From: a virus
Direction: 5' to 3' (one strand)
DNA: 61,335 nucleotides
Virus record (IMG/VR): IMGVR_UViG_3300008261_000017
Location: 1 to 61,335 of that record
Shown here: one piece after another, positions 1 through 61,335 of the stretch
How positions within the stretch are numbered: the stretch's first letter is position 1
Layout: each line of letters begins with the position of its first letter
The notes under the pieces: model-generated
The model's input: only the letters and a program-made list of their open reading frames with translations
Database searches by the model: none
What the model was told of the DNA's origin: nothing
Position numbers and translations under genes: made by a program

Positions 1-1
1 T

Positions 2-517
2 CGTTGGTCAGTTGAGAAGTTCAAGGGTCTTATCTTCCAAATCGAGCGTGATGCAAACCAGATTGCACAAAGAACTCGTAGAGGAAAGGGCAACATGATT
101 CTCTGCTCTGCAGATGTTGCTTCCGCACTCACCCACGCAGGACTTCTTGATTACACTCCTGCACTCAATGCAAACCTCAACGTTGATGACACTGGCAACA
201 CCTTCGCAGGTGTTCTCAATGGTCGTTACAGAGTTTACATTGACCCATATGCAGCAAACAACAGTGCTAACCAGTACTACGTTGTTGGTTATAAGGGTTC
301 TTCACCTTATGATGCTGGTCTCTTCTATTGCCCATATGTACCTCTCCAGATGGTACGTGCAGTTGGTGAGAATAGCTTCCAGCCTAAGATTGGCTTTAAG
401 ACCCGTTACGGCATTGTTGCAAACCCATTCGCAGAGGGAACCAATGCTGGTCTCGGTGCTCTAACTGCCAACAGCAACCGTTACTACAGAAGAGTACGTG
501 TTGACAACCTAATGTGA
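2..517 (+). CDS. 23: Major capsid protein gp23, C-terminal part
   Basis: The reading frame is open from the window edge to a TGA at 515-517, so only the last 171 residues are present. The translation (QIAQRTRRGKGN, SADVASALTHAGLLDYTP, then a NxYYVVGYKG-type stretch and ...GLFYCPYVPLQMVRAVG) matches the C-terminal domain of T4-family gp23, which forms the hexameric capsomers of the head. A strong terminator follows directly, and the next genes (gp3, uvsY, uvsW) are the usual cyanomyovirus neighbours. The 5' end lies outside the window. Confidence 0.95.
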   Translation, partial: RWSVEKFKGLIFQIERDANQIAQRTRRGKGNMILCSADVASALTHAGLLDYTPALNANLNVDDTGNTFAGVLNGRYRVYIDPYAANNSANQYYVVGYKGSSPYDAGLFYCPYVPLQMVRAVGENSFQPKIGFKTRYGIVANPFAEGTNAGLGALTANSNRYYRRVRVDNLM

Positions 518-536
518 TTCATCACTAAGGTAATCG

Positions 537-562
537 AGAGGGTCTTCGGACCCTCTTTTTTT
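537..562 (+). terminator. Intrinsic terminator after gp23
   Basis: Perfect 8-bp stem AGAGGGTC/GACCCTCT with a stable TTCG tetraloop followed by a T run. It ends the capsid transcript. Confidence 0.95.
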
Positions 563-567
563 ATGCA

Positions 568-575
568 AATAAATA
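568..575 (+). promoter_or_regulatory. Candidate late promoter AATAAATA
   Basis: Matches the T4-type late octamer NATAAATA. It lies just after the T run of the gp23 terminator and 28 bases before the GTG of the gp3 gene, so late transcription could restart here. Confidence 0.5.
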
Positions 576-602
576 GTTAAAAATAATTTTGAGATTAAAC
601 AA

Positions 603-1157
603 GTGTCAGAAACTTTATTACCATTACAGAGGCAATTAAGTAATAGGAATTTTTTAACAACAACTGGATTCAAATTTACTTTAGCAAAATATCCAAAGGT
701 TGATTTTTTTTCTAATACTGCACTTGTCCCATCTATAAGTTTAGGAGTTGCTGCTCAACCATCTTACTTAAAAGACATCCCAATTCCTGGAGATAAGTTA
801 AGTTATGATGATTTTTCTCTGGACTTTCTTGTTGATGAAAATTTTGAAAATTACTTATTGGTACATAATTGGTTAAGGGGATTTGGTTACCCAGAGTCAC
901 TGGAAGAGTATCAAGAGTTATTGAATGATGACTCTTATACTCCAGGAAAGCAAACTGCACTGTCTGGACAATCAGATGGCACTCTAGTTGTTTATAATAG
1001 TAATTTTCAACCAATTGTAAATATAATTTTTTCTGGTTTATTTCCAGTATCTCTTTCTACGATTAACTTTGATGCAAAGGACTCAAATGCAAATTATGTC
1101 ACAGCATCAGTAACATTTAAATATACAATTTATAATATTAAAAAAATTGACTTATGA
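603..1157 (+). CDS. 3: Tail completion / sheath stabiliser protein gp3 (tail-tube fold)
   Basis: 184 residues from a GTG start. The sequence has the look of a tail-tube-related protein: residues about 20-70 (GFKFTLAKYPKVDFF, then VPSISLG and IPIPGDKLSYDDFSLDFLVDE) and a C-terminal beta-rich end (YVTASVTFKYTIYNI). In T4-like cyanophages the gene between gp23 and uvsY is gp3, which caps the tail tube and stabilises the sheath. The assignment therefore rests on synteny plus the fold-like pattern. Another tube-family protein (gp54 or gp19-like) is the main alternative. The stop overlaps the uvsY start (ATGA). Confidence 0.65.
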   Translation: MSETLLPLQRQLSNRNFLTTTGFKFTLAKYPKVDFFSNTALVPSISLGVAAQPSYLKDIPIPGDKLSYDDFSLDFLVDENFENYLLVHNWLRGFGYPESLEEYQELLNDDSYTPGKQTALSGQSDGTLVVYNSNFQPIVNIIFSGLFPVSLSTINFDAKDSNANYVTASVTFKYTIYNIKKIDL

Positions 1158-1582
1158 ACATTGATGAAATTCAAACATTATGGGAAGAAGATTCAAAACT
1201 AGATCCAGATAATCTCCACACTGAGTCTATAAAAATACCTTCTTTGCACTCAAAATATTATAAAATTTATAATAATATTCTCTTATTAAAAAAGATGGAA
1301 GAGAATAAATTTAAAATATTAAAAAAAGAAAAATGGATGTACTATACTGGAAAAGCAGATCCAGAAGTATACAAAGAAAACCCATTCGATCATAAGGTAT
1401 TAAAACCAGATATAGATAAGTATATGGATGCAGATGAAGAAATAATTAAATCTGTATCTAAAATTGAATATTTTCAGACAATGTTAAATTATTTGGATAG
1501 TATTTTAAAGACAATCTTAAATAGAACTTACCAAATAAAAAATGCAATTGAATTCATGAGATTTACTGCTGGATATGACTGA
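1154..1582 (+). CDS. uvsY: Recombination mediator UvsY
   Basis: 142 residues, mostly helical and charged. It overlaps gp3 by 4 bases and uvsW by 8. T4 UvsY (137 residues) is a hexameric mediator that loads the UvsX recombinase onto gp32-coated single strands. The pattern in the middle (KMEENKFKILKKEKWMYYTGKADPEVY) and the helical C-terminus (IEYFQTMLNYLDSILKTI) are typical of the family, as is the position immediately upstream of uvsW. Confidence 0.85.
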   Translation: MNIDEIQTLWEEDSKLDPDNLHTESIKIPSLHSKYYKIYNNILLLKKMEENKFKILKKEKWMYYTGKADPEVYKENPFDHKVLKPDIDKYMDADEEIIKSVSKIEYFQTMLNYLDSILKTILNRTYQIKNAIEFMRFTAGYD

Positions 1583-3038
1583 CATTAAAATTAGAAAAAA
1601 GAACGAAATATATTTGACAATAACTGCTGATCCTCATATTCATCAGGAATTGAGTGACTATTTTACATTTGATGTTCCAGGTGCAAAATTTATGCCCCAG
1701 TACAGAAGTAAGTATTGGGACGGAAAGATACGTCTATTCTCTACTGCTACTGGTGAGATTTATGTTGGTCTTTTAGATAAAGTTATTTCTTGGGCAAAGA
1801 AATCCAATTACACAATAGAGTTTGAAAATAATAAGTTCTACGGAACACCTTTTGAGGAAAATGACAATGTTTCCTATGAAGGAATTAAAGATTATATGAT
1901 TCGTATCTCTAAGCATAAGCCAAGAGATTATCAGGTTGATGCAGTTTATGATGCCCTTAGATATAACCGTAAACTTTTAATTTCACCAACTGCTTCTGGA
2001 AAGTCGTTGATGATTTATTCTATTGTCAGATACTTTGCTGAAAGAGATCAAAAAATTCTTCTAGTGGTTCCTACAACGTCACTGGTTGAACAAATGTTCA
2101 AAGACTTCCAAGACTATGGATGGAACGCAGAAGACTACTGCCACCGCATCTACAGTGGTCGTGAGAAGACTAGCAATAGTTTAGTGACAATTACCACTTG
2201 GCAATCAATTTACAAACTACCTAGAAATTTTTATGAGTCCTTTGATGTGGTAATTGGAGACGAAGCACACCAATTCAAATCTAAATCACTAGTTGGTATC
2301 ATGACTAAACTAGACAATACTAAGTATAGATTTGGATTTACTGGTACTTTAGATGGGTCTCAAACTCATAAGTGGGTATTAGAAGGTTTATTTGGTCCAT
2401 CATACAAGGTAACTCAAACAAAAGAACTCATTGAAAAAGGTCATTTATCAAAACTTCAGATAAAAGTTCTTCTGTTAAAGCATAATGAACATCAATTTAA
2501 TGAGTATGAGGAAGAAATTCAATATATAATCAGTCACGAAAAAAGAAATAAGTTTATTAAAAATCTTGCTTTAGACTTGAAAGGAAATACTTTAGTTCTT
2601 TTTAACAGAGTGGAAACTCATGGAGTCCCCATTTATAATTTAATAAATAATTCTGCTTCAAAAAATAGAAGAGTATTTTTTGTTTATGGTGGGGTTGATG
2701 CTGAAGAAAGAGAAAAGGTAAGAGAAATAACAGAAAAAGAATCAGATGCAATTATTGTTGCATCCTATGGAACGTTCTCTACTGGAGTAAATATTAAAAA
2801 CCTACACAATGTGATATTTGCTTCACCCTCTAAGTCAAGGATTAGAAATCTCCAATCTATTGGAAGAGTCTTAAGGAAAGGAGACAATAAATCAAAAGCA
2901 ATTCTTTATGATATTGCAGATGACATTACATACAAGTCTAAAAAAAATTATACTTTAAATCATTTAATTGAAAGAATTAAAATCTATAACGAAGAAAATT
3001 TTAATTATGAAGTACTACAAATCAACTTTAAAGAGTAA
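1575..3038 (+). CDS. uvsW: DNA/RNA helicase UvsW
   Basis: 487 residues, the usual size for UvsW, a superfamily 2 helicase that remodels branched DNA and R-loops and helps switch from origin- to recombination-primed replication in T4. Visible motifs: an N-terminal UvsW-type domain (about 1-100), Walker A SPTASGKS at 137-144, DEAH at 229-232, FGFTGTL (motif III) near 258, and a motif VI SIGRVLRKG near 430. It overlaps uvsY and is followed after 8 bases by a small Sm-like gene. Confidence 0.95.
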   Translation: MTDIKIRKKNEIYLTITADPHIHQELSDYFTFDVPGAKFMPQYRSKYWDGKIRLFSTATGEIYVGLLDKVISWAKKSNYTIEFENNKFYGTPFEENDNVSYEGIKDYMIRISKHKPRDYQVDAVYDALRYNRKLLISPTASGKSLMIYSIVRYFAERDQKILLVVPTTSLVEQMFKDFQDYGWNAEDYCHRIYSGREKTSNSLVTITTWQSIYKLPRNFYESFDVVIGDEAHQFKSKSLVGIMTKLDNTKYRFGFTGTLDGSQTHKWVLEGLFGPSYKVTQTKELIEKGHLSKLQIKVLLLKHNEHQFNEYEEEIQYIISHEKRNKFIKNLALDLKGNTLVLFNRVETHGVPIYNLINNSASKNRRVFFVYGGVDAEEREKVREITEKESDAIIVASYGTFSTGVNIKNLHNVIFASPSKSRIRNLQSIGRVLRKGDNKSKAILYDIADDITYKSKKNYTLNHLIERIKIYNEENFNYEVLQINFKE

Positions 3039-3046
3039 CCATACAT

Positions 3047-3439
3047 ATGGAAGAAGAATTTTATGCAGTTATTAAATTAATTTCAGGAGAAGAAATATTT
3101 TCAAAAGTTTGTCCTTGTGAAGAGGATGAAAGAACCCTTTTGATACTTGACAACCCTGTTACAATAGAAACTGTTAACTTAAAACAATTTGGGGTTACTG
3201 GAATCAAAGTTAACCCATGGATTAAATTTACTGATGATTCAATGTTCATTGTTAATATGGACAAAGTTCTTACAATGTCTGAAGTAACAGATGAAGATAT
3301 TCTTAAAATGTACAACAAGTATATTAGAAATAAGAATAAGGATTCAAAAGCAAATAAACCAACATCTGACATGGGATACTTATCCTCTATTGCTGATGCT
3401 AGAATTTATCTAGAAAAGTTATATAGATTAGAAAATTAA
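3047..3439 (+). CDS. Sm-like small protein (copy 1 of 3)
   Basis: 130 residues. The pattern KLISGEEIF...NPVTIE...NPWIKFTDDSMFIVNMDKVLTMSEV resembles two other proteins in this window (10921-11274 and 11213-11476): a strand with SGE, an NP turn, a PW motif and a final VLTxxEP-like strand. Proteins of this kind in cyanophages have an Sm/LSm-type beta-barrel fold; one of putative cyanophage origin was solved by structural genomics. An RNA-binding or assembly role is inferred. Residues about 100-130 form a charged helical tail absent from the other copies. Confidence 0.6.
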   Translation: MEEEFYAVIKLISGEEIFSKVCPCEEDERTLLILDNPVTIETVNLKQFGVTGIKVNPWIKFTDDSMFIVNMDKVLTMSEVTDEDILKMYNKYIRNKNKDSKANKPTSDMGYLSSIADARIYLEKLYRLEN

Positions 3440-3494
3440 GGTATAGTATAATCATCAAACTCCACAGAGTTATTTTACACATTAAGACCAACCC

Positions 3495-3524
3495 TTGTCA
3501 ACTTTTGGAAATCAGTGTTATAAT
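3495..3524 (+). promoter_or_regulatory. Host sigma70-type promoter for gp55
   Basis: TTGTCA at 3495-3500 and TATAAT at 3519-3524, spacer 18. The expected start near 3531 gives a 28-base leader before the gp55 ATG at 3559. Confidence 0.75.
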
Positions 3525-3558
3525 TCAAACATTAAAACATAACTTAACCCAAAACATA

Positions 3559-4029
3559 ATGAGTAAGGAAAGGAAAAATCCCCACTACGTTAATAACAAA
3601 GATTTTCATTTAGCTCTTATTGAGCATAAAAAGAAAGTAGATCTAGCAAAGAAGAAAGGACTACCACCCCCAAGAATTTCAAATTATCTTGGAGACTGTT
3701 TTCTTAAAATTGCCAACCATTTATCTTATCGTCCCAACTTTGTTAACTATATGTTTAGGGAAGATATGATTAGTGACGGTGTGGAAAATTGTGTTCACTA
3801 TATCAATAACTTTGATACAGAAAGAACAAATCCATTTGCATACTTTACTCAAATTGTTTATTATGCTTTTCTAAGGAGAATCCATAAAGAAAAGAAGCAA
3901 ATGGAGATTAAAGAAAAAATCATTGAAAGAAGTGGTTACGACCAAGTTTTTTCTGTGGATGGTGACAGAATGAATAGTTCCGAGTACAATAGCATTAAGG
4001 ACAACATTCAAATTAAACTATATCAATGA
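3559..4029 (+). CDS. 55: Late-transcription sigma factor gp55
   Basis: 156 residues from ATG 3559. This start was chosen because the frame upstream has only a TTG at 3505 that overlaps the promoter. The core (MSKERKNPHYVNNKDF, LGDCFLKIANHLSYRPNF, DMISDGVENCVHYINNFD, NPFAYFTQIVYYAFLRRIHKEKKQ) is the region-2-like domain of the gp55 sigma family. This factor directs host RNA polymerase to NATAAATA late promoters together with gp33 and the gp45 clamp. It has its own early promoter just upstream and overlaps gp47 by 4 bases. Confidence 0.95.
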   Translation: MSKERKNPHYVNNKDFHLALIEHKKKVDLAKKKGLPPPRISNYLGDCFLKIANHLSYRPNFVNYMFREDMISDGVENCVHYINNFDTERTNPFAYFTQIVYYAFLRRIHKEKKQMEIKEKIIERSGYDQVFSVDGDRMNSSEYNSIKDNIQIKLYQ

Positions 4030-5069
4030 AAATTGCTTTAATAACTGATACTCATTATAATTTTAAAAAAGCAAATAAAAACTTTCATGATTATTTTGCA
4101 AAATTTTATAAAGATATATTTTTTCCTTACTTAGAAGAAAACAATATAAAAACAGTTATTCACCTTGGTGATGCCTTTGATAATCGTAAGGGGATTGATT
4201 ATTGGGCATTAGATTGGGCAAAAAGAAATGTTTATGATGTATTTAAAAAATTAAACATTAAAGTTTATAGTATAGTTGGAAATCATGATACTTACTATAA
4301 AAATACTAATGAAGTAAATTCAATTGATATTTTGTTAGATGAGTATGAAAATATTGTAAAAATTTCTTCTCCAATGGAAGTGAGTATTGGTGGGTTAGAT
4401 ACTCTATTACTTCCTTGGATTTGCTCAGAAAATCAAGAAGAAGTTTTTTCATTATTAGAATCTACAGAAGCAAAAGTTGTTTTTGGGCATCTTGAACTTC
4501 AGGGATTTTTTGTATTCCCTGGTCAATCCCAACCTCATGGAATGGATAAAAATATTTTTAATAAATTTACGAGAGTATTTTCTGGACATTACCATACTCG
4601 AAGTGATGATGGGAAAATATTTTACATTGGAAACCCATATCAAATGTTCTGGAATGATTATAATGATATGAGAGGATTTAATATTCTTGATACAAAATCA
4701 TTAAATCTTCAGTTTGTTAAAAATCCTTATACTATTTTTGAAAAAATTTATTATGAAGATAGTAAATTTGAAGAAATTGATGAAGAAAAATGTAAAAATA
4801 AAATAGTAAAGTTAATTGTTAGGAAAAAAAGCAATCAGAAACAGTTTGATTTATTTTTAGATAAACTAACTAAAATACCTTTTCTTGAATTAAAGGTATC
4901 TGAAATATTAGATGTTGATGATTCAAATTATCAGTATAGTGAAACAGAAGTAGAAGATACTTTGACTATTCTGAATGGGTATGTTGAAGAATCAGATTTT
5001 CAGTTAAATAAAGATATTGTTAAAAAAATTATAAAAGACATTTACAATGAGGCATTGGAAGTTGAGTAA
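4026..5069 (+). CDS. 47: Recombination endonuclease subunit gp47 (Mre11-like)
   Basis: 347 residues. Calcineurin-type metallophosphoesterase motifs are intact: D8 and H10 (ITDTHY), D49 (HLGDAFDNR), N86/H87 (VGNHD), GHLELQG near 155 and GHYHTR near 188. With gp46 it forms the Mre11/Rad50-type complex that resects double-strand ends for recombination-dependent replication. gp46 follows after one small gene. Confidence 0.95.
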   Translation: MKIALITDTHYNFKKANKNFHDYFAKFYKDIFFPYLEENNIKTVIHLGDAFDNRKGIDYWALDWAKRNVYDVFKKLNIKVYSIVGNHDTYYKNTNEVNSIDILLDEYENIVKISSPMEVSIGGLDTLLLPWICSENQEEVFSLLESTEAKVVFGHLELQGFFVFPGQSQPHGMDKNIFNKFTRVFSGHYHTRSDDGKIFYIGNPYQMFWNDYNDMRGFNILDTKSLNLQFVKNPYTIFEKIYYEDSKFEEIDEEKCKNKIVKLIVRKKSNQKQFDLFLDKLTKIPFLELKVSEILDVDDSNYQYSETEVEDTLTILNGYVEESDFQLNKDIVKKIIKDIYNEALEVE

Positions 5070-5076
5070 ATAAATA
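5069..5076 (+). promoter_or_regulatory. Candidate late promoter AATAAATA
   Basis: Late-type octamer overlapping the gp47 stop, 23 bases before the DUF3110-like gene. The surroundings are A/T-rich, so a chance match is possible. Confidence 0.35.
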
Positions 5077-5099
5077 AAAATAATACACTTACCCATGTG

Positions 5100-5387
5100 A
5101 TGTACATATTAACAATCAAAGGGCAAGAAGATGAAGGTGCATATGCTGTTCTTAATGAAGATGGAGAACAGTATGTATATTTTTTTGAGGAAGAAGACGA
5201 TGCAGAAAGATATGCTGGTCTTTTAGAGGCAGAGGATTATCCACCAATGTCTGTAATAGAGGTTGATGGAGATTTGGCAGTTAAAACTTGTGAGATACAT
5301 GACTATAGTTATGTTATAATCACTAATAATGATTTTGTAATTCCCCCAAGAACCAATGATTATTTTCGACAAAATAAGATTTCGTAA
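5100..5387 (+). CDS. DUF3110-like small acidic protein
   Basis: 95 residues from ATG 5100; a GTG at 5097 is an equally placed start. The segment YFFEEEDDAERYAGLLEAEDYPPMSV is typical of DUF3110, a family found in cyanobacteria and cyanophages with no established function. It sits between gp47 and gp46 and overlaps the gp46 start by 32 bases, so the two are probably translationally coupled. Being between two subunits of one complex suggests a recombination-related role, but that is inference. Confidence 0.75.
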   Translation: MYILTIKGQEDEGAYAVLNEDGEQYVYFFEEEDDAERYAGLLEAEDYPPMSVIEVDGDLAVKTCEIHDYSYVIITNNDFVIPPRTNDYFRQNKIS

Positions 5388-7074
5388 TTTTTTATCAACA
5401 GGAAATACCTTTACAGAAATAAATTTAAAGGAAACCAATACAACATTAATTATTGGTAGTAATGGAAGTGGTAAGTCCACTTTACTGGATGCTTTATGCT
5501 TTGTTCTTTTCAATAAGGCATTTAGAAAAATTACAAAAAATCAGTTAATTAATTCTACAAACGAAAAAGATTGTTTGGTTGAGATAGAATTTAATACAGC
5601 ATCCTCTAAATGGATGGTAAGACGAGGCATAAAACCAGCTGTATTTGAAATCTACAAAGATGGAGAACTTGTCAATCAACTAGCATCCAATAATGACCAG
5701 CAAGATTGGTTAGAACGGCAAGTATTAAAATTGAATTATAAGTCTTTCACGCAAATTGTTATTCTTGGAAGTGCTTCTTTTGTGCCATTTATGCAGTTAT
5801 CTACGGCACATAGGAGAGAAATAGTTGAGGATTTGCTTGATATTAAGATATTCTCTTCTATGAATTCCATAGTAAAAGAAAAAATAAAAAATACTAATGA
5901 TAAAATAAAAGAAATAACAGTCACTCACAAGTTGACTGAAGAAAAAATCGAAATGCAAAAGCAATTTATTGAAAGTGTAGAGAATGATATTAAAAAACAA
6001 ATAAAAAATAAAGAGGATAAGATATCTGAAATTGAATCTAGGATAAAAGAAGTAGAGGAGGAAAATCAAGGTAAGCAAAAAAAAGTTGAAACTGAGTTGC
6101 AAATAGAGATGGAAGAGTTATCTTCTTGCACAAAAAAACTTAAACAACTATCTACTTTAAAAGTCAAAATACAAGAAAAACTTAACTCATTCAATGAGCA
6201 AAAGGAGTTTTTCAACAGCAGTTCGGAATGCCCAACCTGCACACAAAAGATAGAAGAAAGTTTTAGGTTAAATAAAATTGAAGAATGTGAGGAAAAATTA
6301 AATGAATTAGAGAAGGGTTGCATTGAATTAAAGAAATCAATTCTCGAAGAAGAGGATAGAGAAAAGAAATTCAATCAAGTTTCTAAGCAAATTCTAACTC
6401 TAAACAATGAAGTATCTAACAACAACGTTAAAGTTTCTCAATTTAATAGGCAAACCAGAGAACTTCAGCAAGAAATTCAAGAACTTAAAACAAGAGACCA
6501 AGATAAAAATTCTGAAAGAAGTGTTTTAAAAAAATTAGAAGTTACTTTATCCAAACTTGAAGAGGATAGAGCAAAATATAGAGAACTTAATACTTACTAT
6601 GAATTTTCACAAAACCTATTAAAAGATGGTGGAGTAAAAGCAAAAATTATTCAAAAATATCTCCCGATTATGAATCAGCAAATAAACAAATATTTGCAGA
6701 TGATGGATTTTTATATTAATTTTACTCTCGATGATGAGTTTAATGAAAGTATAAAATCACCTATACATGAAGATTTTAGTTATGAATCATTCAGTGAAGG
6801 TGAAAAAATGAGAATAAATCTTGCTCTCCTTTTTACCTGGAGAGAAATTGCAAGAATGAAAAATTCTATTAGAACTAATTTGTTGATACTTGACGAAGTA
6901 TTTGACAGTTCACTTGATGGTACAGGAATTGAGTATTTTACAAAAATAATAAGGTATGTTATTAATGACTCAAATATATTGGTCATTTCACATAAAACTG
7001 ATGAGATGATTGATTTATTTGACAGGGTTATTAAAGTCGAAAAAGTAAAGGGATTCAGCAAAATCGTTCCTTGA
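5356..7074 (+). CDS. 46: Recombination endonuclease subunit gp46 (Rad50-like)
   Basis: 572 residues. Walker A GSNGSGKST at 34-42, a long coiled coil interrupted by a zinc hook CPTC (C292, C295), an ABC signature SEGEK near 480 and a Walker B LLILDEV near 510. This is the ATPase partner of gp47 in double-strand-end processing. The start lies inside the preceding DUF3110-like gene. The stop codon overlaps the -35 box of the next promoter. Confidence 0.96.
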   Translation: MIIFDKIRFRNFLSTGNTFTEINLKETNTTLIIGSNGSGKSTLLDALCFVLFNKAFRKITKNQLINSTNEKDCLVEIEFNTASSKWMVRRGIKPAVFEIYKDGELVNQLASNNDQQDWLERQVLKLNYKSFTQIVILGSASFVPFMQLSTAHRREIVEDLLDIKIFSSMNSIVKEKIKNTNDKIKEITVTHKLTEEKIEMQKQFIESVENDIKKQIKNKEDKISEIESRIKEVEEENQGKQKKVETELQIEMEELSSCTKKLKQLSTLKVKIQEKLNSFNEQKEFFNSSSECPTCTQKIEESFRLNKIEECEEKLNELEKGCIELKKSILEEEDREKKFNQVSKQILTLNNEVSNNNVKVSQFNRQTRELQQEIQELKTRDQDKNSERSVLKKLEVTLSKLEEDRAKYRELNTYYEFSQNLLKDGGVKAKIIQKYLPIMNQQINKYLQMMDFYINFTLDDEFNESIKSPIHEDFSYESFSEGEKMRINLALLFTWREIARMKNSIRTNLLILDEVFDSSLDGTGIEYFTKIIRYVINDSNILVISHKTDEMIDLFDRVIKVEKVKGFSKIVP

Positions 7075-7098
7075 CTAATCCCTTGAATCTGTTATACT
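7071..7098 (+). promoter_or_regulatory. Host sigma70-type promoter
   Basis: TTGACT at 7071-7076, spacer 16, TATACT at 7093-7098. The -35 box overlaps the gp46 stop. It serves the gene at 7121 and probably gp45-gp44-gp62-regA. Confidence 0.75.
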
Positions 7099-7120
7099 GA
7101 TATGGAGATAAAAATTTATT

Positions 7121-7678
7121 ATGGACAGCAGCAATTTTACTACTTTTACAGTTAAAACGGACAATCTCCCTGCTCAAAATGATGTAGTTACTACAACTAA
7201 TTCTAGTGATGTGATTTCTTTTGGTGATAAAATTGTTGGGTCAAGTGGTGGTGACACCATTTACCCAGCAGACCATCCCAGTCAACAATTTTGGTATGAG
7301 GATGGGTTTAGTCTTACTGGAAATCCTGGACCCTACTCACCCGATACAATCACATTTACTTCTTCTACGATTAATCAAACTATGAGTCAAGAAAATAATA
7401 ATGGTTTTTGGAAATATAACGAAGATAAAATTTTGAAGCAACTTGAAGAATATATTAAAGGCACATATAGGCAACATTATGTTGACCGAACTGGTGGAGG
7501 ATCAGAGCAAACACTAGACAAAATCAAGCATAATCGTCGTGAAGGATTCTGTGCTGGAAACGTTACAAAGTACATTGACCGTTACGACACAAAAGGAACT
7601 CCTAGGCAAGACTTGTTTAAAGTGCTACACTACACTATCCTGCTTATCAACCACCTAAACCTTATTGAAAACAAGTGA
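7121..7678 (+). CDS. Protein with C-terminal DUF3310-like domain
   Basis: 185 residues. The N-terminal two thirds are rich in Ser/Thr/Asn and not recognised. Residues about 115-183 (YRQHYVDRTGG, then REGFCAGNVTKYIDRYDTKGT, then DLFKVLHYTILLINHL) fit DUF3310, a phage domain of the form FCxGNAIKYIxRxxxK...DLxKAxxYL. DUF3310 proteins are sometimes labelled nucleotide kinases without proof. The gene opens the clamp operon and overlaps the gp45 frame at its end. Confidence 0.7.
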   Translation: MDSSNFTTFTVKTDNLPAQNDVVTTTNSSDVISFGDKIVGSSGGDTIYPADHPSQQFWYEDGFSLTGNPGPYSPDTITFTSSTINQTMSQENNNGFWKYNEDKILKQLEEYIKGTYRQHYVDRTGGGSEQTLDKIKHNRREGFCAGNVTKYIDRYDTKGTPRQDLFKVLHYTILLINHLNLIENK

Positions 7679-7692
7679 GATTAATTTCTGAT

Positions 7693-8358
7693 ATGAAACT
7701 TTCTGCTGAAACAATCACAGTCCTTAAAAACTTTTCTTCTATTAATCAATCTATTTTGGTTAAATCTGGTTCTAAACTTAGAACTATCTCTGTCATGAAA
7801 AATATTCTGGCAGAAGCAGATGTAAAAGAAACTTTTGCGAGAGACTTTGCAATTTATGACCTTAATCAATTTTTGAATGGTCTCAGTCTTCACCAAGACC
7901 CAGATTTGAATTTCACTAATGAATCTTATATTGTTATTAGTGAAGGAAAAAGAAAGGTAAAATACTTTTTTGCCGACCCTGAAGTAATTGTCACACCTCC
8001 AGAAAAAGAACTTGAACTTCCTTCTCAGGATGTTTGCTTCCAACTAGAACACTCTCAGTTGGACAAACTCATTAAAGCATCTGCAGTGTATCAACTTCCA
8101 GACTTGTCTGCTATTGGTGAAAATGGTGTAATTCGTTTAGTTGTCAGAGATAAAAAGAACGATACTTCAAATGAGTTTTCAATTGATGTTGGTGAAACAA
8201 CTAGTGATTTTGTATTTAACTTTAAAGTTGAAAATATTAAAATCATTCCAGGAACTTATGATGTGGTAGTTTCTAAAAAACTATTGTCCAAATTTAGTAA
8301 TGAGAGATATAATCTCAATTATTACATTGCATTGGAACCTGATTCTTCCTTTGGATGA
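7693..8358 (+). CDS. 45: Sliding clamp gp45
   Basis: 221 residues from ATG 7693; an in-frame GTG at 7675 is less likely. MKLSAETITVLKNFSSIN and the following NQSILVKSG are characteristic of T4-family gp45 clamps. The trimeric clamp tethers DNA polymerase gp43 and also activates late transcription through gp55/gp33. It is followed by a 48-codon gene and then the clamp-loader ATPase gp44. Confidence 0.94.
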   Translation: MKLSAETITVLKNFSSINQSILVKSGSKLRTISVMKNILAEADVKETFARDFAIYDLNQFLNGLSLHQDPDLNFTNESYIVISEGKRKVKYFFADPEVIVTPPEKELELPSQDVCFQLEHSQLDKLIKASAVYQLPDLSAIGENGVIRLVVRDKKNDTSNEFSIDVGETTSDFVFNFKVENIKIIPGTYDVVVSKKLLSKFSNERYNLNYYIALEPDSSFG

Positions 8359-8501
8359 AGTATAAAGTAAAATATAAACTTCCAGGTGACAATCGTTACC
8401 TGGAACTCATTGTTGATGCAGATAGTCAGTCTCAAGCAAAAAGAATTGCTCAAGCACAGATTCCCTCTGCAATTATTATTGGCGGTCCTCAACCTATTTG
8501 A
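8355..8501 (+). CDS. Conserved small protein between gp45 and gp44
   Basis: 48 residues. It starts in an ATGA overlap with the gp45 stop and ends 2 bases before the gp44 ATG. Sequence: MKYKVKYKLPGDNRYLELIV followed by a helix and an IIIGGPQP tail, suggesting a small alpha/beta protein. Tight coupling on both sides supports real translation. Function unknown. Confidence 0.75.
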   Translation: MKYKVKYKLPGDNRYLELIVDADSQSQAKRIAQAQIPSAIIIGGPQPI

Positions 8502-8503
8502 TT

Positions 8504-9448
8504 ATGAGAGATGATTTTTTGTGGGTCGAAAAGTATCGACCCAAGACCATTGAAGATTGTATTCTTCCTGAAAATATTAAGAAAACCTTTAAAGATTTTC
8601 TAAATAAGGGTGAAGTGCCAAACTTGCTTCTTGCTGGACCTGCTGGTTGCGGTAAGACTACAGTTGCTAAAGCACTCTGCAACGAATTGGGGGTAGATTT
8701 CTATGTCATTAACGGATCCGACGAAGGTAGATTCCTTGATACTGTCCGAAACAATGCGAAAAACTTCGCTTCGACCGTCTCACTTACGGCAACTGCTAAA
8801 CACAAAGTCATCATCATTGATGAGGCAGATAACACAACCAACGATGTACAACTCCTCCTACGGGCGTTTACTGAGGAATTTAGTGGGAATTGCCGATTCA
8901 TCCTCACATGTAACTATAAAAACAAAATTATTGAACCACTTCACTCAAGGTGTGCAGTCGTCGAATTTTCAATACAGGGGAGACAAAAACCACAAATTGC
9001 AGGGCAATTCTTTAGAAAATTACAACAAATCCTTGATGGTGAAGGAATCAAATATGAACCCAAAGTTCTTGCAGAACTCATCAACAAGCACTTTCCCGAC
9101 TGGAGGAGAGTCCTCAACGAATGTCAAAGATATTCGGTTAGTGGAGAGATTGACACTGGCATTCTTGCGTCTTTTTCGGAAGTAAAGACAGATGAACTTA
9201 TTAGAAGTCTTAAGGAAAAAAACTTTGCTGAAGTACGCAAGTGGGTCGTCAGTAATCTGGATAATGATTCTGGGGTACTTTTGCGTCGTGTTTATGATGC
9301 TTGTTATGAAACCCTTGATGGTCCTTCTATTGCTGCTGCTGTGCTCATTGTTGCTAAGTATCAGTATCAGGCAGCATTTGTGGCAGACCAGGAAATAAAT
9401 CTCCTTGCAGCATTAACTGAAATTATGGTGGAGTGCAAATTCAAGTGA
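8504..9448 (+). CDS. 44: Clamp-loader ATPase gp44
   Basis: 314 residues from ATG 8504. AAA+ motifs: the WVEKYRPKTIEDC N-terminus, Walker A AGPAGCGKT (44-52), Walker B IIIDEAD (103-109) and an SRC motif (HSRCAVVEF). Four gp44 subunits and one gp62 load gp45 onto primer-template junctions. The stop is shared with the gp62 start (GTGA). Confidence 0.96.
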   Translation: MRDDFLWVEKYRPKTIEDCILPENIKKTFKDFLNKGEVPNLLLAGPAGCGKTTVAKALCNELGVDFYVINGSDEGRFLDTVRNNAKNFASTVSLTATAKHKVIIIDEADNTTNDVQLLLRAFTEEFSGNCRFILTCNYKNKIIEPLHSRCAVVEFSIQGRQKPQIAGQFFRKLQQILDGEGIKYEPKVLAELINKHFPDWRRVLNECQRYSVSGEIDTGILASFSEVKTDELIRSLKEKNFAEVRKWVVSNLDNDSGVLLRRVYDACYETLDGPSIAAAVLIVAKYQYQAAFVADQEINLLAALTEIMVECKFK

Positions 9449-9831
9449 CATTGGAACTAAAGGATTGGTTGAATAGTATTAATCAAACCAAAAAGAATTT
9501 AATTGATGAAGATTCTTCATTAGAAAAAGAATATTCTCCTTATATTATTAATCGATGCCTTTCTGGATATATTGATTGCATTATGTATGCAAACGAAATG
9601 AATATCTACAATCGACTAAATAAAAAACTTCAATATGATTTCTTTATAAATATAATCAGAATCAAGAAGAGATTTTCTCCTTGGGTCAAAAAAGAAAAAA
9701 TCAAAGATATTGAATACGTCAAAACTTACTATGGTTATAGTAATGAAAAGGCAGAACAAGCTTTGAGGATTCTTAGTAAAGAACAAATTAATTTTATTAA
9801 ACAAAAACTTGATGTTGGAGGAACAAAATGA
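9445..9831 (+). CDS. 62: Clamp-loader small subunit gp62
   Basis: 128 residues from a GTG in a GTGA overlap with gp44; a GTG at 9433 would add 4 residues. Begins MTLELKDWLNSINQTKKNL, as expected for the cyanophage form, which is shorter than T4 gp62 (187 residues). Position between gp44 and regA supports the call. It overlaps regA by 4 bases. Confidence 0.9.
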   Translation: MTLELKDWLNSINQTKKNLIDEDSSLEKEYSPYIINRCLSGYIDCIMYANEMNIYNRLNKKLQYDFFINIIRIKKRFSPWVKKEKIKDIEYVKTYYGYSNEKAEQALRILSKEQINFIKQKLDVGGTK

Positions 9832-10271
9832 GCGTCGTTCAAGAGCCTGAAGTGAAGTGGTCTACCGATCAAATGGTGGAAGTGATTCTCAATGAACCCG
9901 ATGATTTTTTGAAAGTTCGTGAGACGTTGACTCGTATCGGAGTTGCTTCAAGGAAAGAAAAGAAAATTTATCAGTCTTGTCATATTTTGCATAAGCAAGG
10001 CAAATATTACCTAGTTCATTTCAAAGAACTGTTTGCACTTGATGGAAAACCAGCAAATTTGACTGTAAATGATATTCAACGTAGGAATAGAATCACCCAA
10101 TTGCTTGCTGATTGGGGTCTGATTACTGTCGTTGATGTTACTAAAATTTCTGATATTGCACCTTTAAATCAGATTAAAGTTTTGTCTTTTAAAGATAAAG
10201 GTGATTGGATTCTTGAAACCAAATATAACATTGGGGCAAAGAAAAAAAGAGGTGAAGAGGAAACCGAATAA
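9828..10271 (+). CDS. regA: Translational repressor RegA
   Basis: 147 residues. The core EVILNEPDDFLKVRETLTRI, then YQSCHILHKQGKYYLVHFKE and ADWGLITVVD aligns closely with T4 RegA, which binds the start regions of early mRNAs and blocks ribosomes. An extra N-terminal stretch of about 15 residues precedes the T4-like start. A strong terminator follows, closing the gp45-gp44-gp62-regA operon. Confidence 0.96.
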   Translation: MSVVQEPEVKWSTDQMVEVILNEPDDFLKVRETLTRIGVASRKEKKIYQSCHILHKQGKYYLVHFKELFALDGKPANLTVNDIQRRNRITQLLADWGLITVVDVTKISDIAPLNQIKVLSFKDKGDWILETKYNIGAKKKRGEEETE

Positions 10272-10278
10272 ATTTGTA

Positions 10279-10302
10279 GGGAGGTCCACACCTCCCTTTT
10301 TT
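10279..10302 (+). terminator. Intrinsic terminator after regA
   Basis: 7-bp stem GGGAGGT/ACCTCCC, 4-base loop, six T. Confidence 0.95.
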
Positions 10303-10316
10303 ATTGATTTTTGATA

Positions 10317-10324
10317 TATAAATG
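10317..10324 (+). promoter_or_regulatory. Late promoter TATAAATG for hsp20
   Basis: Seven of eight match to T4 late TATAAATA. It lies 15 bases after the regA terminator and 56 bases before the hsp20 ATG. Confidence 0.6.
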
Positions 10325-10379
10325 TAGGATGCCGAAAGGGTCCACAAAATACAAACTCGCTTTTAAAGGAGCTACTATA

Positions 10380-10814
10380 ATGACAAACCTTACAAGGTAT
10401 ACTGCTGCGGATTTGCCTGCCTTAATGGATAGGATTACCCGACATAGCATTGGAATGGATGAATATTTTGACCGTTTGTTTAATCTTCATGAGACAACAT
10501 CCAACTACCCACCCTACAATCTCGTTCAAGTTAGTAACGTAGAATCAAGATTAGAACTTGCACTTGCTGGATTTAAAAAGGAGGAAGTACATGTATACAC
10601 GGAGTATGGAAAACTTTTTGTCGAGGGACAGAAGGATGACAAGGAATCTTCTACCCACTACGTCCATAAGGGACTGGCTCAACGATCTTTCAAAAGAGCA
10701 TGGACGTTATCAGATGACACAGAAGTACGTGAGGTCACCTTTGAGGATGGATTATTGACCGTTACATTGGGCAAAATTGTTCCAGAACATCATGCACGTA
10801 AGGATTATCTATAA
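10380..10814 (+). CDS. hsp20: Small heat-shock protein (Hsp20 family)
   Basis: 144 residues from ATG 10380, chosen for its AAGGAG ribosome-binding site at 10366-10371. The alpha-crystallin domain occupies about 55-140: LVQVSNVESRLELALAGFKK, then LFVEGQKD and the closing ...SDDTEVREVTFEDGLLTVTLG. T4-like cyanophages commonly carry an Hsp20. The family binds unfolded proteins; a role in head or tail assembly is inferred. Late promoter upstream, second late promoter overlapping its stop. Confidence 0.95.
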   Translation: MTNLTRYTAADLPALMDRITRHSIGMDEYFDRLFNLHETTSNYPPYNLVQVSNVESRLELALAGFKKEEVHVYTEYGKLFVEGQKDDKESSTHYVHKGLAQRSFKRAWTLSDDTEVREVTFEDGLLTVTLGKIVPEHHARKDYL

Positions 10815-10817
10815 ATA
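10810..10817 (+). promoter_or_regulatory. Perfect late promoter TATAAATA before a terminator
   Basis: Exact T4 late consensus overlapping the hsp20 stop. A transcript from here would run only about 65 bases before the terminator at 10846-10887 (see findings). Confidence 0.6.
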
Positions 10818-10845
10818 GATTTGAATATCGTCGGCGCAATGCCAC

Positions 10846-10887
10846 AGAGGGGTAACTGGCAAAATCCAGTTGACACCCCTCTTTTTT
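10846..10887 (+). terminator. Long two-part terminator hairpin
   Basis: Outer stem AGAGGGGT/ACCCCTCT (8 bp) and inner stem AACTGG/CCAGTT, then six T. The right arm contains the -35 box of the next promoter. Confidence 0.93.
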
Positions 10888-10898
10888 ATTGCTATAAT
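10870..10898 (+). promoter_or_regulatory. Consensus host sigma70 promoter for the gp43 operon
   Basis: Perfect TTGACA (10870-10875), 17-base spacer, perfect TATAAT (10893-10898). It is interlocked with the preceding terminator. Confidence 0.92.
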
Positions 10899-10920
10899 TT
10901 TTTGAGGAAACTGAAAAAAC

Positions 10921-11274
10921 ATGACTGTTAAACTTGCTGTACTTAAATCTGGAGAAGATGTCGTAGCAGATATTAAAGAATTAGTAGATGAAGATGGAAA
11001 TATCGTCTCTTTAATTTTTTCAAATCCAGTTGTAGTAAAATTAATCTCACCTCAAGTTCTTCTTGAAAGTGAGAAAGAACATGAATATAAAATTGCTTTT
11101 TATCCTTGGATGCCTTTGTCTTTTGATAAAAATATTCCAATTAAAAAGGATTGGATTGTGACTATTGTTGAACCAGTAGAAATGGTGAAAAAATCTTATG
11201 AGGAGAGAATGAATGGAAACGAACAAGACAATAATGTTGATTCTATTAATGAACAATACATTCCTGATATCTGA
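10921..11274 (+). CDS. Sm-like small protein (copy 2 of 3)
   Basis: 117 residues. VKLAVLKSGEDVVADI, SNPVVVKLISP, FYPWMPLSFDK and WIVTIVEPVEMVKKSYEERM follow the same pattern (SGE, NP, PW, EP) as the 3047-3439 protein. First gene after the strongest promoter in the window and directly upstream of a third copy and gp43. An Sm-type fold and an early RNA-related role are inferred. Confidence 0.65.
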   Translation: MTVKLAVLKSGEDVVADIKELVDEDGNIVSLIFSNPVVVKLISPQVLLESEKEHEYKIAFYPWMPLSFDKNIPIKKDWIVTIVEPVEMVKKSYEERMNGNEQDNNVDSINEQYIPDI

Positions 11275-11476
11275 AATAGAGGAAGTAGTAGTTGATTTTG
11301 GTGAACCAAATTGCAGACTAATAAACCCATGCCTACTTACTGGTGAAAGTGAGATGGCACCATGGATTGAAGAATATACAGATGCAAATGAATTAATGAT
11401 TAGTTCAGATAAGATTCTGACAATCATTGAACCAAAGAAAACCTTGCTTGACAAATATCTAGAACTTACACAATGA
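11213..11476 (+). CDS. Sm-like small protein (copy 3 of 3)
   Basis: 87 residues from ATG 11213 (AGGAG at 11201-11205); later ATGs at 11234 and 11249 are possible. It overlaps the previous gene by 62 bases in another frame and gp43 by 4. FISEI-type start, INPCLLTG, MAPWIEEYTD and DKILTIIEPKKTLLDKYLE repeat the NP/PW/EP pattern of the other two Sm-like proteins. Function unknown; translation is coupled to gp43. Confidence 0.7.
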   Translation: METNKTIMLILLMNNTFLISEIEEVVVDFGEPNCRLINPCLLTGESEMAPWIEEYTDANELMISSDKILTIIEPKKTLLDKYLELTQ

Positions 11477-13971
11477 GATTTTACACCAACGTCTATGAAA
11501 AATTTAATAAAATGTTGGTCCGTGGATATGACAATGGTGAGTATTTCCAAATAGAAGAAGATTATCAACCTACTCTATTTGTTCCTTCAAAGAAAAAAAC
11601 AAAATATAAAACACTGGATGGATATGCAGTAGAACCCATTCAACCTGGAAAGATTTCTGATTGTAAGGAATTTCTTGATAAGTATTCTAAGGTTGAGGGT
11701 TTTACTGTTTATGGTAACGACAACTATAAAGCACAGTATATCTCCGATAAGTATCCAGAAGAAGAAATTAAATTTGACATTGCAAAGATTAGACTCTTTA
11801 CAATTGACATTGAGGTTTCTGCTGAAAGTGGATTCCCTAATGTATTTGATTGTGCAGAAGAAATTCTCACAATTACTCTTCAAAATTATGCAACAAAGCA
11901 AATTATTTGTTTTGCAAACAGAAGAGAGTATTTAAACAATCGTAAAGACCTTGCTTACGTCAAGTGTTCTGATGAGATTGATTTGATTCATCGGTTCCTT
12001 GCATTTTGGCAACAAAATACTCCAGATGCCATTACTGGATGGAACTGTGAACTATATGATATTCCATACATTGCGGGACGCATTGAACGTATTCTTGGGG
12101 AGAAGGAGGCACGTCGTCTTTCTCCTTGGGGAAACATTCGTAAAAAAGAACTGGTTATTCAGGGTAGGGAACAAATCTCTTATGAGATTGCAGGAGTATC
12201 TGTGATTGACTATCTTGATTTGTATAAGAAGTTTACTTATACCAACCAGGAGTCATATCGTCTTGACCATATTGCATTTGTGGAACTTGGTCAGAAGAAA
12301 TTGGACCACTCCGAATTTGATACTTTCCGTGAGTTTTATACAAAAGACTGGCAAAAGTTTGTTGATTATAACATCAAAGACGTTGAACTTGTTGACCAAT
12401 TGGAAGACAAGATGAAACTTATTGAGTTGTGTTTGACGATGGCATACGATGCTAAGGTCAATTATAATGATGTGTTTTTCCAGGTAAGAACTTGGGATGC
12501 TATTATTTACAACTATCTAAAGAAACGTAACATCGTTATTCCTCCAAAAGATAAATCATCAAAGGATGAAAAATATGCGGGGGCATATGTCAAGGAACCG
12601 ATTCCTGGGATTTATGATTGGGTGGTCAGTTTTGACCTTAATAGCCTGTATCCTCATCTTATTATGCAATACAACATCTCACCAGAAACACTCCTTGAAG
12701 AGAAACATCCACAAGCAACAGTTGATAGAATACTTGGTGAACAAATAAACTTTGAACTGTATAAAGATTATGCAGTTTGTGCTAATGGTGCGATGTATCG
12801 CAAGGATGTGAAAGGATTTCTCCCAGAATTGATGGAGAAAATGTATGGTGACCGAGTTATCTTCAAGAAGAAGATGATTGAGGCAAAGAAGGAATATCAA
12901 AAGACTCCTACCAAAGAATTGGAAAAGGAGATTGCTCGTTGCAATAATATTCAGATGGCAAAGAAGATTTCTTTGAACTCTGCTTATGGTGCTATTGGTA
13001 ATCAGTATTTTCGATATTATAAACTCGCAAATGCTGAGGCAATTACTTTGTCTGGGCAAGTATCAATTCGTTGGATTGAGAGCAAAGTAAATAAGTATCT
13101 AAATAAGGTATTGAAAACTGAAGACGTAGATTATGTTATTGCTTCTGATACTGATTCCATTTATATTAATATGGGTCCTTTGGTTGACCGTGTATACCAG
13201 GGAAGAAAGGAGACTCGTGAGAAAGTTGTCACGTTCCTTGACAAGTTGTGTAAGGTGGAACTTGAGCCTTATATTGAAAGTTCTTATCAAGAATTGGCGG
13301 AATACGTGAATGCGTATGAACAAAAAATGCAGATGAAACGGGAGAATATTGCTGACCGTGGAATCTGGACTGCAAAGAAACGATACATTCTTAATGTATG
13401 GGATAGTGAAGGTGTTCGATATGAACAACCAAAACTTAAGATTATGGGACTAGAAGCAGTTAAGTCTTCTACTCCTGCTCCTTGTCGTCAGATGATTAAG
13501 GATGCCCTTAAGTTGATTATGACCAAGACTGAAGATGATATGATTGATTATATTGAGCAATCTCGTAAGGAGTTTACTAATCTTTCTGTGGAAGAAATTT
13601 CTTTCCCAAGAACTGTATCTGATGTTATTAAACATAAAGCACACTCAACAATTTATGGAAAGGGAACACCAATTCACGTTCGTGGTGCCCTTCTTTATAA
13701 TCACTTGATTAAAGAGAAGAAACTTGATAAAAAGTATGCAGCAATTCAGAATGGTGAAAAGATTAAATTTTGCTATTTGAAACTTCCCAATCCAATCCGA
13801 GAGAATGTGATTTCCTACATTCAGGAATTTCCAAGGGAACTCGGTCTGGACAAATACATTGATTATGAACTACAATTTAACAAAGCATTCTTGGAACCAA
13901 TGAGGGTTATCCTTGATGCTATTGGTTGGAAAGTAGAAAAAACAATTACCCTAGAATCATTTTTTTCCTAA
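11473..13971 (+). CDS. 43: DNA polymerase gp43
   Basis: 832 residues, family B. Exonuclease I motif with D112 and E114 (FTIDIEVSAESG), the same numbering as T4. Polymerase motif A SFDLNSLYP (D388), motif B KKISLNSAYGA near 497, motif C SDTDSIY (D559, D561). Works with gp45, gp44/62, gp41 and gp61, all in this window. Ends in a TAATG overlap with the next gene. Confidence 0.98.
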   Translation: MRFYTNVYEKFNKMLVRGYDNGEYFQIEEDYQPTLFVPSKKKTKYKTLDGYAVEPIQPGKISDCKEFLDKYSKVEGFTVYGNDNYKAQYISDKYPEEEIKFDIAKIRLFTIDIEVSAESGFPNVFDCAEEILTITLQNYATKQIICFANRREYLNNRKDLAYVKCSDEIDLIHRFLAFWQQNTPDAITGWNCELYDIPYIAGRIERILGEKEARRLSPWGNIRKKELVIQGREQISYEIAGVSVIDYLDLYKKFTYTNQESYRLDHIAFVELGQKKLDHSEFDTFREFYTKDWQKFVDYNIKDVELVDQLEDKMKLIELCLTMAYDAKVNYNDVFFQVRTWDAIIYNYLKKRNIVIPPKDKSSKDEKYAGAYVKEPIPGIYDWVVSFDLNSLYPHLIMQYNISPETLLEEKHPQATVDRILGEQINFELYKDYAVCANGAMYRKDVKGFLPELMEKMYGDRVIFKKKMIEAKKEYQKTPTKELEKEIARCNNIQMAKKISLNSAYGAIGNQYFRYYKLANAEAITLSGQVSIRWIESKVNKYLNKVLKTEDVDYVIASDTDSIYINMGPLVDRVYQGRKETREKVVTFLDKLCKVELEPYIESSYQELAEYVNAYEQKMQMKRENIADRGIWTAKKRYILNVWDSEGVRYEQPKLKIMGLEAVKSSTPAPCRQMIKDALKLIMTKTEDDMIDYIEQSRKEFTNLSVEEISFPRTVSDVIKHKAHSTIYGKGTPIHVRGALLYNHLIKEKKLDKKYAAIQNGEKIKFCYLKLPNPIRENVISYIQEFPRELGLDKYIDYELQFNKAFLEPMRVILDAIGWKVEKTITLESFFS

Positions 13972-14135
13972 TGGATTTGCCTATTAACGACAAAGAATTG
14001 GATACGATTGTAAAAGCAATGGCTCTTGGAGGAGACACTGCGTTATATCAAAAACTAAAACTTGTGAAGGACCTGAAAGAGCAGGGACTTCCTTATAAAA
14101 AAATACTTCGTGAAGAATACGGGATGGTAGCTTGA
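13971..14135 (+). CDS. Small conserved protein between gp43 and uvsX
   Basis: 54 residues, [20 protein letters not shown] then a charged helical region ending [15 protein letters not shown] start overlap with gp43 and TGATG overlap with uvsX show tight coupling. Predicted all-helical; function unknown. Confidence 0.8.
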
Positions 14136-15142
14136 TGGATTTCCTTAAAGATATTGTAAAAGAGATTGGTGGTGAGTATACGCAACTCGCATCTGATATT
14201 GATGAGACTGAGACTTATGTTGACACAGGTTCGTTTATTTTTAATGCACTGGTTTCAGGTAGCGTTCTTGGTGGTGTATCTGGGAACAAGATTACTGCTA
14301 TTGCTGGAGAGTCTTCTACTGGAAAGACTTTCTTCAGTCTCGCCGTGGTTAAGAATTTCCTCGATAATAATCCCGATGGTTATTGTCTCTACTTTGATAC
14401 TGAGGCTGCCGTCACTAAATCCCTCTTGGAATCACGAGGCATCGACACATCACGTCTTGTCGTGGTTAATGTTGTCACTATAGAAGAGTTTCGTTCAAAG
14501 GCACTTAAAGCAGTTGATTTGTATCTAAAGAAAAAAGAAGCAGAACGCAAACCTTGTATGTTTGTGTTAGACTCTCTGGGAATGCTTTCAACTGAAAAAG
14601 AAATTCAGGATGCTTTAGATGACAAACAAGTTCGTGATATGACGAAATCACAACTTGTCAAAGGTGCCTTTAGGATGCTAACCTTGAAGTTGGGTCAAGC
14701 AAAAATCCCAATGATTGTCACTAATCACACTTATGATGTAGTTGGTTCTTATGTTCCAACTAAAGAAATGAGTGGTGGTTCTGGTCTTAAGTATGCTGCG
14801 TCCACAATCATCTATCTTTCTAAAAAGAAAGAAAAAGATGGCACAGAAGTTGTTGGTAATATCATTAAAGCAACAACTCATAAATCTCGATTGAGTAAAG
14901 AGAATAAAACTGTTGAGGTTCGTTTGTTCTATGATGAACGTGGACTTGACAAGTATTATGGTTTACTTGACCTTGCTGAGAAGTATGAAATCTTTAAGAA
15001 GGTTGGAACACGATATGAAACACCAGACGGAACTTCTCAATATGGGAAGACTATTATGGAGAATCCAGAAAGATTCTTTACTGGTGACGTAATGCAAGCA
15101 CTTGATGAAGCAGCACAAAAAGAATTCTCATACGGAGGGTAA
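14135..15142 (+). CDS. uvsX: RecA-like recombinase UvsX
   Basis: 335 residues from ATG 14135. Walker A GESSTGKT at 58-65, MFVLDSLGM (Walker B), a TNHTYDV strand and a [11 protein letters not shown] loop, as in UvsX/RecA proteins. Forms filaments on single-stranded DNA, loaded by UvsY, for strand invasion and repair. TAATG overlap with gp41. Confidence 0.96.
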
Positions 15143-16515
15143 TGGAAAAAGTCGAAACTACTATCCTCAGGAATCTTCTCTTCAATAATGATTATTGTAG
15201 AAAAGTTCTACCATTTATTAAAAATGAATACTTTGAAAACTTGCACGAGAAAGTAGTTTTTGAGGAGATTTGTAAGTTTATTGTTGCTTACGAAAAACTT
15301 GCAACTAAAGAAGTTCTCCTTATTGAAACTGAAAAAAGAACAGATATTACTGAGGACACATATAAAACTATTTGTGATTATGTGTCTAAACTGGACAACA
15401 ACGATGTTGACTATAAGTGGTTAGTAGATACTACTGAGAAGTGGTGTAGAGACCGTGCTATATACCTTGCATTGATGGAATCTATTAAGATTGCAGATGG
15501 TCAGGATGAAAAAAAGAATCGAGATGCAATTCCAAGTATTCTTTCGGATGCTCTAGCAGTTTCGTTTGACAATAATATTGGACACGATTACTTCAAGGAC
15601 TTTGAACGAAGATATGAGTTCTACCATCAACGTGAGGAAAAGATTCCTTTCGATTTGGAATTCTTCAACAAAATTACAAAGGGTGGACTTCCTAATAAAA
15701 CTCTCAACATTGCTCTTGCAGGCACTGGTGTGGGCAAGTCTCTCTTTATGTGCCATGTTGCTGCTTCTGTCCTACTTCAAGGTAAGAATGTTCTTTATAT
15801 TACTTTGGAGATGGCAGAAGAAAGGATTGCGGAACGTATTGACTCGAATCTTTTGAATATTAATATTCAAGATATTGAATCTCTTCCAAAGATGATGTTT
15901 GAATCAAAAGTGAATAGCATCAGCAAAAAGAGTCAGGGAACTTTGATTATTAAAGAGTATCCAACTGCATCCGCACACGCAGGGCACTTTAGAGCACTTC
16001 TTAACGAGTTATCACTTAAGAAATCTTTCAAACCAGATATTATCTTTATTGATTATCTGAATATCTGTGCGTCTTCACGTTATAAGGGAAATAGCAATAT
16101 CAACTCATACACTTTTGTGAAAGCAATTGCTGAAGAACTTCGTGGATTGGCAGTTGAAACTAATGTCCCTATTGTCTCTGCTACTCAGACTACTCGTTCT
16201 GGTTATGGTAATTCCGATGTTGAACTCACTGATACTTCTGAAAGTTTTGGTCTTCCTGCTACTGCTGACCTTATGTTTGCTCTTATCTCGACGGAAGAAT
16301 TAGAGCAACTTGGTCAGATTATGGTCAAACAATTGAAGAACAGATATAATGACCCAACAATGAATAAAAGATTCGTTGTTGGTATTGATAGAGCAAAGAT
16401 GCGTCTTTATGACGTAGAGCAGAGTGCTCAAAAGGATATACTTGACTCTGGGCAAGAGGAAGAGTATAGTTATGACGAAGAAAAAACAAGTAAATTTTCT
16501 GGATTTAAATTTTAA
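15142..16515 (+). CDS. 41: Replicative DNA helicase gp41
   Basis: 457 residues, DnaB-type. Walker A GTGVGKS at 194-200, IFIDYLNIC (Walker B) near 297 and ATQTTRSGY near 350. Hexameric 5'-3' helicase of the primosome with gp61. The last 34 bases including the stop are repeated at 17344-17377, in front of the mazG-like gene. Confidence 0.96.
   Translation: MEKVETTILRNLLFNNDYCRKVLPFIKNEYFENLHEKVVFEEICKFIVAYEKLATKEVLLIETEKRTDITEDTYKTICDYVSKLDNNDVDYKWLVDTTEKWCRDRAIYLALMESIKIADGQDEKKNRDAIPSILSDALAVSFDNNIGHDYFKDFERRYEFYHQREEKIPFDLEFFNKITKGGLPNKTLNIALAGTGVGKSLFMCHVAASVLLQGKNVLYITLEMAEERIAERIDSNLLNINIQDIESLPKMMFESKVNSISKKSQGTLIIKEYPTASAHAGHFRALLNELSLKKSFKPDIIFIDYLNICASSRYKGNSNINSYTFVKAIAEELRGLAVETNVPIVSATQTTRSGYGNSDVELTDTSESFGLPATADLMFALISTEELEQLGQIMVKQLKNRYNDPTMNKRFVVGIDRAKMRLYDVEQSAQKDILDSGQEEEYSYDEEKTSKFSGFKF
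16482..16515 (+). repeat. 34-bp direct repeat, copy 1 (3' end of gp41)
   Basis: Identical to 17344-17377. With one A inserted the similarity extends back to GAAG at 16477. Together the copies bracket the DUF6065-like gene and its following promoter. Confidence 0.97.
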
Positions 16516-17301
16516 GTGAAAAGAAATATAATTGAATTTATTTCACATAATGAATATAAAGATATTATATGTGAACCTTATCCTTCTTATAAAAATTTTC
16601 CTTCTTGGTTTTCTAATACTAAACTTGTTTCTAAAAAGTCAGAATGTCCATTTGTATTTCTTCATCGGGATAATTTTTCTGATGTTGATAGAGAAACAAA
16701 TGTCACTGGATGCCCAGGAATAATTGATTATTCCTCTATGGGATATATTGTTCCTTCTTGGAATAACTTCTTAATCAGAAATGATGATAATCAATTATAT
16801 ATTACTTGGGAGCATGATTTTAGAGATAAGTATTCCCTTCATGAAACAGAACATCATATTCCTGGATTTTCTGAAAATGAGAAACCAAAGTATGGTGGAT
16901 TTTCTAAACTTTTTACTCCATGGTACATAAAAACAAGTCCTGGGATATCCTGTTTAATAACACATCCAGTTTTGTATAGGGAAACTCGATTCACTACTTC
17001 AAGTGGTATAATGCATACAGATAAATTTCCCGTTCCATTAACTTGGTTTTTTGAATGGAATAATGAAATAAAAATTGGATTAGAAGAAAACAAAATACCA
17101 AGAGAACAACTAATAACAATTGGAACACCCCTAATTCATATTATACCTTTTCAACGAAAAGATTTTAATTCAGAGGTAAAATATTTAGATAATTCTAGTA
17201 TGAATTTATTAAAATATAAAACTAGTGTATTCCTTCATGATTGGAGTGGAAATTCACTTTATAATAAATTTAGGAAAACAATAAAAAATATGTTTAGGTA
17301 G
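16516..17301 (+). CDS. DUF6065-like protein (inserted cassette)
   Basis: 261 residues from a GTG directly after the gp41 stop. Recognised pattern: CPGIIDYSSMGYIVPSWNNF, WEHDF, HPVLYRETRFTTSSGIMHTD, a PLTWFFEWN strand and IGTPLIHIIPFQRKD, typical of DUF6065 proteins of unknown function. It is visibly more A/T-rich than gp41. It lies between two copies of a 34-bp repeat, so it looks like a gene gained between gp41 and the mazG-like gene. No Shine-Dalgarno is seen; coupling to gp41 is likely. Confidence 0.75.
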   Translation: MKRNIIEFISHNEYKDIICEPYPSYKNFPSWFSNTKLVSKKSECPFVFLHRDNFSDVDRETNVTGCPGIIDYSSMGYIVPSWNNFLIRNDDNQLYITWEHDFRDKYSLHETEHHIPGFSENEKPKYGGFSKLFTPWYIKTSPGISCLITHPVLYRETRFTTSSGIMHTDKFPVPLTWFFEWNNEIKIGLEENKIPREQLITIGTPLIHIIPFQRKDFNSEVKYLDNSSMNLLKYKTSVFLHDWSGNSLYNKFRKTIKNMFR

Positions 17302-17305
17302 ATTC

Positions 17306-17333
17306 TTGACTTGGGTTAAAATTGTAGTATAAT
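17306..17333 (+). promoter_or_regulatory. Host sigma70-type promoter for the mazG-like gene
   Basis: TTGACT (17306-17311), 16-base spacer, TATAAT (17328-17333). It is located inside the inserted cassette. Confidence 0.8.
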
Positions 17334-17343
17334 TACAAAGAAG

Positions 17344-17377
17344 AAAAACAAGTAAATTTTCTGGATTTAAATTTTAA
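17344..17377 (+). repeat. 34-bp direct repeat, copy 2 (leader of mazG-like gene)
   Basis: Identical to the 3' end of gp41 (16482-16515). Its last base is the A of the mazG-like ATG. Here the sequence is untranslated. Confidence 0.97.
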
Positions 17378-17805
17378 TGGAAACTAAAACTGAAACTGTA
17401 AAGCACGTTGATTTTGATAAGTATGCAGAGTTTGTTGATGCCGTAACTTCTGACGCATCTAAAGATTTTGTGGCACTTGCAGATAGGTTGGTTGAACTTG
17501 ACGAAAAAGGTGCTAATATTGAACGTCTCATGACTGCTGCTGTTGGTATTAATGCCGAAGGTGGTGAGTTTATGGAAATTGTCAAGAAAATGGTGTTCCA
17601 AGGAAAATCATGGAACCAAGATAACAAAGAGCATTTGATTATTGAACTCGGTGACATCATGTGGTATGTTGCTCAAGCATGTATGGCACTTGAAGTTTCT
17701 ATTGATGATGTAGTTGCTCGTAATGTTCAAAAACTTCTTAAGCGTTATCCAGAAGGAGTTTTTGATGTTTATTTCTCCGAAAACCGTGCTTCTGATGACC
17801 GATGA
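17377..17805 (+). CDS. mazG: MazG-like nucleotide pyrophosphohydrolase
   Basis: 142 residues. AVGINAEGGEFMEIVKKMVF, then ELGDIMWYVAQACMALEVSI and RNVQKLLKRYPEGVFD match the MazG fold with its metal-binding ExxE (AEGGE, EIVKK) and ExxD (ELGD) pairs. Cyanophage MazG hydrolyses nucleoside triphosphates. An older idea that it lowers ppGpp has been disputed. It has no Shine-Dalgarno, consistent with an ancestral TAATG coupling to gp41. Confidence 0.88.
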   Translation: METKTETVKHVDFDKYAEFVDAVTSDASKDFVALADRLVELDEKGANIERLMTAAVGINAEGGEFMEIVKKMVFQGKSWNQDNKEHLIIELGDIMWYVAQACMALEVSIDDVVARNVQKLLKRYPEGVFDVYFSENRASDDR

Positions 17806-17981
17806 CTAAAGAAAAACAAGTAACAATTAAAATGGGTCTTCGTGCTGCTGCAGCAGTACGTCAAGTTTTGTTTGATTCCCAAAAAGGTTATACTTCTGGT
17901 CCTTCAACTCCAGAACGTGTTTTTGAAATTCGTGAAGTTATTACTGATTTGGATGATTCCATAGAGCAAGCAATTAAATAA
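17802..17981 (+). CDS. Small conserved protein after mazG
   Basis: 59 residues, ATGA overlap with the mazG-like gene. MTKEKQVTIKMGLRAAAAVR, then a Ser/Pro linker and an acidic helix (VFEIREVITDLDDSIEQAIK). Its first codons share a 15-base identity (17809-17823) with the 34-bp repeat. Function unknown. Confidence 0.75.
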   Translation: MTKEKQVTIKMGLRAAAAVRQVLFDSQKGYTSGPSTPERVFEIREVITDLDDSIEQAIK

Positions 17982-17987
17982 CTCTTA

Positions 17988-18022
17988 AACTCCTTTTCTA
18001 AATACAGAAAAGGAGTTTTTTT
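17988..18022 (+). terminator. Intrinsic terminator
   Basis: 12-bp stem AACTCCTTTTCT/AGAAAAGGAGTT and a T run. The loop contains CTAAATA, a late-promoter-like string, 26 bases before the next ATG. Confidence 0.95.
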
Positions 18023-18029
18023 ATTTGCA

Positions 18030-18989
18030 ATGGCAGGAACTAGATCGGCACAAGAGATAAATTTAGTAAATGGAGTAAATGCTTTCATAAAAGCATGTGG
18101 AGGAGGACCAATTACAATAAAGTTTACTAATAGTTATTTGGGTCAAGGATTGCTTGCCGATGTAATGAGTTTTGATGAAAACCTCAATGGTGATAGATCT
18201 CCTGTAGATATAATTGCTAGAACTAGCTCTACCCCATATAAAATATCATGTAAACAAGATAATCCAATTAGTTTTTGTGGTTCTGGTTTAAAAAGTTTTT
18301 CTAAAGAACTGATGATGAGGAAATTTTTGAATAGAGCATTGGGAAGAGCAGCAGGAACTTTAAAGGCAATATTAGAACCCTATAAAAAACCAATTGAAGA
18401 CATGGTTGTTGCTCATGCTAGACAATATGGAGGGCAGGCATTTACTGCAGCCGAAAAAAAGAAATTTGATGTTCTCGTTTCAAAGTTAAATAATGTCCAG
18501 TTACCTGATTTGTATATAAAACTTCCAAAAAGTATGAGATTTGCTTTATTGAGTGGTCAGGGAGAATTGGATGCACCAATAACACATTATATTACTGGTG
18601 GAATAGCAAATCCTGCCATGATGAAAAAGAACATTAAAACTAAAACACTTGAAATTACTGATTGTGAAGTACACACAATTCAGGAGATGGTTGATGATGG
18701 TGGAATTAATTTGTTTTTAGTAATAAGAAAAAGAAGAGCAGATCAAGCATTGGAAATTATAGATTCTAAACTTCCAGGTTCTCCTCCAATAAAAGACACT
18801 AAAGGATTTCTCAATGTCTATGGTAGATCTAAAGGAAATCCAAGTGAATTTGGAAGAAGACTGCAAATTAGAGAAAGAAGTCAACTTCCAAAATCTTTGC
18901 GAACTTCTCTTTTTGAGGACAATGATGGAGTCACACCTATTAAAAGAGCACCTGCCAACTCTCAAATTATTGAAGTTGAATGGCCATAA
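18030..18989 (+). CDS. Uncharacterised protein, possible nuclease-like core
   Basis: 319 residues, not recognised. Residues about 50-85 contain a D...(12 residues)...KISCKQDN arrangement (PVDIIA, then PYKISCKQDN) that could be a PD-(D/E)xK-type active site. This is weak. A basic middle region and a C-terminal half with KRAPANSQIIEVEWP follow. It is the first gene of the virion-protein region after a terminator and is followed by a late-type octamer. Confidence 0.6.
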   Translation: MAGTRSAQEINLVNGVNAFIKACGGGPITIKFTNSYLGQGLLADVMSFDENLNGDRSPVDIIARTSSTPYKISCKQDNPISFCGSGLKSFSKELMMRKFLNRALGRAAGTLKAILEPYKKPIEDMVVAHARQYGGQAFTAAEKKKFDVLVSKLNNVQLPDLYIKLPKSMRFALLSGQGELDAPITHYITGGIANPAMMKKNIKTKTLEITDCEVHTIQEMVDDGGINLFLVIRKRRADQALEIIDSKLPGSPPIKDTKGFLNVYGRSKGNPSEFGRRLQIRERSQLPKSLRTSLFEDNDGVTPIKRAPANSQIIEVEWP

Positions 18990-18995
18990 TAAATA
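18988..18995 (+). promoter_or_regulatory. Candidate late promoter AATAAATA
   Basis: Overlaps the preceding stop, 19 bases before the ATG at 19014. Confidence 0.45.
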
Positions 18996-19013
18996 ATTAA
19001 AAACTAAGTTTTA

Positions 19014-20180
19014 ATGAAGAGTTTTATAAAGTTTTTTACAGAAGCAGTAGAAACATTGGCATCTACTGAAGCAAAAAATCGTGGACTTATCGGTGACGGT
19101 CATGGTGACTGGTACGATAGGCAAGGAAATCTTGTCGCAAAAACAGTAGGTGGAAAATTAAAATATTTCGGACAAGGGCAATCACAAAGTGATTCTGGTC
19201 AAGATGCTGGGGCATCAGGCAGTTCAGGAGCAACAGGAGGTGCTGCTGCCAATCAAAATCCAGATCAAGAGCAAGCACAAGAGGCAAAGGGTGTTGTAGT
19301 TGTTGTGGGTAGATTTAATCCTCCATCCAAAAATCATCAGCAGTTATTGAAAGCAGGATTCTCTCAAGCAAAACGTAGAGGATTTGAATATAGAATTTAT
19401 CCAAGTCGAATTCAGGATTCTACTTCCAACCCACTTAATCCTACATTGAAGATTTCTTATATGAAATCGATGTTCCCTGAATATGGGGATTATATTGTTG
19501 ATAGTGAAGATGCAAAAACTATTTTCGATATTCTCCAATCACTTTATTCTGATGGGTATAGTGATGTTACATTGGTTGTTGGACAAGAAAGACTTGGTGA
19601 ATTCCAAAGTTTAGTTCACAAAGCAGAGGGGCAAGGATATGAGTTTTCTAATCTGGAAGTAATTACAGCAGGAGTTAAAGACCCAGATAGTGAAGTAGAA
19701 TCCCCAGGATCATCTGCTCTCATGAAAGCTGCTGTTGCTATGAATGACTTTTATAAGTTTGAAGCAGGATTACCTGCAGAGATGGACCAAGGAGAGAAGG
19801 AAGAACTATTCAGTACCCTTAGAAAGTCTATGAAAGTGAATGAGTCAACTGAAGCATGGAGAATAGAACCAGAATTTGATTATGATGGATTGAGATGGAA
19901 TTATAAAAATAATAATCTATTTGAAGTTGGTACTTTTATTGAAAATGTTAATAGTGGATTAGTTGGAAAAATTATTAGAAGAGGAGCAAATTACTTAATT
20001 TGTGTTACTGAAGATAATTTAATGTTTAAGAGTTGGTTAAAAGATGTTAGAGAAGTTCACGAGATTGGAACTGACGAATATCGAGAGTATGTTCAATCTG
20101 TAACACCAGGAGAAAAGGTTAGAAATTTCCTAGTTGGTAGAAATAAAAAGACCGTAAACTCATCTAAAAACTATAAATAA
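19014..20180 (+). CDS. Nucleotidyltransferase-like virion protein with capsid-targeting N-terminus
   Basis: 388 residues. Starts MKSFIKFFTEA, like the capsid-targeting peptide of T4 internal proteins (MKTYQEFIAEA). Then a GDGHGDWYDRQGN segment (26-45), a Gly/Ala/Gln-rich linker and a cytidylyltransferase-like Rossmann domain from about 95: VVVVVGRFNPPSKNHQQLL. The usual HxGH is degenerate (SKNH). A VVGQERL strand near 190 and PGSSALMKAAV near 230 stand where the family has its second motif. A C-terminal domain (about 285-360) is shared with other phage proteins. Activity is doubtful because the HxGH lacks its first His. Confidence 0.7.
   Translation: MKSFIKFFTEAVETLASTEAKNRGLIGDGHGDWYDRQGNLVAKTVGGKLKYFGQGQSQSDSGQDAGASGSSGATGGAAANQNPDQEQAQEAKGVVVVVGRFNPPSKNHQQLLKAGFSQAKRRGFEYRIYPSRIQDSTSNPLNPTLKISYMKSMFPEYGDYIVDSEDAKTIFDILQSLYSDGYSDVTLVVGQERLGEFQSLVHKAEGQGYEFSNLEVITAGVKDPDSEVESPGSSALMKAAVAMNDFYKFEAGLPAEMDQGEKEELFSTLRKSMKVNESTEAWRIEPEFDYDGLRWNYKNNNLFEVGTFIENVNSGLVGKIIRRGANYLICVTEDNLMFKSWLKDVREVHEIGTDEYREYVQSVTPGEKVRNFLVGRNKKTVNSSKNYK
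20172..20179 (+). promoter_or_regulatory. Late promoter TATAAATA
   Basis: Exact consensus overlapping the end of the preceding gene, 28 bases before the ATG at 20208. Confidence 0.7.
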
Positions 20181-20207
20181 AGATATAACGGGTACTTTTT
20201 AATCTAA

Positions 20208-21854
20208 ATGACTTACTGGGAAAAGTATATTTCTGAAGCAAAATATAATAAAAAAACTGAAAAGAAAGAACTTTCTATAAAAAAGAGAAAGGCTGCCCAA
20301 AAGGTGTTAGATGATCTTGCGAAAAAGAAAGATAAAAATAAAGAAAAGGAAAGTGAATATACAAAGTACCTGAAGCAACAACTTGAATTCAAAAAGCAAA
20401 AGTACGAAGAGCAAAAGAAAAGACAGCTTGAAAAATCAAAAGATGCTGGTCAAAAAGATAAGGCAAAAGCAAAAGAAGCATTATCTAAAATAAATCTTCA
20501 AAGAATTAGTTATAAGGATAAGGACCTCACTGCTCATTCAAAGGCAATCGAGAATCTTGGTTCTTCAGTACTTGGTCTTGCCAAAGCTGCACATCATGGA
20601 TTGGAATCACGCAGAAAGAGAAAAGAAGCAGAAAGAAAAGCACTAGAGAGTCAAAATGAAAAGAAAGAACCAGGTAAACCAGGAAGACCAAAAAAGAAAT
20701 CAGAAGAAGGCAAAAAAACAGAAGTTAAAGGACAACTGACTGGAACACCAGAAAGAAAGGCACTTCCACCAGGAAGACCAGTAAGCAAGAGAAAGAGACT
20801 TCCTGCATCATCCGAAGGAGAATCGAGAGTTGGTCAACCAGCAGCAGGATCACGTCCTCAGTTACCTGGAAGTATGAAGAAAAGAATGCTCCCATCTTCT
20901 TCTGAAGGTGAGAAGAGAACAGGACAACCTGCAAAAAGGATTGGTCAACCAACACCAGAAAGACCACAACTTTCTCGTGGACTTGATAAAAGAAAAATGC
21001 TTCCACCATCTTCTGAGGGTGGGAAGAGAACTGCTGGTCCTGCTCAAGGATCTAGAACAGAACCAACAATGGGACAAAAGGCAAGACAGAATCCAGAACT
21101 TAAAGCAAAAATGATTAAAGCAAGAATGGAAGAGTATTCAAATTGGAGAGAAGAATTTTTATTTGAAGTTGAAGATAAAAAAAATAAATCAGAAAAGAAA
21201 AAAGTTATTGATATTATGTCAGGTACTAATAAAATTGAAATGAATCCAAGAATTATGGAGGACCATAAAGAGATTGAAAGTGGTCATAAAAAAGATGATG
21301 AAGGATATATGGCTAACGTTGAGTTGGACCAAATGGAAAGAGCAATCAAATCACTTCGAAAAAAGATAAAAAAAGCAGATATGCAAATGCCTGCTTGGGT
21401 TCAATCAAAAATCACAAGAGCAGCAGATTATATTGATACTGCTTCTGAGTATATGCAGAGTGATGAAAAACTTTCAGAAGAAGTGGATAAAAAAAAACTC
21501 TTAATGTTGCTCGTTTTAAAAGCATTAGATAATGCAAAGAGGAGAAAAAATTCTCAACTAATTAATGGAATTATCGGTGAAGCAGTTGATAAGTCTAAGA
21601 TGAAGTGCAATAAACCAAAGGCACAAGCACACGGATCTGGAGAGTCTGGGAAGTCTCACATTGTAAAAGCATGTGAAGGTGGAAAGGAAAAAATAATTCG
21701 TTTTGGCCAACTTGGAGTAAAAGGTTCTCCAAAAAAAGAAGGAGAATCTAAAGAATACGCAAGTCGTCGTCATAGATTTCAAACAAGACACGCAAAAAAT
21801 ATTGCACAAGGAAAGATGAGTGCGGCTTATTGGGCAAATAAGGTTAAGTGGTAA
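20208..21854 (+). CDS. Large basic virion-type protein with AT-hook-like repeats
   Basis: 548 residues. Starts MTYWEKYISEAK (ISE|A fits the gp21 protease rule). Residues 15-90 are a Lys/Glu coiled coil. Two GRP cores flanked by Lys/Arg (KPGRPKKK, PPGRPVSKRKR) resemble AT hooks. Three degenerate repeats of the form RxLPxSSEGExRxGQPA follow at about 195-285. A second targeting-like motif (YSNWREEFLFEVE) is near 305. Next comes a helical module ending MPAWVQSKITRAADYI. The C-terminal 80 residues (GKEKIIRFGQLGVKGSPKK, KMSAAYWANKVKW) are a basic module common in cyanophage proteins. A DNA-binding internal head protein is inferred. Confidence 0.65.
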   Translation: MTYWEKYISEAKYNKKTEKKELSIKKRKAAQKVLDDLAKKKDKNKEKESEYTKYLKQQLEFKKQKYEEQKKRQLEKSKDAGQKDKAKAKEALSKINLQRISYKDKDLTAHSKAIENLGSSVLGLAKAAHHGLESRRKRKEAERKALESQNEKKEPGKPGRPKKKSEEGKKTEVKGQLTGTPERKALPPGRPVSKRKRLPASSEGESRVGQPAAGSRPQLPGSMKKRMLPSSSEGEKRTGQPAKRIGQPTPERPQLSRGLDKRKMLPPSSEGGKRTAGPAQGSRTEPTMGQKARQNPELKAKMIKARMEEYSNWREEFLFEVEDKKNKSEKKKVIDIMSGTNKIEMNPRIMEDHKEIESGHKKDDEGYMANVELDQMERAIKSLRKKIKKADMQMPAWVQSKITRAADYIDTASEYMQSDEKLSEEVDKKKLLMLLVLKALDNAKRRKNSQLINGIIGEAVDKSKMKCNKPKAQAHGSGESGKSHIVKACEGGKEKIIRFGQLGVKGSPKKEGESKEYASRRHRFQTRHAKNIAQGKMSAAYWANKVKW

Positions 21855-21887
21855 ATTGTTAATTTATTGTTAATTGACATAAATATT

Positions 21888-21895
21888 TTTAGTCC
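21888..21895 (+). promoter_or_regulatory. Late promoter CATAAATA
   Basis: Late octamer 17 bases before the ATG at 21913. Confidence 0.6.
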
Positions 21896-21912
21896 AATTC
21901 AAAGGGGTTATT

Positions 21913-22086
21913 ATGGGCGCAGTAGTCGCAGTGGTAAAACCACTTCTAATTCAAATTGCTACTCATCCTGCAGTCAAAAATCTTGTTCTTGATTTGCTCA
22001 AGAAATATGTAGATAGCACCGACAATAGCATTGATAATGTTGTTTATGAACTAGTTAAGGATAAACTCTTTACTCCACAAGCATGA
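21913..22086 (+). CDS. Small conserved protein
   Basis: 57 residues, MGAVVAVVKPLLIQIATHPA then a helical DLLKKYVDSTDNSIDNVVYE tail. Amphipathic N-terminal helix; could touch membranes. ATGA overlap with the next small gene. Late promoter upstream. Function unknown. Confidence 0.7.
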   Translation: MGAVVAVVKPLLIQIATHPAVKNLVLDLLKKYVDSTDNSIDNVVYELVKDKLFTPQA

Positions 22087-22238
22087 TTACTTGCTTTGTA
22101 ACTAATTGGGGAATAACCATTTTTCTTGGATTGTTGTTAACTGCATCCGAGTGGTTGGCAAAAACAAAAAGATTTAAAGAAAATGGTTTACTTGATTTAA
22201 CGACTAACTTTTTAAAGGTAATTTTAAAGAAGGGGTAA
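22083..22238 (+). CDS. Small membrane protein
   Basis: 51 residues. One hydrophobic segment (GITIFLGLLLTASEWL, about 10-25) followed by a basic tail (AKTKRFKENG). Coupled by ATGA to the preceding 57-residue gene. The stop lies inside the left arm of a terminator. The pair could be holin-like, but nothing proves it. Confidence 0.65.
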   Translation: MITCFVTNWGITIFLGLLLTASEWLAKTKRFKENGLLDLTTNFLKVILKKG

Positions 22239-22258
22239 ATTGCAACTTTACCCCTTTT
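22230..22258 (+). terminator. Terminator hairpin
   Basis: 10-bp stem AAGGGGTAAA/TTTACCCCTT with a short T run. Its end abuts a TATAAATA late promoter. Confidence 0.8.
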
Positions 22259-22265
22259 ATAAATA
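22258..22265 (+). promoter_or_regulatory. Late promoter TATAAATA
   Basis: Exact consensus directly at the terminator T run, 34 bases before the ATG at 22299. Confidence 0.75.
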
Positions 22266-22298
22266 AGTTTAGGAAATTTTTTTACGGAAAAGAACAAG

Positions 22299-22817
22299 AT
22301 GGCACTCTGGGGTAAAAAAGACGACGTTTATTCTGCTGGTACAATTACAGTCAATTATGCTACAAAAACTGTGACTGGAAGTGGTACTACTTTCACTGCA
22401 TTGAGTGTAGGTGATGTAATTTCCATCGGAACGGGTAATACTTTTGGACAAGCTGTAGTATCTGGTATTACTTCAAATACCGTTATTTCAATTGCATCCA
22501 CACAGTACCTCAGTGGTGCTGCAATCTCTGGACAACAGTGGACAGCATCCCAAAGACCAAAGTATACATTATTTGATTCAAACTATAGATCAACAGAGAT
22601 TTATGGTGTGTCTGATGATGAAGTTGCAGTAGCACGTACAACTGCATATTCAGTTGCTCATGGTGGATGGGTAGGAATTCACACATATACTGATAATCAT
22701 GGTAATTTAAGAGTTAAGCATGAAGTTCTTGTTGCAATGTCTGGAATTACTACTGGAATTGCTGGAACAACAGGAACAGGTGGAGATGCAGCAGACGATA
22801 GCAAACTTTTACCATAA
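22299..22817 (+). CDS. Virion structural protein (beta-rich)
   Basis: 172 residues. MALWGKKDDVYSAGTITVNY, then TVTGSGTTFTALSVGDVISIG, ASQRPKYTLFD, the EIYGVSDDE turn and AHGGWVGIHTYTDNHGNLRV. This is a family seen in many T4-like cyanophages as a virion protein, with an N-terminal Ig/jelly-roll-like repeat. Its late promoter agrees with a structural role. Exact place in the particle unknown. Confidence 0.7.
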   Translation: MALWGKKDDVYSAGTITVNYATKTVTGSGTTFTALSVGDVISIGTGNTFGQAVVSGITSNTVISIASTQYLSGAAISGQQWTASQRPKYTLFDSNYRSTEIYGVSDDEVAVARTTAYSVAHGGWVGIHTYTDNHGNLRVKHEVLVAMSGITTGIAGTTGTGGDAADDSKLLP

Positions 22818-22826
22818 TGTCGGCAT

Positions 22827-23198
22827 ATGAGATTTGATGAGTTGAATGAAGATAATTATCTCCTTTTTGCTATTAAACATTATGAAAATCCTCAAGCAGT
22901 AACCAAAGAAGATTTTTATGATGATTTAAAAAGATTTAAGTGGATAAAAAAATTACTTAGAAGATATAAAAAAGAAGGTGAATTGAAAATTCATCTTCTA
23001 ATCAATCATTTTATTATTTTATATAATGTTTTTGGGGATGCTGCAACTCCTTTGCTGTTTTATAAAATAGATAAAGAATTTTGGGGTGTATTAAAAACTT
23101 TTGTTGTTTATCTAGATAGACTTCCTGAATTTCCACATACTGGTATTCATGATGTTGATATTGATTCGGAATGCATGAAACAACTAAAATCCATTTAA
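22827..23198 (+). CDS. Conserved phage protein (DUF7207-like)
   Basis: 123 residues, basic and helical: DDLKRFKWIKKLLRRYKKEG, HLLINHFIILYNVFGDAATP, FYKIDKEFWGVLKTFVVYL. A family widespread in T4-like and related marine phages, function unknown. It lies in a small-gene cluster just before gp61. Confidence 0.7.
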   Translation: MRFDELNEDNYLLFAIKHYENPQAVTKEDFYDDLKRFKWIKKLLRRYKKEGELKIHLLINHFIILYNVFGDAATPLLFYKIDKEFWGVLKTFVVYLDRLPEFPHTGIHDVDIDSECMKQLKSI

Positions 23199-23200
23199 AG

Positions 23201-23404
23201 ATGAAAAAATATTTATTGGAAAAAATTATAAACTTCATAAGAGAAGAAATGGGTGCATCAGTAGCACCTACAAATAATGTTGGTGATGGAAAAATTGCTG
23301 GAACTCCAGAGTCAGACCCTGGCAATCCGCCAGTTAAATTGACGGGCAGAAAAACAAAAAAATATATTTACGGGAAGGGTTATCGTAAACTTTGGAAACC
23401 TTAA
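23201..23404 (+). CDS. Small conserved protein
   Basis: 67 residues from ATG 23201, the first ATG after the previous stop. The segment APTNNVGDGKIAGTPESDPG is a pattern recurring in cyanophage virion-associated proteins. The C-terminus is basic (GRKTKKYIYGKGYRKLW). Function unknown. Confidence 0.7.
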   Translation: MKKYLLEKIINFIREEMGASVAPTNNVGDGKIAGTPESDPGNPPVKLTGRKTKKYIYGKGYRKLWKP

Positions 23405-23408
23405 GGCA

Positions 23409-23840
23409 ATGTTTTCACAAGAATCAAAGTTAGCAGTTTTGGAAAGTAAATTGAATATATATGAAGATTTATCTCGTGAGATGCTCTCGAAGTTAGAATC
23501 TGCTGTAGAAAAGATATCGGAAGGCAATAATCGTATTGCTACGATTCTTGCAAAGCATGATGAAAGAATTGAACAAAGTATTAAAACTGATGAACTTCTT
23601 GTAAGAATGATTGATGAAATTAAAGGAGAAAATGAAAAGGATCATCAAGAAATAAATAAAAAGTTTGAAAAGATAGAGCAAAAGATAGAAGAATTAGTTA
23701 AGTTTAGATGGCAAGTTGGTGGTGTTGCTGCTGTTGCTGTTGTAGTAATTACCATTATCAATGCCTTTGTCCCAAAATTTTTAGGCAATTCACAATTGAC
23801 ACCTGCTCAATATCCGAGTAGCATAGAGAGAGCAAGGTGA
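23409..23840 (+). CDS. Coiled-coil protein with C-terminal membrane segment
   Basis: 143 residues. A long heptad-rich helix (about 5-97), then a single hydrophobic segment (GGVAAVAVVVITIINAFVP, about 103-122) and a short tail. The layout is that of small phage membrane proteins (DUF7201-like). A role in lysis or membrane anchoring is possible but not shown. It ends 12 bases before gp61. Confidence 0.65.
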   Translation: MFSQESKLAVLESKLNIYEDLSREMLSKLESAVEKISEGNNRIATILAKHDERIEQSIKTDELLVRMIDEIKGENEKDHQEINKKFEKIEQKIEELVKFRWQVGGVAAVAVVVITIINAFVPKFLGNSQLTPAQYPSSIERAR

Positions 23841-23852
23841 ACCCCATTTGAA

Positions 23853-24854
23853 ATGAGTTTTATTGATTCCAAGTATATCGGGTTGGTCTCTTCCCGACTA
23901 CAGAAGTTCGCTAAGAAAAAAGAAGGTCTTTATAATTTTCGTTGCCCTTATTGTGGAGACAGTCAAAGAACAAAAAGTAAAACAAGAGGATATATCTATA
24001 AATTAAAAAATGACCATAACTTCAAGTGTCATAACTGCGGGGTGTCTAGGACGTTTACCAACTTCCTTAAAGACATGGATGCGGTCTTGTATGACCAGTA
24101 TGTGATGGAAAGGTATAAGAATGGTCTAACAGGAAAAGGAAGTCAAACAAAGACTCCAGAATTTAAGTTTGAAAAACCTAACTTTTCAAAAAAGTCTTTT
24201 GACCTGCCTACCATAGCAGAACTAAATAAAGAACACTTGGCAAGACAATATCTAGAGAACAGAAAAATTCCAAAAGAATATTTTCGTGACTTGTATTTTT
24301 GTCAAAACTTCAAAGAGTGGACAAACACTCAGAAGCACACATTCGATAATTTGGACAACGACGAACCAAGAATCATCATTCCTCTTATCAATCATGGAAA
24401 AATCTTCGGGTTTCAAGGTCGTAGTCTGAATAAGAATTCAAAAGTTAAATATATTACAATTATCCTAGACGACAACCATCCAAAAATATATGGTTTAGAT
24501 AAAGCAGACTATACTAAAACTGTTTATGTCGTTGAGGGACCAATCGATAGTATGTTTTTAGATAATGCGATTGCTATGGTTGGGGCAGATATTGATCATA
24601 TGTTTTTTCTTTCAAACTTTGAAACAAATTTCGTGATGGTTTATGACAATGAAAAACGTAATAAACAGATTGTTCAAAGAATGGAAAAAGTAATTGATAT
24701 GAAATTTCCTATTGTAATTTGGCCAAATGACTTGAAAGAAAAAGATATCAATGATATGATAATGGAAGGCATTGATGTCAACAAAATTGTTAAAGAAAAT
24801 ACCTTTATGGGGTTAGAAGCAAAAGCAAAACTTATTGGTTGGAAACGAGTATGA
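23853..24854 (+). CDS. 61: DNA primase gp61
   Basis: 333 residues. Zinc-binding C31-x2-C34 and C59-x2-C62, then a TOPRIM-type core (IIIPLINHGKIFGFQGRSL, then VYVVEGPIDSMF with the conserved Glu, and VYDNEKRN). Makes primers for lagging-strand synthesis with gp41. Overlaps nrdA by ATGA. Confidence 0.95.
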   Translation: MSFIDSKYIGLVSSRLQKFAKKKEGLYNFRCPYCGDSQRTKSKTRGYIYKLKNDHNFKCHNCGVSRTFTNFLKDMDAVLYDQYVMERYKNGLTGKGSQTKTPEFKFEKPNFSKKSFDLPTIAELNKEHLARQYLENRKIPKEYFRDLYFCQNFKEWTNTQKHTFDNLDNDEPRIIIPLINHGKIFGFQGRSLNKNSKVKYITIILDDNHPKIYGLDKADYTKTVYVVEGPIDSMFLDNAIAMVGADIDHMFFLSNFETNFVMVYDNEKRNKQIVQRMEKVIDMKFPIVIWPNDLKEKDINDMIMEGIDVNKIVKENTFMGLEAKAKLIGWKRV

Positions 24855-27151
24855 GTAACGGTACAAAAGTCATCAAAAGAAATGGTTCTGTTGAAAGACT
24901 AGATCTTAATAAAATTCATTTGATGGTTGGTGAGGCATGTAAAGATTTGGCAGGAGTATCTGCATCACAAGTTGAGATGCAGTCTGGTATTCAGTTTTAT
25001 GATGGAATTACTACAGCAGAGATTCAGGAGATTCTAATTCGTTCTGCATCTGATTTAATTGACTTAGAAAACCCAAATTATCAGTTTGTAGCAGCAAGAC
25101 TTCTTCTTTTTTCTGTCAGGAAATCACTGTATGGAAAAATTCAAGACCATCCAACATTTTTAAATCATATTGAAAAATGCGTAGAGTTGGGTGTTTATGA
25201 TAAAAAAATTCTACAAGACTATACTCATGAAGAGATTAATAGACTTGGTTTGTATATTAATCATAATCGTGACTATCTATTCACTTATGCAGGTTTACGT
25301 CAGGTCGTTGATAAGTACCTCGTGCAAGACAGAAGTAGTGGGAGGGTTTATGAAACCCCACAATTTATGTACATGATGATTGCGGCAACCATTTTTGCTC
25401 AATATCCCAAAGAAACCAGAATGTCATACGTCAGGAGGTACTATGACGCAATCTCGAAGCACAAAATCAACATTCCTACACCAATCATGGCAGGTGTTAG
25501 AACCCCACTTCGTCAATTTGCAAGTTGTGTTCTTGTTGATTCTGACGATACCCTTGACAGTATCTTCAGTTCTGATATGGCAATTGGTCGCTATGTTGCT
25601 CAAAGAGCAGGAATTGGTATCAACGCAGGTCGCATCCGTGGCATCAACAGTAAAATCCGAGGGGGAGAAGTTGCTCATACAGGGGTTGTCCCTTTCCTCA
25701 AAAAGTTTGAAGCAACTGTCCGATGCTGCACTCAAAATGGCATCCGAGGTGGAAGTGCGACAGTCCACTTCCCAATCTGGCACCAAGAAATAGAAGATAT
25801 TCTGGTTCTTAAAAACAACAAGGGTACGGAAGATAATCGTGTCCGTAAACTTGACTATTCAATTCAGATTAGTAAGTTGTTCTATGAAAGATTTATTCAA
25901 GACGGTGAGATCACACTTTTCTCTCCACATGATGTACCTGGACTTTATGATAACTTTGGACTCCCTGGTTTTGATGAGCTCTACTGTGCGTATGAAAAAG
26001 ATTCGACCATTCCGAAAAAAGTTGTTAAAGCACAAGAACTCATTCTCAGCCTCCTTAAAGAGAGGGCTGAAACGGGTCGTATCTACATCATGAATATTGA
26101 CCATTGTAATTCTCATTCTTCCTTCAAGGACAAAGTTGAAATGAGCAATTTGTGTCAAGAAATTACTCTTCCAACCAAACCTTTACAACACATTGATGAC
26201 CCTAATGGAGAAATTGCTCTGTGCATTTTATCTGCGATTAATGTCGGTAGAGTAAAAGATGATGAAGAATTTGAAGAACTTTGTGACCTTTCTGTTCGTG
26301 GACTGGAAGAACTAATTGATTATCAGGACTACCCTGTGATTGCTGCAGAAAAGTCTACTAAAGCACGTCGTTCACTTGGTGTTGGATTTATTGGTCTTGC
26401 ACATTATTTGGCAAAACTTGGATTTGATTATGATTCCCAGGAAGCATGGGATGCTGTTCATGGACTTTCTGAGTCATTCCAGTATTTCTTGCTGAAGTCA
26501 TCTAATCAAATTGCCATCGAAAAGGGTGCCTGTGAATATTTTAATCGCACTAAGTATGCAGATGGACTTCTTCCTATCGATACATACAAGAAAAATGTAG
26601 ACGAAATTTCTTCTATTGAACTTCAACATGATTGGGAAACTCTTAGGTCATCTATCTTGGAACACGGTCTCAGACACTCAACACTGTCCGCACAGATGCC
26701 ATCGGAGAGCAGTTCCGTTGTGTCAAATGCCACAAATGGAATCGAACCACCTAGAGGGTACTTGTCCATTAAAAAATCGAAGAAGGGTCCACTCAAGCAG
26801 ATTGTTCCTCAGTATCAACATCTCAAAAACAATTATACTCTTCTTTGGGACATGCCTAATAATAATGGTTATATCAATGTTGTTTCGGTGATGCAAAAGT
26901 TTTTTGATCAAGCAATCAGTGGAAACTGGTCTTATAATCCAGAGAACTACCCAGACAATGAAGTACCAGTAAGTGTGATGGCAAACGATTTCCTCAAAAC
27001 TTACAAGTATGGTTGGAAGACATCTTATTATCAGAATACATATGATATTAAGACCGATGAAGTAAAGGAGGAGAAAAAATCAGCAGACGATTTAATTGCA
27101 GAAATTTTAAATTCAGAAGGAGAGGAAGACTGTGAATCATGTAAAATTTAG
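24851..27151 (+). CDS. nrdA: Ribonucleotide reductase large subunit NrdA
   Basis: 766 residues from ATG 24851. N-terminal ATP-cone-like region (KVIKRNGSVERLDLNKIH). Class I motifs: ASCVLVD (redox Cys), SNLCQEITLP (active-site Cys with N and E), AEKSTKARRSLGVG and a C-terminal DCESCKI with the Cys pair that re-reduces the enzyme. Makes deoxynucleotides for phage DNA synthesis. nrdB follows directly. Confidence 0.97.
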   Translation: MSNGTKVIKRNGSVERLDLNKIHLMVGEACKDLAGVSASQVEMQSGIQFYDGITTAEIQEILIRSASDLIDLENPNYQFVAARLLLFSVRKSLYGKIQDHPTFLNHIEKCVELGVYDKKILQDYTHEEINRLGLYINHNRDYLFTYAGLRQVVDKYLVQDRSSGRVYETPQFMYMMIAATIFAQYPKETRMSYVRRYYDAISKHKINIPTPIMAGVRTPLRQFASCVLVDSDDTLDSIFSSDMAIGRYVAQRAGIGINAGRIRGINSKIRGGEVAHTGVVPFLKKFEATVRCCTQNGIRGGSATVHFPIWHQEIEDILVLKNNKGTEDNRVRKLDYSIQISKLFYERFIQDGEITLFSPHDVPGLYDNFGLPGFDELYCAYEKDSTIPKKVVKAQELILSLLKERAETGRIYIMNIDHCNSHSSFKDKVEMSNLCQEITLPTKPLQHIDDPNGEIALCILSAINVGRVKDDEEFEELCDLSVRGLEELIDYQDYPVIAAEKSTKARRSLGVGFIGLAHYLAKLGFDYDSQEAWDAVHGLSESFQYFLLKSSNQIAIEKGACEYFNRTKYADGLLPIDTYKKNVDEISSIELQHDWETLRSSILEHGLRHSTLSAQMPSESSSVVSNATNGIEPPRGYLSIKKSKKGPLKQIVPQYQHLKNNYTLLWDMPNNNGYINVVSVMQKFFDQAISGNWSYNPENYPDNEVPVSVMANDFLKTYKYGWKTSYYQNTYDIKTDEVKEEKKSADDLIAEILNSEGEEDCESCKI

Positions 27152-27185
27152 AATTAATAACGAAGAATCTAATGATATTACTGGA

Positions 27186-28316
27186 ATGACGGTATTCAAC
27201 ACAGAAGAATATGACGTTAAAAAGCAACCCATGTTTTTTGGAAAACCATTGGGAGTTCAAAGATATGATTCATATAAGTACCCTATTTTTGAAAAACTAA
27301 CCACCCAACAACTTGGGTATTTCTGGAGACCTGAGGAGGTCTCCCTTCAAAAAGATCGTGCCGATTATCAAACACTTCGTCCAGAACAAAAGCATATCTT
27401 TACTTCTAATTTGAAGTATCAGATTCTTCTCGATTCTGTTCAGGGTCGTGGTCCTGGCATGGCATTTATCCCATATTGCTCTCTTCCAGAATTGGAAGCA
27501 TGTATGACCGTATGGGAATTCATGGAAATGATTCATAGTCGTTCTTATACGTACATTATTAAAAATGTATATTCAAATCCTTCTGAAGTATTTGATTCAA
27601 TTTTATCAAATGAAAAAATTCTAGAAAGATCTGATTCTGTAACTAGTGCATATAATGATTTTATTAACTCTGCACAACAGTATGGAATATCTAATGATTG
27701 GTTGTTTGCTCAAGAAGGTGCTGGATATGCCAGAGAAGGAAGAATAGAACTTAAAAGAAAACTTTATCGTGCTATTGCAAATGTCAACATTCTCGAAGGT
27801 ATCAGGTTTTATGTCTCGTTCGCTTGCAGTTTTGCGTTCGGAGAACTTAAAATTATGGAGGGATCCGCTAAAATTATCTCTCTCATCGCAAGAGACGAAA
27901 ATCAGCACCTTGTCATTACTCAAAACATCCTCAATAAGTGGCGTGAAGGGGATGATCCAGAGATGCAACAGATTGCTAAAGAAGAAGAGGAGTGGGTGAA
28001 AACTGCTTTTGAAAACTGTGTTAATGAAGAAAAGCGTTGGGCAGAATATCTGTTCAAAGATGGTTCAATGATTGGTCTAAATGATAAACTTCTGCATCAA
28101 TACGTTGAATGGATTGCAAATCGCAGAATGAAGGCAATTGGAATTAAACCAATTTATGACATTCCTGCAAAAAATAATCCACTTCCTTGGACTGAGCATT
28201 GGATTTCATCTAAGGGTCTCCAAGTTGCTCCACAAGAAACAGAAGTAGAGTCATATGTTGTTGGTGGCATTAAACAGGATATGAAAAAGGATACTTTTGC
28301 TGGATTCCAACTTTGA
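27186..28316 (+). CDS. nrdB: Ribonucleotide reductase small subunit NrdB
   Basis: 376 residues from ATG 27186, because MTVFNTEEYDVKKQPMFFG matches the start of T4-type NrdB. A GTG at 27132 with a fair ribosome site would add 18 residues. Di-iron and radical region WEFMEMIHSRSYTYII and a later RDENQHL are present. The C-terminus KKDTFAGFQL is the NrdA-docking tail. Followed by a perfect-palindrome terminator. No glutaredoxin gene follows. Confidence 0.94.
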   Translation: MTVFNTEEYDVKKQPMFFGKPLGVQRYDSYKYPIFEKLTTQQLGYFWRPEEVSLQKDRADYQTLRPEQKHIFTSNLKYQILLDSVQGRGPGMAFIPYCSLPELEACMTVWEFMEMIHSRSYTYIIKNVYSNPSEVFDSILSNEKILERSDSVTSAYNDFINSAQQYGISNDWLFAQEGAGYAREGRIELKRKLYRAIANVNILEGIRFYVSFACSFAFGELKIMEGSAKIISLIARDENQHLVITQNILNKWREGDDPEMQQIAKEEEEWVKTAFENCVNEEKRWAEYLFKDGSMIGLNDKLLHQYVEWIANRRMKAIGIKPIYDIPAKNNPLPWTEHWISSKGLQVAPQETEVESYVVGGIKQDMKKDTFAGFQL

Positions 28317-28322
28317 TATACT

Positions 28323-28345
28323 GGGGGCATATGCCCCCTTTTTTT
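28323..28345 (+). terminator. Perfect palindromic terminator after nrdB
   Basis: GGGGGCATATGCCCCC followed by seven T; TATAAATA begins at the last T. Confidence 0.95.
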
Positions 28346-28352
28346 ATAAATA
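28345..28352 (+). promoter_or_regulatory. Late promoter TATAAATA
   Basis: Exact consensus fused to the nrdB terminator, 23 bases before the ATG at 28375. Confidence 0.8.
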
Positions 28353-28374
28353 ACTAAAAAACTAGAGTATAAGA

Positions 28375-31300
28375 ATGTCCAGTATTAACGATATAAAAAA
28401 TTTGTATACCCAAATTAAAGTTTCTGAAACAAAGGGAACTCTCCTTTCTGAAGCAAGTTTTGATATTGGTCCTGGACATAAAGATGCCCAGAAAACTCAA
28501 AAGTTATATAATAAGGGTTCAAGGACAGATAATCCTCATGAAAAAGAGCAGTTCTTAAAGAGAACTGGACCACAACTTCCATTGGCAAAAGGAAAGTCGG
28601 GAATGCAAGTTTCTAGTTATGAACTAGAAGGTGATCTTCTCGGAGAAAAAGAAGATAGTCCATATGAAAAAGCATCTGATGCTGCGTTGGATTCTAGATA
28701 TGGATATGGTAGAGCATCTGGTGATAAACGTTCTTTTGGTAGAGCAGCAAATCGTGCTTCTGCTGCAGCAATGTTGAGAAGACTCAGAAGAGATAGAGAC
28801 GAAGGTAGAGAGACTTCAAGGGAAGCAGGTGCTGATGCAGTTCATCAAGGTTGGGCACATACTGCAAGAACAAGTAAAGACCAAACACCAGAAAAGAAAG
28901 AAAGAAGAGCAAAACTTGCTGATACTCCTTATTCAAAATTACCAGAGGATGAAAAGGAAAAGGATAGAGTTTCTGCTGATGCGGTAAGAGCAGTTTATAA
29001 AGGCAGAAAAAATAAGATTAATTCTAATTATGAATTAGAAGGTGATCAACTTGATGAAATTGTTGGTCCTTTACTTAGAATTGGATTGGCTGCTGGTGGT
29101 GGTGCTCTTGCATCGAAAGGAATACAGCATCTTCAGAAAAAGGCAAATCAGGCAATTGATTCTGCAAGAAAGACCACAAAAATTGGTGGAGACAATAGAG
29201 TTCCTCAAATGAACTCATATGAAGTTGAAGGTAATGATGTATCAGAAGAAAATGAGAAGTCAGAAAGAACTGGTATGTCAAGAAAGCAAACTTATGATAT
29301 GTTGAAGGGTCACAAATATACAAGAGAAGACCTTTGGAGTATGCAAAAGAAAGCAACCAAAGAAGGTGACCATGGAATGGCAGCAGGAATATATGATAGA
29401 TGGAAAGAGATGAATGAAGAAATCATAATGCTAGAAAGAGAAATGACTACTGACGAAATGAAAAAGGAAAAGAAGTTGAAAGATAAGTATGATGACTCCG
29501 ACATGAAGAAAAATATGATTGATAAGTATGGAGAAGAAAAGGGAACACAAATTTATTTCGCAACTATCCGCAAGCAAGCAATGAAAAAATCATCAGACAA
29601 AAACGAAGAGTTTGATATGCAAGAAGAATTCTATGCATATGTAATCGAGTCATTAGTTCAACTTGAATATGCAGAAGATGAGGATGCTGCAGAAACTATG
29701 TTTGAGCACCTAAGTGATGAAATTCTTGCTACTTTTGCTGAAACTTATTTAGAAGAGAGTGGACTATTCCCAAATTATCATGATTATGTTGGACCATATG
29801 ATAAAAAGGATATCAAGATTAAAAATACTATGAAGAAAAAAGGAGCAGAGTATAAAAATAACTCTTCTCTAAGAGCAAAATATAAAAAAAGTTTAGCAGA
29901 TGATAGTGATGAGAATGCTCCATCATTTAATGAGAAAGGTGAATTTGTAAGAAGAAAGAAAAAAACTCAGAACGAGGAGTACATCGAAGAAAAGGCAAGA
30001 GGTACTAGAAAGAAAACAACCGTTCATGCATATGATGTTGATGAAACTCTTTTTGGGCATGGAAAAAAAGGAAAGCCAAATGTTCAAGTTCATGTAAATG
30101 ATGAATCTGGTAAGAGAGTTCAGAGTTTAAGTAATCAAGAATTTAATACTCATAAACTAAAACCAGGACATAAGTATGACTTCAGTGAGTTCCAGAGTGC
30201 TAAGACATTTTCTAAAACTTCTAGTCCAAATAAAAAAGTAATTAAAGACATTAAGAGAAAGCAGGCAAGAGGTCAAAACGTTCACTTGATTACTGCTCGT
30301 TCAAAGTTTGACAATCCAAGTGAATTTCAAGCACATCTTAAGAAGCATGGAGTTGATGTAGATAAGAAAAATATTCATTATACTGGTGGAATGAGAGGTG
30401 GTGATATTGGTAAGAAAAAGGTTGATGTTGCTAATGCAGTAGCAAAGCAAAGTGGTGCTAAGAGCATTCATATGTATGATGATGCTGCTAAAGTTCATAG
30501 AGCTTTTGAAGCAGAAAAGAAAGAAAAACCAAAATCAAAGAAAATTAAAACTCACATGGTCGCACCAGACAAAAAAGGTGAGGCAAGAGTTCGTTCTTAT
30601 CAAGCAACAAAGAATGAAGAGATGTCTGCTTACGAGTATTGGAAGCAATTTATTTCTGAGGCACCTGGTGGTCAGGCAAAATTCTGGGATAGTAATATGG
30701 GAAAGTTTGTGACAAAGGTTTCCGATACTGCTAAGTCTGCAGGAGAAAAGGTTTCCGATACTGCTAAGTCTGCAGGAGAATACCTTGCACCATCACCAGA
30801 AAGATCTGCAGAACCATCTGTTCGTGCTGGAATTAGAAAACCAACTACTGGATTTTCTCACGTAGATAGTATAGATAAAGCACCCAAACCAGCAGGACCA
30901 GAGAAGGCAAAAGCAAAACCAAAGGCAATGACTTCAGACTCTGGAAGGGGTGGTGATGCTGCTTTCCGTGCTGGAGGAGGAAATGCTGCACTTAAACCAG
31001 GAACATCTAGGCAAGATGTTCAGGCAAAAGGAATGGCAGCAATCAGATCTAAACCAAAAGTGGGAAATATTCCACCACAAGAAGGAACAGGAAAAGGTAG
31101 TCCAACTGATAAACCAGTATCAAAAGTTATCGATGCTAAGAATATTGCAGGAAAGCAACAAAAAGTAACTACAAATAAAGCATATGATGTCACTGTTGGT
31201 GGTAAAAAAGGAACTGCAACCTATGGTGATAAGGGCCAGAGAATGATTCGTGCAAACATTGGTAATGCTGGTGTTAATCAAGTGGCAGCAGGAAAAGCAA

Positions 31301-31434
31301 AAGTTGGGCAGTCTTATGGAGCAACATTAGGTGGAGTAAAAGGTTCTGTTAAATATGATGCAAAAGGAAATAGAACTTTCCAAGCATTACAAAAACCAGC
31401 AGCACCAGCAAAACCACCAAAACCAGCAAAGTGA
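28375..31434 (+). CDS. Large virion-type polyprotein with HAD phosphatase-like domain
   Basis: 1019 residues, the longest protein here. Starts MSSINDIKNLYTQI and then GTLLSE|A, which fits a gp21-type cleavage. Three copies of a Y-E-(L/V)-E-G-(D/N) motif occur (SYELEGDLLGE near 82, NYELEGDQLDE near 222, SYEVEGNDVSE near 282). Residues about 545-705 form a HAD-like domain: HAYDVDETLFG carries DxDxT, HLITARSKF the second motif, and HMYDDAAKVHR the acidic third motif. A second targeting-like motif SAYEYWKQFISEA follows near 750. Then come an 11-residue tandem duplication and a C-terminal pair of YxxTxGGxKG repeats. It looks like a fusion of two internal-head-protein genes. Confidence 0.65.
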   Translation: MSSINDIKNLYTQIKVSETKGTLLSEASFDIGPGHKDAQKTQKLYNKGSRTDNPHEKEQFLKRTGPQLPLAKGKSGMQVSSYELEGDLLGEKEDSPYEKASDAALDSRYGYGRASGDKRSFGRAANRASAAAMLRRLRRDRDEGRETSREAGADAVHQGWAHTARTSKDQTPEKKERRAKLADTPYSKLPEDEKEKDRVSADAVRAVYKGRKNKINSNYELEGDQLDEIVGPLLRIGLAAGGGALASKGIQHLQKKANQAIDSARKTTKIGGDNRVPQMNSYEVEGNDVSEENEKSERTGMSRKQTYDMLKGHKYTREDLWSMQKKATKEGDHGMAAGIYDRWKEMNEEIIMLEREMTTDEMKKEKKLKDKYDDSDMKKNMIDKYGEEKGTQIYFATIRKQAMKKSSDKNEEFDMQEEFYAYVIESLVQLEYAEDEDAAETMFEHLSDEILATFAETYLEESGLFPNYHDYVGPYDKKDIKIKNTMKKKGAEYKNNSSLRAKYKKSLADDSDENAPSFNEKGEFVRRKKKTQNEEYIEEKARGTRKKTTVHAYDVDETLFGHGKKGKPNVQVHVNDESGKRVQSLSNQEFNTHKLKPGHKYDFSEFQSAKTFSKTSSPNKKVIKDIKRKQARGQNVHLITARSKFDNPSEFQAHLKKHGVDVDKKNIHYTGGMRGGDIGKKKVDVANAVAKQSGAKSIHMYDDAAKVHRAFEAEKKEKPKSKKIKTHMVAPDKKGEARVRSYQATKNEEMSAYEYWKQFISEAPGGQAKFWDSNMGKFVTKVSDTAKSAGEKVSDTAKSAGEYLAPSPERSAEPSVRAGIRKPTTGFSHVDSIDKAPKPAGPEKAKAKPKAMTSDSGRGGDAAFRAGGGNAALKPGTSRQDVQAKGMAAIRSKPKVGNIPPQEGTGKGSPTDKPVSKVIDAKNIAGKQQKVTTNKAYDVTVGGKKGTATYGDKGQRMIRANIGNAGVNQVAAGKAKVGQSYGATLGGVKGSVKYDAKGNRTFQALQKPAAPAKPPKPAK
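30715..30780 (+). repeat. 33-bp perfect tandem duplication inside a virion gene
   Basis: Two identical 33-base units (30715-30747, 30748-30780) encode KVSDTAKSAGE twice, in frame. The perfect identity suggests a recent event or conversion. Confidence 0.97.
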
Positions 31435-31435
31435 T

Positions 31436-32023
31436 ATGAAAACTTTTTTAGAATTTTACGAAGAAGCATCTGGACTTCAAGAAATTTGGAATCCATTTGC
31501 TTCAAAACCAAAACCAGATAAAAAGGTACTTGCATACAAGAACTACAAATCTGGTGAATTGGACAAGTCTACTGGAAAATTTACTCAAAGAGCACATAGT
31601 CCAGAAGAACAGAAACGTTATGGATGGAAACCAGTAAAAGCATCTGTCTATGCTCCTGGTGATAAATTTACTCCAAATAAAACTACCGCAACTGGTGATC
31701 CACACAATTGGACTACTAGAAATGCTGCGGTTCCTTTTAAGCATAAAGAGGGACAAGCACCAAAAGGTCAGGAAGGTAAACCCTCAATTCCATATGGTTC
31801 TAAACTCAGATTAACTTCAAAACCAATGGGTAAAGATACAAAATCAACAACAGCAAAGATTAACGATGTTGGTGATTTTGGTAGAACAGGAAATGTTAAT
31901 AGAGACGTTTCCTTTGATGTATCTCCACAAATTACAAAAGATATTGCAGGCAAAAATACCACTCCAGAAAAGTGGGGTAAGAGAATGGTGTATGCAAAAG
32001 TTACAGCACCACCAAAAAAATGA
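31436..32023 (+). CDS. RlpA-like double-psi barrel protein with capsid-targeting N-terminus
   Basis: 195 residues from ATG 31436, immediately after the previous stop. MKTFLEFYEEA is nearly the T4 internal-protein leader MKTYQEFIAEA. Residues about 65-190 read like an RlpA/DPBB domain: ASVYAPGD, ATG...NWTTRNAAVPF, SIPYGSKLRLTSKP, AKINDVGDFGR (family: VRVNDRGPF) and VSFDVSPQITKDIAG. The conserved Asp of NDxG is present. RlpA proteins bind or cleave peptidoglycan. Delivery with the particle or a role in lysis is inferred. Stop overlaps the next gene (ATGA). Confidence 0.65.
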   Translation: MKTFLEFYEEASGLQEIWNPFASKPKPDKKVLAYKNYKSGELDKSTGKFTQRAHSPEEQKRYGWKPVKASVYAPGDKFTPNKTTATGDPHNWTTRNAAVPFKHKEGQAPKGQEGKPSIPYGSKLRLTSKPMGKDTKSTTAKINDVGDFGRTGNVNRDVSFDVSPQITKDIAGKNTTPEKWGKRMVYAKVTAPPKK

Positions 32024-32424
32024 AATTTAATTTTTCATTCGGAAATAAAAAACCAGATAAAAAACAAATTATTATCGTAAGTGTAGTTTGTTCTATACTA
32101 ATAACTACCTTATCTCAGTGTACTGGTGCATCTGAAAATAGTCTTTGGGATTTATTGGATGAGATTCAAAGAAAGTATTTTCCACAAACAGTCTTAAATG
32201 AGGTGATTCGTCAAGACCCTAATAAGATAGAAAGAAGAGTTGAACGTGATGTGAATAATGCGATAAGACAAGTTACTCCAGAATATGATCGTATTATTGA
32301 AGAATCAAACAAAAAATATAAACCAAAGTATGTAGAAAAAGAATCTGATGGTAGCGAAGCACAAAAATTACTTGGTGGAGAGATGAGAATTTGTGCTCCT
32401 TGGGTGAGTGATTGCACCAATTAA
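32020..32424 (+). CDS. Membrane-anchored or lipoprotein-like protein
   Basis: 134 residues. A basic start (KKPDKKQ) precedes one hydrophobic stretch (IIIVSVVCSILITTLSQC, about 17-34). LSQC resembles a poor lipobox, so either a lipoprotein or a signal anchor. The rest is charged and ends with a Cys pair region (MRICAPWVSDCTN). It is coupled to the RlpA-like gene, hinting at a shared envelope role. Confidence 0.6.
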   Translation: MKFNFSFGNKKPDKKQIIIVSVVCSILITTLSQCTGASENSLWDLLDEIQRKYFPQTVLNEVIRQDPNKIERRVERDVNNAIRQVTPEYDRIIEESNKKYKPKYVEKESDGSEAQKLLGGEMRICAPWVSDCTN

Positions 32425-32448
32425 TAATAGTGCTAAGGTTAAATAAAG

Positions 32449-32456
32449 AATAAATA
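32449..32456 (+). promoter_or_regulatory. Candidate late promoter AATAAATA
   Basis: Late octamer in a 68-base gap, 37 bases before the ATG at 32493. Confidence 0.5.
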
Positions 32457-32492
32457 TATTTATAAAGAGTACTTTTTACTACCCTCGGTAAG

Positions 32493-34223
32493 ATGAATAA
32501 GGAAGATTTTGGTGCGGTTAAAAATTTATATGAAAGTATTATTAATGAAGCTCCTTTGAGGGACGAACCACTATGGGATGGACCAGGCAATAACAGACCA
32601 GCAGGACCAGAAAAGGCAAAACCAAAACCTTCTGCGCCTGGAAATGAAAAACCAGGATACTCTGGTCCTCCTACACCAGGAACAGAGACTGCTCCACTAA
32701 AACCAACTTCTGTAAAACCTGCTAAACCAGGAACATCATCACCTGCGAATGCAACAACTGCACAGAAAATTAAAGGTGGGATGGAAGTTTATAAGTCTCA
32801 AATCAAATCAGGAAATACCAAAGGTGCAGAAGAGACTGGAAAAGCAACTTGGGCATTAAAAAACCCAACACTTGCAGCAAAGGTAAATGCTGATGGGACT
32901 CAGAAGGGAACTGGACAAAGCAAAATGTCTCAGCAAGCTGCAGAGTTAAGAGATATGCAGAAGGCATCTCAAGGAAGGCAGCAAGGTGCAAATGTTATAA
33001 GTGATAGGGTTACAAGTGTAAGAAAGGATGTTGAGAGATTCAACAAACCAGAAGTCCTAAATAAACCAGCACCTGCTGGATCTGCTCTTGCAGCACAGCA
33101 AGCACAACAAGCAAAAGCAAAAGCAACTGCAGCAGCATCTGCAGTAAAACCAACACCTTCAACATCACCAATCAAAAAACCAGGTGCGGTGATGAGTTCA
33201 TTCGAGTGGGGAACTATGTCAACAATCAAAGATGTCTCAAATTTATATGCTTCAATCTATGAAGGAAAGAAAAAGGACCAAGATGGTGATAAGGATAAAG
33301 ACTTTGCAGATGTAATGATTGCAAGAATGATGGCATCTGGAATGTCAAGAGCAGAAGCAATCGCAGCAGTCAAGAATAAGGAATATAATGAAGAGTTTGT
33401 AACTGAAGACCCAGTACAAGACTTTAGAGATATGAGGAGAGCAAAGGAAAATGCTGCAGGATTGAGAGGTTCCGAACTATCTAATAGTGCTAGACCTGCA
33501 GGGTCGGCAGCACAAAAACCACAACCAAGAAGCAGAGAATTTGAAAAGGTTCTTCCTTCTGGCAGTAAACCCAAACCATCTGGTGGTGGAAGTGCGGCAA
33601 TGAGAACAACAGGACCTTCATCACCTGGGTACGATACAAGAAGATTGGGTGGTTCTGATTTGAGAAGACTTTCGAATTCTTATGAATTTGAGGGGAGTAT
33701 GGTTGATGAAGCAACCAGAATGAGAAAGGAACTCGGTAAGGAAGGTGAAACTGCAACTCGTAAAGAACTTGCGGCACGTTCTAAAGCATACAATCGTTCT
33801 GGTAGTGTAGATAAGACCATCGCAGCAGCGGAGAGAGGTGCTGCCCGTCCTTATATCAAGCACAAACGTGATGAGTCTGATGAAGACCGTAAGAAGAGAG
33901 AAGAGAAGCAAAGCAGAACTTTAAGAGGACTTGCATCATCAAGAAGAGGTTCAGTAAGAGATAAACCTAGAGTAAGTTTAAGAGGTTATGCCGCTAAGGT
34001 AGAAGGTTCTGATAGGGACTTACAAAGAGCAAGATCAAGTGCAATGTCTGCGGGAACTCTAACTCCAAAAGAGAAGAAGCAATTGGGTGAAGAATATGCA
34101 GTTTATGAGATTGTAGCATCATACCTTTTAGAGAACAATTTTGCAGAAACACTCAACGATGCAAATGTAATTATTGAAAATATGAGTGAAACTTGGGTTG
34201 CTCAAATTTTAGAGTCTTTTTGA
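32493..34223 (+). CDS. Large virion-type protein with two targeting-like modules
   Basis: 576 residues, rich in Ala, Pro, Lys and Ser. Starts MNKEDFGAVKNLYESIINEA (INE|A fits the protease rule). A second start-like module, MSTIKDVSNLYASI at about 244, resembles the first residues of the 28375 protein (MSSINDIKNLYTQI). A SYEFEGSMVDEA motif near 394 matches the YELEG motifs of that protein. The C-terminus (EEYAVYEIVASYLLENNFAE, ending WVAQILESF) is a helical module common in this phage group. Probably an internal or structural head protein. No enzyme domain recognised. Confidence 0.65.
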   Translation: MNKEDFGAVKNLYESIINEAPLRDEPLWDGPGNNRPAGPEKAKPKPSAPGNEKPGYSGPPTPGTETAPLKPTSVKPAKPGTSSPANATTAQKIKGGMEVYKSQIKSGNTKGAEETGKATWALKNPTLAAKVNADGTQKGTGQSKMSQQAAELRDMQKASQGRQQGANVISDRVTSVRKDVERFNKPEVLNKPAPAGSALAAQQAQQAKAKATAAASAVKPTPSTSPIKKPGAVMSSFEWGTMSTIKDVSNLYASIYEGKKKDQDGDKDKDFADVMIARMMASGMSRAEAIAAVKNKEYNEEFVTEDPVQDFRDMRRAKENAAGLRGSELSNSARPAGSAAQKPQPRSREFEKVLPSGSKPKPSGGGSAAMRTTGPSSPGYDTRRLGGSDLRRLSNSYEFEGSMVDEATRMRKELGKEGETATRKELAARSKAYNRSGSVDKTIAAAERGAARPYIKHKRDESDEDRKKREEKQSRTLRGLASSRRGSVRDKPRVSLRGYAAKVEGSDRDLQRARSSAMSAGTLTPKEKKQLGEEYAVYEIVASYLLENNFAETLNDANVIIENMSETWVAQILESF

Positions 34224-34245
34224 GTGATAGATTTCACATAATTTT

Positions 34246-34272
34246 ACACCCTCTTGACGGGGGTGTTTTTTT
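34246..34272 (+). terminator. Intrinsic terminator
   Basis: Stem ACACCC/GGGTGT, loop containing TTGACG, then a run of seven T. Confidence 0.85.
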
Positions 34273-34314
34273 ATGACTAAAATGACTCTGTGGAGTTTCA
34301 AGAATAATCTAGGT

Positions 34315-34322
34315 TCTAAATA
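34315..34322 (+). promoter_or_regulatory. Candidate late promoter TCTAAATA
   Basis: Variant of the late octamer, 21 bases before the ATG at 34344. Confidence 0.35.
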
Positions 34323-34343
34323 GCTCAAAATAGATTACTTACT

Positions 34344-34769
34344 ATGAGTTATGAAAACCCTTGGAGATTCAATGGGGAAATTTTTGAGTCTGATAATATT
34401 CAAGATAATTTTGGTTTTGTTTATCTTATACACTGCATTCCGACTGGTCGCAAGTATATTGGTCGAAAGTATTTCTGGAGTTTCCGCACACCAAGAGGAA
34501 AATCTAGAAAGGTTAAGTCGGAGTCCGATTGGAAAAAGTATTACGGTTCCTGTCCTGAACTCAAAGACGATGTTAACCTTTGGGGAAAAACATCCTTCAA
34601 CAGAAGCATACTTAGCCTCCATAAAACAAAAGGAAAATGCAACTATGAAGAAACCAGACAACTCTTTGTAAATAATGTCTTGACAGAAGCACTTGACGAT
34701 GGGACTCCTGCGTATTATAATTCGAATGTCCTAGGAAGATATTATCGGAAGGATTACTTTAATGAATGA
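34344..34769 (+). CDS. GIY-YIG-like nuclease domain protein
   Basis: 141 residues. GFVYLIHCIPTGRKYIGRKY (about 24-43) matches the GIY...YIG core strand pair of the superfamily. A basic stretch (RTPRGKSRKVKSESDWKKY) and HKTKGKCNYEETRQLFV follow. A short stand-alone GIY-YIG protein of this type is frequent in T4-like cyanophages and is often called a putative endonuclease. The catalytic Arg and Glu cannot be assigned by eye. No target-gene insertion is visible, so homing is not indicated. Confidence 0.7.
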   Translation: MSYENPWRFNGEIFESDNIQDNFGFVYLIHCIPTGRKYIGRKYFWSFRTPRGKSRKVKSESDWKKYYGSCPELKDDVNLWGKTSFNRSILSLHKTKGKCNYEETRQLFVNNVLTEALDDGTPAYYNSNVLGRYYRKDYFNE

Positions 34770-34959
34770 CCTAAAAGTTAAGAAAGTCTGCAATAGTCTT
34801 ATTCAAGAACACATTAATCGTATGCATGAATTGTGTGATGAAGGTCGAATTAAAGACGCTGAAAGTGTTTATGGTGAGATTCGAGACTGGGTAATTCAAA
34901 AAGAAAATCTAGAAGTAATGTCTTTGGACTATATAAGTGGTTATTTTTGCGATTTTTAA
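34762..34959 (+). CDS. Small helical protein
   Basis: 65 residues, MNDLKVKKVCNSLIQEHINR and an acidic, helical remainder ending YISGYFCDF. Overlaps the GIY-YIG-like gene by 8 bases. Function unknown. Confidence 0.65.
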   Translation: MNDLKVKKVCNSLIQEHINRMHELCDEGRIKDAESVYGEIRDWVIQKENLEVMSLDYISGYFCDF

Positions 34960-35091
34960 GTCAAACTAAATAATCACTTATAATGATATACATCATGAGA
35001 GTTTGAGGTGAAAATTAGAGCCGTGGAGATTGCCTTCTGAGAAGAGGGATGTGCGCTTTCTCTATACGGATGTAGAGTTCAATTAATTTTA
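34960..35091 (+). other. 132-base leader of the exported lysozyme gene
   Basis: No open frame. Contains CTAAATA at 34965-34971 and TATAAT at 34979-34984 (no good -35), then a G-rich stretch. It may hold the lysozyme promoter and a structured 5' leader. Confidence 0.35.
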
Positions 35092-35757
35092 ATGCAAAAC
35101 ATCTTTACTGTAGCCCTGCCCCTTCTGGCAACGGTTACAACCAATGCGGCAACACTGCCATTCGTCAACTACAAGATGCAAGGACCTCCACCTCCAGTGG
35201 AACAAAAAATTTCCTTGAATGAGATTAAAAATTTGAATCTTGTAGATGAAAAGAAGACAGCAATCCGAGAGGTTGCTCCCGAAAAGCCAAAAGAGAAAAG
35301 GCTAATTTGTAAAGGGTGTTCACAACATGAACAACTTGCTCTGGATTTTTTCCAAGATCAAGGAATCAAAGACAGAAACGCCCTTGCTACCATTATGGGC
35401 AATATTAAGCAAGAATCTATGTTCGTGCCTAATATTTGTGAAGGTGGTAGTAGGACTAGTTGGAATAACTGCTATGGCGGTTATGGACTAATCCAATGGA
35501 CATCTGCCAATCGTTATTATGGATTGGGTGATTTTGCTAAGAGGTATGGTGGTTCTCCATCAGACCTTGACACGCAACTTCGTTATCTAACTAATGAAGT
35601 TCAATGGAAACGAATTGAAGATAGAATGAAAATGCCTGGAAAATCTATCAATCGTTACATGGACTATGCGTACAGTTGGATTGGTTGGGGTATTCATGGA
35701 TCCCGTACACATTATGCTCATGAGTATGCCAACAAACTGATTACGGTAGAAGTTTGA
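35092..35757 (+). CDS. Exported phage-lysozyme-domain protein
   Basis: 221 residues. A signal-peptide-like start (MQNIFTVALPLLATVTTNAA), a Pro/Lys linker to about 75, then a tail-lysozyme-type domain (PF18013-like): LALDFFQDQGIKDRNALATI, MGNIKQESMF with the likely catalytic Glu, YGLIQWTSANRY and YSWIGWGIHGSRTHYAHEYA. Expected to cut peptidoglycan. A signal peptide suggests export from inside the cell, or an N-terminal anchor on the particle. Followed by a G/C hairpin and a tRNA gene. Confidence 0.82.
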   Translation: MQNIFTVALPLLATVTTNAATLPFVNYKMQGPPPPVEQKISLNEIKNLNLVDEKKTAIREVAPEKPKEKRLICKGCSQHEQLALDFFQDQGIKDRNALATIMGNIKQESMFVPNICEGGSRTSWNNCYGGYGLIQWTSANRYYGLGDFAKRYGGSPSDLDTQLRYLTNEVQWKRIEDRMKMPGKSINRYMDYAYSWIGWGIHGSRTHYAHEYANKLITVEV

Positions 35758-35772
35758 CAAACTGAATAGAGT

Positions 35773-35799
35773 GGGGGAGTTTGTAGATTCTTCTCCCCC
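35773..35799 (+). terminator. G/C-rich hairpin after lysozyme gene
   Basis: Stem GGGGGAG/CTCCCCC with a 13-base loop but no T run. It could be a weak terminator or a processing site before the tRNA. TTGACA follows at 35801. Confidence 0.5.
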
Positions 35800-35829
35800 C
35801 TTGACAGGTTGCTTTATAATATAATAATT

Positions 35830-35900
35830 GCGGACATGGTGTAGAGGTAACACGTCATCCTTCCAAGTTGAAATCACGAGTTCGATCCTCGTTGTCCGCT
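35830..35900 (+). tRNA. tRNA-Gly (anticodon TCC)
   Basis: 71 bases fold as a cloverleaf: acceptor GCGGACA/TGTCCGC, D stem GTGT/ACAC, anticodon loop CTTCCAA with TCC at 35862-35864, T arm ACGAG TTCGATC CTCGT, discriminator T. The anticodon stem (TCATC/GTTGA) has one T-T mismatch. CCA is not encoded. TATAAT at 35815-35820 lies just upstream. It reads GGA/GGG glycine codons, and GGA is common in the neighbouring genes. Confidence 0.93.
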
Positions 35901-35923
35901 TACTATTAAATTGGAATAGAAAA

Positions 35924-36175
35924 ATGTTAAAAGTAAGATGTAAAAATTGCAACATAGAGTTAGAGTCACATTCAACACAATCAAAATGTTGTGGTTGCGA
36001 TAATATGACTACAATTAATAATGAAAAAATTAGTGCTTTAGACTTGTCTTTAGTTGAAATGATTAGTTCCAATAAAGGAAAGGAAACTAAATCAGTTTTA
36101 ACTAGAGAAGATTTGATGTATCAAGAAGCAAGAAGAAATAGAAAAGTAAGAAAGTTAGATTTTGAGATTCGCTAA
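35924..36175 (+). CDS. Small zinc-ribbon protein
   Basis: 83 residues from ATG 35924, right after the tRNA. CKNC near residue 6 and a Cys-Cys-x-Cys group near 27 (SKCCGC) can bind zinc. The rest is charged and helical (REDLMYQEARRNRKVRKLDF). Similar small proteins occur in T4-like phages. Nucleic-acid binding is a guess. Confidence 0.7.
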   Translation: MLKVRCKNCNIELESHSTQSKCCGCDNMTTINNEKISALDLSLVEMISSNKGKETKSVLTREDLMYQEARRNRKVRKLDFEIR

Positions 36176-36221
36176 AAATTTAATAATGTCTTAATGAGTG
36201 TGTCGTATTGAACACAAATTG

Positions 36222-36249
36222 TTGACGTTTGAGGTTCGGTAATTAGTAT
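36222..36249 (+). promoter_or_regulatory. Probable host sigma70-type promoter
   Basis: TTGACG (36222-36227), 16-base spacer, TAGTAT (36244-36249). The -10 box lies inside a 10-bp inverted repeat, a possible operator. Confidence 0.55.
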
Positions 36250-36266
36250 ATAGTAGTATACTAATT
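36241..36266 (+). repeat. Inverted repeat over promoter
   Basis: AATTAGTATA, 6-base loop, TATACTAATT: perfect 10-bp arms. A shorter version of the same palindrome occurs at 39740-39758. Confidence 0.85.
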
Positions 36267-36276
36267 TTAAAGACCT

Positions 36277-36426
36277 ATGGATCAGCACACCTATGACAAT
36301 TGGGTGAAGATCAAGGAGACCTTCGAACAGTCTGGCAATACAGACAATATGTTTTACAAAAGAGCTTGTGTAATTGTAAAAACCCGAAGAGACCCACTCG
36401 CAAAGTTTCTCGGAGATGAAAAATGA
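36277..36426 (+). CDS. Small conserved protein
   Basis: 49 residues, MDQHTYDNWVKIKETFEQSG then NMFYKRACVIVKTRRDPLAK. First gene after the promoter/palindrome and coupled (ATGA) to the next gene. Function unknown. Confidence 0.75.
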   Translation: MDQHTYDNWVKIKETFEQSGNTDNMFYKRACVIVKTRRDPLAKFLGDEK

Positions 36427-36626
36427 TGCACGAACAAGAAGAATTTATTACTAGAACTGAAGTCCAGGAGATGATTGATGCTGCTATACGACAGCACAAT
36501 AGAAATGCTTCCATTATTAGTATGTGTGTTGGTTGGGTGGTTCTTGCTTTATTTGCTGAAGGACTTCTAAGACTAATTGGAGTAATTCCACCTGTATTCC
36601 CATGGTTGAACATTACTCTCCAATAA
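36423..36626 (+). CDS. Small membrane protein
   Basis: 67 residues. Acidic start (MMHEQEEFITRTEVQEMIDA) and one hydrophobic segment (IISMCVGWVVLALFAEGLLR, about 31-50) ending VIPPVFPWLN. Overlaps its neighbours on both sides. Function unknown. Confidence 0.65.
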   Translation: MMHEQEEFITRTEVQEMIDAAIRQHNRNASIISMCVGWVVLALFAEGLLRLIGVIPPVFPWLNITLQ

Positions 36627-36895
36627 TATTTTTAGTTCCCTGGTTTGTTCTAGTTGCGATTGCATTATCAATGATTGTGCAGGGGTGGATGATTATGAAT
36701 GCTCATCATGGGTATTCAAAAAGTCCAAAGGTTAAGCATCCAGAAATGAACGACGTAAAAGCAGGAGACCCACTACTAGTGATTAAGTTTACAGACGAAG
36801 ACTTAGAACAATTACAAAGAAAAGTTCTTCAACAAAAAATGGAGGAACTTTTTGAAGAACCATCTACCTATGAGGATGAAGAAAATGACGAGTGA
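36602..36895 (+). CDS. Membrane protein with acidic tail
   Basis: 97 residues. One N-terminal transmembrane segment (IIFLVPWFVLVAIALSMIVQ, about 8-27) then a polar, strongly acidic cytoplasmic tail (EELFEEPSTYEDEENDE). Overlaps the previous gene by 25 bases and the next by 11. Function unknown. Confidence 0.65.
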   Translation: MVEHYSPIIFLVPWFVLVAIALSMIVQGWMIMNAHHGYSKSPKVKHPEMNDVKAGDPLLVIKFTDEDLEQLQRKVLQQKMEELFEEPSTYEDEENDE

Positions 36896-37010
36896 AGATT
36901 GGATTATTTTTATTTCATTTGTCTCGCATTTACTTTATATGTTTGTAGCATTTATGTGTGGAATGATTATTGGGTATATTGTTGGATTTAGAAACGGAAA
37001 CGGAGAATAA
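36885..37010 (+). CDS. Tiny membrane protein
   Basis: 41 residues, almost wholly one hydrophobic helix (WIIFISFVSHLLYMFVAFM) with a short basic end (GFRNGNGE). Start overlaps the preceding stop. Function unknown. Confidence 0.6.
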   Translation: MTSEDWIIFISFVSHLLYMFVAFMCGMIIGYIVGFRNGNGE

Positions 37011-37014
37011 TTTT

Positions 37015-37104
37015 ATGGGAAACTTAATTTTTTCAACGGGTTGTATTTTTTCAATAATTGTAATTTTTATTTATTGGGGTCTCAACAACGCATATCCACA
37101 ATGA
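37015..37104 (+). CDS. Tiny single-helix membrane protein
   Basis: 29 residues, MGNLIFSTGCIFSIIVIFIY then WGLNNAYPQ. The size and single helix recall small photosystem or cytochrome subunits such as PetN, but the sequence does not match one I know. ATGA overlap with the next gene supports translation. Confidence 0.55.
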   Translation: MGNLIFSTGCIFSIIVIFIYWGLNNAYPQ

Positions 37105-37292
37105 AACACGCACTCATTCTTAGTTTATGTTTTTTGCCTTTAGCAATTATCTACATAATAATGAAACTATCTTTATGGTTATCGACTAGTGTATCTGAAG
37201 TAAAATATGTCAGAGAAGATGCTAAACAACCACATGGACCCTACCTGGAAAATGCATATGCAGACATTGATGAAAATGAAGAGACAGATTGA
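37101..37292 (+). CDS. Small membrane protein
   Basis: 63 residues, MKHALILSLCFLPLAIIYII as an N-terminal helix, then a polar acidic tail. ATGA-coupled to the 29-residue gene. Function unknown. Confidence 0.6.
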   Translation: MKHALILSLCFLPLAIIYIIMKLSLWLSTSVSEVKYVREDAKQPHGPYLENAYADIDENEETD

Positions 37293-37425
37293 AACTAAAG
37301 AGATTATTGAAACTGCAATAGAAGAGTGGTATTTCGAAAACGGAAAAGAAATTCCCAATTGGAAAATAAACAAGGACCCTCAGTGGTGGATTGATTATTT
37401 AAAAGAATTGGAAAAAGATAGATAA
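37270..37425 (+). CDS. Small soluble protein
   Basis: 51 residues from ATG 37270; ATG 37276 or earlier ones back to 37207 are possible. TKEIIETAIEEWYFENGKEI then DPQWWIDYLKELEKDR, an acidic helical protein. Overlaps the previous gene. Function unknown. Confidence 0.55.
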   Translation: MKMKRQIETKEIIETAIEEWYFENGKEIPNWKINKDPQWWIDYLKELEKDR

Positions 37426-37429
37426 AACT

Positions 37430-37636
37430 ATGAAACCAGAACATAGATGTTGGAACTTTGTTATGTCTTCTTTTGCTAGAATTTATGGTGTTAATAAGGC
37501 AAAAAGTGACGAAAGAATTCATGCATTTTCATTAGAATGGTGTGATGAAAACAATTATAGTTGCAATATTCATTTAGATGATTTGAGAAAAGTTGATGCT
37601 TATTTCAAACAACAATACGAAAATTGGGAGAGTTAA
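37430..37636 (+). CDS. Small conserved protein
   Basis: 68 residues, MKPEHRCWNFVMSSFARIYG, then SDERIHAFSLEWCDENN. No membrane segment. It ends directly at the gnd start. Function unknown. Confidence 0.6.
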   Translation: MKPEHRCWNFVMSSFARIYGVNKAKSDERIHAFSLEWCDENNYSCNIHLDDLRKVDAYFKQQYENWES

Positions 37637-38671
37637 ATGAAAGTAGGATTGATTGGACTGGGACGCATGGGAGAAGGAATGTCCCGTCGTATGATGAAAG
37701 CAGGTATAGAAGTTTGGGGGTATCGAAGGAGTTATGAAAAAGCAAATGAAGCATATGAAAAGGGATATGTGGATGGAATTACAACTACTATTGAAAATCT
37801 TGTTAAAGTAGTTAAACAAAATAAAAATGGCAAATATCAACCAGGCATATTTCAGATGGTTGTCCCTGCCGAAACTGTAGAGGAGACAATCAATGAGTTA
37901 TTACGATATTGTAGTGAAGGAGATATTATTATTGATCATGGCAATAGCAATTTTAAGGACAGTAGGAAAAGAGCAGAACGTCTGGCAAAAATTGGTATCC
38001 AATATATTGATTGTGGCACTAGCGGTGGTGTTTACGGTTTGGATCGTGGATACTGTCTTATGGTTGGTGGCGGAAATACTGCGGTCTCCACTTGTGCGAG
38101 GATTTTTGATGCCCTCTCTCCAGGAATCAACGCTGCCCCAAGGACTCAATTTGACTCGGACATAACCTCTGCAGAACATGGGTGGTTGCATTGTGGTGGT
38201 CCTGGTGCGGGGCATTTTGTAAAGATGGTGCATAATGGTATCGAGTATGGTATTATGCAGGCATACGCAGAAGGATTTAATATTATTAAAAATGCAAACG
38301 CAGGTGCAAAGTATGTTAAGGAAGGAGATGCCGAGGTTGCTCCAATGGCAGATCCAGAAAGTTATTGCTATGATATTGACGTTGCTGAGGTGGCTGAGTT
38401 ATGGCGTAGGGGTAGTGTTGTTGGGTCTTGGTTACTTGACCTTACCGCTGATGTTTTACGGAATGATGGTCAACTTAAACAGTTCTCTGGAGGGGTATCC
38501 GACAGTGGTGAGGGTCGTTGGACTGTTTCTGCCGCTGTGGACCTTGGTGTACCTGCCCCTGTCATTACCACTGCGCTTTTTGAAAGATTTAATTCACGCA
38601 ATCTGGGCACTTTCGCAGCCAAGATTTTGAATGGTATGAGATACATGTTTGGTGGTCATCATGTTAGGTAA
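37637..38671 (+). CDS. gnd: 6-phosphogluconate dehydrogenase, decarboxylating
   Basis: 344 residues, the short (YqeC-like) type. NAD(P) site GLIGLGRMGEG at the N-terminus. DHGNSNFKDS, a GTSGGVYGLDRGYCLMVGG stretch, and the substrate/catalytic segment GPGAGHFVKMVHNGIEYG are intact. It oxidises 6-phosphogluconate to ribulose 5-phosphate with NADPH release. In cyanophages gnd belongs to the pentose-phosphate set (zwf, gnd, talC, cp12) that diverts carbon from the Calvin cycle to nucleotide synthesis. The other members are not in this window. Confidence 0.95.
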   Translation: MKVGLIGLGRMGEGMSRRMMKAGIEVWGYRRSYEKANEAYEKGYVDGITTTIENLVKVVKQNKNGKYQPGIFQMVVPAETVEETINELLRYCSEGDIIIDHGNSNFKDSRKRAERLAKIGIQYIDCGTSGGVYGLDRGYCLMVGGGNTAVSTCARIFDALSPGINAAPRTQFDSDITSAEHGWLHCGGPGAGHFVKMVHNGIEYGIMQAYAEGFNIIKNANAGAKYVKEGDAEVAPMADPESYCYDIDVAEVAELWRRGSVVGSWLLDLTADVLRNDGQLKQFSGGVSDSGEGRWTVSAAVDLGVPAPVITTALFERFNSRNLGTFAAKILNGMRYMFGGHHVR

Positions 38672-38780
38672 GGCACTTTTATTTGTTGCTATTCCTTTTG
38701 TATTATCTACTCTTTATTTTGGGACAAAGGGGGGTTATTATGATTCTGACGATTATAAAGGAAATGGAACAGCACACTAA
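38661..38780 (+). CDS. Tiny membrane protein after gnd
   Basis: 39 residues overlapping the gnd stop. MLGKALLFVAIPFVLSTLYF is one helix, followed by GTKGGYYDSDDYKGNGTAH. Function unknown. Confidence 0.65.
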   Translation: MLGKALLFVAIPFVLSTLYFGTKGGYYDSDDYKGNGTAH

Positions 38781-38922
38781 TATTGTATTTAAACTTGTGG
38801 AGATTTTAGCATCAAGTCCAATATGGTTAGGAATTTGTGGAGCAGGCTTGACAATCGCACCCATTATGGGCATAATGATAATACACAGGCAACCGAATTC
38901 TGATGGAAAAAATCACGATTGA
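38764..38922 (+). CDS. Small membrane protein
   Basis: 52 residues from ATG 38764, with AAAGGA just upstream. A hydrophobic centre (SPIWLGICGAGLTIAPIMGI, about 18-37) and a polar tail. Overlaps both neighbours. Function unknown. Confidence 0.6.
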   Translation: MEQHTNIVFKLVEILASSPIWLGICGAGLTIAPIMGIMIIHRQPNSDGKNHD

Positions 38923-39073
38923 AAATTTTCAAAAGGATTTTGATAATCTTATGAATAGAGTTGAAAATGGTGAATCTTTTCTAGTCGAAGATGAAACAGG
39001 AAAGTCTGTTGTTGTTACGCCATGTGATGAAGAAGTAATTCGTATACATACAGAACATAATGATGCAAGTTAG
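38903..39073 (+). CDS. Phd/YefM-antitoxin-like small protein
   Basis: 56 residues: ITIENFQKDFDNLMNRVENG, SFLVEDETGKSVVVTPCDEE. This resembles the N-terminal DNA-binding half of Phd/YefM antitoxins (a helix ending in RVxxGE, then two strands with VVVTP). No toxin gene is adjacent. A phage-encoded regulator or a decoy antitoxin are possible; similarity is by eye only. Confidence 0.5.
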   Translation: MEKITIENFQKDFDNLMNRVENGESFLVEDETGKSVVVTPCDEEVIRIHTEHNDAS

Positions 39074-39138
39074 TGAATAAAAAATAGTCACGGATGGACT
39101 ATAACAGTACTGGTCGGAGTTGCCTTAAATGTTAAATC

Positions 39139-39366
39139 ATGTCTAAAACCAGTCTTCTCAGATATATTGGTAATTTTTTATTAGTTATTGGATATTTTGT
39201 TTTACTTTGGGGAGATTTTAAATATGGTTTATTGATTAAATGTGTAGGTGGGTTTTTAACTATCCCCTTTGCTATTAAACTTAAACTCTGGGATGTTTTG
39301 CTTCTCTGTGTATTCTACGGAATCATAGAGTTCACAAAACTTACACAACTTTTCCTAGTTTCGTAA
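39139..39366 (+). CDS. Small multi-helix membrane protein
   Basis: 75 residues with two to three hydrophobic helices (YIGNFLLVIGYFVLLWG, a second near 31-46, and LWDVLLLCVFYGIIEF). The stop codon lies in the loop and right arm of an 8-bp hairpin. Function unknown. Confidence 0.65.
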   Translation: MSKTSLLRYIGNFLLVIGYFVLLWGDFKYGLLIKCVGGFLTIPFAIKLKLWDVLLLCVFYGIIEFTKLTQLFLVS

Positions 39367-39373
39367 AACTAGG
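39354..39373 (+). other. RNA hairpin at a gene end
   Basis: Perfect 8-bp stem CCTAGTTT/AAACTAGG with loop CGTA and no T run. Followed by GGTGGTG, as is the hairpin at 39634. Confidence 0.7.
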
Positions 39374-39428
39374 TGGTGGAGCCGAGAAATCGAACAGTTA
39401 AATTACACACACATACAGGAGTAAAATC

Positions 39429-39629
39429 ATGACACCTTACGAATTAAGATTTGAAATTTTTAAGCAAGCATATACTATGCTAAATGATGAGTTTTGTGTA
39501 AAGTATGATGCTGCTAGAGAAAGGAATACTAAATTTGGAAAATCAGAAATTGACTATCCAAATTTTCCCTCACTAAAACAAGTTTTAGATCAGGCAGAAA
39601 TTATCAATACTTTTGTAAGTTCTAAATAG
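39429..39629 (+). CDS. Small conserved protein
   Basis: 66 residues. MTPYELRFEIFKQAYTMLND, a charged linker, then NFPSLKQVLDQAEIINTFVS. ATG preceded by an AGGAG at 39418-39422. Family frequent in T4-like cyanophages, function unknown. Confidence 0.7.
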   Translation: MTPYELRFEIFKQAYTMLNDEFCVKYDAARERNTKFGKSEIDYPNFPSLKQVLDQAEIINTFVSSK

Positions 39630-39633
39630 GTTT

Positions 39634-39694
39634 CCAATTTCCTTAAAGAATTGGTGGTGCGGATGGGATAACTCCCGCCTGGTTTTATTTCCAG
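39634..39694 (+). ncRNA. Candidate structured RNA (three hairpins)
   Basis: Three consecutive hairpins: CCAATT/AATTGG, GGGA/TCCC closed by GC/GC, and CTGG/CCAG. An intrinsic terminator follows at 39714. CTAAATA at 39622-39628 could start a late transcript. It could equally be a structured 3' UTR. Confidence 0.35.
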
Positions 39695-39713
39695 TTAAAA
39701 AATAAATCATAAA

Positions 39714-39741
39714 AGAGGGGTTTACAAGACCCCTCTTTTTT
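39714..39741 (+). terminator. Intrinsic terminator before the glycan cassette
   Basis: 8-bp stem AGAGGGGT/ACCCCTCT, 7-base loop, T run. Confidence 0.95.
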
Positions 39742-39758
39742 AGTATGATATATACTAA
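39740..39758 (+). repeat. Inverted repeat TTAGTAT-N5-ATACTAA
   Basis: 7-bp arms at the start of the 27-base stretch leading to the epimerase gene. Same palindrome type as 36241-36266; a possible operator. Confidence 0.7.
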
Positions 39759-39784
39759 AGAATTATTATTTTCTTGATTAAAGT

Positions 39785-40840
39785 ATGGGTCAATACATTA
39801 AGAAAGCACTTGTTTTGGGTGCTGGTGGGTTCATTGGAAGTCACATGGTTAAAAGATTACGTTCTGAGGGATATTGGGTTCGTGGTGTAGACCTCAAGTA
39901 TCCTGAGTATTCTCCAACTGAAGCAAACGAATTTATTCAAGGAGATCTTCGTGATGTAGATTTTGTTCGTCGTGTACTTGAATATAAGGGAGATAGAGGA
40001 AACTTTTATCAGTCAGTTCCTTATCGTTATATTCAGACCTTTGATGAAATTTATCAGTTTGCTGCTGATATGGGTGGTGCAGGATTCGTTTTCACTGGAG
40101 AAAACGATGCGGATATTATGCACAACTCGGCAACAATTAATCTGAACGTTCTTGAAGAACAGCATAAATTAAATGAAAGATTCGGTAAAAACAGTACTAA
40201 AATTTTCTATTCTGGTTCTGCTTGCATGTATCCTGAGCATAACCAACTTGATCCCGATAACCCTGATTGTCGGGAGTCTTCTGCTTATCCTGCCAATCCA
40301 GATTCTGAATACGGTTGGGAAAAACTTTTTAGTGAGCGTTTATATTTTGCTTACCATCGTAATTATGGTATTCCTGTACGTGTTGCTAGATATCATAACA
40401 TTTTTGGACCAGAGGGAACCTGGGAAGGGGGAAGAGAAAAAGCTCCTGCTGCGATTTGTAGAAAGGTGGCATATCTTCCGACTGAGGGAGGTTCTATCGA
40501 AGTATGGGGAGACGGAAAACAAACTAGATCTTTCCTCTATATTGATGAATGTATCGAAGCAACAAGAAGATTGATGGACAGTGACTTTATTGGACCTGTA
40601 AATATTGGTTCCGAAGAGATGGTCACTATTAATCAACTTGTGGAAACTGCTGCAAAGGTTGCAGATAAAGATGTGCAAAAAATGCACAAGTTGGATGCAC
40701 CTCTTGGTGTTCGTGGTCGTAACTCAAATAATGATTTGATTCGGGAAAAACTTGGTTGGGATTATTCTCAAACTCTTGAAGAAGGTATTCGCAAAACATA
40801 TAATTGGATTTCTGAACAAATTGCCAAAAAAGAATCATGA
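39785..40840 (+). CDS. GDP-mannose 3,5-epimerase-like enzyme
   Basis: 351 residues of an extended SDR enzyme. NAD site LGAGGFIGSH, AADMGGAGFVF, catalytic C147 (SGSACMYPE), Y176-x3-K180, K219 in GGREKAPAA and R310 in GVRGRNSNN. These match the Cys/Lys/Arg set of plant GDP-mannose 3,5-epimerase. That enzyme makes GDP-L-galactose (and GDP-L-gulose) from GDP-mannose. First gene of a nine-gene glycan cassette behind a terminator and a palindrome. Overlaps the next gene by ATGA. Confidence 0.88.
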   Translation: MGQYIKKALVLGAGGFIGSHMVKRLRSEGYWVRGVDLKYPEYSPTEANEFIQGDLRDVDFVRRVLEYKGDRGNFYQSVPYRYIQTFDEIYQFAADMGGAGFVFTGENDADIMHNSATINLNVLEEQHKLNERFGKNSTKIFYSGSACMYPEHNQLDPDNPDCRESSAYPANPDSEYGWEKLFSERLYFAYHRNYGIPVRVARYHNIFGPEGTWEGGREKAPAAICRKVAYLPTEGGSIEVWGDGKQTRSFLYIDECIEATRRLMDSDFIGPVNIGSEEMVTINQLVETAAKVADKDVQKMHKLDAPLGVRGRNSNNDLIREKLGWDYSQTLEEGIRKTYNWISEQIAKKES

Positions 40841-41526
40841 GTTGGAGAAGTTCATTATTAGATATTGCGATTAATGACTATAATAGTTTTGATCGAAATG
40901 AACTGGTAGAATATGATATTTACCAGTTTGGGGTTTTTAATGGAGGTTCAATGAAAGAAATTGCCTCAATTTTAAATAAACATAAAATTGAGGTAAATTC
41001 TTTTTATGGATTTGATGTTTTTACTGGAATGCCAAAAGAAACAGCAGAACCAATTTTTCAGGACTCTTGGAATCCAGATATTTTCCCAGACGAATTTAAT
41101 GTATTAAAATACATGAATCTCACCACACCTGAAGAGTGTGCATCACATATACAGACAGAAGTAAAAAATATTTTTGTTTCTAGAGAAAATAATACAAAGG
41201 TATCAGTTGTTCCTGGTTTAGTTGAGGAAACTCTACCTTCTCAAAAAGATTTAAAACCAGCATTTTATGTTGATTTTGACCTTGACATTTATTCTCCAAC
41301 AAAATATGCGTTTAATTATTTGATGGAGAATAACTTGATTGTTCCTGGTACTTTGATTGGATATGATGACTGGGGTGGAACTCCTGGATTTGAAGAATTC
41401 AAAGACGGAGAATCAAGAGCACATAAAGAAATCATAGATCAGTGGGGAATTGCTATGACTAAATTGTATCAAAGTGGAAACACATACCCACATGTACAAA
41501 CTATTTGGATTGTTGAAGAGGTTTAA
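40837..41526 (+). CDS. TylF/MycF-like methyltransferase
   Basis: 229 residues. YQFGVFNGGSMKEIA is the SAM site, then FYGFDVFTGMPKE, VPGLVEETLP, FYVDFDLDIYSPTKYAF and GTLIGYDDWGG, the metal-binding acidic segment of TylF-type sugar O-methyltransferases. Likely methylates a glycan sugar. ATGA-coupled to the epimerase. Confidence 0.75.
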   Translation: MSWRSSLLDIAINDYNSFDRNELVEYDIYQFGVFNGGSMKEIASILNKHKIEVNSFYGFDVFTGMPKETAEPIFQDSWNPDIFPDEFNVLKYMNLTTPEECASHIQTEVKNIFVSRENNTKVSVVPGLVEETLPSQKDLKPAFYVDFDLDIYSPTKYAFNYLMENNLIVPGTLIGYDDWGGTPGFEEFKDGESRAHKEIIDQWGIAMTKLYQSGNTYPHVQTIWIVEEV

Positions 41527-42192
41527 ATGAAAACATTAGTTTATATTGGTGCCAATCAAGGGCATAGTTTGGGTATGCTTGTTAATACTTTTGAAAAAGT
41601 TTATGCATTTGAACCAGACCCAGAAATGTTTTCTACTTTGAAAAGTAGATTTGGCACATTAAGTCATGTCACATTGGTAAATGCTGCATGTTCTCTTGAG
41701 GATGGTGAAGCAAATTTTTATGTTACTGGAAATAGAGTAGCAAGTAGTCTCGGTGATGGTTCAAAAGAGTTTAAGGATTATCACGGATATAATGCATCAG
41801 TGATTAAAGAGATTGCAGTTAAGACAATTAATCTTTATGATTATCTTGAAAGTGAAGGTGTGGAATTTATTAGTCTTTACTATTCTGATTGTCAAGGCAG
41901 TGATTTAAATGTCCTAAAAACTATGAAAAAGTTTGTGGATGAAAAAAGAATTGGTGAACTCTTTATGGAGACTCATGCTGACGGAACTTTTTTATATGAA
42001 GGGTTAGATAATCAATTTAGTGGATTCAAAGAAATTCTTTCAGAGAACTATGAGTTTATTCATGCAAGTTTAGGTGCATTTAATGGTAGAATTGTTGATG
42101 AAGACAATTTGGTTCCTGGAGATCCAGAATGGGATAGTTACTGGAGATTAAAAGGTTATACTGAAACAAACGGATTAAATTTGAGGGCATAA
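41527..42192 (+). CDS. FkbM-family methyltransferase (copy 1)
   Basis: 221 residues. LVYIGANQGHSLGML, VYAFEPDPEMFSTLKSRF, the segment FISLYYSDCQGSDLNVLKTM and a later ELFMETHADG follow the FkbM order (SAM-binding GAN, EP, then DxQGxE, here DCQGSD). Likely a sugar O-methyltransferase. Starts right at the previous stop. Confidence 0.82.
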   Translation: MKTLVYIGANQGHSLGMLVNTFEKVYAFEPDPEMFSTLKSRFGTLSHVTLVNAACSLEDGEANFYVTGNRVASSLGDGSKEFKDYHGYNASVIKEIAVKTINLYDYLESEGVEFISLYYSDCQGSDLNVLKTMKKFVDEKRIGELFMETHADGTFLYEGLDNQFSGFKEILSENYEFIHASLGAFNGRIVDEDNLVPGDPEWDSYWRLKGYTETNGLNLRA

Positions 42193-42195
42193 TAA

Positions 42196-43050
42196 ATGAA
42201 AGTTTTAATTTTAGGTTCAAGTGGTCAAGTTGGTGCATATCTTTCTGAGTATCTTCGTGAAAAAGGACACGCAGTTATTGATTTTGATAAAGTTGAAACA
42301 CCAAATCATGATATGACTGTGATTCCAAATCAATATCTTGAGAATGCAATTGAGACTGCAGACTTTGTATTCTTCCTTGCATTTGATGTTGGTGGTTCAC
42401 GATACCTTAAAAAATATCAGCACACATTCCAGTTCATTGATAATAATGCCCGTTTGATGGCAAATGCATTTGGACTTCTTAAGAAATATAATAAGAGGTT
42501 TATCTTTGCATCATCTCAGATGAGTAACATGAGTTATTCTCCTTATGGTGTACTCAAGAACGTTGGAGAACTTTATACTAAGTCACTGAATGGTTTGATT
42601 GTAAAGTTTTGGAATGTTTATGGTATTGAAAGAGACCATGAAAAGGCACACGTTATTACAGACTTTATTCGTAAAGGATTTGAAACTGGTGTGATTGATA
42701 TGCTTACTGATGGACAGGAAGAAAGGGAGTTTCTTTATGCAGAGGACTGCTGCGAAGCACTTGAGACTATTATGGAGAATTTCAATGATTTTACGTCGGA
42801 AGATAACCTCCACATCACGAGTTTCCACCCGACAAAAATTATTGATATTGCTGGGATAATTAATGGACAATTTAATTTGATTGGAAAGGAAGTTAAAATT
42901 CAACCATCTGATCAAAAAGATAGTGTCCAGATGGATAAAAAGAATAAACCAGATACTTATTTGACAAAGTGGTGGATGCCTAAAACGACAATTGAGCAGG
43001 GCATTGCTAAAGTATTCGAGGCAATGAAGAATGAACAAGTTCAAAATTAA
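42196..43050 (+). CDS. NAD-dependent sugar epimerase/reductase
   Basis: 284 residues, extended SDR. NAD site LGSSGQVGAYL, active-site Y117-x3-K121 (SPYGVLKNVGE), VKFWNVYG and EEREFLYAEDCCEAL. Resembles GDP-fucose synthase/dTDP-rhamnose reductase-type enzymes, but the substrate cannot be told. If it acts on GDP sugars it would complement the first-gene epimerase. Overlaps the next gene by 20 bases. Confidence 0.8.
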   Translation: MKVLILGSSGQVGAYLSEYLREKGHAVIDFDKVETPNHDMTVIPNQYLENAIETADFVFFLAFDVGGSRYLKKYQHTFQFIDNNARLMANAFGLLKKYNKRFIFASSQMSNMSYSPYGVLKNVGELYTKSLNGLIVKFWNVYGIERDHEKAHVITDFIRKGFETGVIDMLTDGQEEREFLYAEDCCEALETIMENFNDFTSEDNLHITSFHPTKIIDIAGIINGQFNLIGKEVKIQPSDQKDSVQMDKKNKPDTYLTKWWMPKTTIEQGIAKVFEAMKNEQVQN

Positions 43051-43831
43051 TCTTTATTGTAACGATTCACTTCTTCCATCTACTTCAGATAAGAATACTT
43101 CCAAATATACAGAATGGGTTTATGATGGTTCAGGAGAAGTTAATTTTTATGTAAATCAACGTTCTCTTGAAGCATTTTCTTCTGTGCAAACAAAACCAAC
43201 TTATATTTGGTTGCTTGAATCCAAGCAAATTATTAAACCAATTTATGATTGGATAATTAAAAACTATGAGTTTGCAGTATCACGGGTAGATGGAATTTTC
43301 AGTTGTGATAAAGAACTATGTGAAAAATATCCAAAAATTATCTATTCATTATCTAATGCTGCTCCTTGGGTAGAAGATAGAAAAATTTTTGAGAAAACAC
43401 AACTTGTTTCAATGATTTCATCAAACAAGTCTATGGTTCCTGGACATAGAAAAAGACTAGAATTTGTAAATAAGTTCAAAGAGAAAGTCCATTTGTATGG
43501 AAGAGGGTTTAAAGATATTTCTTGTAAAGAAGATGGACTCAGAGACTATATGTTCTCTATTGCAGTGGAGAATGCCGTTTATGATACATACTTTACAGAG
43601 AAACTAACGGACTGTTTCGCAACAGGAACAATCCCAGTCTTCTACGGTTGTAGAGGAGTTACAGAGTATTTCAACGAGGATGGTATTATATTCTTGGATG
43701 ATGACTTTGATGTTTCTACATTGACAGAAGAACTTTATTATTCTAAAATGAATGCGATTAAAGATAATTTTGAACGTTCTTTAACTCTTCCCATTGCGGA
43801 AGATTTTATCTATACTAATTATTTTAAATGA
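43031..43831 (+). CDS. GT10-family fucosyltransferase-like enzyme
   Basis: 266 residues. The GT10 donor motif is clear: YMFSIAVENAVYDTYFTEKL followed by TDCFATGTIPVFYGCRGVTEYFN. A VHLYGRGF strand precedes it. Family members transfer L-fucose from GDP-L-fucose in alpha-1,3/1,4 linkage. With a GDP-mannose 3,5-epimerase in the same operon, GDP-L-galactose is a possible donor. Confidence 0.85.
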   Translation: MNKFKINLYCNDSLLPSTSDKNTSKYTEWVYDGSGEVNFYVNQRSLEAFSSVQTKPTYIWLLESKQIIKPIYDWIIKNYEFAVSRVDGIFSCDKELCEKYPKIIYSLSNAAPWVEDRKIFEKTQLVSMISSNKSMVPGHRKRLEFVNKFKEKVHLYGRGFKDISCKEDGLRDYMFSIAVENAVYDTYFTEKLTDCFATGTIPVFYGCRGVTEYFNEDGIIFLDDDFDVSTLTEELYYSKMNAIKDNFERSLTLPIAEDFIYTNYFK

Positions 43832-44478
43832 GTCAATACAAATATTTTTCAGAAAATAATATTAAACTCGATGGAGTTATCCATGTAGGTGCTCATCGAG
43901 GTGAAGAAATTTTTGATTATGAAAAACTCAATGCAAAACAAATTATCTGGATTGAACCAAATCCAGATGTTTTTGAAGAGTTGCAAATTGCTCTGGAGAG
44001 AGCAGATAGTTTTGTAGAGTCACATGGATTTTGTGTTGCTGCTAGTGACATTGATGCTAAAGATGTTGATTTCCATGTATGCTATGGTCCAGATGCTGGA
44101 TTTATGAAGGGCAATAAAGGTTGTTCTTCCCTATTGAAACCAAAAGGCAGATTTGAATCTTGGCATAAGAAAACAATTAAAGTTGATACAGTTAGACTTG
44201 ATACTCTATTGACTGAAAATGAATTTAACTTTAGTGACTTTCAACTTCTTGATATGGACACACAGGGAGCAGAATTGATGGTTCTCAAAGGTGCTTCTAA
44301 AGTTTTAGAAAATGTCTCTTATGTAACAACTGAAGCAACATGGAGTAATCCAGATTATGTTGATAATGTTATGTTTAATGAGTTAAAAGACTATTTAAGT
44401 TCATTTGGATTTGAACCTGTAGAAACATTCGAACATACCTCTGATTGGGGTGACGTTTTATTTGTAAAGAAAAAGTAG
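43828..44478 (+). CDS. FkbM-family methyltransferase (copy 2)
   Basis: 216 residues. VIHVGAHRGEEIFDY, IIWIEPNPDVFEEL, VRLDTLL, FQLLDMDTQGAELMVLKGA: a textbook FkbM order. Paralogous in family but not closely similar to the 41527 protein. ATGA overlap with the GT10 gene. Confidence 0.9.
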   Translation: MSQYKYFSENNIKLDGVIHVGAHRGEEIFDYEKLNAKQIIWIEPNPDVFEELQIALERADSFVESHGFCVAASDIDAKDVDFHVCYGPDAGFMKGNKGCSSLLKPKGRFESWHKKTIKVDTVRLDTLLTENEFNFSDFQLLDMDTQGAELMVLKGASKVLENVSYVTTEATWSNPDYVDNVMFNELKDYLSSFGFEPVETFEHTSDWGDVLFVKKK

Positions 44479-44485
44479 GAGAAAA

Positions 44486-45379
44486 ATGGCAATTTCATTT
44501 AATGGACTTGGTAATGCTGGACGACTTGGAAATCAGATGTTCCAATATGCTGCAATACGTGGAATCGCAGCACATAAAGGATATGATTGGATGATTCCTC
44601 CTGCAGATGCAGATAGGTGTGACAATTATGGTCTTTTTGATGCTTTTAAGTTAGTTAACTGTAAGGAAAAAAATCAAGGGGAACAACCAAAGCAAACAAT
44701 CTCTTGGAGAGAGTTTCATTTTAATGAAAATCTTTTCAATCAATGCCCAGATAATATTGATTTGGATGGATATTTTCAATCTGAAAAATACTTTAAGCAT
44801 ATTACCAAAGAGATTCATGAAGATTTTACATTCAAGGATGAATGGTTAGACCCATGTAAAGAATACATTGAAAGTATTGGAAATAAAAAACTAGTTTTTC
44901 TGCATGTTCGTAGGGGAAATCCAAATCTTCAAGGTGTTCGTGGTGAACGTTGGTCTTATCAAATGCTTCAGCAATACCATCCACTTTGTAAGTTTGAATA
45001 CTATGAAGAGGCACTTAAAGAATTTGATAGTTCTTATCAAGTATTAGTGTTCTCTGATGTTATTGAATGGTGCAAACGTCAAGACTTTTTTAAAGGAGAT
45101 AGATTCCTTTTCTCAGACAATTCTCTTGAGTTGTTCCCTGATGGTGCATCTGTTCCTTATATTGATCTTTGCCTAATGACACTTTGCAGTGATGCAATTA
45201 TTGCAAATAGTTCTTTGTCCTGGTGGGGTGCTTGGTTACAGAAAAACCCAAATAAAAAAGTTATTGCACCTACACCTTGGTTTGGACCTGCTTATGCAGA
45301 TTATATCATGACAGATTTGATTCCAGAAGGTTGGATTGAAAAGTTTAATGACCCGAAAGAAATAGAAGCAGAGGTTTGA
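44486..45379 (+). CDS. GT11-family alpha-1,2-fucosyltransferase-like enzyme (copy 1)
   Basis: 297 residues. GRLGNQMFQYAAIRGIA at the N-terminus, HVRRGN near 140 (family HxRRxD; the last residue is Asn here), VLVFSDVIEWCK and ANSSLSWWGAWLQ. Uses a GDP-L-sugar donor. Similar along its length to the 46186 protein, pointing to a duplication inside the cassette. Preceded by an AGGAG site at 44478-44482. Confidence 0.9.
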   Translation: MAISFNGLGNAGRLGNQMFQYAAIRGIAAHKGYDWMIPPADADRCDNYGLFDAFKLVNCKEKNQGEQPKQTISWREFHFNENLFNQCPDNIDLDGYFQSEKYFKHITKEIHEDFTFKDEWLDPCKEYIESIGNKKLVFLHVRRGNPNLQGVRGERWSYQMLQQYHPLCKFEYYEEALKEFDSSYQVLVFSDVIEWCKRQDFFKGDRFLFSDNSLELFPDGASVPYIDLCLMTLCSDAIIANSSLSWWGAWLQKNPNKKVIAPTPWFGPAYADYIMTDLIPEGWIEKFNDPKEIEAEV

Positions 45380-45380
45380 C

Positions 45381-46199
45381 ATGAAACTTGATTTTCTAAT
45401 GCCATGTCGTATTGAAAGTGAAGATAGATTAAAAAATATAATTACGACAGTCTCCTTTCTTCTTCATAATTTTCCTGAATCCAATGTCATAGTAAAGGAA
45501 GTTGATACTCGTTCTAATTTTAAATTTAGAGCAATCCCAGAGATTAAAAAATACGTAGATACTTCTAATCTAATTCATATCTACGAAGAAAGTGATGAAA
45601 GAGCATTTCATAAAACACGTATACTGAATGATCTATTATTGGAATCAAAGTCCGACATTGTTTTCAATCATGATGTTGATATGATTCTCCCTGTACAGTC
45701 ATATCACTTAGCATATGCTGCATTGTCTGAAGACCAGTGCGATGCAATTTATCCATTTGGATGTGGAATTTATCAACGAGCAGTTGATTATCCAATGGAA
45801 ACATATGAGTCTTTTTTGAATTCTAAGTTTGATTACAGTATTTTAGATTCAAATTCTAGACTTGCATCTTCAACTATTGGGTGGGGGCAGATGATTAAAC
45901 GTGAAGTTGAAATAAATGTTGGAATGTGGAATGAGAACTTTATTTCTTGGGGTGCAGAAGATTGTGAATTCCACTATCGACTTAATCTTTTTAACTATCG
46001 AGTTGGAAGAGTAAACGATGTAGTTTATCATCTTGAGCATGGTAGAACTTTTAACTCACACTATAACAATCCAAAGTTTTTAGATAATCATAATCTTTGG
46101 CAATGGTTCAGAAATCAAGATAGGGATACTGTAGTAAAATATTATCAACAGCAGGAGTATTTAATTAATAGGGGAGGGAAACTAAATGCTAGCGTTTAA
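45381..46199 (+). CDS. GT-A glycosyltransferase (galactosyltransferase-like)
   Basis: 272 residues. IVFNHDVDMILP has the DxD metal site, and MWNENFISWGAEDCEFHYRL is the acceptor/catalytic motif of the GT7/chondroitin-polymerase type (WGxED). The start (KLDFLMPCRIESEDRLKNI) is GT2-like. Donor unknown. Confidence 0.8.
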   Translation: MKLDFLMPCRIESEDRLKNIITTVSFLLHNFPESNVIVKEVDTRSNFKFRAIPEIKKYVDTSNLIHIYEESDERAFHKTRILNDLLLESKSDIVFNHDVDMILPVQSYHLAYAALSEDQCDAIYPFGCGIYQRAVDYPMETYESFLNSKFDYSILDSNSRLASSTIGWGQMIKREVEINVGMWNENFISWGAEDCEFHYRLNLFNYRVGRVNDVVYHLEHGRTFNSHYNNPKFLDNHNLWQWFRNQDRDTVVKYYQQQEYLINRGGKLNASV

Positions 46200-47043
46200 T
46201 GGACTTGGTAATAATGGCAGATTAGGAAATCAAATGTTCCAATATGCAGCATTAAAAGGAATTGCAAGACGTAGAGGATATGATTTTTGTATTCCTCCTT
46301 ACAATGCAAAAAGAATTGACAACTATAGTTTGCATGTATGTTTTAAACTTTCAAATGTCAATACTGGTAATTTGAAATTTTTGGACAATGGACATGCACC
46401 AGTTGTAGTAGAGAAGGACTTTCACTATGATCCAATTCTCCATGATTTGTGTCCAGACGATGTGACCTTGTTTGGATTTTTTCAATCTGAAAAATGGTTT
46501 AAAGATATTGAACCAGAAATTCGTGAGGATTTCACTTTTGAGGAAGGTATTCTCAACCCATGCAAAGAATTTATTTCTGAATTTGAAAAACTACCAATCT
46601 TTTTACATGTGAGAAGGGGTGACCCAAATCTAGTTGATGCTCGTGGATTTAAGTGGGCATATGTAAATTTGGCAGATACTCATCCTGTTCAACCTATTGA
46701 ATATTATGAGAAAGCACTTTCCGAATTTGATGATGATCAACCAGTAATTGTATTCTCGGATTCTCCTGAGTGGGTTAAAGAACAAGAAATTTTCCAACCT
46801 GATAGATTTTTTATCTCTGAACCACAAGAGAAATATCCCGATGGTTCTTATACTCCATATGTTGATTTGTGTTTGATGTCTCTCTGTTCTGGGGGCATTA
46901 TTGCAAATTCATCTCTTTCTTGGTGGGGTGCTTGGTTGCAAAATCGTAGAGGAAAAATTGTTGCACCAAAGATGTGGTTTGGTCCTGCTTATGCTGATAA
47001 AGACACTAAAGATTTGTATTGTGAAGAATGGAAAGTAATCTAA
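46186..47043 (+). CDS. GT11-family alpha-1,2-fucosyltransferase-like enzyme (copy 2)
   Basis: 285 residues. GRLGNQMFQYAALKGIA, HVRRGD near 141 (complete motif), VIVFSDSPEWVK, ANSSLSWWGAWLQNRRGK. Paralogue of the 44486 enzyme. It starts inside the GT-A gene (14-base overlap). Confidence 0.92.
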   Translation: MLAFNGLGNNGRLGNQMFQYAALKGIARRRGYDFCIPPYNAKRIDNYSLHVCFKLSNVNTGNLKFLDNGHAPVVVEKDFHYDPILHDLCPDDVTLFGFFQSEKWFKDIEPEIREDFTFEEGILNPCKEFISEFEKLPIFLHVRRGDPNLVDARGFKWAYVNLADTHPVQPIEYYEKALSEFDDDQPVIVFSDSPEWVKEQEIFQPDRFFISEPQEKYPDGSYTPYVDLCLMSLCSGGIIANSSLSWWGAWLQNRRGKIVAPKMWFGPAYADKDTKDLYCEEWKVI

Positions 47044-47831
47044 TGGAAAAAAATAAATCTTCCTATAAACTAAAAAATATTGGTCCTATTTATTACTTAA
47101 ATCTGGATGGTCAACCAGAAAGGAAGGACTACATGGAGGACCAACTTAAGTATTGGGAAATTGAAAACTATACTCGCATCTCTGCATATGATGGTAGAGA
47201 AGATGATTTGAGTGACATTATTTCTGGAAGATATCCACAGTTGATGACTTCTGGTGAAATTGGATGTGTCACTTCTCACTTAAAGGCAATTAAACATTGG
47301 TATGAGACTTCCGATTCTCCATATGCAGTGATTATGGAAGATGATGTTGACTTCCAAATTGTCCAGAATTGGGATTTTACTTGGAGTCAATTTTATTCTT
47401 TAGTCCCATATGATTGGGATGTAATTCAATTATCAATTATTTGTACTGGACCTTTGCACGTTCAACTGCATAAAAGATTTGTCAATGATTTTTCTACCGC
47501 ATGTTATATGATATCTCGTCATCATGCAGAAAAGATTATCAAGCATCATATTAGGGGAGATAAGTATAAACTTGATAATGGGGTAAAACCCAGAGCAGTT
47601 GCTGATGATTTGATTTATAACTCTGGAAATACATTTTCAATTCCAATTTTCTTGTACAGAATTGCCTTGGGTTCTTCTATTCATCCTGAGCACATTGATA
47701 TTTTCCATCGTTCTAGTCATGATGGATTGTTAAATTTCTGGCAACAGAATGGAGCTAATCTTAAAATTGATGAACTGATGAATTATGACCCTTACCTTGG
47801 AAGGATAACTGAGAACAAACAAGAGTCTTGA
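47043..47831 (+). CDS. GT25-family glycosyltransferase
   Basis: 262 residues from ATG 47043 (TAATG overlap). IYYLNLDGQPERKDYMEDQL, SGEIGCVTSHLKAIKHW and YAVIMEDDVDF are the GT25 (lipooligosaccharide/LPS type) signatures, including the EDDV acidic site. Last gene of the cassette; a terminator follows. Confidence 0.88.
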   Translation: MEKNKSSYKLKNIGPIYYLNLDGQPERKDYMEDQLKYWEIENYTRISAYDGREDDLSDIISGRYPQLMTSGEIGCVTSHLKAIKHWYETSDSPYAVIMEDDVDFQIVQNWDFTWSQFYSLVPYDWDVIQLSIICTGPLHVQLHKRFVNDFSTACYMISRHHAEKIIKHHIRGDKYKLDNGVKPRAVADDLIYNSGNTFSIPIFLYRIALGSSIHPEHIDIFHRSSHDGLLNFWQQNGANLKIDELMNYDPYLGRITENKQES

Positions 47832-47857
47832 CAAAACATTAATGGTCATAATATGAT
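47828..47857 (+). promoter_or_regulatory. Host sigma70-type promoter for the porin gene
   Basis: TTGACA (47828-47833), 18-base spacer, TATGAT (47852-47857). The predicted start falls inside the left arm of the following terminator, so its own RNA would not form the full hairpin. Confidence 0.75.
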
Positions 47858-47861
47858 ACGG

Positions 47862-47889
47862 AAACCTTAAGGGAACTTAAGGTTTTTTT
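47862..47889 (+). terminator. Intrinsic terminator after the glycan cassette
   Basis: 10-bp stem AAACCTTAAG/CTTAAGGTTT, GGAA tetraloop, T run. Confidence 0.95.
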
Positions 47890-47917
47890 CATATTCTATA
47901 GAAGAAATAAAAATCTT

Positions 47918-49387
47918 ATGAAACTCAAACAACTGATGCTTGCACCTGTTGCTCTGGGTATGGTTGCTCCTGTTGCTGCGAATGCCGCAGACCTTAATAT
48001 GGCAGCAGTCAACCAATACAATACTTCTGAGCAGGTTACAAGTATTACTCAACTTTCTGATGTGCAACCCACTGATTGGGCATATCAGGCACTAAGCAAC
48101 CTCGTAGAACGTTATGGTTGCGTTGCTGGTTACCCCAATGGCACTTATGGTGGTGGTAAGGCAATGTCCCGTTATGAGGCAGCAGCACTTCTGAATGCTT
48201 GCCTTGATCGTGTGACTGAAGTTACTGATGAATTGAAGCGTCTTGCTGATGAATTCCGCAACGAACTGACTACTATTCAAGGTAGTGTTGCTAAACTCGA
48301 AGCTCAAGTTGGAGAATTGGAGGCAACTCAGTTCTCCACCACTACCAAACTGCGTGGTGAAGCAAACTTTGTTCTTGGTGGTGTTGATGATTATCAGACT
48401 AAGACTGGTGACATTACTCATACTGCATTCAATTACGATTTGCGTCTGAACCTGGATACTTCATTCACTGGCAAAGATCTGCTGAAAACTCGTCTGCGTT
48501 CTGCTAACTTCAGCAGCAATCCTTTCGGTTCTAGTTCGTCTATCTTCAAACTGGATAAGGCAGACAACACCACCAGTGAAGTTGGTAACAACGTAGTTAT
48601 CGACCGTCTGTATTATTCATTCCCTGCGTTCAACAACAAAGCAACCCTGACTGCTGGTGCTCTGGTTCGTAACACTGAGATGGCATGGATTCCTACTGCA
48701 TATAAGTCTGGCATCCTTGACTTCTTTGCTGTTGCAGGTACTCCTGGTGTGTACAACAAAGCAACTGGTTCTGGTTTTGGTGCTCAGTATGGCAAGAAGG
48801 GTCTTGTTGCTGGTGTAAACTATGTTGCACAAAATGGTCAAGACAGTTCTACTGGTGAGTTTGACAAGACTGGTGCTCTGAATACTCTGGCACAAATCGG
48901 TTATCGTGGCACTAACTGGGGTGCTGCTTTCGGTTATCGTTATGGCACCGAAGGCACTCGTGTTCGTACTTATAACGGTCTGAATGGTGCTTCTGGCACT
49001 CTGGTTCCTGGTCAAACCTCCAATGGTTATGCCCTGAACGCATACTGGCAACCCGAGAAAGCAGGTATTGTTCCTTCTATCTCTGCTGGTTATGGTTGGA
49101 ACACTGTAAGTGGTACTGTTAGTGATGCTACCGATAGTCAGTCTTGGTTTGCTGGTCTAACTTGGGATGACGTGTTTGTTGATGGCAACTCTGCTGGTGT
49201 TGCTATCGGTCAAGCACCTACTGGTGAGAACCTTGAGAAGTCCACGATGCTTGAAATCTTCTACAAGTATCAAGTATCTGACAACATTAGTGTCACTCCT
49301 GCTATCATCTACGGTAGTGACAACCAACGTCTTGCTAACAACTCCTCCAACTGGGGTGGTGTAATCCAAACTACCTTCAAGTTCTGA
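47918..49387 (+). CDS. Cyanobacterial-type SLH-domain outer-membrane porin
   Basis: 489 residues. Signal peptide (MKLKQLMLAPVALGMVAPVA, cut after ANA near 23), SLH domain about 45-100 (DVQPTDWAYQALSNLVERYG, then YPNGTYGGGKAMSRYEAAAL), short coiled coil about 113-148, then a beta-barrel of about 340 residues ending in TTFKF. This is the domain order of the major porins of marine Synechococcus (Som/iron-uptake-porin type). Codon use (CTG, GGC, CGT) differs from the AT-rich neighbours, suggesting acquisition from a host. It has its own early promoter and terminator. Confidence 0.93.
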   Translation: MKLKQLMLAPVALGMVAPVAANAADLNMAAVNQYNTSEQVTSITQLSDVQPTDWAYQALSNLVERYGCVAGYPNGTYGGGKAMSRYEAAALLNACLDRVTEVTDELKRLADEFRNELTTIQGSVAKLEAQVGELEATQFSTTTKLRGEANFVLGGVDDYQTKTGDITHTAFNYDLRLNLDTSFTGKDLLKTRLRSANFSSNPFGSSSSIFKLDKADNTTSEVGNNVVIDRLYYSFPAFNNKATLTAGALVRNTEMAWIPTAYKSGILDFFAVAGTPGVYNKATGSGFGAQYGKKGLVAGVNYVAQNGQDSSTGEFDKTGALNTLAQIGYRGTNWGAAFGYRYGTEGTRVRTYNGLNGASGTLVPGQTSNGYALNAYWQPEKAGIVPSISAGYGWNTVSGTVSDATDSQSWFAGLTWDDVFVDGNSAGVAIGQAPTGENLEKSTMLEIFYKYQVSDNISVTPAIIYGSDNQRLANNSSNWGGVIQTTFKF

Positions 49388-49419
49388 TAAGTCAGGAAAT
49401 CTAAATAAAATCTTAAGAG

Positions 49420-49443
49420 GGGTCTTGACAGACCCTTTTTTTT
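49420..49443 (+). terminator. Terminator whose loop is a -35 box
   Basis: Stem GGGTC/GACCC, loop exactly TTGACA, then eight T. Confidence 0.88.
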
Positions 49444-49453
49444 GCTATATACT
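49425..49453 (+). promoter_or_regulatory. Host sigma70-type promoter for hli
   Basis: TTGACA (49425-49430, in the terminator loop), 17-base spacer, TATACT (49448-49453). Confidence 0.88.
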
Positions 49454-49480
49454 TTTGTAATACTTCTTTACAAAAGTACA

Positions 49481-49690
49481 ATGACTGTTACAAAAAACGA
49501 GTTCGGGCAAATGAATATGTTTGCCAAAGAACCTTCGATGTATATGACCAAGGAAGACCTTGAACGTTATGGCATCGAACCCTATGCTGAGAAAGCGGAG
49601 AAAATGAATGGACGTTGGGCAATGCTCGGTATTGTTGCTGGTGCTATTTCTTATTCTCTCACTGGGCACCTCTTCTTTGGAGTAGTTTGA
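49481..49690 (+). CDS. hli: High-light-inducible protein (HLIP)
   Basis: 69 residues from ATG 49481. A polar N-terminus (FGQMNMFAKEPSMYMTKEDL) and one chlorophyll a/b-binding helix AEKMNGRWAMLGIVAGAISY, with the ExxNGRxAM motif. HLIPs bind pigments and protect photosystem II assembly and photosynthesis under light stress. First gene of the block hli-small-ferredoxin-hli-peroxiredoxin. Confidence 0.96.
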   Translation: MTVTKNEFGQMNMFAKEPSMYMTKEDLERYGIEPYAEKAEKMNGRWAMLGIVAGAISYSLTGHLFFGVV

Positions 49691-49693
49691 GAC

Positions 49694-49722
49694 TTGACAA
49701 TGACTTCACTTATCTTTACAAT
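49694..49722 (+). promoter_or_regulatory. Second host-type promoter, overlapping a small gene
   Basis: TTGACA (49694-49699), 17-base spacer, TACAAT (49717-49722). It lies over the start of the 28-residue gene and could drive ferredoxin separately. Confidence 0.6.
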
Positions 49723-49786
49723 GACATCCGTTGCCTTTTTTGTTTTACTGGCAGCATCTGTTGAAAAACTTTGCGAGACTTACTAA
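49700..49786 (+). CDS. Tiny membrane protein before ferredoxin
   Basis: 28 residues, [20 protein letters not shown] as one helix, then EKLCETY. TAATG overlap with the ferredoxin gene. The start overlaps a promoter, so it may be expressed only from the upstream hli promoter. No match known to me. Confidence 0.5.
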
Positions 49787-50079
49787 TGACCGTTTTTAAT
49801 GTCACTCTTCAATCTCCTGATGGCACCGAAACTACAATTCAATGTCAAGATGACCAATACATTCTTGAAGCAGCAGAAGAAGCAGGTATCGACCTTCCTT
49901 CTTCATGTAAAGCAGGTGCTTGCTCGGCTTGTGCTGGAAAACTCATCTCTGGCACCGTAGATAATGAGGAGCAATCATTCCTTGATGATGAGCAGCAGGC
50001 AGAAGGTTGGGTGCTGACTTGTGTAGCATATCCCACTAGTGACTGTGTTATTCTTACTGAGCAGGAAGAGAACCTGTGA
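49786..50079 (+). CDS. petF: Plant-type [2Fe-2S] ferredoxin
   Basis: 97 residues. The cluster ligands are C41, C46, C49 ([13 protein letters not shown]) and C79 ([10 protein letters not shown]). Photosynthetic electron carrier. In cyanophages it may feed electrons to biosynthetic reductases (for example pebS/pcyA bilin reductases) or the ribonucleotide supply; no bilin reductase is in this window. Confidence 0.96.
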
Positions 50080-50357
50080 GCAGTGCTAGCATGTTAGGGC
50101 AGTTTGCTATTGCTCTTGAAACACTTGGATGGGATAAAGATGATGACATCTCAGTTGAAATTGGTGGAGTAGCAGTAACAGGAACTGCTACCAGTCCAAA
50201 CGCAAACCCAAAATGGGCAAAACCTTTTGGAACAGTCAGTTATCAAAATGATGCTTTCATCGTAATTAAAAACAAATCAAGGAACCCAGTTGTTCCTTCA
50301 CAACCAAATCCTGAACTTAAACAACGACACCCTTATAATGGAACACTCACTAATTGA
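50076..50357 (+). CDS. Hypothetical protein after ferredoxin
   Basis: 93 residues from a GTG in a GTGA overlap; ATG 50091 is the other option. [20 protein letters not shown] and a Pro/Asn-rich tail. No domain recognised. Overlaps the next gene by 20 bases. Confidence 0.6.
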
Positions 50358-50523
50358 ACTGCTGACTTATTATGTAATCGTTGCTGCTCTGTTTATTGGA
50401 GCACCAGCAGTATTTTTTACAATCGTTTTCATGCCAGCACTTATGAATACAAAAGGTGCTGTGGTCGGGTATAAAATTCACCGAGATTATGGTGAAACAT
50501 CTATCTATTCTAAAGTAAAGTAA
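50338..50523 (+). CDS. Small membrane protein
   Basis: 61 residues from ATG 50338. One to two hydrophobic helices (LTYYVIVAALFIGAPAVFFT, about 9-28, continuing to IVFMPAL) and a polar tail (YKIHRDYGETSIYSKVK). The neighbours suggest a photosynthesis link, but it matches no photosystem subunit I can name. Confidence 0.55.
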   Translation: MEHSLIELLTYYVIVAALFIGAPAVFFTIVFMPALMNTKGAVVGYKIHRDYGETSIYSKVK

Positions 50524-50538
50524 TTAAGGAGAAAAACA

Positions 50539-50646
50539 ATGAACGAAAGAGCTGAGCGTATTAATGGATGGGCAGCAATGATTGGTATTGTCGCTGCTAT
50601 TGGCAGTTATGCCGCTACTGGTCAAATCATCCCTGGTATTTGGTGA
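50539..50646 (+). CDS. hli: Short high-light-inducible protein
   Basis: 35 residues, MNERAERINGWAAMIGIVAA then IGSYAATGQIIPGIW: only the pigment-binding helix, with AERINGxxAM. Good AGGAG site at 50527-50531. Second HLIP of the block. Confidence 0.93.
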   Translation: MNERAERINGWAAMIGIVAAIGSYAATGQIIPGIW

Positions 50647-50647
50647 T

Positions 50648-50791
50648 ATGAAGTGTAAAGTGCAGTTGTATGTGGCAGGTAAGGTCTTTCACGAAATCGT
50701 AGAGGCAAGAGATTATAAAGATGCAAGAGAAACTGCACTTGCACGAAATCCAAATGCCAAAGTTGTTGGAGTTACTGCTGTTTTTGATTGA
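50648..50791 (+). CDS. Small conserved protein
   Basis: 47 residues, MKCKVQLYVAGKVFHEIVEA then DYKDARETALARNPNAKVVG. A small alpha/beta protein common in T4-like cyanophages beside hli genes. Function unknown. Confidence 0.7.
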   Translation: MKCKVQLYVAGKVFHEIVEARDYKDARETALARNPNAKVVGVTAVFD

Positions 50792-50796
50792 TACTT

Positions 50797-51369
50797 ATGT
50801 TTAATATTTTTAAGAAAAAAGAGAATACTATGGAGGTTCCTGTGCGTAAAGAAAAATATATTATTCCTGCTGTTGATTTTGTGTTTCGTGAGAACAGTGA
50901 ATTTGTAACTCGTACTAGTGGTGAATTGTTTGATGGTAAACGAGTAATCATTTTCTCACTCCCTGGTGCTTTTACTCCAACTTGTTCTGCATATCAACTT
51001 CCTGGATTTGAAGATAGGTATGAGGAATTTAAAGTACTTGGAATTGATGAAATTTATTGCATCTCTGTCAATGATGGATTCGTGATGAATGCTTGGGCAA
51101 AGGAGCAAAATATTCAAAAAGTAAAACTGATTCCTGACGGTAATGCATACTTCACACGTTCTATGGGATATCTTGTCACTAAATCTAACCTTGGTTTTGG
51201 TGATAGGTCTTGGCGTTATGCTGCGGTCGTGGATAATGGAGTCATCGAGAAACTATTCGTTGAAGATGGTATGCGTGACAACGCAGACACCGACCCATAT
51301 GAAAAGAGCACACCAGAAAACGTTCTTGAGTATGTGAAGTCTACGGTGCGTGAAACTGCAACTGTTTGA
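50797..51369 (+). CDS. Peroxiredoxin (Prx5/type II-like)
   Basis: 190 residues from ATG 50797; ATG 50830 would drop 11. Peroxidatic Cys C63 in LPGAFTPTCSAYQLPGFEDR, followed by EIYCISVNDGFVMNAWAKEQ. It reduces peroxides with thiol help, so it likely protects photosynthesis and phage proteins during infection. A clear terminator follows, closing the photosynthesis/redox block. Confidence 0.93.
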   Translation: MFNIFKKKENTMEVPVRKEKYIIPAVDFVFRENSEFVTRTSGELFDGKRVIIFSLPGAFTPTCSAYQLPGFEDRYEEFKVLGIDEIYCISVNDGFVMNAWAKEQNIQKVKLIPDGNAYFTRSMGYLVTKSNLGFGDRSWRYAAVVDNGVIEKLFVEDGMRDNADTDPYEKSTPENVLEYVKSTVRETATV

Positions 51370-51389
51370 AACAATAAGAAATAATACTC

Positions 51390-51423
51390 ATCTCTGCCCT
51401 ATATAAAGGGCAGAGATTTTTTT
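51390..51423 (+). terminator. Intrinsic terminator after peroxiredoxin
   Basis: 10-bp stem ATCTCTGCCC/GGGCAGAGAT and a T run. The loop (TATATAAA) resembles a late promoter. Confidence 0.96.
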
Positions 51424-51428
51424 ATGCT

Positions 51429-51590
51429 ATGCCTAGAGGACAAATTACAAAAGACCTCATTAAATATGAAGTTTTAAAGATAAAAGCAGAATTGGATAAA
51501 GATAATCATTTATGGGGACAAGACCCGAAGAGTATTGCACATAGATATTTGAATAAAATTTTAGATAAAATAGAAGAATATGGATACTAA
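51429..51590 (+). CDS. Small conserved protein
   Basis: 53 residues, MPRGQITKDLIKYEVLKIKA then a helical, charged region (SIAHRYLNKILDKIEEYGY). Starts 6 bases after the terminator T run. Family common in T4-like cyanophages, function unknown. Confidence 0.75.
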   Translation: MPRGQITKDLIKYEVLKIKAELDKDNHLWGQDPKSIAHRYLNKILDKIEEYGY

Positions 51591-51628
51591 ATAATCAAAT
51601 CCCAATTTTGGGCATTTAAGTTAAACAT

Positions 51629-51823
51629 ATGTCTAATTTAACTAGAGAGGTATTGATTAAAACCATTGTCGCAGAAGAGATGATGGGGTGTACAGGGGAG
51701 GATTATCACCAAAGATTGAAGTCTCTTTATCATAAATGGGAACATGAGTCTAGTGAAAATATATGCAAAAAATATAATGAATTAGAAACAACCCACCTTA
51801 CCGTAGATGACCTAAAACCATAA
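51629..51823 (+). CDS. Small conserved protein
   Basis: 64 residues, helical and acidic: SNLTREVLIKTIVAEEMMGC, LKSLYHKWEHESSENICKKY. No domain recognised. Its stop overlaps a CATAAATA late promoter. Confidence 0.65.
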   Translation: MSNLTREVLIKTIVAEEMMGCTGEDYHQRLKSLYHKWEHESSENICKKYNELETTHLTVDDLKP

Positions 51824-51826
51824 ATA
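51819..51826 (+). promoter_or_regulatory. Late promoter CATAAATA
   Basis: 26 bases before the C39-like peptidase ATG. Confidence 0.65.
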
Positions 51827-51851
51827 TCTTCAGTGTCAAAAATAGATATCT

Positions 51852-52523
51852 ATGACCTTAGATCTTCATAACTTTTTTAAATTTTATGATGATAAGAACC
51901 CCAACCACGTTGCTGCGGTTCAGTGGCTAGAGGACAATCTTCCAGAGAAGTTTTTGGATGATGCACAATCCGATTGGGTTAGTATTTTTAGAACTGCTCC
52001 ACCTACACCAGCAATACTGCCTGTTCCTTATTTTAATCAGGTAGATAATTATAGAGATGCACATAGAACTTGCAATTCTTCTTCTTGTGCAATGTGCCTT
52101 GCTTATTTAAAACCAGGTTCAATTAAAGGTGATGATGAGTACGTTAAGAAAGTATTCGCAATTGGTGATACAACTGACCATGCTGTGCAGACGAAAGTTC
52201 TTGCAGGTTATGGAGTCAAGTCACACTTTAGTTACAATTTATCTTTTGCTGATATTGATAAGAGTCTTGATGCTGGAAAACCCGTTGTTATTGGTATTCT
52301 TCACAGGGGTTCTTTATCTGCACCTACTGGTGGGCATATGTGTGTTGTAATCGGCAAGACTCCAGACGGTAAAGGGTATTACGTAAATGACCCATATGGT
52401 TCACTGAACGACAATTACAGTGGTCCAGTCACAAATGGTAAGAAGACCATTTACACCAAAGCAGTTCTTAAGCATCGTTGGTGCCCAGGTGGCAACGATG
52501 GTTGGGGTAGAATTTTTGATTGA
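51852..52523 (+). CDS. C39-like cysteine peptidase with shared N-terminal module
   Basis: 223 residues. Residues 1-47 (DLHNFFKFYDDKNPNHVAAV, QWLEDNLPEKF, ...DWVSIFR) are a module repeated at the start of the next protein. The rest is papain-like (peptidase_C39_2 type): PVPYFNQVDNYRDAH, likely nucleophile C74 in RTCNSSSCAM, His in GGHMCVVIGK and Asp in YYVNDPYGS. May cleave peptide bonds in peptidoglycan or host protein. Late promoter upstream; the lysozyme gene follows after 14 bases. Confidence 0.75.
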   Translation: MTLDLHNFFKFYDDKNPNHVAAVQWLEDNLPEKFLDDAQSDWVSIFRTAPPTPAILPVPYFNQVDNYRDAHRTCNSSSCAMCLAYLKPGSIKGDDEYVKKVFAIGDTTDHAVQTKVLAGYGVKSHFSYNLSFADIDKSLDAGKPVVIGILHRGSLSAPTGGHMCVVIGKTPDGKGYYVNDPYGSLNDNYSGPVTNGKKTIYTKAVLKHRWCPGGNDGWGRIFD

Positions 52524-52537
52524 TAGGAGAATAACAA

Positions 52538-52762
52538 ATGGCAAGAGTAGACTTACATAACTTTTTTAAGTTTTACGACGAGAGAAATCCAAGTCATATC
52601 AAAGCAGTTCAATGGTTAGAAGATAATCTGCCAGCAACATATCTTGAGGATAATGCTGATTGGGCAGATATTTTTAGAGGTAAAAAATCTGCTTCTGGTT
52701 CATCTGAACCTGCTGCTAGTGGAGATGTTTGCCCACATTGTGGCAAATCTTTGGGAAAGTAG
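52538..52762 (+). CDS. N-terminal module protein, zero-frame product of the frameshifted lysozyme gene
   Basis: 74 residues. DLHNFFKFYDERNPSHIKAV, QWLEDNLPATYL, ...DWADIFRG repeats the N-terminal module of the C39-like peptidase, then a Ser/Ala linker and CPHCGKSLGK. It stops at TAG 52760-52762 directly after the overlapping slippery heptamers TTTGGGA and GGGAAAG. A -1 shift there would continue into the lysozyme frame, giving a 245-residue fusion. The AGGAG at 52525-52529 precedes the ATG. Confidence 0.85.
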   Translation: MARVDLHNFFKFYDERNPSHIKAVQWLEDNLPATYLEDNADWADIFRGKKSASGSSEPAASGDVCPHCGKSLGK

Positions 52763-52795
52763 GAGGGGCAGCTCCTTCTACTTCTGGTGCTGCCC
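52750..52795 (+). promoter_or_regulatory. Programmed -1 ribosomal frameshift signal
   Basis: T-TTG-GGA (52750-52756) and G-GGA-AAG (52753-52759), both in zero-frame phase, then the stop TAG. A 6-base spacer follows, then a perfect 7-bp stem GGGCAGC (52766-52772)/GCTGCCC (52789-52795). GGGAAAG is the slippery site of the lambda G-GT frameshift. Confidence 0.85.
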
Positions 52796-53274
52796 AAACT
52801 AGTGGTGATGATGTCCCAATGATGGGCATTAAATTAATTAAAGAATTTGAAGGATGTCATTTAAATGCTTATCCCGACCCTCTAACAGGTGGACTTCCAA
52901 TTACTATTGGTTGGGGTTCAACAAGAGATAAGAATGGTAAACCATTCCAAATGGGTGATAGTATCACTCAACAAGAAGCTGATGAGTTATTAATCAGTCA
53001 GTGTAAGAATCAGTTTCTTCCAGCACTTAGAAAAATCCCACATTGGAATGAGATGTCAGATGGAAAAAGAGGCGCTCTGCTCAGCTTTGCTTATAATCTC
53101 GGTGCTGGTTTCTACGGTGGTGATAACTTTAATACTATTACTAAACGCCTAAAGAATAAAGAATGGGACTTAGTTCCCGATGCTCTTTATCTTTACCGTA
53201 ATCCTGGTTCAAATGTAGAAGCAGGTTTGGCACGTAGAAGAAAAGCAGAAGGAGAATCTTGGAAAAAGGGATGA
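52759..53274 (+). CDS. GH24 lysozyme (endolysin), -1 frame
   Basis: 171 residues entered by the -1 shift (VGGAAPSTSGAAQTSGDD linker, then the enzyme). GH24 catalytic region IKLIKEFEGCHLNAYPDP with the Glu, then LPITIGWGST. Further LLSFAYNLGAGFY and the GLARRRKAEGE end are typical. No good ribosome site exists for stand-alone synthesis; ATGs at 52819/52822 (MMGIKLI) are the only in-frame candidates. It cleaves peptidoglycan for lysis or, as a fusion with the N-terminal module, may be anchored in the particle. Confidence 0.88.
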   Translation, partial: VGGAAPSTSGAAQTSGDDVPMMGIKLIKEFEGCHLNAYPDPLTGGLPITIGWGSTRDKNGKPFQMGDSITQQEADELLISQCKNQFLPALRKIPHWNEMSDGKRGALLSFAYNLGAGFYGGDNFNTITKRLKNKEWDLVPDALYLYRNPGSNVEAGLARRRKAEGESWKKG

Positions 53275-53280
53275 TAAATA
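53273..53280 (+). promoter_or_regulatory. Late promoter GATAAATA
   Basis: Overlaps the lysozyme stop, 98 bases before the autotransporter-like gene. Confidence 0.65.
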
Positions 53281-53372
53281 GTTTCAACCATTGAGTTGAA
53301 ACAACTCGACCACACACCACGGTGAGTTGCGTTTGGTAGTTCTTGGAGATAACTGCTAAACCAACCACCGTA
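53281..53372 (+). other. Structured 5' leader of the autotransporter-like gene
   Basis: Consecutive hairpins: GTTTCAAC/GTTGAAAC (53281-53302), AACTC/GAGTT (53303-53328) and a wobble-containing TTTGGTAG/CTGCTAAA. No open frame. Confidence 0.55.
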
Positions 53373-53377
53373 TTTTT

Positions 53378-55525
53378 ATGTCTAACTACACGCAAAGGGC
53401 GCTGTCACTAGCGTCTGCGCTTCTTATTGGAGTGCCAACCGCAGCATTCGCAGAAACAATATCTGGAACAGATTTTGAGACTGGAGACACTTCGGGATGG
53501 AACACTGGAACTCAAACTGGAACATTGGATAGTACTATCACGGGAGGAGGGACTGGTGTTAGTGTCGTAGATAATCCAGTTATCTTCAATGCTGATTCTT
53601 TTCAGGCAATAGGAAGTCCAACATTACAAGATGGTTCTCCTAATCCATATTATGCACCCGCAGTAACACCAACCACTTGGGAGTTTGCTCCTTACGGAAC
53701 TGCTGGTGCTGCATTACAACCAAACGGTCAACAAACATTTAACCAAGCAACAGAAGCACTTGGTTTAACACCAGAACAAAATCAAGCAATAAGAGACCTT
53801 CTTATTCAACAACAGCAAGCATCAGGACTTGGAAATCCAAACCCAACTGATGCTGCTTGGATTACAAAATCAGTCACCTTAGAGACTGGAAAAATCTATA
53901 CAATGTCTTGGAACTACATTGGAACTGATTATGTTCCATTCAATGATGGTTCCATTACTTCACTTGTTTATCAAGGTTCAGGTTCTTCTCCATCAGTAAC
54001 AGTTAATAACCAACTTCAGAACTATGCGTTACTTGGATTTACTAATCCAGGAACAGGTGATTATTCTACAGGTTCTTTTGGTTCTACTGGATGGCAGTAT
54101 TCAACTTATCAGGTAGGTGCTGATGGTGATTATCTCTTAGGATTTGCAGTATTCAACCTTGGAGATACAGCATTATCACCAGTTCTTTTAGTTGATAGTC
54201 AACCTGGAACTACAACAGCAAACGGAGAGACATTCACTCCTGTTGCTCCAAACAATCCAGATGCACCATCTGTTGATGAGGTAGCACCAACTCCAACACC
54301 AGAACCAGAACCCACACCAGAACCAGAACCAACTCCAGAACCAACCCCTGAACCTACACCAGAACCAGAGCCAACTCCTGAACCAACTCCTGAACCTACA
54401 CCAGAACCAACTCCTGAACCTACACCAGAACCAACTCCTGAACCTACACCAGAACCAACTCCTGAACCTACACCAGAACCAACTCCTGAACCTACACCAG
54501 AACCAGAACCACCAACATTATTAAACTCTGTGACTGTTCCTGCACCAGGACTTCCAGTTGTTGTTACCACAGAAGTAACTCATACGGCAACAGAAGAAAA
54601 TGGAGTTCAGAAGATTAGGAGAGATGCGGAAATTACAACTAAAACTCCACTATTGAAGCAAGATACTTATAGTGATGGAACTGTTGTAGCATCATTAATT
54701 CTTTCTGTTGATACTGAAAATAAGCATAATGTTATTTCTGGTCGTGTAGATCAACATGAAGTTTTAGATAAGATTGGTGGTGGATTACAAAATCTGTTTA
54801 TCTACGAACCAACTGAGCCAAGCACAGACAGAGTAAGAGTATTTAATAACAACTATTATGCATGGTCTTCTGGTGAGAATGGATACAGTGGTAAGACTTT
54901 AATCATTGGTGGTGGATTAGAGATTGATATTAAACCAACTTGGACTGTTGGTGCTCAATACAATAATATGAATATTGATTTAGGTGGAGTTGATAGTACT
55001 TCTAAACTTCTGAAAAATCATTATGGAATATTCAATATGTTCCGTGGAAATACATTTTCACTCCTAACTAATGCTGGATTTACCCAGAACAAATATAAAG
55101 TTAAGAGAACAGTTCAAGGTATCTTTGGAAATGAAAGTTCATCACAGGGAAAAGAGTGGTTTGTAAATAACAAACTATTCTGGCACCTCAATAAGAATAT
55201 AACTCCATTTGTTGGATACACTGTTGGTAACTATCAGAGAGATGGGTTTACTGAAAGTGGATCAATTATATCAAGAAGAACTGTTGATGCCATTAATGAA
55301 ACTTCACACTCTGGTGAGGTGGGTCTAAATATTTCACACCGTTTTGGTGGAAAGAAAAAGGACTTATTTGGAATGGGTGTTGCTGGTTCTTATGATACTA
55401 CTGGAATGATTGAAGTATCCGCTTCTGCTGATTATAAGGAGATGGTCATTATTGAAGGAATACATCAAATCAATGATGGTGTTTCTAATACAGCAGTTTC
55501 CGCAAAAGTGAAATTTAAGTTCTGA
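53378..55525 (+). CDS. Autotransporter-like outer-membrane protein
   Basis: 715 residues. Signal peptide to about 25 (SLASALLIGVPTAAFA), a beta-rich passenger (about 26-300: ISGTDFETGDTSGWNTGTQT, IYTMSWNYIGTDY), then a stiff Thr-Pro-Glu-Pro repeat spacer (about 304-377). The C-terminal domain is barrel-like: about 300 residues with alternating strands (GGGLEIDIKPTWTVGAQYNN, HYGIFNMFRG, FVGYTVGNY, GLNISHRFGG) and a final KVKFKF. Signal + passenger + linker + barrel with terminal Phe is the plan of a type V secretion protein. Rare for a phage. Expressed late. Confidence 0.7.
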   Translation: MSNYTQRALSLASALLIGVPTAAFAETISGTDFETGDTSGWNTGTQTGTLDSTITGGGTGVSVVDNPVIFNADSFQAIGSPTLQDGSPNPYYAPAVTPTTWEFAPYGTAGAALQPNGQQTFNQATEALGLTPEQNQAIRDLLIQQQQASGLGNPNPTDAAWITKSVTLETGKIYTMSWNYIGTDYVPFNDGSITSLVYQGSGSSPSVTVNNQLQNYALLGFTNPGTGDYSTGSFGSTGWQYSTYQVGADGDYLLGFAVFNLGDTALSPVLLVDSQPGTTTANGETFTPVAPNNPDAPSVDEVAPTPTPEPEPTPEPEPTPEPTPEPTPEPEPTPEPTPEPTPEPTPEPTPEPTPEPTPEPTPEPTPEPTPEPTPEPEPPTLLNSVTVPAPGLPVVVTTEVTHTATEENGVQKIRRDAEITTKTPLLKQDTYSDGTVVASLILSVDTENKHNVISGRVDQHEVLDKIGGGLQNLFIYEPTEPSTDRVRVFNNNYYAWSSGENGYSGKTLIIGGGLEIDIKPTWTVGAQYNNMNIDLGGVDSTSKLLKNHYGIFNMFRGNTFSLLTNAGFTQNKYKVKRTVQGIFGNESSSQGKEWFVNNKLFWHLNKNITPFVGYTVGNYQRDGFTESGSIISRRTVDAINETSHSGEVGLNISHRFGGKKKDLFGMGVAGSYDTTGMIEVSASADYKEMVIIEGIHQINDGVSNTAVSAKVKFKF
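54290..54509 (+). repeat. Thr-Pro-Glu-Pro coding repeats
   Basis: Tandem 24-base units (encoding EPTPEPTP) with small variants. A spacer between passenger and barrel; prone to length change. Confidence 0.95.
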
Positions 55526-55564
55526 TTTACCTAAATATGAGGTAGAACATCATCACAAAGACTG

Positions 55565-55954
55565 ATGGATAAACAAAAAGAAAATCGTATGAGTACATTG
55601 ATTCGTATTGCTATCTTGAGTTGGTCCGCTGCTCTTCTGACAGCAAGTTATGCAGGTGCTCTTGCTAAAATGGACCCGACATTTATTGCAACAGTATTCA
55701 CTGCATCTGCTGCTACCTTTGGTATCAATACTATGAAGAAAGGTGGTGATGAAGATGATGAAAAGAAACCAGAACCAAGAAGAGAGGAGTACGTAGTCAC
55801 TCCTCCAGTTTTTCAAACTCCAGAAGTTGAATCCCCCGTTATTCTCTCTGAAGAAACTTCAGAAAGTCAAGGTGATTCTTCTTTAGTCGAAAGAGTGGAA
55901 GCACTTGAAGCAAAAGTTGATGAAGAAAAGCCATACCAAAGAGGAGAACTTTGA
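55565..55954 (+). CDS. Membrane protein with acidic, coiled-coil tail
   Basis: 129 residues; ATG 55589 is an alternative start. Two hydrophobic stretches (IRIAILSWSAALLTASYAGA and FIATVFTASAATFGI), then a Lys/Glu/Pro tail ending in a short coiled coil (VERVEALEAKVDEEKP). Size and layout fit a holin-like protein, but that is inference. TGATG overlap with the next gene. Confidence 0.6.
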   Translation: MDKQKENRMSTLIRIAILSWSAALLTASYAGALAKMDPTFIATVFTASAATFGINTMKKGGDEDDEKKPEPRREEYVVTPPVFQTPEVESPVILSEETSESQGDSSLVERVEALEAKVDEEKPYQRGEL

Positions 55955-56067
55955 TGGCAAAGTCTGCAAATAAAGGTAAAAAAGGTTCTGCTGGAGGTAA
56001 GCAATCCAAGCAAAATCAAGGCAATGCAATTGCTAAAAAAGCAAAGAATGGTGGGAAGAAAAAATGA
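55954..56067 (+). CDS. Tiny Lys-rich peptide
   Basis: 37 residues, MAKSANKGKKGSAGGKQSKQ then NQGNAIAKKAKNGGKKK. Extremely basic, no hydrophobic core; might bind nucleic acid. Coupled on both sides (TGATG, ATGA). Function unknown. Confidence 0.6.
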   Translation: MAKSANKGKKGSAGGKQSKQNQGNAIAKKAKNGGKKK

Positions 56068-56243
56068 TTGAATTTGTGACTTTGATTGTGGTTGGTCATG
56101 TATTAGTTGGACCTGATTTATGCCAAACTGATTTTTTCGGTGATAACCAAATATACACATTTACATACTTATGCCAAGAGAATGGAACACTCCTAAACGA
56201 GAGTGTTGGAATGCTCCCATCCACCAAATACTTAAAGCAATAG
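56064..56243 (+). CDS. Small protein with hydrophobic N-terminus
   Basis: 59 residues, MIEFVTLIVVGHVLVGPDLC then a polar region with two Cys. ATGA start. Its last 73 bases overlap the 56171 gene in another frame, so one of the two may be shorter or not made. Confidence 0.5.
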   Translation: MIEFVTLIVVGHVLVGPDLCQTDFFGDNQIYTFTYLCQENGTLLNESVGMLPSTKYLKQ

Positions 56244-56371
56244 ATAACCACACCCGTCTCTACATGCAGACGGGTGATTTTTGGCATGAAGAACAGGCCC
56301 AGATATTGAGAAAGTATGTAAAAGATTTGAAAGTCTGGATACATAAGGAAGAAGGTTGGTGGAACGAATGA
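56171..56371 (+). CDS. Small conserved protein
   Basis: 66 residues, MPREWNTPKRECWNAPIHQI then a Trp-rich helical part ending KEEGWWNE. ATGA overlap with the metalloprotease-like gene. Function unknown. Confidence 0.65.
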   Translation: MPREWNTPKRECWNAPIHQILKAIDNHTRLYMQTGDFWHEEQAQILRKYVKDLKVWIHKEEGWWNE

Positions 56372-57114
56372 AAAAGTTATTCACCTCAATTGGTCTAGTT
56401 TTATCGTTAGCATTTCCTGCTATATCATCATCATTAGAACCAAAACAACCAACAGTAAGACCTTATAGTGCAGAGGCAATGGGTTGTATGATACTTCTAG
56501 AATGTACTGAAGGAGTGGAAAAACTCACAGTAGATTCTGAACTACTAAAGGATCCAGACTTTGATCCATTCAGAGAAGAACTAAAAAGGATTATTATTGC
56601 TCTTGATGGTGTAAATGTTCCTGTTTATGTTGCACCAGAAAGATATTTTACTCCAAGAACAGTGGGATTATATAAACCAAACTATAATAGATTTTTTGTA
56701 AATGAAACTCTTCTGAAAGACCCTAGAGAGTTTCTAGGAACAATGAGACATGAAGGGTGGCATGTTGTTCAAGATTGTATGGGTGGTGGATTGCAAACAT
56801 CCTTCATGGCACAAGTACATCAAGATAGTGAAATACCTGCTTGGGTAATGAAGCAGACTAGATTGACTTATGAATCAATGATGCAAAGTCGTGCTGTTCC
56901 CTGGGAAGCAGATGCTAACTGGGCAGAAGAACAGTCAAATGTGACTGCTGAAAAAATAGAGATGTGTGGAAAAGGTCCTCTTTGGGAACAAATTCGTCCT
57001 ACACCAATGACTATGGACTGGTTAATTGGTTGTGGATGGATGAAACCACAAGAGGGTAAGTATCCTTATTATCCAAATAAGAAAGTAGAATATTGTACGG
57101 AAGGTAAGTATTGA
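56368..57114 (+). CDS. Exported HExxH protein (putative zinc metallopeptidase)
   Basis: 248 residues from ATG 56368. Signal peptide MKKLFTSIGLVLSLAFPAIS. HEGWH at 128-132 within FLGTMRHEGWHVVQDCMGGG is an HExxH zinc site. A later VPWEADANWAEE (about 183) could supply the third, acidic ligand. Several Cys suggest disulfides outside the cytoplasm. Target unknown. TGATG overlap with the next gene. Confidence 0.65.
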   Translation: MKKLFTSIGLVLSLAFPAISSSLEPKQPTVRPYSAEAMGCMILLECTEGVEKLTVDSELLKDPDFDPFREELKRIIIALDGVNVPVYVAPERYFTPRTVGLYKPNYNRFFVNETLLKDPREFLGTMRHEGWHVVQDCMGGGLQTSFMAQVHQDSEIPAWVMKQTRLTYESMMQSRAVPWEADANWAEEQSNVTAEKIEMCGKGPLWEQIRPTPMTMDWLIGCGWMKPQEGKYPYYPNKKVEYCTEGKY

Positions 57115-57263
57115 TGGAATTTCCTTGGGGAGTGGTGATTATACTTTCTTGTGGTCTTATATTCACTTTATATTGTATATACTACATATTAAATCTAGCT
57201 CATAAGGAGATGAACGATGAAACAATTAAGTCTGATACTGTCTCTCACAAGTCTAAGCATTAG
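57114..57263 (+). CDS. Tiny membrane protein
   Basis: 49 residues, one helix (WGVVIILSCGLIFTLYCIYY) and a polar tail. It overlaps the next gene by 47 bases in another frame, an Rz/Rz1-like geometry but without a lipobox. Confidence 0.5.
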   Translation: MEFPWGVVIILSCGLIFTLYCIYYILNLAHKEMNDETIKSDTVSHKSKH

Positions 57264-57429
57264 TGCTGCGATTGGTGTAGGGGCATATATCACATATCAA
57301 AAGGCACAAAAGATTCTGGACAATCCAGAAGAGTTTGTTGGTAAAGTTGTGGAGAATCAAGTTAATAAAGCATTTGAAAAATTACCTATTCCTAAACTAA
57401 ATACTGAGAAGTTTAAATTACCATTCTAA
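57217..57429 (+). CDS. Small membrane-anchored protein
   Basis: 70 residues, N-terminal helix (LILSLTSLSISAAIGVGAYI) then an amphipathic charged part (KAQKILDNPEEFVGKVVENQ). AAGGAG precedes the ATG. TAATG overlap with the nuclease gene. Function unknown. Confidence 0.65.
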   Translation: MKQLSLILSLTSLSISAAIGVGAYITYQKAQKILDNPEEFVGKVVENQVNKAFEKLPIPKLNTEKFKLPF

Positions 57430-57857
57430 TGTCAGAGAAAGACCCATATATTTACAGAATCAAATCAGTAGGAAAAGTTGTAGATGGTGACACTATTGAT
57501 GCTGATATTGACCTTGGTTTTGATATCTCCCTTACTAAGAGAATTCGTCTTGCTGGTATTGATACCCCAGAAAGTCGCACGAAAGATGTCGAAGAAAAGA
57601 AACTTGGACTAGATGCAAAAGAATGGTTAAAGCATCGTCTTCATGGTGCCGATGATATTATCATTCGTACAGAACTTCCAGACTCTACCGAGAAGTATGG
57701 TCGCATCATTGGACACCTCTATATCAATGGTGAAGAAGCATCTCTTAATAACCAAATGATTACTGAGGGTTATGCCCTTGCTTATGATGGTGGAACAAAA
57801 GATAAGGACTGGGAACCACTCAGAGAAATTCGTAGAGCAAAAGGAACTCTTGTATAA
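57429..57857 (+). CDS. Staphylococcal-nuclease-like (thermonuclease) protein
   Basis: 142 residues. VGKVVDGDTIDADIDLGFDI, RIRLAGIDTPES and KYGRIIGHLYI are the SNase-fold catalytic segments with the acidic and Arg residues in place (D21, R40, D45, E48, an Arg in KYGR). No signal peptide, so it would act in the cytoplasm, perhaps in host DNA/RNA breakdown. Confidence 0.9.
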   Translation: MSEKDPYIYRIKSVGKVVDGDTIDADIDLGFDISLTKRIRLAGIDTPESRTKDVEEKKLGLDAKEWLKHRLHGADDIIIRTELPDSTEKYGRIIGHLYINGEEASLNNQMITEGYALAYDGGTKDKDWEPLREIRRAKGTLV

Positions 57858-58057
57858 TGATATACTTTAATATTGTTAGATTGTTTATTATTATCTGGGC
57901 AGCATTTATGATTTCTGCCGTGGAATCTGTTGCCATAAAAACAGAAGGACAAGTAGAACTAGAAACTACAAGTAGAGATGCGTATGCAAAAGTACTTGTA
58001 CTTGCAGTGGGTTCTTTTCTTGGAGATGCAGCATTTAAATTGAAAAATAGAAAATAG
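57857..58057 (+). CDS. Small membrane protein
   Basis: 66 residues. N-terminal hydrophobic helix (YFNIVRLFIIIWAAFMISAV), polar middle and a weakly hydrophobic end (VLVLAVGSFLGDAAF). TAATG overlap with the nuclease. Function unknown. Confidence 0.65.
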   Translation: MIYFNIVRLFIIIWAAFMISAVESVAIKTEGQVELETTSRDAYAKVLVLAVGSFLGDAAFKLKNRK

Positions 58058-58151
58058 TTTTGTTAGCATAATAAAACAGAGTAACTTAAAAAAACGTTAC
58101 AATGTGATACCAAATTATTAAATAGTAAAGATTTAATTAAGGTCTTTACAG

Positions 58152-58307
58152 ATGACCCAGGCACCAGCAAAGATTGAATCGGAACAAGAAATTAAACAAA
58201 AAAAAGTCGAGAAAGATAATATCCTCCTCGAAATACTTTATAATCTTGTAGTTCAACTTCCTGTGATTGCAGTTACTTGGGTTATTTCTAAATTTGAATG
58301 GGATTAG
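58152..58307 (+). CDS. Small protein at a convergent junction
   Basis: 51 residues, MTQAPAKIESEQEIKQKKVE then LLEILYNLVVQLPVIAVTWV. Charged start, hydrophobic end. Its stop overlaps the stop of the minus-strand gene by 4 bases. Function unknown. Confidence 0.65.
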   Translation: MTQAPAKIESEQEIKQKKVEKDNILLEILYNLVVQLPVIAVTWVISKFEWD

Positions 58308-59197
58308 ATTGATAAACGAGCAGATAGTTTTTTAGCAATTTTTTTAGCAGGGGCAAAGAGAGGTTTAAATCTTTCTTTGCCTTCTTTCGTAAATTTATCT
58401 TTTATCACGTCATCAATAATAATCTTGTTATCTATCTCATAGAGAGCATTGATTTCAACTTGGTCACGAATGTATTGCTCTACATTTGTAACTTGTTCTA
58501 CGAGACGAGTTCCATCTGCAGAGTATTCAAATACATCAATGTGTCCTCCTTCTGCTAGAACATAATGAAGGACTGGTTTGACCTGTTTGATTTTAATTTT
58601 AAACTTATTCTTTGTTGCTTCTTTAATGATTGGTTCCGCAGCATTTTTTAGTGCATTGAGAACTGTAGTAGATGCAATAGTTGCAGCAGTTGTGACTACT
58701 GCGACAGCACCAGCCGTAGCAACAAGAGAAGGGTCAGGTAAATTAATATTGATTCCACCGACAGTAAAAGTGGGTTGAGGTTTATTTGCTGGAACTTCTA
58801 CAACTGGAGTAGGAGTTTGAGTGGGGGGAGTTTGAACAACTTGAGGCAGTTGAGGTGGGGGGGTAGTATCTGGTAAACCCCTTGATTTTTCCTGTTGTTC
58901 TTGTGCCTGTTTTTCACGTTCTGCTTTTACAGCAGCATCAAACTCTGCTTGAGTTGGTACATTAATAACTGGATATTTAATCGCAGTATTTGGTACATCA
59001 ATTACAGGAACTTCAAGACCACGCACAACAGGTTGTTCCACATTACGAATAGTTGGTTTATCTATAGTTGAGATTACAGATGGACCAGATATTCGATTGA
59101 TACTTGTATTTGGTATGTTTGCGTTTGGTACGTTAATCGGATTATTTCCGATTATGGGTCTTAAATTTGCACTATCAATTGATTGTATTGGTTCCAT
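58304..59197 (-). CDS. Pro-rich virion-type protein, last gene of the minus-strand operon
   Basis: 297 residues from ATG 59197 (ATG 59206 also possible). Repeats of NVPNANIP/VPNT type up to about 95, a Gln/Pro-rich linker (PPQLPQVVQTPPTQTPTP), an Ala-rich hydrophobic stretch (LVATAGAVAVVTTAATIA) and a basic C-terminal domain. Looks like a structural or membrane-associated protein; no enzyme motif. Overlaps the upstream gene. Confidence 0.65.
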   Translation of the reverse strand: MEPIQSIDSANLRPIIGNNPINVPNANIPNTSINRISGPSVISTIDKPTIRNVEQPVVRGLEVPVIDVPNTAIKYPVINVPTQAEFDAAVKAEREKQAQEQQEKSRGLPDTTPPPQLPQVVQTPPTQTPTPVVEVPANKPQPTFTVGGININLPDPSLVATAGAVAVVTTAATIASTTVLNALKNAAEPIIKEATKNKFKIKIKQVKPVLHYVLAEGGHIDVFEYSADGTRLVEQVTNVEQYIRDQVEINALYEIDNKIIIDDVIKDKFTKEGKERFKPLFAPAKKIAKKLSARLSI

Positions 59198-59753
59198 TAA
59201 CCACATCCTCAACTCTTGGGTATTTCACAACAACATCTGCACAAACTTTGTAGTAAGGACTATCAGGATGGAACATGATTCCTGCCTTATATGCTTCACC
59301 GCATTTTAATAATCTTACAAGTTCAAAATCTAAACGTGCTTTATCTGCTTCGGCTTGTTGTCTTGAGATTTCGACCCTAGCTCTTGATTTACAAAGTTCT
59401 TGTAAAGAACCATCTAAGGGAATATTAAATCCCATGGATAATCCAGCATTTCCAGAGTAAGATGAGAATTGTTCTGGATCTTGACTAGCATTGCCATTAC
59501 CAATGATGAATGGAGCCAGAGAAAATGTTGGTCCCTGACAGGAAACACCAGCACCAAAAGTATTCATAGCATAAGGACCTTGAAGAACTTGAACTGCCTG
59601 GTTTGTTACATTACCAGTAGCAGATGCTGAAGGTCCTGCGATGTTTGTATTCGATGGAGCTTGTTGAGCAAATGCAGTTCCTGTTGAGATTATTGCGTAA
59701 AGACAGAGATTGATGTAGTGGTTGATTGGGTTTCTGTGGTGCGATCTATCCAT
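59175..59753 (-). CDS. Exported protein, minus-strand operon gene 3
   Basis: 192 residues; the start may be internal because the first 64 bases overlap the upstream gene. Signal-like INLCLYAIISTGTAFAQQAP, then GNVTNQAVQVLQGPYAMNTF, a GLSMGFNIPLDGSLQELC segment and a helical Cys-containing end. Function unknown. Confidence 0.65.
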   Translation of the reverse strand: MDRSHHRNPINHYINLCLYAIISTGTAFAQQAPSNTNIAGPSASATGNVTNQAVQVLQGPYAMNTFGAGVSCQGPTFSLAPFIIGNGNASQDPEQFSSYSGNAGLSMGFNIPLDGSLQELCKSRARVEISRQQAEADKARLDFELVRLLKCGEAYKAGIMFHPDSPYYKVCADVVVKYPRVEDVVNGTNTIN

Positions 59754-60055
59754 GTTTCTTTTGCCACTCCAGGACCGAGATAGGTTTCACTGAACTGGAA
59801 TGGAGCACCTTGAGTCATCACAGAATATCCAGCACCCCTCTGTGGAGATCCAGGAATGTTAATGTTTGTACCAGTTACAGTATAAGATTCACCAGTTGTA
59901 TATTCAACTTGGCGGATTGCTTCTACAATTTTTGTTGTAGATTCTGTTGTTGCATTGATTGTGCCTCTAGTAAAATTAGGCACAACACTCTCAGCATAAA
60001 CGGGAGTACAAGTGACTCCCGCTGCTAAAAGCAAAACGGGAGTTAAATGTCTCAT
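59690..60055 (-). CDS. Exported protein, minus-strand operon gene 2 (paralogue of gene 1)
   Basis: 121 residues. Signal peptide MRHLTPVLLLAAGVTCTPVY. The mature part shares GTNINIPG, RGAGYSVMTQGAPFQFSETY and a SISVF end with gene 1, so the pair are paralogues. ATGA overlap with gene 1. Function unknown. Confidence 0.7.
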   Translation of the reverse strand: MRHLTPVLLLAAGVTCTPVYAESVVPNFTRGTINATTESTTKIVEAIRQVEYTTGESYTVTGTNINIPGSPQRGAGYSVMTQGAPFQFSETYLGPGVAKETWIDRTTETQSTTTSISVFTQ

Positions 60056-60513
60056 TTGAATACACTTAATTCGATGCTTCTTTGAGCAGTAGCACTTGTA
60101 CCTGCACCACCAGCAGTAACAGTTGGGACACCAGTTGGGGAAAGAGTACCTGCAAGGGTTCCTTTCTCACCACCAACTTGAGTCACACTATCTCCGTATA
60201 GATTTGGTGTTCCAATAACACCATTAGTAACTGTTTGGGTAGTAACGGGAGTATCGGCAGCATTGAAACTTTCTGAGAAAGTAAATGCTTGACCTGGAGT
60301 ATTGATATCGTAGGTTCCAGCACCGCCCACACCACCAAAGGATGTGGATTGGATATTGGTTCCTGATGCAGAGTATGATGCACCTATTCTAGTTGATTGA
60401 ACAGCAGCACCATCAACTTTTAGTTGAACAGAATCGGTGATTTTTGAGGTGATTTCAGCAGCACTTGTAGGAATGGTGAAGAATAACGAAAAGGCCAATA
60501 ATAGTCTTTTCAT
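60052..60513 (-). CDS. Exported protein, minus-strand operon gene 1
   Basis: 153 residues from ATG 60513. Signal peptide MKRLLLAFSLFFTIPTSAA. Mature part contains SGTNIQST, GAGTYDINTPGQAFTFSESF and an ELSVF end, as in gene 2. A GATAAATA late promoter lies upstream on the minus strand. Secreted or outer-surface role inferred. Confidence 0.7.
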   Translation of the reverse strand: MKRLLLAFSLFFTIPTSAAEITSKITDSVQLKVDGAAVQSTRIGASYSASGTNIQSTSFGGVGGAGTYDINTPGQAFTFSESFNAADTPVTTQTVTNGVIGTPNLYGDSVTQVGGEKGTLAGTLSPTGVPTVTAGGAGTSATAQRSIELSVFK

Positions 60514-60539
60514 TTTCTTATGTTGGTGAACACTATAAT

Positions 60540-60547
60540 TATTTATC
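60540..60547 (-). promoter_or_regulatory. Late promoter GATAAATA (minus strand)
   Basis: Reads toward the minus-strand operon, 26 bases before its first ATG. Confidence 0.7.
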
Positions 60548-60577
60548 GAATCCAATTTCAAATCTGGCACACCCCCC

Positions 60578-60606
60578 TTGACTTCCTGGTGGACTACTGG
60601 TATGAT
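60578..60606 (+). promoter_or_regulatory. Host sigma70-type promoter for psbA
   Basis: TTGACT (60578-60583), 17-base spacer, TATGAT (60601-60606). Confidence 0.82.
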
Positions 60607-60611
60607 AAATA
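60604..60611 (+). promoter_or_regulatory. Late promoter GATAAATA overlapping the psbA -10 box
   Basis: Shares GAT with the early -10 box, so psbA could be started by host sigma70 early and by gp55 late. Confidence 0.65.
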
Positions 60612-60616
60612 GGTAA

Positions 60617-60780
60617 ACAAATGTTACGAACCTTAAAGGACTTGTAACATTGTCGAACTCCCACTAACCGAGACCTATGGGGAGTATAAAAACGTCTCTC
60701 ATACCCACAGTGGAGGGTGCTGTGGGGAATACTCGTAACGGTTCGTCCCCCCGAACTTTTATCTAACTCTCTTAATTCAA
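60617..60780 (+). other. Long structured psbA 5' leader
   Basis: Three hairpins: ATGTTAC (60621-60627)/GTAACAT (60644-60650), GAGAC/GTCTC (60670-60698) and CCCACAG (60704-60710)/CTGTGGG (60720-60726). No open frame. Confidence 0.6.
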
Positions 60781-61335
60781 ATGACTGCTACAATTTCACA
60801 ACAACGACAATCAAATACTTGGGAACAATTCTGCAACTGGGTTACATCAACCGATAATCGTCTTTATGTCGGTTGGTTCGGAGTCCTGATGATTCCTTGC
60901 CTGCTTGCTGCAACTATCTGCTTCATCGTTGCCTTCATTGCTGCTCCCCCTGTGGACATTGATGGTATCCGTGAACCAGTTGCTGGTTCTCTGATGTATG
61001 GAAACAACATCATCTCTGGTGCTGTTATTCCTTCTTCTAACGCAATCGGTCTTCACTTCTATCCCATCTGGGAAGCTGCCTCACTCGATGAGTGGCTATA
61101 TAACGGAGGACCTTTCCAACTGGTCGTCTTCCACTTTCTGATTGGTATCTATGCTTACATGGGTCGTGAATGGGAACTTTCTTACCGTCTTGGTATGCGT
61201 CCCTGGATTTGCGTTGCTTATTCTGCTCCTGTTGCTGCTGCTTCTGCGGTGTTCCTTGTTTATCCTTTCGGTCAAGGTTCCTTCTCTGACGCAATGCCTC
61301 TCGGAATCTCGGGTACGTTTAACTACATGCTCGTC
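60781..61335 (+). CDS. psbA: Photosystem II D1 protein, 5' part
   Basis: First 185 residues of D1; the gene runs off the window. [50 protein letters not shown] and [17 protein letters not shown] are intact through helix C. Residue 130 is Glu, as in the high-light D1:2 isoform. Phage D1 replaces photodamaged host D1 and keeps photosystem II running during infection. No intron is seen in this part. Confidence 0.99.

Follow-up and report, generated by a model that had tools for sequence, protein, structure and literature searches.

Programmed -1 ribosomal frameshifting very probably controls a cyanophage endolysin gene, a reading to which we assign a probability of about 0.93 on the strength of sequence comparison. 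The gene lies in a cyanophage fragment, the 61-kb IMG/VR virus record that was analysed whole and that we refer to as the window. The best-known cases of -1 frameshifting in tailed phages are tail assembly genes; the well-conserved frameshift signal described here belongs to the gene of a lysis enzyme. That phages make use of -1 frameshifting is already known, and what we add is a conserved putative cassette for it in a cyanophage GH24 endolysin gene.

Results

The window carries T4-like replication genes (DNA polymerase, a DnaB-like helicase and NrdA) together with cyanophage-type auxiliary genes, and its lysis region is matched by Kyanoviridae phages of Synechococcus. On their upstream side, the lysis genes adjoin SLH/porin-like, high-light-inducible protein, ferredoxin and peroxiredoxin-like genes (47918-51369, + strand), and the order is similar in phages DSL-LC02 and DSL-LC03. 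At 53378-55525 (+ strand) a 715-aa protein is encoded, with a long PTPEPE-type repeat ahead of its C-terminal region. This protein has no PHROG match; the corresponding neighbour in DSL-LC03 is annotated as an autotransporter beta-barrel protein.

Table 1. Positions of the frameshift gene, its signals and the adjacent peptidase gene in the window
Feature	Position	Strand	Observation
Upstream C39-like peptidase gene, N-terminal module fused in frame; second putative endolysin gene	51852..52523	+	Homology
Shine-Dalgarno AGGAG of zero-frame ORF	52525..52529	+	Good site, 8 nt ahead of ATG 52538
Zero-frame ORF, 74 aa	52538..52762	+	ATG...GGA AAG TAG
CPHCGK knuckle codons	52730..52747	+	Amino acids constant in frameshift genes, synonymous sites variable
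Slippery heptamer G-GGA-AAG, phase X-XXY-YYZ	52753..52759	+	Identical in all 23 contexts and all 28 full genes
-1 frame part of fusion: VGGAAPSTSGAAQTSGDD linker and GH24 lysozyme	52759..53274	+	Open frame; 245-aa fusion in all
Zero-frame stop TAG, directly 3' of heptamer	52760..52762	+	TAA or TAG in relatives
Stimulatory stem, 5' arm GGGCAGC	52766..52772	+	7/7 pairs at +6 in 23/23 contexts; compensatory pairs
Stimulatory stem, 3' arm GCTGCCC	52789..52795	+	7/7 pairs at +6 in 23/23 contexts; compensatory pairs
Phage_lysozyme domain (PF00959)	52840..53250	+	No other PF00959 match in the window

An earlier reading made from the sequence only had described a zero frame that ends in slip phase on GGGAAAG and is stopped at once, followed after a 6-nt spacer by a perfect, GC-rich 7-bp hairpin. 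Each of these elements is read directly in the window, and the hairpin has a 16-nt loop (Table 1). Among the 824 XXXYYYZ heptamers (Y = A or T) on the two strands of the window, a 7-bp GC-rich stem at +6 occurs with this GGGAAAG alone, which has the adjacent stop as well. The folding energy of the hairpin alone is modest (MFE z-score -1.7 to -2.0); the weight of the case lies with the comparative evidence. There is no Rfam match near the slip site. A role of the hairpin as a terminator was considered and rejected; the hairpin is absent from the terminator scan listing. Elsewhere, at 35830-35900 (+ strand), the window encodes a tRNA-Gly(UCC) that decodes GGA and GGG, the codons that occupy the P site prior to and following the slip; this match may be coincidence.

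From the slip site, the -1 frame is open through the linker into a complete lysozyme, as had been claimed, and the sizes of 74 and 245 residues proposed for the two predicted products agree with the translations. The product of the -1 frame matches PF00959 at 79.9 bits against a cut-off of 22.3, and in FEG...YPDPLTGGLPITIGWG it keeps the E, D and T of the E...D...T pattern, which we take from family knowledge to be the GH24 residues. With the domain above cut-off and this pattern intact, the enzyme belongs to GH24; solved GH24 structures are related to its lysozyme domain (E 6e-15). The 245-aa fusion aligns end to end with the in-frame proteins of DSL-LC02 and DSL-LC03. In the window and in five other frameshift contigs (23-139 kb, all of them fragments), the frameshift gene is the sole PF00959 gene.

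To find relatives, we scanned 2.9 million viral contigs with the degenerate pattern CPHCGK-x-(NTN)-G-K-stop, in which the Gly and Lys codons were free (GGN AAR). The scans returned 13 contigs with TAG and 24 with TAA, all of which contain the frameshift lysozyme gene, its lysozyme part being encoded in the -1 frame. All 37 of these other contigs read NTG GGA AAG followed at once by TAA or TAG. Dropping the stop from the pattern added one contig only, with an unrelated zinc-ribbon gene; within the sampled viral contigs, the motif in the frameshift lysozyme family therefore always stands directly before a stop. An exact search with the slip region brought up one relative (L090), ~88-90% identical over the gene, which differs from the window at a single loop base across slip site, stop and stem. 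The cassette was not found in cultured phages of the collections searched.

The slip codons are frozen. Across 28 distinct full genes they read GGA in 28 and AAG in 28, the overall usage in the same genes being 199/753 (~26%) for GGA and 246/533 (~46%) for AAG, and the CPHCG codons just 5' of the slip site are freely variable. Codons -1 to +1 show a synonymous difference of 0.00, and the values stay low through the stem-forming linker, where they are noisier because fewer sequence pairs share the same amino acid; they are back to about 0.5-0.6 just past the stem and lie at ~0.6 from +20. The heptamer TTTGGGA, which the sequence-only reading had taken for a second slip site, is present in the window (52750-52756) but is not conserved: relatives mostly have (C/T)CTGGGAAAG at this position, with CTGGGA in most members. 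GGGAAAG is thus the working slip site.

The stem is equally constant in its placement. In 23 of 23 distinct contexts, all seven pairs form exactly 6 nt past the heptamer, each time with at least five GC pairs; stems at other offsets are rarer (next best, 18/23 contexts), and the shuffled rate is 0.3%. Two stem classes exist, GGGCAGC/GCTGCCC and GCGGCAG/CTGCCGC. The first contains two fully compensatory pairs, G-C to A-U (L096) and C-G to U-A (L093), a degree of covariation that 12 of 500 shuffles equal, as is expected with only seven sequences. In the second class the changes are one-sided (G-U), keeping the pairing without covariation. A -1 frameshift signal should combine an X-XXY-YYZ heptamer in zero-frame phase, a stimulatory RNA structure at 5-9 nt spacing and selection on the signal. 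All three were found, the structure being the 7-bp stem at exactly 6 nt and the selection appearing as synonymous conservation and frozen slip codons. Related phages had been named beforehand as the place to look for conservation of heptamer and stem, and this bore out: with GGA AAG TAR in 37/37, the stem in 23/23 and covariation besides, the comparison shows a slip signal that is maintained by selection.

The 74-aa product, which runs MARVDLHNFFKFYDERNPSHIKAVQWLEDNLP...GDVCPHCGKSLGK, is laid out as an N-terminal module of ~47 residues, a variable linker and CPHCGKSLGK, then TAG. Homology links the module to the N-terminal part of the upstream C39-peptidase gene and also to in-frame endolysins of cultured cyanophages. 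In S-CREM1, a single gene (L005 1476-2657) encodes lysozyme, module and C39 peptidase, the reverse order of the window's separate genes. The presence of the module in the C39 peptidase gene and in S-CREM1 is consistent with a role in targeting or assembly that these proteins share. In Pfam, the module matched no family above cut-off, and a PDB sequence search with it returned nothing credible. The predicted structure of the 74-aa product is a poor model (pLDDT 57), with which a PDB fold search gave no matches, and that of an in-frame homologue is of low confidence (pLDDT 46).

Every frameshift gene that was recovered has the CPHCGK(S/P)LGK tail, a uniformity to be read in light of the degenerate scan patterns (with TAG, with TAA and without stop), which required CPHCGK by construction. 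Module-based search patterns yielded no frameshift gene lacking the tail either, with a ranking that favoured matches including it. Among the frameshift genes the amino acids of the knuckle are fixed while their synonymous sites vary and the adjoining linker drifts, which suggests protein-level selection on the tail. Both products carry the knuckle, which is encoded 5' of the slip site.

A second form of the gene is common. In about 80 distinct relatives, including those of the cultured phages DSL-LC02 and DSL-LC03, module, linker and lysozyme are encoded in one frame without the frameshift cassette, and the CPHCGK knuckle is absent. One in-frame gene (L034 2501-3217) has a different knuckle in its linker, CSKCGRG, and groups with the frameshift member L184 in the lysozyme tree. 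On the lysozyme-domain tree the frameshift and in-frame states require 9 changes, at least 6 of them forced by well-supported branches, and recombination between the gene halves could lie behind part of these changes. The N-module tree, too short and poorly resolved, does not distinguish a single from a multiple origin of the cassette. In S-CRM01 (L007, NC_015569; ~2250-2343), the annotated endolysin ends in VLKEKDGTMSPQL and a stop, and another frame continues the lysozyme (KRKRWNYVPSALMLYRNPGSNVELGLARRR); this C-terminal frame break is an indel, an error or another frameshift.

Discussion

In the model that we favor, translation would start at ATG 52538 and produce the N-terminal module with its CPHCGK tail. 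At G-GGA-AAG, with the stem ahead, some ribosomes would slip back one base, from GGA-AAG to GGG-AAA, miss the TAG and enter the lysozyme, giving the 245-aa fusion. The remaining ribosomes would terminate and release the 74-aa module. Slippage at GGGAAAG, at whatever frequency, is predicted here from sequence; in E. coli, G_GGA_AAG has been reported to be very prone to shifting (PMC5009743).

Other ways of making, or of appearing to make, these products were weighed. Given that DSL-LC02, DSL-LC03 and the ~80 distinct metagenomic genes are in frame, one could suspect that a lysozyme gene in a single frame was wrongly sequenced or assembled, or that it recently acquired an indel. The out-of-frame arrangement recurs, however, in 37 other contigs that keep heptamer, stop and stem despite many nucleotide differences, and the in-frame genes lack the whole cassette rather than differing by one base. 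Comparison with the 37 further contigs rules out an error or a chance indel, and we regard this explanation as scarcely credible. In-frame relatives without the heptamer had been named in advance as evidence against frameshifting. They do exist, but as a second, alternating gene state and not as proof of error. Slippage of RNA polymerase in place of the ribosome would be expected to give the same two products, but the site is GGG-AAA, with no long run of A or T. The combination of a phased heptamer, a stop and a stem spaced 6 nt away agrees with slippage of the ribosome, and the polymerase is a most improbable source of the fusion.

Two separate genes would also account for a lysozyme product, were it to start internally (at ATGATG 52819-52824 or TTG 52729) by reinitiation or coupling after the TAG. 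The sequence-only reading had held that the lysozyme has no ribosome site of its own. This stands in that no start is conserved, but not in the strict sense: the -1 frame has TTG 52729, preceded by a weak GGAG, and ATGATG, without a Shine-Dalgarno sequence. An ATG pair does lie just ahead of the lysozyme domain in most members, yet L110 and L184 lack it, roughly one member in two is devoid of a -1 frame start ahead of the stop and most have no Shine-Dalgarno sequence. With no start common to the frameshift members, internal initiation was rejected. It would leave the frozen GGA AAG, the fixed-spacing stem and the open -1 linker unexplained, and we consider it very unlikely.

If ribosomal frameshifting is accepted, the short product may be a separate module subunit, made together with the enzyme and probably in excess, that pairs with the fusion through the module and the CPHC knuckle; we would put the chances of this a little short of even. 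The N-terminal module cannot be made from an internal start, and termination combined with frameshifting can supply extra copies of it. At the least, the frameshift design would keep the dose of lysozyme lower than the dose of the module, and the retention of the knuckle at the amino-acid level suggests that the short form is probably not mere waste. Against such a role, one CPHC pair by itself supplies no more than half of a zinc site. It is tempting to speculate that the cassette is a translational switch from a one-chain to a two-subunit endolysin, in which the 74-aa and 245-aa products are joined by a zinc site shared between their two CPHC knuckles, at a ratio set by the frameshift rate, with the whole cassette gained and lost by recombination. 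We offer this as a tentative scheme, and one that we think may well be wrong. The 74-aa product could instead be a mere by-product of real frameshifting, the aim being only a low or condition-dependent lysozyme dose until lysis. Slip site, stop and stem suffice for dose control, the frameshift gene is the sole PF00959 gene in the six contigs noted above, and the in-frame relatives indicate that the short product is not always needed. The tail in all frameshift genes found (although the scan patterns required it) and its signs of protein-level selection speak against a by-product, and we hold that reading, too, at clearly less than even odds.

Close relatives in both states provide a natural experiment on why a phage lysozyme would be rationed or multimerised. 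Such genes are easily missed in metagenomes, since annotating the two pieces separately leaves a small ORF with no explanation and a lysozyme that lacks a start.

GGGAAAG is the slippery class of the -1 frameshift in the lambda G-GT tail assembly chaperone. The window gene resembles that system in heptamer class, in the -1 shift and in its short and C-terminally extended products. Unlike lambda G-GT, it encodes a GH24 endolysin, with the stop directly after the slip and a conserved GC-rich stem 6 nt downstream, and both frameshift and in-frame states occur among its close relatives. The endolysins of Synechococcus phages DSL-LC02 (WJZ48312.1) and DSL-LC03 (WJZ47856.1) are 84-85% identical to it, with the same module, linker and lysozyme, but are encoded in a single frame without the CPHCGK, heptamer and stem cassette.

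Among lysins, Shearman reportedly described frameshifting in a lactococcal phage lysin in 1994, which would share with the window gene a frameshift in a phage lysin but comes from a different phage type. Lysins are named in the PRFect study as one of the kinds of gene 'known to contain a frameshift', with a citation of the lactococcal phage lysin (PMC10885494), and in the Ms6 paper frameshifting was speculated for LysA. Conserved frameshift cassettes in endolysins of the GH24 family or of cyanophages did not turn up in the literature searched, which lay largely outside subscription journals.

Short endolysin forms have precedents of another kind. In the CTP1L and CD27L endolysins, a short form makes oligomers with the full-length enzyme and modulates lysis (PMC4777826), and a secondary translation product of the phi2638A endolysin likewise binds the full form and tunes lysis (PMC12203907). 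As in these cases, one gene of the window is predicted to yield a full endolysin and a short form. Theirs arises from an internal in-frame start and comprises the C-terminal part, whereas that of the window would arise by termination and comprises the N-terminal part, so that the comparison is functional only. The window's design would be the mirror image of endolysins supplied with extra copies of a C-terminal wall-binding domain.
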